Assembly (NCBI GenBank): GCA_016928995.1
Contig: JAFGJS010000001.1
Coordinates: 1-11,957 of the forward strand
DNA: 11,957 bases
Direction of reading: 5' to 3'
Source: Candidatus Sumerlaeota bacterium
Lineage (GTDB): Bacteria > Sumerlaeota > Sumerlaeia > JAFGJS01
Shown: one piece after another, positions 1 through 11,957 of the stretch
Numbering within the stretch: position 1 is the stretch's first letter
How the letters are laid out: every line of letters begins with the position of its first letter
Notes under the pieces: model-generated
What the model saw: the letters and a program-made list of their open reading frames with translations, nothing else
The model's database searches: none
Told to the model about the DNA's origin: nothing
Made by a program: the position numbers and the translations under genes

Positions 1-573
1 CTCCTTTTCGTTCCTCTGAATTTTCGAACGAAAACCGGAGAAAAATCCACCTTAATGGCTGTCCAGTTTTTGGGGACAATTATAATATCCTATGCTAAAA
101 GCCTGGGCTTCCTCGATGAGAAAGGTGTTCCCACACAATTATATAAGCAGTTCCGCAATCCCTCTCAATCAGCAGTAGCCCTAGCAAAAGGAATCATGTC
201 TGCATACAAACCTCTCTATGAGAGGAATGAGTACTTTTACAATCTTACAAAAACGAAGATACATGAACTTGTATGCGAAGAGACAGGTCAAGACCATGAC
301 AACATAACCGCAAAGCGGATCACAAATACATTAGTCGAAGTGAAAAAACTTGCCAAGTTTGATACATTGGATGAAGAGGTTGAGCCTGAAGATGAGATAA
401 GTGAGGAGGAAACCAATGACCAAGCGGTCTCAGACGAAAGCAATTCTACCCCAATCCAACATCACGTTGGTAAGCTTGGCCTAGCTTATAACATTAACTT
501 AATTTTACCGAACACTGACGATCCGAAAGTGTTCAATGCAATATTTAAAAGCCTAAAGGAGAACCTGCTTTGA
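1..573 (+). CDS. DUF5343-family protein, 5' end outside the window
   Basis: The reading frame is open from base 1 to the TGA at 571-573, so the gene probably starts left of the window. The first internal ATG is at 55, with only a distant GGAG at 37-40. From memory of the family, DUF5343 proteins have about 40-50 residues before the part that aligns here, which also argues that the ATG at 55 is not the true start. The matching features are an LGFLDEKGVPTQLY stretch, an FRNPSQS motif, a PLYERNEY motif, an acidic low-complexity linker (about residues 100-125 counted from the ATG at 55), and a terminal block with LGLAYNINLILP and VFNAIFKSLKENLL. The biochemical function of the family is unknown to me. 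The gene overlaps the downstream HEPN gene, so the two are probably translationally coupled. Base composition is clearly more AT-rich than everything right of the tRNA, suggesting horizontal origin. Confidence 0.75.
   Translation, partial: LLFVPLNFRTKTGEKSTLMAVQFLGTIIISYAKSLGFLDEKGVPTQLYKQFRNPSQSAVALAKGIMSAYKPLYERNEYFYNLTKTKIHELVCEETGQDHDNITAKRITNTLVEVKKLAKFDTLDEEVEPEDEISEEETNDQAVSDESNSTPIQHHVGKLGLAYNINLILPNTDDPKVFNAIFKSLKENLL
555..561 (+). promoter_or_regulatory. Ribosome binding site that fixes the TTG start of the HEPN gene
   Basis: AAAGGAG lies inside the last codons of the DUF5343 gene, 8 bp before the TTG at 570 and 20 bp before the ATG at 582. This spacing selects the TTG start and implies translational coupling of the pair. 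Confidence 0.6.
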
Positions 574-1151
574 GCAAAGACATGGATTCCAAATTAAGAT
601 CATTCTTCTTTAGTTGCATGGGAACTGGTGCTGATCTCGATCGATATGAGGAACGAACGGGTGTGAATATCGTTCAAAGAGAGGATGTCAAGGAGGCAAA
701 ATTAGCCGACAACTTTGAAGCAAAGATATACAATGATGCAAAACAGATGTCTGAGCACTACATTACTTTTTATTGCCTCGAAAGATCAGCCCGAAATATT
801 GTCGTTGGAAAACTCAAGGCAACACATGGCGGTAACTGGTGGACCACTAAGGTTCCTTCAAATATTCAATCGAATGTCGCGCATAACATGCAGCGAGAGC
901 TTGATGCTGGGGTTGCACCGCGTTCGGAAGATGAAATTGATTACACTAATTTTGGTGAGCTGGGTGAGATTGTAAAAGCAAACTGGGCCGATTTTGGAGA
1001 CATGTTTAAAAGTGTAAAAGCATTCACTAAGATCATGGCTAATCTAAATGTTTTGCGGGGACCAATTGCACATTGCAGTATATTATCAGAGGATGAAATC
1101 CTAAGATTGCAGTTAACTGTAAAAGACTGGATCAGGTTACTATCCAAGTGA
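570..1151 (+). CDS. Swt1-like HEPN domain protein (putative RNase/toxin-type fold)
   Basis: This 193-residue protein has the hallmarks of a Swt1-type HEPN domain. An all-helical segment begins around residue 63 (YITFYCLERSARNIV), followed by an NWW motif near 89-91 and a KVP motif near 94-96. A conserved C-terminal block holds L-N-V-L-R-G-P-I-A-H, giving R163-x4-H168, the RX4-6H signature of HEPN ribonucleases. It ends in a KDWIRLL helix. HEPN proteins act as metal-independent RNases or as structural partners in toxin-antitoxin and antiviral systems; the RNase activity here is inferred. The TTG start at 570 is preferred because AAAGGAG at 555-561 sits 8 bp upstream; the ATG at 582 is too far from it. 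TTGA overlaps the stop of the DUF5343 gene by 4 bp. The residue after the catalytic-type Arg is Gly rather than the more usual polar residue, so activity is not certain. Confidence 0.75.
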   Translation: MSKDMDSKLRSFFFSCMGTGADLDRYEERTGVNIVQREDVKEAKLADNFEAKIYNDAKQMSEHYITFYCLERSARNIVVGKLKATHGGNWWTTKVPSNIQSNVAHNMQRELDAGVAPRSEDEIDYTNFGELGEIVKANWADFGDMFKSVKAFTKIMANLNVLRGPIAHCSILSEDEILRLQLTVKDWIRLLSK

Positions 1152-1155
1152 ACAA

Positions 1156-1196
1156 GCGGATGAAATCGGACGGCCTAAAGGCCGCCGCTTATCCGC
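1156..1196 (+). terminator. Hairpin after the HEPN gene, possible transcription end
   Basis: A nested inverted repeat starts 4 bp after the HEPN stop codon. The inner stem is CGGCC-taaa-GGCCG (1171-1184) and the outer arms are GCGGAT (1156-1161) and ATCCGC (1191-1196). No T tract follows immediately; the nearest T run is at 1221-1227. It is therefore a weak intrinsic terminator candidate at best, or simply structure at the junction between the AT-rich module and the tRNA gene. Confidence 0.35.
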
Positions 1197-1229
1197 ATCG
1201 TTGACACACATAAGCCAAGCTTTTTTTCA

Positions 1230-1316
1230 TGGTGCCGGAGGAGGGAGTCGAACCCTCACACCCGTTATGGATAATGGATTTTGAGTCCATCGCGTCTGCC
1301 ATTCCGCCACTCCGGC
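1230..1316 (-). tRNA. tRNA-Leu(CAA), CCA encoded
   Basis: Read on the minus strand, the acceptor stem is GCCGGAG pairing with CTCCGGC, followed by discriminator A (1233) and an encoded CCA (1232-1230). The D arm begins TGGCGGAATGG. The anticodon stem-loop is ATGGA-CTCAAAA-TCCAT, which gives anticodon CAA (reads UUG). There is a long variable arm, as in class II tRNAs, and a T arm GAGGG-TTCGACT-CCCTC. The total of 87 nt fits tRNA-Leu. The 3' end faces the AT-rich DUF5343/HEPN genes, so this is a plausible integration target. A consensus-like promoter lies about 60 bp upstream. Confidence 0.96.
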
Positions 1317-1377
1317 ATTTTCGGCAGGAAAAAAACGGGAAACGAACGCCTGGCCCGTGTCCGCGTTTCGAGGCGCT

Positions 1378-1405
1378 ATCTTAAGCCGCGCCGCTTTGCT
1401 GTCAA
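1378..1405 (-). promoter_or_regulatory. Sigma-70 type promoter for tRNA-Leu
   Basis: On the minus strand there is a perfect TTGACA (-35, 1405-1400), a 16 bp spacer, and TAAGAT (-10, 1383-1378, 4 of 6 matches). Transcription would begin near 1371, giving a leader of roughly 55 nt before the mature 5' end at 1316, which is reasonable for a tRNA precursor. Confidence 0.6.
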
Positions 1406-1407
1406 TT

Positions 1408-1436
1408 AAAAACACCGCCCAATTTTCACCGGGGCG
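1408..1436 (-). terminator. Possible weak intrinsic terminator after the lipoprotein gene
   Basis: On the minus strand, CGCCC (1436-1432) pairs with GGGCG (1420-1416) across an 11 nt loop, followed by GTG and a T5 run (complement of 1412-1408). The stem is only 5 bp and overlaps the stop codon of the lipoprotein gene, so the terminator is plausible but weak. Confidence 0.35.
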
Positions 1437-2526
1437 CCGCATTCCTTGAGGCGCCGCGCCGGTTCGTGGTCTGTTTCAACAGCGCGATGTCGCCGCTGAC
1501 GAGCACCCGCAGCTCGCCGCTCTTGATGACCGGGTGGCCGGTCAGCGAGATGCGTAGCGCTGGCTTGACCGGCACGGGAAGCGTTTCGAGATAGACCTGC
1601 CGTTGCGCTTCATCCTCCGCCGCGGGGTTCTGTGTGACGCGCAGGCTCAGCATCACGCAAGGCCGCTGGTCGAATTGCGCGGCGTGCGCATTGAGCGGCT
1701 GAAAAAACACCGGAACACCTTCATTATGCAGCTGAACGGCGGTTTCGCCGGTGGCCTTCACGCGCTGCGCCTGGGCCGTGATTGTCGAGCCGTTGTGGAC
1801 CAGTTTCACCGCGTCCGGCCCCCAGTCATAGCCGCGATCCTTGAAGTAATCCTCCCAGGCGATAGTGCGCGTGTTTTTAATCAGCGAACGCCAGACCAGC
1901 CAGTCGGTGTCGGTCGGCTCCCCCGTGGATAGCGGAGGATGCAGTTCCAAATACAGCACCGGACCGTCGGAGTTAAGCCCCACCCAGGCCATCGCCAGCG
2001 TTTGCCCGCTTTCCTTGACGCCCTCCAGCGCAAGCACGGGAAAGGCGCCCCAGCTTTCCTCGATGATGCGCATGTCGCTCACGCCTTGTCCGCGCAGTTT
2101 GGCGGCGAGCAGCTCCTGATGGCTGAATTTCGCAGGACCGGTCTGCTTCACGTTGCGGCTGATGCGCGCCATGATGATGCTCTCGCGCAGTCCGGGCAAG
2201 GGGCGGCCTTCATTCTTCGCGATGGCCTGCAATGTCGTTTCACGCCCCCAGATGACGCCGTCATTGATATTCGGTTCGACGCCGGACAGCGGCGCCACGC
2301 GGAAATGGGATGGCAACGCCAATTCGACCGGCAATGGCGACAACATCTGCGGAAGATAGTACAGCGCATTAATCTTCCCCGGCGGCGGGTCGGCCAAGGT
2401 TAATGCGCTCTGCGGCGCTCGCCCACATCCGGCCAAACCAACAGCCAGCAGGATGACAGGCAAGCATCGCACAGGCAAAATCGCCAGGTGCTTCAGAAAT
2501 CTTCGCAGCTGATTTTTTCTGTTCAC
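1426..2526 (-). CDS. Putative outer-membrane or periplasmic lipoprotein, function unknown
   Basis: The product is 366 residues if translation starts at the GTG at 2526-2524. That start is chosen because AAAGGAG (2539-2533) sits 6 bp upstream and because it leaves a clean 20 bp gap after panE. A longer reading from 2640 would overlap panE and put about 38 residues ahead of the signal. The N-terminus is basic (NRKNQLRRFLKH), followed by a hydrophobic stretch ending in a lipobox LAGC with the lipidation cysteine at residue 34. The mature part has no transmembrane segment and no family I recognise. It contains a WGRETTLQAIAK stretch, a central segment with WGAFPVLALEG, AMAWVGLN and YLELHPP, and a C-terminal beta-rich region ending in basic residues. 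It is probably cotranscribed with panE, but no functional link is evident. Confidence 0.8.
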   Translation of the reverse strand: MNRKNQLRRFLKHLAILPVRCLPVILLAVGLAGCGRAPQSALTLADPPPGKINALYYLPQMLSPLPVELALPSHFRVAPLSGVEPNINDGVIWGRETTLQAIAKNEGRPLPGLRESIIMARISRNVKQTGPAKFSHQELLAAKLRGQGVSDMRIIEESWGAFPVLALEGVKESGQTLAMAWVGLNSDGPVLYLELHPPLSTGEPTDTDWLVWRSLIKNTRTIAWEDYFKDRGYDWGPDAVKLVHNGSTITAQAQRVKATGETAVQLHNEGVPVFFQPLNAHAAQFDQRPCVMLSLRVTQNPAAEDEAQRQVYLETLPVPVKPALRISLTGHPVIKSGELRVLVSGDIALLKQTTNRRGASRNAAPR

Positions 2527-2532
2527 GCTATG

Positions 2533-2539
2533 CTCCTTT
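2533..2539 (-). promoter_or_regulatory. Ribosome binding site that fixes the GTG start of the lipoprotein gene
   Basis: AAAGGAG on the minus strand lies 6 bp before the GTG at 2526 in the 20 bp gap after the panE stop. It supports the lipoprotein start over longer upstream alternatives. Confidence 0.65.
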
Positions 2540-2546
2540 GCATTGA

Positions 2547-3509
2547 TCAATCCGCACGGCCGCGCGCTTCGAGGAATTTCACCAGACGGTGCAACGTGCG
2601 ATTCACCGGGACATTCACGCCGCATTGCTCCCCTAAGCAAACGACGGCGCCGTTCAGCGCGTCGATCTCGGTCCGCTTGCCCGCGCGGATGTCCTGCAGC
2701 GTCGAGGAATGATGCCGCGCAGTGGCCGGCACAAGCTCGGCGTAAAAATCCCGCTGATACGCCGCGGCGTCCGGCCAGTGCGTGGCATAGCCCGCCGCGG
2801 CCATCACGACGAAAATCTCCTCGTGCGCCTCATCCATCACGGCGCGCGACTCCTCGCATTCGGCCAGCGCGCCATACGGCACGCCGAACAGCGCTCCAAG
2901 CGGATTCAGCGAGCAGTTATAGAGCATCTTGGCCCATAAATCGCGCTCGATGTGCGGCGTCACGCTGCTGGGCAGGCCGGACGCGGAAAGCGCCTCGCAC
3001 AGCGGACGCACGGCGTCGAGCGCTTCGCCGCGCAGTCCGCCGACCGTCACGTCCTGCGCATGCACCGTGATCTCGACCTGCCATGGCTCCAGCCGTTTGA
3101 AGCCGGTGATCACGCGCGCGTTGTAGATCGTCGCGTCCGGCAGCGCCGTCTCGAACGCCTCGCGATTGCCCCAGCCGTTTTGACACAATACGAAATTGCC
3201 GAAACGCTCCGCGCCGCCCGGTGCGGCGGCGAACGCTCTTCCCGCTGGCGTCGTGTCGAAGGACTTCACGCACACCAGCGTATAATCATAGCGCGTCGCC
3301 GGATTGAGTTGCTCCAGCGCGACGCCGCAGTCAAAGGCGCCTGGCGCGGCGTTGTGTTCGCCGAAGATCCCCATGCGCCGCAGACCATGCTCACGCAACG
3401 CTGATACAGTCGAATCGCGCGCAATAATCGACGCCTTCGCGCCCGATTGCATCAGGAAACTCGCCAGCCCCAGTCCTACCGCGCCGCCGCCGTAAATCAA
3501 CACTCGCAT
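2547..3509 (-). CDS. panE: 2-dehydropantoate 2-reductase (ketopantoate reductase) family
   Basis: The 320-residue product has the size and domain order of ketopantoate reductase, which reduces 2-dehydropantoate to pantoate with NADPH in pantothenate/CoA biosynthesis. The N-terminal Rossmann motif is LIYGGGAVGLG (residues 4-14), followed by CQNGWG (109-114), the loop seen in this family. The C-terminal helical domain carries K194 in LWAKMLYN, N198 and N202 in SLNPLGALFG, and the TEID-LNG block with E281. These match the catalytic Lys, Asn and Glu of E. coli PanE. The start at 3509 places the Rossmann strand right at the N-terminus; ATGs at 3518 and 3539 are possible alternatives because the ribosome site is weak. 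The family includes paralogues of uncertain substrate, so PanE activity is probable, not proven. The lipoprotein gene follows after 20 bp. Confidence 0.88.
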   Translation of the reverse strand: MRVLIYGGGAVGLGLASFLMQSGAKASIIARDSTVSALREHGLRRMGIFGEHNAAPGAFDCGVALEQLNPATRYDYTLVCVKSFDTTPAGRAFAAAPGGAERFGNFVLCQNGWGNREAFETALPDATIYNARVITGFKRLEPWQVEITVHAQDVTVGGLRGEALDAVRPLCEALSASGLPSSVTPHIERDLWAKMLYNCSLNPLGALFGVPYGALAECEESRAVMDEAHEEIFVVMAAAGYATHWPDAAAYQRDFYAELVPATARHHSSTLQDIRAGKRTEIDALNGAVVCLGEQCGVNVPVNRTLHRLVKFLEARGRAD

Positions 3510-3581
3510 GATTTCCATTTCCACCCGCGCAAAATTCATGGACGCGCACAACCTTACGCCACAGGCTGCCCAGTGCAAAGC

Positions 3582-3630
3582 AAAACGCCGCGCGGCGGCC
3601 CGTCATGCAATTAGGCTAATCCGCGCGGCG
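3582..3630 (-). terminator. GC-rich inverted repeat, candidate terminator after pilC/gspF
   Basis: On the minus strand the arms CGCCGCGCGG (3630-3621) and CCGCGCGGCG (3595-3586) can form a 10 bp stem around a 25 nt loop, which itself holds a small ATTAG/CTAAT pairing. TTTTG follows directly (complement of 3585-3581). It lies between the stop of the pilC-like gene (3654) and panE (3509). The long loop lowers confidence. Confidence 0.45.
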
Positions 3631-3653
3631 CATTGACGCAAGCGATTTGAAGG

Positions 3654-4889
3654 TTAGAATTTCGTTGCGATGCCAGGAAGATAAATAATTGGCAGATACA
3701 ACGCGATCACGATCGTTCCGATCACGACGCCGAGAAACACCATTAAGAACGGCTCAATCAACGAGGTGAACGCATCCACTGTGTCGTCCACGTCACGTTG
3801 ATACGATTCCGCCACTTTTTCCAGCATCTGGTCGATGGCGCCGGTCTCCTCGCCTACCGCGACCATGTGCGTCACCAGCGGCGGAAAGATGCGCGACTCC
3901 TGCAACGGACGATGGATCGTCTCGCCGTCCTTCACGCTCGCATGCACCCGCTCCAGCGTGCGGCCAACGACCTCGTTGCCCGAGGTGTCGCGCACGATAT
4001 CCAGCGCCTGCAAGATCGGCACGCCAGCCTGAATCATCGTCGACAGCGTTCCAGCGAAACGCGCAATGGAAGCCTTCAGCATCAAATCGCCAAACACCGG
4101 CGCTTCCAGCGCGAGGCGATCCGTAACATACCGGCCTTCGCGCGTGAGCCGCACTTTCCGGAAGACGACATATGCCACTGCGATGAAACACAAGGCGATC
4201 ACTCCGTGCTGCCGCAGGAAATCGCTCGCCGCCACCATTTGCAACGTCAGCCAGGGAAGTTCCTCGCCCAAACCGGCGTAAATCTGCTCAAACTTGGGCA
4301 GCACATAAACCAGGATCACCGACACGATGATCGTGGCGATCGCCAGCACGCTGAGCGGATACATCAAGGCCGTACGCATCCGTGAGACCAGCGCGGCGCG
4401 CCGCTCCTGTAAATCGGCGAGTTTGGTCAACACGCGCTCCAGCACGCCGCCGATCTCGCCGGCACGCACCAAATTCACATAAAGCGGATTGAAGATGCGC
4501 GAATGCCGCCCCATCGCCTCGGACAACGTGGAGCCGGCTTCAATGTCCTTGGCCATCTCGCCGATCTTGTCCTGAAACACTCGCGAATCGGTCTGCTCCT
4601 GCAGGACGCGCAGAGCGCGCAAAATCGGCAACCCGGCGTCGAGCAACGTGGCCAGCTGCCGCGAAAACGCAGTCAGGTGCTTCGGCTTCACCCGGTGAAA
4701 CACCGAACGCAAACCGGGCAAGGCGGATACATCGATGTCGCCGAGCTTGACCCGCTCCCGGATCACTCGCATCGGGTAGTAACCCAAACCGTGTAATTTC
4801 TCAATGATCTGCTCTTCACTGGCCGCCGCAATCGCGCCGCAGACCGTCCTGCCGCCGTTATCCAGCGCCTCATAGTGATACTTTCTCAT
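3654..4889 (-). CDS. Type IV pilus / type II secretion inner-membrane platform protein (PilC/GspF family)
   Basis: The 411-residue product has the full two-repeat architecture of PilC/GspF, the polytopic platform protein that sits with the assembly ATPase at the inner membrane. A short N-terminal segment (MRKYHYEALDNGGR) precedes GspF repeat 1 at about 73-195, with FSRQLATLLDAGLPILRAL and VRAGEIGGVLERVL. Repeat 2 is at about 276-400, with FAGTLSTMIQAGVPILQAL and VAVGEETGAIDQML. Predicted transmembrane segments are about 174-197, 228-246 and 378-401. A GGGAGGG ribosome site precedes two adjacent ATGs at 4892 and 4889; 4889 has the better spacing. No PilB, PilT, GspE or pilin gene is adjacent, so whether it serves pili, secretion or competence cannot be told. 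A terminator separates it from the upstream chaperone-like gene. Confidence 0.9.
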   Translation of the reverse strand: MRKYHYEALDNGGRTVCGAIAAASEEQIIEKLHGLGYYPMRVIRERVKLGDIDVSALPGLRSVFHRVKPKHLTAFSRQLATLLDAGLPILRALRVLQEQTDSRVFQDKIGEMAKDIEAGSTLSEAMGRHSRIFNPLYVNLVRAGEIGGVLERVLTKLADLQERRAALVSRMRTALMYPLSVLAIATIIVSVILVYVLPKFEQIYAGLGEELPWLTLQMVAASDFLRQHGVIALCFIAVAYVVFRKVRLTREGRYVTDRLALEAPVFGDLMLKASIARFAGTLSTMIQAGVPILQALDIVRDTSGNEVVGRTLERVHASVKDGETIHRPLQESRIFPPLVTHMVAVGEETGAIDQMLEKVAESYQRDVDDTVDAFTSLIEPFLMVFLGVVIGTIVIALYLPIIYLPGIATKF

Positions 4890-4936
4890 CATTGTCCCTC
4901 CCATAAGGAATGCATGCCTTCCTCTACAGAGAGGCT

Positions 4937-4965
4937 GTTATACGAAATGAGACAACAATCTGGAA
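4937..4965 (-). promoter_or_regulatory. Weak candidate promoter for the pilC-like gene
   Basis: On the minus strand TATAAC (4942-4937, 5 of 6 matches to a -10) stands 17 bp after TTCCAG, a poor -35. It would start transcription near 4930, about 40 nt before the start codon. A short hairpin (CCTCT-acag-AGAGG on the plus strand, at about 4920-4934) lies in the leader. The hexamer alone could occur by chance. Confidence 0.3.
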
Positions 4966-4995
4966 AAACGGTTCAAAAAAAGACGCCGATGACGC

Positions 4996-5029
4996 AAAAA
5001 AAAGCGCCGGATCAGGGGAAATCCGGCGC
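4996..5029 (-). terminator. Strong intrinsic terminator of the exported Hsp20-like gene
   Basis: Read on the minus strand, GCGCCGGAT (5029-5021) and ATCCGGCGC (5012-5004) form a perfect 9 bp stem with an 8 nt loop, followed by eight T residues (complement of 5003-4996). It lies 37 bp after the stop of the Hsp20-like gene and before the pilC-like gene. A second T7 run about 15 bp further on (complement of 4981-4975) may help. Confidence 0.92.
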
Positions 5030-5065
5030 GAGTAAGGGGAAAGGAAGGATTTTGAAAAGGGGCGT

Positions 5066-6166
5066 TTAGATCACGCCGCCTTCTCGTTTCATGCGTAGGT
5101 GTTGCTCCTTTTTTGCTGCCTGCTTGGAGACGTTTATAATAAGCGTATTATTTTCGATCTTCTTGGTCATGCTGTCCGGGTTGATGTCATCGGGCAATGT
5201 GGCCATATGATTGAATGATTGCTGACTTTCATTGCGGCTGACGACATTGCCCTGAGCGTCCTTGATCTCGTTGATGTTTTTCTTTTCACCGCTCACCATC
5301 AACATGTTGCCCTGGAGTTTGACGTTGACATTTTGCGGTTGTCCGCCGGTCTGAATGCGAATCTCGTAATGATCGCCTTTGTCTTCGAGATTCATGCTGC
5401 TCATCGGCATCCCGTTGCCCTGCGAGCCGAAGAAACTGTGCATATGGGGCTGCTGAGTGTTGCCCAAAGACGGCGGAAGCGTCTGGCCGATACCCCATCC
5501 GGCCGGCGGCTGCATGCCGTTCGGCGACATGGGCATGGCGCCGAAATCCTGCAGCATTTCTCTCCGCATTTGCTCGAAAAACCGGTCAAATTCGTCCGGA
5601 GCATGCAGCGGCGCCCAACCGCCGCCCATATGCGGATTTTGCATCGCGCTCTCGATCATGGATCGAAGCTGCGCCGCCTCGTTATCAGGCGCGTTAAACT
5701 CAATAATCAGTCCGTTGCTCGTATCCTGATTGCCAGCCGCTGTAGTGCTTGTGAAAACCGGCTGACCGTTGACCATGAGCATCGGCGGCGGCAATGGCGC
5801 GCGAGTCTGAGTTTGCATCTGCTCCAAGGCCTTCCGCACTTCCGTGTCCATCACATGCAGCATCGCGGCAGTCGGCGTGGAGTGCGGATCCTCGATGTGC
5901 GATTCCCGGATGACGTGAGCGACTCCCGTCTCTGGATCGTATAGAATCTGAGCGTTGGCCGTGTTGCCTTCGAGCGGAATGACATGCTCATTGCCGTCCT
6001 TGTCAACATAACGAATCGCGCCAGACAGGTCGATCTCACGGCTGGCTTTCGGCGCTTGGCTTTGCTGATCGTCCTTCGCCGGCAGATGAATCTTGGCGGC
6101 ATGCAATGCAGTCGTGCCCGTAGCGAACGCCGCAAATGTCGCAATGAGCCAAACTCGGATTTTCAT
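5066..6166 (-). CDS. Exported alpha-crystallin/Hsp20-like protein
   Basis: The 366-residue product begins with a Sec-type signal peptide (MKIRVWLIATFAAFATG, probable cleavage after ALHA at residue 23), so it should act in the periplasm or outside the cell. Residues 24-180 are unlike any family I know and include a proline-rich patch at 124-129 and a second beta-rich stretch. Residues 191-210 (DEFDRFFEQMRREM) resemble the helix before the alpha-crystallin domain of many small heat-shock proteins. A Met/Pro/Gly/Gln-rich linker follows. An Hsp20-like domain occupies about 259-347, with YEIRIQTGG, MLMVSGEKK, LPDDINPDSM and a terminal TLIINV strand. The usual G-V-L of the last conserved motif is replaced by N-T-L. 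Small heat-shock proteins are normally cytosolic and about 150 residues, so the export and length are unusual. A holdase role in the envelope is inference. It has its own sigma-54 type promoter and terminator. Confidence 0.85.
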   Translation of the reverse strand: MKIRVWLIATFAAFATGTTALHAAKIHLPAKDDQQSQAPKASREIDLSGAIRYVDKDGNEHVIPLEGNTANAQILYDPETGVAHVIRESHIEDPHSTPTAAMLHVMDTEVRKALEQMQTQTRAPLPPPMLMVNGQPVFTSTTAAGNQDTSNGLIIEFNAPDNEAAQLRSMIESAMQNPHMGGGWAPLHAPDEFDRFFEQMRREMLQDFGAMPMSPNGMQPPAGWGIGQTLPPSLGNTQQPHMHSFFGSQGNGMPMSSMNLEDKGDHYEIRIQTGGQPQNVNVKLQGNMLMVSGEKKNINEIKDAQGNVVSRNESQQSFNHMATLPDDINPDSMTKKIENNTLIINVSKQAAKKEQHLRMKREGGVI

Positions 6167-6217
6167 CTCTGGATCGCCTCGATCAATTTTTTATTGTCAT
6201 CTGGACGCCTGAACTTC

Positions 6218-6234
6218 GCAACGGTTGTGCCAAA
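6218..6234 (-). promoter_or_regulatory. Sigma-54 (-24/-12) promoter of the Hsp20-like gene
   Basis: On the minus strand TTTGGCACAACCGTTGC matches the RpoN consensus: TGGCAC at -24, five bases, then TTGC at -12, with the exact GG-to-GC spacing. Predicted transcription start is near 6206, giving a leader of about 40 nt before the ATG at 6166. Such promoters need an ATP-dependent activator bound upstream. The dyads at 6383-6413 and 6426-6443 lie about 190-230 bp upstream, within the normal range for enhancer sites. Confidence 0.8.
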
Positions 6235-6382
6235 CGAATATGAAAAAAAGGACAAACCCGCAAAGCGCCCCATAAACGATTTCATATCAGTATTGTACGA
6301 TGGCTATAAAATTTTTTAAATGATTTGAATCGAGCTGCACATTGGATTGGCAATACAGACGCTGATGTGTTTATGAGACAAA

Positions 6383-6413
6383 ATGACGCAGCAGGATGAT
6401 CCCTGCGCGTCAT
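6383..6413. repeat. Near-perfect palindrome, possible activator site or RNA hairpin
   Basis: ATGACGC-a-GCAGG (6383-6395) faces CCTGC-GCGTCAT (6402-6413) across a 6 bp centre. That makes a 12 bp stem with a single bulged base. No T tract follows, so it is not a standard terminator. Its centre is about 190 bp upstream of the predicted sigma-54 start, a fitting place for an enhancer-binding protein dyad. As RNA it would be a stable hairpin. Confidence 0.55.
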
Positions 6414-6425
6414 GCTGACACGAGG

Positions 6426-6443
6426 CGGGATTATCTCATCCCG
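6426..6443. repeat. Second palindrome next to the first
   Basis: CGGGAT (6426-6431) and ATCCCG (6438-6443) form a 6 bp stem around TATCTC. Outside it GCTGA (6414-6418) and TCAGC (6451-6455) can also pair. It begins 12 bp after the larger palindrome. Its sequence differs from the first, so the two are not copies of one operator. Confidence 0.4.
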
Positions 6444-6939
6444 ATGACAATCAGCCGGCAATCGATAGCCTTCAGGTCATGCTGTGATCGCTTTGAATCC
6501 CAAACGGAAAAACACCATGATTGGATCATCATCAACATGAGATTATACACTCACCCTTCCGATGCGTTTTTCATGATCATGATCAATCCACCCACAGTAA
6601 CAAAATAAGTATATCTTCATGTCAATTTATACCTGGTTCTTGAGTCAAAATTTACATGAATTATTTATAAAACACTCAGCTCCTCCCCTTCTGATTTGGC
6701 GGCGCCGGTTCGTTACCACAAAGTAAAAAAAACTGAAAATAAGCCGAAGCTGCTAAAGCGAACGAATTTATTTCCCGATATGTAGTACAAAGATTTATCA
6801 TTAATCTGGTGGTTGCATACACAGGCTGTCTAAACTCGAAAAGAATGATTTTTGCGCCGTGCTGCATGGGATGTAGGTGTCATAGCGCTCAACATTCTTT
6901 TTTTTTATCACGACATAACGACACCTAAGGATCAGGTCG

Positions 6940-9489
6940 ATGCCTCGAACAAAGGGAAAGCCAGGCGAGGGGACGAAAACGGACGAGAAAAACGACGCGA
7001 AGGCGAACGCCAAAACAAGCGCCAAAAACGGCGCAAGGGCGAACGCGAAGACGAACGCGAGTAAAAGCGCAAAGCCTGACGCAAAAGCGCAAAACGCTCC
7101 ACAGAACGAAGAATTGCCGCGCGAGGTTGAAGCTTTGGCCGAAGCGCTCGTATTGCTGGAACCGTCCGATGTCAGCGCGATGGCTGAAGCCCATACGTCA
7201 TTGCAGAAAATCGTCGAGTCGCTTAAACAGGAAAAACAGGAACGCTTTGCGGAAGCGACCCATGCCGCCGCACAACTCGTGGAGAAAATCATTCTGGCGG
7301 ACACCGACGAGCCAGACGCGGCGATGGCGACTTTATTGCGCTTCGTGGCGGCTTTGCAGGCGGCCATATGCAATGGGCGCGAAGAGGCGGAATGCGATTT
7401 CCCCGTGGAACTGATGCCCGGAGGAGCCGTGGAACAACCAGCGCCTGAGCCTGAGCCTGAACCGGAGGCGCCGAAGGCGAAAAGCGGCCTGGAGGATTCC
7501 ACGACGCAGCTGCCGCCCGCCGCTCCGCAAGCGGCGCCGGTGAAAAAGGTTGAAGCCGCAGACGCACGACAGGCGCAGACCGAGACGACAGGGCCAAGCG
7601 ACGCGCAAACCGCATTGGAAGCGGATCGCGAGTTGCTCAGTGAGTTCCTGAGCGGCGAAGCGCAGGAGCATCTGGAAGCTGCGGACATGGGTTTGCTGGA
7701 ACTGGAGACAGATCCGAGCTTGGAAGAAGCGCTGAACGCAGTTTTCCGGGCGTTTCATACCATCAAAGGCGTCGCGGGATTTCTGGGTTTGACGCAGATC
7801 GGTTCGCTGGCGCACGAGGCGGAGAATCTGCTCGATTCGGCGCGCAAGGGAGAACTGGTCCTGAAGGGAGCGGCGATCGACGCGACATTCGACGCGGTGG
7901 ACGGCTTGAAAAAGTTGATCACCGAAGTCAGCGAGGCGCTGGCTACCGGAGTGGCGGCGCCAGCCAACGCGGCGTTCGGGCTGTTGATCGAGCGAATCCA
8001 GGCGGCCGGTTCCGGCGAGGCGCTGGAAGAAGACCAGGGCGAACCGGAAGGGGTTCCCGGCCGGCGGCTGGGAGAAATTCTGGTCGAATCGGGAAGCGCG
8101 ACAAATGAGCAAGTGGAGTCGGCCTTGCAGCGTCAGCGCGAATCCGACGAGCATCCGAAGCTGGGTTCGGTGTTGGCGCGCGATGAAAAAGTTCCCGCAA
8201 GAGACGTGGCGCATGCGCTGCGCAGCCAGCAGCAAGCCTCGGCGGTGAAGGAAAACGTGAAGGTGGACGCGGAGCGCCTCGACCGGCTGCTCGATACAAT
8301 CGGAGAATTGGTCATCGTGGAGGCGATGGTGACGCAGTCGCCGGAGATGAAAGGGATCGCCTCGGCGGAACTCGCGCGGCACCTGAGCCAGTTGAATAAA
8401 ATCACGCGGGAACTGCAGGAGATGGGGATCCCGCTGCGTATGATTCCGCTACGCTCGACGTTTCAAAAGATGGCGCGGATGGTGCGCGACCTTTCAAAAA
8501 AAGCCGGCAAACGCGTCGAGTTCTGCATGTCCGGCGAGGACACGGAACTGGACAAGTCGGTCGTGGATAAAATCGGCGATCCGCTGGTGCATATGATCCG
8601 CAACGCTGTGGATCACGGGCTGGAGTCCGATCCGGCGGAACGCCGGGCGGCAGGCAAATCGGAGACGGGGCGCGTGGAGCTCCGCGCGTACCATAAGGGC
8701 GGCGGGATCTACATCGAGATCGAAGATGACGGGCGCGGTTTGAACAAGGATGCGATCCTGGCCAAGGCGCGCGACCGCAAGTTGATCAATGACGGTGACA
8801 GTCTGAGCGAACGGGAAATTTTCAATCTGATCTTCGAGCCGGGATTCTCCACGGCGAAAAAAATCACGGAAGTCTCGGGCCGCGGCGTGGGGATGGACGT
8901 CGTGCGGCGGAACATCGAAGCCCTGCGCGGGCAAGTGGATATTCAATCCAAGCCGGGAAAAGGCAGCGTCTTCAGCATCCGCCTTCCGCTGACGTTGGCG
9001 ATCATCGACGGCATGGTCGTGCGCGCCGGACAGGAACGATATATCATCCCGACACTTTCCGTGGTCCGCTCGATCCGGCCCGAAAAGCAACACAGAACTC
9101 AAATTCTCTCGAAGGGCGAACTGCTATCGGTGCAAGGAGAGCTGATCCCGCTGTTCCGGTTGGGCGAGTTATTCGGCATCGCCGAAGCGGAGAGCGAACT
9201 GACGAACGCGATCGCGATCATCGTCGAGGAAGAAAACCGGCGCGTGGCGATCTTAGCGGACGAACTGCTCGGACAGCAGCAAATCGTGATCAAAAGCCTC
9301 GGCGAGGCGATGAAAGGTATTCCGGGAATCGCCGGAGGAGCGATCATGCCCGACGGAAAGGTCGGACTGATCGTCGATGTCAGCGGCCTGACGCGCTTCG
9401 CCCTGACGGAAAACAAGGAAGACGAAATCGACACAAAAACATATACAGACCAAGAAGCGCCGGCGGAGCTGAGCGCCGGCAAAGCATAG
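6940..9489 (+). CDS. cheA: Chemotaxis histidine kinase CheA with MshEN-like insert
   Basis: This 849-residue kinase would phosphorylate itself from ATP under receptor control and pass phosphate to CheY/CheB-type regulators; none is in the window. Domains in order: a Lys/Ala/Asn-rich tail (about 5-55); an all-helical unrecognised segment (about 57-155); a Pro/Glu linker; the HPt domain (about 230-340) with phospho-accepting H273 in FHTIKG; a tandem 24-residue MshEN-like motif (376-399 and 407-430); P3 dimerisation (about 435-500); the HATPase P4 with N box N555-AVDHG, G1 DDGRG (596-600), FEPGFS (632-637) and G2 GRGVGMD (647-653); and a CheW-like P5 (about 690-835). All key kinase residues are present. 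The ATG at 6940 has AAGGA 8 bp upstream. It is longer than typical CheA (about 650-700) because of the N-terminal extension and the insert. cheW follows after 13 bp. Confidence 0.96.
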   Translation: MPRTKGKPGEGTKTDEKNDAKANAKTSAKNGARANAKTNASKSAKPDAKAQNAPQNEELPREVEALAEALVLLEPSDVSAMAEAHTSLQKIVESLKQEKQERFAEATHAAAQLVEKIILADTDEPDAAMATLLRFVAALQAAICNGREEAECDFPVELMPGGAVEQPAPEPEPEPEAPKAKSGLEDSTTQLPPAAPQAAPVKKVEAADARQAQTETTGPSDAQTALEADRELLSEFLSGEAQEHLEAADMGLLELETDPSLEEALNAVFRAFHTIKGVAGFLGLTQIGSLAHEAENLLDSARKGELVLKGAAIDATFDAVDGLKKLITEVSEALATGVAAPANAAFGLLIERIQAAGSGEALEEDQGEPEGVPGRRLGEILVESGSATNEQVESALQRQRESDEHPKLGSVLARDEKVPARDVAHALRSQQQASAVKENVKVDAERLDRLLDTIGELVIVEAMVTQSPEMKGIASAELARHLSQLNKITRELQEMGIPLRMIPLRSTFQKMARMVRDLSKKAGKRVEFCMSGEDTELDKSVVDKIGDPLVHMIRNAVDHGLESDPAERRAAGKSETGRVELRAYHKGGGIYIEIEDDGRGLNKDAILAKARDRKLINDGDSLSEREIFNLIFEPGFSTAKKITEVSGRGVGMDVVRRNIEALRGQVDIQSKPGKGSVFSIRLPLTLAIIDGMVVRAGQERYIIPTLSVVRSIRPEKQHRTQILSKGELLSVQGELIPLFRLGELFGIAEAESELTNAIAIIVEEENRRVAILADELLGQQQIVIKSLGEAMKGIPGIAGGAIMPDGKVGLIVDVSGLTRFALTENKEDEIDTKTYTDQEAPAELSAGKA

Positions 9490-9502
9490 GAGGAACACTG
9501 CG

Positions 9503-10006
9503 ATGGCGGAAGAAACAATCATGGCCGCGACGGCCAAGGCGGGCAAGTACCTGACTTTCACTCTGGCCGAGGAGGAATACGGCCTGGAGATCCTCAAGGT
9601 CCAGGAGATCATTGGAATGATGAACGTCACGCGCGTGCCCAAGACGCCCGAGTTCGTGCGCGGCGTGATTAATCTGCGCGGCAAGGTCATCCCGGTCGTC
9701 GACTTGCGGCTGAAGTTCGGTCTTGCCGAACAGGACGAAACGGAAAAGACCTGCATCATCGTGGTGCAGGTGGCTCAGGGCGACCACCGCACGATCATGG
9801 GGATCATCGTGGACCAGGTCTCCGAAGTGATGGATATCGGCGGAGATCAGATCGAACCGGTGCCATCCTTCGGCTCGAGCGTGGACACCACGTTCATCCT
9901 GGGAATGGGCAAGATCGGCTCGAAAGTGCTGACCATGCTCGACATCGACAAAGTGCTGTCCGCCGGCGAAACCGCCGCCATGCGCGACGCCGCCCAAACC
10001 GCGTAA
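9503..10006 (+). CDS. cheW: Chemotaxis coupling protein CheW
   Basis: The 167-residue product is a single CheW domain: YLTFTLAEEEYGLEILKVQEI, then RVPKTPEFVRGVINLRGKVIPVVDL, the GIIVDQVSEVMDI strand pair and the terminal VLTMLDIDKVL. It has the normal CheW length. It bridges receptors and the P5 domain of CheA at the inner face of the membrane. The start at 9503 is preceded by AGGAGG (9488-9493) overlapping the cheA stop, with a 9 bp spacing, so cheA and cheW are almost certainly one operon. A second in-frame ATG lies a few codons downstream but has no comparable ribosome site. The receptor gene follows after about 200 bp. Confidence 0.96.
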   Translation: MAEETIMAATAKAGKYLTFTLAEEEYGLEILKVQEIIGMMNVTRVPKTPEFVRGVINLRGKVIPVVDLRLKFGLAEQDETEKTCIIVVQVAQGDHRTIMGIIVDQVSEVMDIGGDQIEPVPSFGSSVDTTFILGMGKIGSKVLTMLDIDKVLSAGETAAMRDAAQTA

Positions 10007-10147
10007 AGAGAAGACTCAATAGTCTATCATGATGACGACGACTTCAACGACTTTTATCAAGGCGACGGAAGTGTGTTCTGCTGGCATCAAGCGCTAATAC
10101 AGCAACGCATATTTAAATAAACAGTCGAGGCGAATTTTTTTACCAAT

Positions 10148-10177
10148 TTGTCGAGCGGTGCTCACAGGAACGATAAT
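10148..10177 (+). promoter_or_regulatory. Candidate promoter for the chemoreceptor gene
   Basis: TTGTCG (10148-10153, 4 of 6 to the -35) and GATAAT (10172-10177, 5 of 6 to the -10) are separated by 18 bp, about 33 bp before the receptor start. The surrounding cheW-mcp gap (10007-10209) is AT-rich and has no other clear feature and no strong terminator. The receptor may thus have its own promoter as well as read-through from cheA-cheW. Confidence 0.4.
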
Positions 10178-10209
10178 TAGTAAAAAAAAAGAGGGGAAGA
10201 GAAGATAAA

Positions 10210-11957
10210 ATGTTAAAAAACATGTCCGCAGGAAAAAAAATCGGACTCGGTTTCGGCGCCTTGATGGCCTTGCTGACCGTCGTAGCCGTGATTGGATACA
10301 CAAGCATGAGTAACATGCTCAACAACACACATCATACCATTAAGATGAACGAATTGGATAAGCTGCTGGTCGAGAAGGAAGTCGATCATCTGAATTGGGC
10401 CAATGCTGTGTCTGAATTGCTGACAAATGAGAACGTCACCGAGCTGAAGGTGCAGACCGATGATCATCAATGCGCGTTCGGCAAATGGCTCTACGGCGAA
10501 GAACGCGTGCAGACAGAGCAGGCGATGCCCGAATTGGCCTCCATCCTCAAGGAAATCGAACCTGTGCATGAGCGCTTGCACGCATCGGCGATCCATATCG
10601 GGGAAAGCTTCCACCAGGCCGATCCAGAGTTGCCGGGGGTACTGGCGGCGCGGCAGATCGATCATTTAAACTGGGCCAACGCCGTGCGCGATGCATTCCT
10701 CAACAAATCCAACACGCTCGAAGTCCAGACCGACGCCACAAAATGCGCACTGGGCCAATGGCTCGAAAGCGAACAGGCGAAAAAGGCCTATGCCAATGGC
10801 GACGCCGAATTTAAACGAGCCTGGGACGAGATGCTCACGGTGCACCGGCAGCTGCACGCCTCCGTGATCGACGTCAAAAAAAATCTGGCCTTCGACCAGG
10901 TGGAACAAGCCCGCCAGACCAGACAGCGTACGCTGAACGAACTCGACAAAATTTCCCAAAGCCTCTTTCAAGAACTGGATCAGGCGATGGAAACCTTCGT
11001 CGATCCGGCCAAGGCAAAAGCAGAGAAAGCCAAGGACATCGAGTCGATGACGAAATGGAGCGCGATCGACATGGCCTTGAATGAGGACATCATCGAGCCG
11101 CTTCTTTCGCTGCGTATTTTACTGAACAATACGTATGAGAGCAAGCAGAAGAGCGCCTATAAAGAAGCCTATAACGAAATTCTAGCCAGCGTCGATGAAT
11201 GGGCTAAACTGCTTCAAAACGACTCCGCCATGGAAAAAGTCGCAGACAGCATTCGCAAGCATCTGGAAGACTGGAACGCACAGGTCATAGTATACTTCGG
11301 CGCCGCGGACGAAGAGGAGAAATATCTCGCAACGCTGGATACGGCTAGAAAAACTTTCCAGGATACGATGCTGCCCGCTTTGGAGCAAACGCTGGCGCAT
11401 CTGCATACCTTGACCGAAACAGCGCAGAATAATCTGAATGGCATGGCTGAGGCCAACCGGGTCTTCAATGAAGTCACAAAGCCATCCCTCACCCAAACAC
11501 AGGAACTGCTCACAAAGGCGATCGACCTGGTTACTGCTAACGTTGAAAAAGAAAATGAAGGCATCTTCATCACCGGCAAGCGCTCGAAGGCTCTGGTCGG
11601 CGTCATTTCATTTGCGGCGCTCTTGATCGGCATAATACTGGCTTACTTTATCGCTCGCAGCATCACCCGCGCACTGAAGCAGATCATCGAAGGCTTGCGG
11701 CTCGGGGCGGATCAGGTCACTTCGGCTTCGGGGCAGGTGGCGCAGTCGAGCCAGTCGATGGCCGAGGGCGCCAGCGAACAGGCTTCCAGCTTGGAGGAAA
11801 TCTCCTCCTCGCTCGAGGAAATGGCCTCCATGACCCGGCAGAACGCCGACAACTCACGGCAGGTGAACAAGATGGCCACCGAAGCCCGAACCTCCACCGA
11901 CCAGGGCCGCGAGGCCATGGCCCGCATGTCCGAGGCGATCGGCAAGATCAAGGCCTC
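10210..11957 (+). CDS. Methyl-accepting chemotaxis protein with tandem CZB domains, 3' end outside the window
   Basis: The frame is open from the ATG at 10210 to the right edge (582 codons). TM1 is at about residues 9-31. Two consecutive CZB (chemoreceptor zinc-binding) domains follow. The first has ligand set H60 (HLNWANAV), C88 (CAFGKW), H120 and H124 (HERLH). The second has H152, C179 (CALGQW), H212 and H216 (HRQLH). A further helical stretch of about 240 residues leads to TM2 (about 461-482). A short HAMP-like segment and the start of the MCP signalling domain come next (SMAEGASEQASSLEEISSSLEEM). CZB domains bind zinc through three His and one Cys and are known to sense zinc or hypochlorous acid; the ligand here is inferred. 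Between TM1 and TM2 the CZB domains would face the periplasm, whereas many known CZB domains are cytoplasmic and C-terminal. The signalling tip and any methylation pentapeptide are not in view. The position after cheA-cheW suggests it feeds that kinase. Confidence 0.93.
   Translation, partial: MLKNMSAGKKIGLGFGALMALLTVVAVIGYTSMSNMLNNTHHTIKMNELDKLLVEKEVDHLNWANAVSELLTNENVTELKVQTDDHQCAFGKWLYGEERVQTEQAMPELASILKEIEPVHERLHASAIHIGESFHQADPELPGVLAARQIDHLNWANAVRDAFLNKSNTLEVQTDATKCALGQWLESEQAKKAYANGDAEFKRAWDEMLTVHRQLHASVIDVKKNLAFDQVEQARQTRQRTLNELDKISQSLFQELDQAMETFVDPAKAKAEKAKDIESMTKWSAIDMALNEDIIEPLLSLRILLNNTYESKQKSAYKEAYNEILASVDEWAKLLQNDSAMEKVADSIRKHLEDWNAQVIVYFGAADEEEKYLATLDTARKTFQDTMLPALEQTLAHLHTLTETAQNNLNGMAEANRVFNEVTKPSLTQTQELLTKAIDLVTANVEKENEGIFITGKRSKALVGVISFAALLIGIILAYFIARSITRALKQIIEGLRLGADQVTSASGQVAQSSQSMAEGASEQASSLEEISSSLEEMASMTRQNADNSRQVNKMATEARTSTDQGREAMARMSEAIGKIKA

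What the first reader, a model, noticed from the sequence alone, without database searches (positions are those of the whole stretch)
1..1151. DUF5343 plus Swt1-like HEPN pair as a candidate defence or toxin-antitoxin module
Seen: two AT-rich genes with a 4 bp overlap, an internal ribosome site, an RX4H motif (R163, H168) in the second product, and an acidic linker in the first. Known: HEPN proteins with this motif are RNases in many toxin-antitoxin and phage-defence systems. Inference: the DUF5343 protein is the partner (antitoxin or sensor) of the HEPN effector. I am not aware of a characterised system of this composition.
Basis: partly seen in the sequence, partly recalled or inferred. Interest (0 to 1): 0.7.

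Follow-up and report, generated by a model that had tools for sequence, protein, structure and literature searches.

The report
IS-broken copy of defence candidate PDC-M34
The two genes are a real, almost inseparable pair found in many bacterial phyla, in prophages and beside anti-phage genes, and already listed as the untested defence candidate PDC-M34; in this genome the first gene of the pair has been cut in two by a transposable element.

Summary
The pair is real. ORF1 is DUF5343/PDC-M34A; ORF2 is an intact Swt1-like HEPN protein/PDC-M34B. The 4-bp overlap, internal ribosome site, acidic linker and R163-x4-H168 are all there. The composition is not new: PADLOC-DB already lists it as two-gene candidate PDC-M34, with no experimental paper found. 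Pairing is close to absolute: 87 of 88 testable loci keep DUF5343 directly upstream; the two proteins' distance matrices agree (r = 0.91, best shuffle 0.22); a DUF5343-based viral scan returned only HEPN-carrying contigs. Some copies sit in prophages, one between an OLD-like ATPase and DRT5. The 5' part of the DUF5343 gene is on contig C106, abutting the other IS end, and about 26 codons lie in neither contig. This copy is probably dead. Best reading: an abortive-infection-type HEPN ribonuclease regulated by DUF5343. Intact HEPN genes beside broken DUF5343 genes argue, weakly, against DUF5343 being a plain antitoxin. Ordinary member of a known candidate family; the mechanism is open.

The parts
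1..84 (.). End of an insertion sequence (multi-copy element), not part of the DUF5343 gene; carries the interrupted palindrome TGTCCAGTTTTTGGGGACA at 60-78
   Evidence: 100% identical over 82-87 bases at 14 other contig ends of the same genome, each joined to different DNA; no protein or DNA similarity to relatives' DUF5343 genes before base 88
85..573 (+). 3' part of the DUF5343 (PDC-M34A) gene; 5' part on contig C106 (L151, about 150-84, minus strand)
   Evidence: PF17278 6.5e-27, PDC-M34A 1.2e-37; 5' part located at C106:79-150
361..450 (+). Acidic, probably disordered linker of the DUF5343 protein
   Evidence: Sequence; the equivalent stretch has pLDDT under 50 in the relative L014
475..573 (+). 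Conserved C-terminal tail of the DUF5343 protein (YNINLILPNTDDPKVFNAIFKSLKENLL)
   Evidence: P170, I181 and F182 invariant, Y163, V177 and A180 at 98% in 62 sequences; outside the Pfam DUF5343 model
558..561 (+). GGAG ribosome-binding site for ORF2, inside ORF1
   Evidence: Sequence; 8 nt before the start at 570
570..1151 (+). Intact Swt1-like HEPN gene (PDC-M34B), 193 aa, 4-bp overlap with ORF1
   Evidence: PF18731 2.3e-11, PDC-M34B 1.1e-39; AlphaFold2 pLDDT 93 all-helical; VIA Z 9.2 to AbiF 8vz6
780..794 (+). Codons of E71 and R75, invariant; proposed second half of the active site
   Evidence: Invariant in 63 sequences and not part of the search pattern
1056..1073 (+). R163-x4-H168 HEPN motif
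   Evidence: Sequence; present in pattern-independent sets
1156..1196 (.). Nested inverted repeats after ORF2 (GCGGAT...ATCCGC and CGGCCTAAAGGCCG), possible terminator
   Evidence: Sequence only
1230..1316 (-). tRNA-Leu (CAA); its 3' end faces the islet
   Evidence: ARAGORN, Rfam RF00005

Best explanation
The pair is a copy of the two-gene anti-phage candidate PDC-M34, acquired horizontally as a roughly 1.5-kb AT-rich islet next to a tRNA-Leu gene. The HEPN protein is a metal-independent ribonuclease effector: R163/H168, probably with E71/R75, at a dimer interface as in other HEPN nucleases. The DUF5343 protein is its dedicated regulator. A helical N-terminal domain senses an infection cue, and a flexible acidic linker ends in a conserved beta-alpha tail that probably docks on HEPN or on a second DUF5343. 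On infection HEPN cuts RNA and stops the cell or the phage. In this genome the system is most likely off, because an insertion sequence splits the DUF5343 gene. Shown: the genes, near-absolute pairing, conserved motifs, predicted fold, prophage copies and the IS. Inferred: RNase activity, sensing role, docking, anti-phage effect and loss of function.
For: PADLOC PDC-M34A 1.2e-37 and PDC-M34B 1.1e-39. Upstream DUF5343 in 87 of 88 testable loci. Converse: 5 of 7 over-cut-off DUF5343 genes in 386 genomes are paired, all five matches under 1e-40 in 395 genomes of the Thermoflavifilum phylum, and 8 of 8 viral contigs. Distance matrices r = 0.91 against at most 0.22 in 2000 shuffles. Patchy spread over at least 12 phyla, needing 16 label changes; nearest relatives of the window are a Chromatiaceae and a Desulfobacteraceae at 64-68% identity, while no clear homologue was found in 39 genomes of its own phylum. 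Two prophage copies lie between integrase and CI-like repressor plus primase; one copy lies between an OLD/GajA-like ATPase and DRT5 (1.2e-202). The HEPN model's best named match is AbiF Z 9.2, then Csm6' Z 8.0, HepT about 6 and AbiA 5.1. IS in the gene.
Against: No activity has ever been shown. Immediate neighbours are mostly housekeeping genes, and gene-level defence enrichment over genes more than 7 kb away is unclear. The Z-scores are in the range that helical bundles can reach by chance, and Foldseek itself gave no significant match. The tethered DUF5343-HEPN model has pTM 0.47, so no interface is supported. Some DUF5343 proteins exist without HEPN: next to valS, or fused to a TPR-like region. 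Another PADLOC candidate pair, PDC-M63AB, showed no defence when tested (PMC12409345).
Confidence: 0.6

Rival explanations
1. Type II toxin-antitoxin module: HEPN is constitutively toxic and DUF5343 neutralises it by binding; phage defence is at most a by-product.
For: Short, overlapping, co-directional genes with the partner first; HEPN toxins of the HepT/MntA type exist and appear in the fold list; acidic linker in the partner; mobile distribution.
Against: Eight loci with intact HEPN and broken or partial DUF5343, including the isolate Knoellia subterranea (L082) where only the tail codons remain, plus the window itself. Caveats: polar effects, frameshift errors in MAGs, and HEPN-based retrieval. 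No ParD/HTH autoregulator signature was found.
Confidence: 0.22
2. AbiF-like system: the HEPN nuclease is controlled by an associated non-coding RNA, and DUF5343 is an accessory.
For: The best fold match is AbiF bound to ncRNA, and AbiD/F co-occur with RF03085 (PMC12165695).
Against: No Rfam family other than tRNA in the window or C106; 400 bases upstream are not conserved even among the closest relatives.
Confidence: 0.05
3. Non-defence RNA regulation or stress response, with DUF5343 as a general adaptor domain.
For: DUF5343 occurs unpaired beside valS and fused to a TPR-like region in one genus; many paired loci sit among housekeeping genes.
Against: Patchy, transferred distribution, prophage early-region copies, neighbouring DRT5 and OLD-like genes.
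Confidence: 0.1
4. The break in the DUF5343 gene is an assembly artefact (chimeric contig end).
For: The junction lies at a contig end of a draft MAG, and about 26 codons are missing between the halves.
Against: 15 left ends and 14 right ends of the same element each join different unique DNA; the two gene parts abut opposite element ends and there is one gene copy.
Confidence: 0.05

Closest known systems
PDC-M34 (PADLOC-DB 2.0 candidate, PDC-M34A + PDC-M34B)
   Same: Both proteins hit the two component models and lie in the same order and strand.
   Different: In this genome component A is interrupted by an insertion sequence, so it is probably a non-functional member.
AbiF/AbiD (Abi2) HEPN nucleases
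   Same: Closest solved fold (8vz6, Z 9.2, 135 residues); Anantharaman et al. 2013 put Abi2 and Swt1-like HEPN in one clade (PMC3710099).
   Different: Protein partner DUF5343 in place of a conserved ncRNA; no RF03085.
HepT/MntA (HEPN-MNT) toxin-antitoxin, e.g. SO_3166/SO_3165
   Same: Two-gene HEPN module; HepT is in the fold list at Z about 6.
   Different: The partner is DUF5343, not a nucleotidyltransferase; HEPN genes persist beside broken partners.
BrxA (DUF1819) of BREX
   Same: Weak fold match of the DUF5343 domain to 3bhw (Z 5.2, rmsd 4.3, 138 residues), a BrxA; BrxA binds dsDNA (PMC9240713).
   Different: No profile-profile similarity (probability 0.2); no other BREX genes nearby.

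Membership tests
PDC-M34 | Component A matches a PDC-M34A model | tested here: met
   1.2e-37 over profile 48-207 of 208
PDC-M34 | Component B matches a PDC-M34B model | tested here: met
   1.1e-39 over 1-189 of 192
PDC-M34 | A and B adjacent on one strand | tested here: met
   4-bp overlap
PDC-M34 | Component A complete in this genome | tested here: not met
   Interrupted by an IS; 5' part on C106. It is filed as a broken copy of the family.
HEPN_Swt1 (PF18731) | Score above Pfam cut-off | tested here: met
   44.5 bits against 27.5
HEPN_Swt1 (PF18731) | R-x4-6-H motif | tested here: met
   R163/H168; kept in DUF5343-ascertained pairs. In the 80 loci it is kept by construction.
HEPN_Swt1 (PF18731) | HEPN fold with motif residues apposed | tested here: inconclusive
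   All-helical model with pLDDT 93; HEPN proteins among the top VIA rows; coordinates not available, so apposition was not measured
HEPN_Swt1 (PF18731) | RNase activity | not testable with these tools
   Needs biochemistry
Type II toxin-antitoxin | Toxin not kept without antitoxin | tested here: inconclusive
   8 loci with intact HEPN and broken DUF5343, plus the window; polarity and sequencing errors possible
Type II toxin-antitoxin | Toxicity alone, neutralised by the partner | not testable with these tools
   Needs expression tests
BrxA (DUF1819/PF08849) | Sequence-profile similarity | tested here: not met
   hhalign probability 0.2
AbiF with ncRNA RF03085 | Associated RF03085 RNA | tested here: not met
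   Only tRNA found at gathering threshold

The most novel reading that the evidence does not exclude
DUF5343 is a nucleic-acid-sensing adaptor of BrxA-like shape that directly switches an HEPN ribonuclease through its conserved C-terminal tail, giving a minimal two-protein 'sense phage nucleic acid, cut RNA' immune system of a mechanism not yet described.
Probability: 0.15. Interest if true: 0.65.

Novelty: new member of a known kind. Interest (0 to 1): 0.35.

Why it matters
PDC-M34 is one of many catalogued but untested defence candidates. The near-absolute pairing, the conserved tail, the prophage copies and the natural DUF5343-broken/HEPN-intact loci make the sensor-versus-antitoxin question directly testable. 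The window copy warns that an open reading frame at a contig edge can be an element fragment, and that this genome's system is probably inactive.

Tried and rejected
Plasmid and phage records: only distant Swt1 HEPN proteins without DUF5343 turned up in plasmids, and nothing in phage records. Single-sequence viral scans found nothing. The first mixed alignment for the tethered model misplaced DUF5343 tails; it was redone with fewer rows. The tethered model, made by reading the stop codons between the two genes of relative L014 as residues, gave pTM 0.47 and no usable interface. L035 looked like a natural fusion, but its DUF5343 N-terminus is frameshifted, so it was not used. Near-versus-far defence-gene enrichment: 84 models matched in 132 near genes against 23 in 101 far genes, but one gene matches many models (18 for one gene), so this is not gene-level evidence. 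Conserved upstream ncRNA: none. The tail matches no Pfam family. Foldseek for the HEPN model: no significant match.

Full report
What is there. The window is the whole of contig C55 of a 4.55-Mb draft genome. ORF2 (570-1151) is an intact 193-aa Swt1-like HEPN protein (PF18731 2.3e-11; PDC-M34B 1.1e-39). ORF1 matches DUF5343 (6.5e-27) and PDC-M34A (1.2e-37). The genes overlap by 4 bp; L032 and L033, the closest relatives at 67% and 64%, start ORF2 at the same place with GTG and ATG. GC is 0.41 in the islet and about 0.60 beyond it, with a tRNA-Leu gene at 1316-1230 whose 3' end faces the islet. This is the only copy in the genome.

Residues 1-28 of ORF1 resemble no relative in any frame, and homology begins at about base 88. 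Bases 1-84 occur, 100% identical, at 14 further contig ends of the same genome, each time followed by different DNA. The 5' part of the DUF5343 gene, with its own ribosome site, lies on contig C106 at about 150-84 on the minus strand. The rest of that contig end is the other end of the element, itself present at 14 contig ends. The two ends share TTGTCCCC and TTAAGGTGG. So an insertion sequence sits in the DUF5343 gene. About 26 conserved codons are in neither contig, so there was an adjacent deletion or a second insertion. C106 beyond the gene holds a carbohydrate esterase-like hydrolase, an alpha-galactosidase and a GH43 protein, and its GC returns to 0.58. The islet is thus only about 1.5 kb and carries no integrase of its own.

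Pairing. A scan of one genome per species with an HEPN alignment gave 80 loci. Adding other loci, and leaving out those cut by a contig edge, 87 of 88 keep DUF5343 directly upstream on the same strand; the exception is an HEPN relic. The commonest spacing is a 4-bp overlap (27 loci). Searches starting from DUF5343 agree: 5 of 7 genes over cut-off in 386 genomes, all five matches under 1e-40 among 395 genomes of one phylum, and 8 of 8 viral contigs (the same contigs). Distances between DUF5343 proteins and between HEPN proteins correlate at r = 0.91 (56 pairs), so the pair travels as a unit. The HEPN tree spans at least 12 phyla and needs 16 label changes; the window's nearest rows are a Chromatiaceae and a Desulfobacteraceae, and the window's own phylum otherwise lacks a clear homologue.

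Anatomy. In 63 HEPN sequences M60, E71, R75, W90, G129, L131, F142, L159, R163, I166, H168 and R179 are invariant. R163 and H168 were part of the search pattern, so their constancy there is by construction, but E71, R75 and R179 were not. In DUF5343-ascertained pairs the R-x4-H motif is also present (L112-L115, L172-L176, L178, L179). The AlphaFold2 model has pLDDT 93 and is all helical. VIA-align ranks AbiF first (Z 9.2), then Csm6' (8.0) and later HepT and AbiA, all HEPN proteins. Foldseek alone found nothing significant, and such Z values can occur by chance in helical bundles. The DUF5343 protein has a well-predicted helical domain, a disordered acidic linker and a tail, Y-x-I-x-(6)-P-...-V-x-x-A-I-F, that is its most conserved part and lies outside the Pfam model. 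Its best fold match is a BrxA structure, 3bhw (Z 5.2), a family whose member binds dsDNA (PMC9240713), but profile comparison shows no link. This is a lead, not a membership.

Context. L173 and L174 lie in prophage-like contigs between an integrase and a CI-like repressor followed by a primase-helicase (families searched in L173, same layout in L174). In L172 the pair lies between an OLD/GajA-like ATPase and a DRT5 reverse transcriptase. L090 has a type IIG restriction enzyme next to it. Most other immediate neighbours are housekeeping genes, so a general defence-island enrichment is not shown. PADLOC's PDCs were found by 'guilt by embedding' and most are untested (PMC12988326).

How it most likely works. 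The best reading is a two-component HEPN ribonuclease system in which DUF5343 controls HEPN and triggers it on infection. RNase chemistry, sensing and docking are inferences. The antitoxin reading is less favoured because intact HEPN genes persist beside broken DUF5343 genes in eight loci (L035, L047, L055, L082, L096, L097, L099, L112) and in the window. Polarity, draft-genome frameshifts and HEPN-based retrieval limit this argument. In this genome the system is probably inactive.

Novelty. The composition is already catalogued as PDC-M34; no paper in the library mentions DUF5343, HEPN_Swt1 or PDC-M34. It is a damaged new member of a known candidate family.

Noticed in passing
window 1-84; L135-L148, L152-L165: A multi-copy insertion sequence (about 14-15 copies) breaks contigs all over this genome; its ends share TTGTCCCC and TTAAGGTGG. 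Its transposase was not located.
   Followed up: partly
L116-L123, L125: DUF5343 also occurs as the N-terminal domain of 376-595-aa proteins with an acidic middle and a TPR-like C-terminal part, in eight genomes of one family (most of them one genus); no HEPN partner nearby.
   Followed up: partly
L029:1318-1917 and L030:1255-1917: Stand-alone DUF5343 proteins with the same kind of C-terminal tail sit next to a valyl-tRNA-synthetase-like gene in two genomes of one genus, without HEPN.
   Followed up: no
L082:8321-8971 (Knoellia subterranea): Intact HEPN gene whose DUF5343 gene is gone except for its last codons (VFNAIFKSLKEHLL).
   Followed up: partly
L024:1477-1989: A second, shorter PDC-M34B-like protein (4e-25) in a genome that also has a full pair, with no DUF5343 upstream.
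   Followed up: no
L035:1885-3090: In-frame DUF5343-HEPN fusion in an Acidobacteria MAG; its N-terminus looks frameshifted.
   Followed up: partly
window 1156-1196: Nested inverted repeats between the HEPN stop and the tRNA-Leu gene; possible terminator.
   Followed up: no
window 5066-6166: HSP20-like protein with a very long N-terminal extension (about 260 residues before the alpha-crystallin domain).
   Followed up: no
window 6940-11955: CheA, CheW and a chemoreceptor with two CZB zinc-binding domains in a row.
   Followed up: no

Follow-up and report, generated by a model that had tools for sequence, protein, structure and literature searches.

The window, the whole stretch of DNA analysed here (11957 bases), is the entire contig C55. 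It contains a cheA-cheW pair and a gene for a methyl-accepting chemotaxis protein (MCP) that runs to the contig end, all on the same strand (Table 1). Because the window is a whole contig, the 3' end of the receptor gene is missing. The start of the MCP signalling domain resembles the cytoplasmic parts of MCPs and of HAMP-less relatives that carry PF00015, and the rest lies past the contig end. The gap between cheW and the receptor gene was searched for terminators and promoters, and a single weak promoter-like site was found. A cheW gene lies on the same strand within 400 bp at 27 of the searched loci that encode relatives of the receptor. The genome (about 92% completeness) encodes flagellins and two other complete receptors; in a profile search it gave no CZB matches besides the two in the window receptor. 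Elsewhere in the window, adjacent genes encoding DUF5343 and Swt1-like HEPN proteins (positions 55-1151, where GC is low, 0.42) give matches to PDC-M34, a candidate defence system (M34A, E = 9.9e-38; M34B, E = 1.1e-39). The minus strand at 5066-6166 encodes an Hsp20 domain protein whose apparent signal peptide and lengthy extension at the N-terminus make it perhaps an exported small heat-shock protein.

Table 1. Features of the chemotaxis genes and of the receptor in the window (aa, residues of the receptor).
Feature	Position	Strand	Basis and remarks
CheA kinase	6940..9489	+	Pfam Hpt, H-kinase_dim, HATPase_c, CheW
CheW, upstream neighbour of the receptor gene	9503..10006	+	Pfam CheW, E = 1e-38
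Methyl-accepting chemotaxis protein	10210..11957	+	Open reading frame and homology of the receptor cytoplasmic part; 582 readable residues, signalling domain cut by the contig end
TM1, aa 11-29	10240..10296	+	Mean hydropathy 2.35; sub-threshold Pfam 4HB_MCP_1 match of model positions 1-38 to aa 4-41
CZB domain 1 (PF13682)	10387..10599	+	56.9 bits; ligands H60, C88, H120, H124
CZB domain 2 (PF13682)	10663..10875	+	51.1 bits; ligands H152, C179, H212, H216
Helical insert of about 145 residues, aa 229-372	10894..11325	+	Common to L007, L009 and L011; resembles sensor regions of the CZB-free receptors L087, L088 and L093
Predicted long helix, aa 339-501, TM2 within	11224..11712	+	AlphaFold2 model, mean pLDDT 92
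TM2, aa 463-481	11596..11652	+	Mean hydropathy 2.65
Beginning of the cytoplasmic signalling part, which follows TM2 with no HAMP between	11653..11957	+	No HAMP match; 36-residue offset to conserved motif

The receptor as a whole matches the CZB family with E = 1.2e-27, and each of its two domains scores above the curated Pfam cut-off for PF13682 (29.4 bits). The original prediction of two full CZB domains at 10381-10860 holds, with the second match extending 15 bases further; the eight ligands that it named, three His and one Cys per domain, are all in place. The two copies are identical at 31 of 80 positions of the aligned stretch. C88 and C179 are the sole cysteines among the readable residues, and each is followed by Ala (CAFGKWL and CALGQWL). 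Only 23 of 502 window residues are invariant across 34 aligned two-CZB sensors from several phyla, and these include all eight ligands. The chance of this would be about 5e-12 if all residues were equal, which is untrue, so the figure is a rough guide only. Peptides by which relatives were in part retrieved span H60 and H152, so that these two columns are less independent, and the other six ligands lie outside them. Among the relatives, almost all copies have the complete ligand set; the exceptions are one copy in which Leu replaces the first His and three copies that are cut or gapped at that position. The pair of ligand cysteines are the only sensor cysteines in 29 of 39 short two-CZB relatives, and Ala or Gly predominates among relatives after the ligand Cys.

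The same ligand order and probably the same fold are found in the N-terminal CZB of Escherichia coli DgcZ (PDB 3t9o), whose H22, C52, H79 and H83 align to the CZB family model; DgcZ differs from the window receptor in being a cytosolic diguanylate cyclase with one CZB. Helicobacter pylori TlpD and Salmonella McpA share with the window receptor a three-His, one-Cys CZB that controls a chemoreceptor, but theirs is cytosolic, C-terminal and present once per chain. The CZB ligand in TlpD and DgcZ is Zn(II) (PMC12871147; PMC8262984), and by analogy we infer that each CZB of the window receptor holds one Zn(II).

Both CZBs were expected to lie between TM1 and TM2, outside the cytoplasm, and the hydropathy profile agrees: no third segment approaches the values of these two. 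It was envisaged at the outset that TM1 might not be a membrane segment; this was looked at by hydropathy and not found. Across the family the fraction of Lys and Arg is 0.24 before TM1 and 0.06 after it, and two transmembrane segments are present in nearly all relatives having both ends.

AlphaFold2 models were made of the window sensor (mean pLDDT 92.2) and of the three-CZB receptor L060 (mean pLDDT 85.6), and the expected CZB helices are visible in each CZB of both. Residues 224-347 of the L060 model superimpose on the DgcZ CZB with a Z score of 12.9 (116 of 120 residues, rmsd 2.6 Å), and Foldseek gives this match a probability of 1.00 and a TMt of 0.67; taken alone, Foldseek results were mostly coiled coils. 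The window model has the right CZB helix pattern, and 3t9o is not among the matches listed for it, a listing that does not demonstrate that the match is absent. A sequence search of the PDB with the CZB pair gave no useful match. The gap between the last CZB and TM2 is about 56-64 residues in most single-CZB receptors, 94 in double and 130 in triple ones, so that the segment towards TM2 is about 36 residues longer per added CZB; single-CZB L077, with a gap of 89, stands outside this series. A helix of about 36 residues measures about 54 Å, close to the height of a four-helix bundle. Each further module would therefore have joined the stack on its outer side, with the return helix lengthening each time. 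Together, the spacing and the helix lengths in the models suggest that the domains are stacked along one long helix.

The insert that follows the second CZB is 27-29% identical to that of the other long-type receptors, and AlphaFold2 predicts helices within and around it at residues 228-273, 277-307 and 313-334. Because it resembles sensor regions of receptors devoid of CZB, modules appear to have been swapped. Residues 139-407 of the window model also resemble the stacked helical modules of the HBM (McpS, 2yfa/2yfb), PilJ and TorS sensor domains (Z about 14-15), a weak likeness since unrelated helical proteins reach equal scores. It is one of fold only, as no Pfam HBM match is listed for the window protein or the insert; we know of no zinc sites in the HBM, PilJ or TorS sensor domains. 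On the other side of TM2, a Pfam search of the window protein for HAMP (E <= 1) gave no match. TM2 is separated from a conserved motif by 36 residues in the window receptor and most relatives and by at least 76 in the others, an offset that fits a HAMP; Pfam detects HAMP in L056 and L016. Judged by these sequence features, most relatives, the window receptor included, are without HAMP.

Scanning 84,980 species with the window sensor sequence gave 79 related loci. Most lie in Desulfobacterota (Thermodesulfobacteriota) or Planctomycetota; one or a few each were found in Krumholzibacteriota, Lentisphaerota, Kiritimatiellota, Auribacterota, Tharpellota, Spirochaetota, Pseudomonadota, Myxococcota and Aminicenantes. 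The scan favours multi-copy receptors because long matches rank first. A tally that covers the window and loci from a further search comprises 25 three-CZB receptors, 43 short tandem pairs, 5 long tandems (the window receptor, counted twice, L007, L009 and L011), 8 of a CZB-x-CZB type and 7 single-CZB receptors. In L076 (3992-6439), x is a single Cache domain and all three domains lie between TM1 and TM2; the same CZB-Cache-CZB order between TM1 and TM2 occurs at loci similar to L076. In an independent profile search of the order of Desulfospira (Desulfobacterota), 35 of 116 genomes had CZBs, 17 of these 35 having tandem or triple CZBs in one frame (table read manually); these copies are mostly 276 bases (92 residues) apart, and a spacing of about 92 residues between copies also holds for the related receptors as a set. 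In a Krumholzibacteriia bacterium (L065, 1676-7636), three consecutive genes encode tandem-CZB receptors.

A tree built from individual CZB copies unites all first copies of related receptors (91/95), except that of the distant L016_1651; third CZBs join the second CZBs of the CZB-x-CZB type (100/94), and second copies are spread. As copies largely sort by position, the duplications look old. A recent duplication within the window gene was considered and is not supported, since its copies mostly group with same-position copies from other phyla (support is moderate and columns are few). A tree of whole sensors places the window receptor with two from Planctomycetota, L008 with two CZBs and L013 with three (100/99), and the other three long-type receptors belong to Desulfobacteraceae or Desulfobacterales, L011 being from Desulfospira joergensenii. 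Repeated changes of copy number and of inserts follow from these placements. Horizontal acquisition of the window receptor is hinted at, not proven, by the rarity of CZB in the class of the window organism (2 of 39 genomes), the Planctomycetota affiliation of its nearest sensor relatives and a GC content of 0.51-0.54, compared with about 0.59-0.62 for cheA-cheW.

The original prediction regarded CZBs as best known as single, cytoplasmic modules. This puts it too strongly: tandem CZBs are common among the relatives, and periplasmic ones were already known, PMC8262984 (mBio 2021) grouping about 10,000 CZB sequences, of which a small class of 384 are putatively periplasmic with Ala or a variable residue after the Cys. 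Arg at this position is enriched in most cytosolic groups. The periplasmic group resembles the window receptor in its N-terminal CZB between TM1 and TM2 and its Ala (non-Arg) after the Cys; the two or three copies, Cache or helical inserts and loss of HAMP seen here go unmentioned in the accessible part of that paper. No description of two or three CZBs in one chain was found in the open-licence literature. Periplasmic CZB receptors are a known kind, and the arrays of one to three copies that have inserts and lack HAMP appear to be a so far undescribed variant. The set of receptors with one to three CZBs is widespread, mostly in sediment-type bacteria, and apparently undescribed.

The sequence shows two complete CZBs with conserved ligand sets between two membrane segments, encoded beside cheA and cheW. 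We consider it fairly probable that the window gene encodes a membrane chemoreceptor whose two extracytoplasmic CZBs bind zinc and are stacked along one long helix. The CZBs would stack outward from the membrane, CZB1 nearest, and the long helix would return along the stack, cross the membrane as TM2 and lead directly into the signalling rod with no HAMP relay between. With less certainty, zinc entering or leaving either site would shift the long helix and so change CheA activity; the cell might thereby steer by free outside zinc, which may track redox or sulfide. The receptor set as a whole probably reports free zinc, or redox acting through zinc, on the outside of the cell, and zinc sensing is the function that the CZB family best supports. 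Cytosolic CZBs bind zinc with subfemtomolar to femtomolar affinity, perhaps too tightly for sensing outside zinc, which counts against this proposal.

Such tight affinity would suit a structural role, in which the CZBs are stable stacked blocks held by zinc and the true ligand binds elsewhere, for example to the helical insert or to the Cache of relatives. A Cache is indeed added in some relatives, and the extra helical module of the window receptor occurs in CZB-free receptors. We nevertheless find this reading unlikely: CZBs are the sole recognised sensor domain in most relatives, and metastable zinc sites coupled to signalling were reported for TlpD (PMC12871147). Direct sensing of oxidants, whereby HOCl or others would oxidise the zinc-bound outside Cys so that zinc leaves and the receptor signals, has been shown for the cytosolic CZBs of TlpD and DgcZ (PMC8262984; PMC12871147), and the ligand Cys is conserved here. 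It is nonetheless rather improbable for the window receptor. HOCl in particular is not favoured, because most relatives come from sulfate-reducer and sediment lineages, where it is unexpected, and because the Arg after the Cys, which forms a salt bridge in TlpD (PMC12871147), is replaced by Ala; a 2026 preprint (PMC13370339) also argues that CZB responses depend on the availability of zinc rather than on direct oxidation of the Cys. Finally, a cytoplasmic location of the CZBs, TM1 being no membrane segment, would agree with most CZBs described so far being cytosolic (PMC8262984) and is very improbable given the strong transmembrane pair in the window receptor and nearly all relatives, the charge asymmetry about TM1 and the periplasmic type of residue after the Cys.

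Returning to the sensing of outside zinc, the stimulus of CZBs is disputed between oxidants, zinc itself and zinc as a redox messenger; that zinc conveys outside redox was proposed in the same 2026 preprint. The present receptors could separate these options, because extracytoplasmic CZBs meet outside zinc or oxidants directly, without import as a confounder. The series of one, two and three copies is, moreover, a natural experiment on the way in which repetition of ligand sites determines chemoreceptor sensitivity. Tentatively, the receptors may form a zinc ladder of one to three extracytoplasmic CZBs stacked on one long helix that runs directly into the signalling rod with no HAMP between; copy number would then tune the response to free zinc, or to zinc-linked redox, in anoxic sediments, either its range or its steepness. 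A different arrangement was observed in Desulfospira joergensenii, where one receptor (L106, 544-2574) has an extracytoplasmic CZB (aa 61-135) together with a cytoplasmic C-terminal one (aa 575-641) and possibly compares zinc inside with zinc outside the cell.
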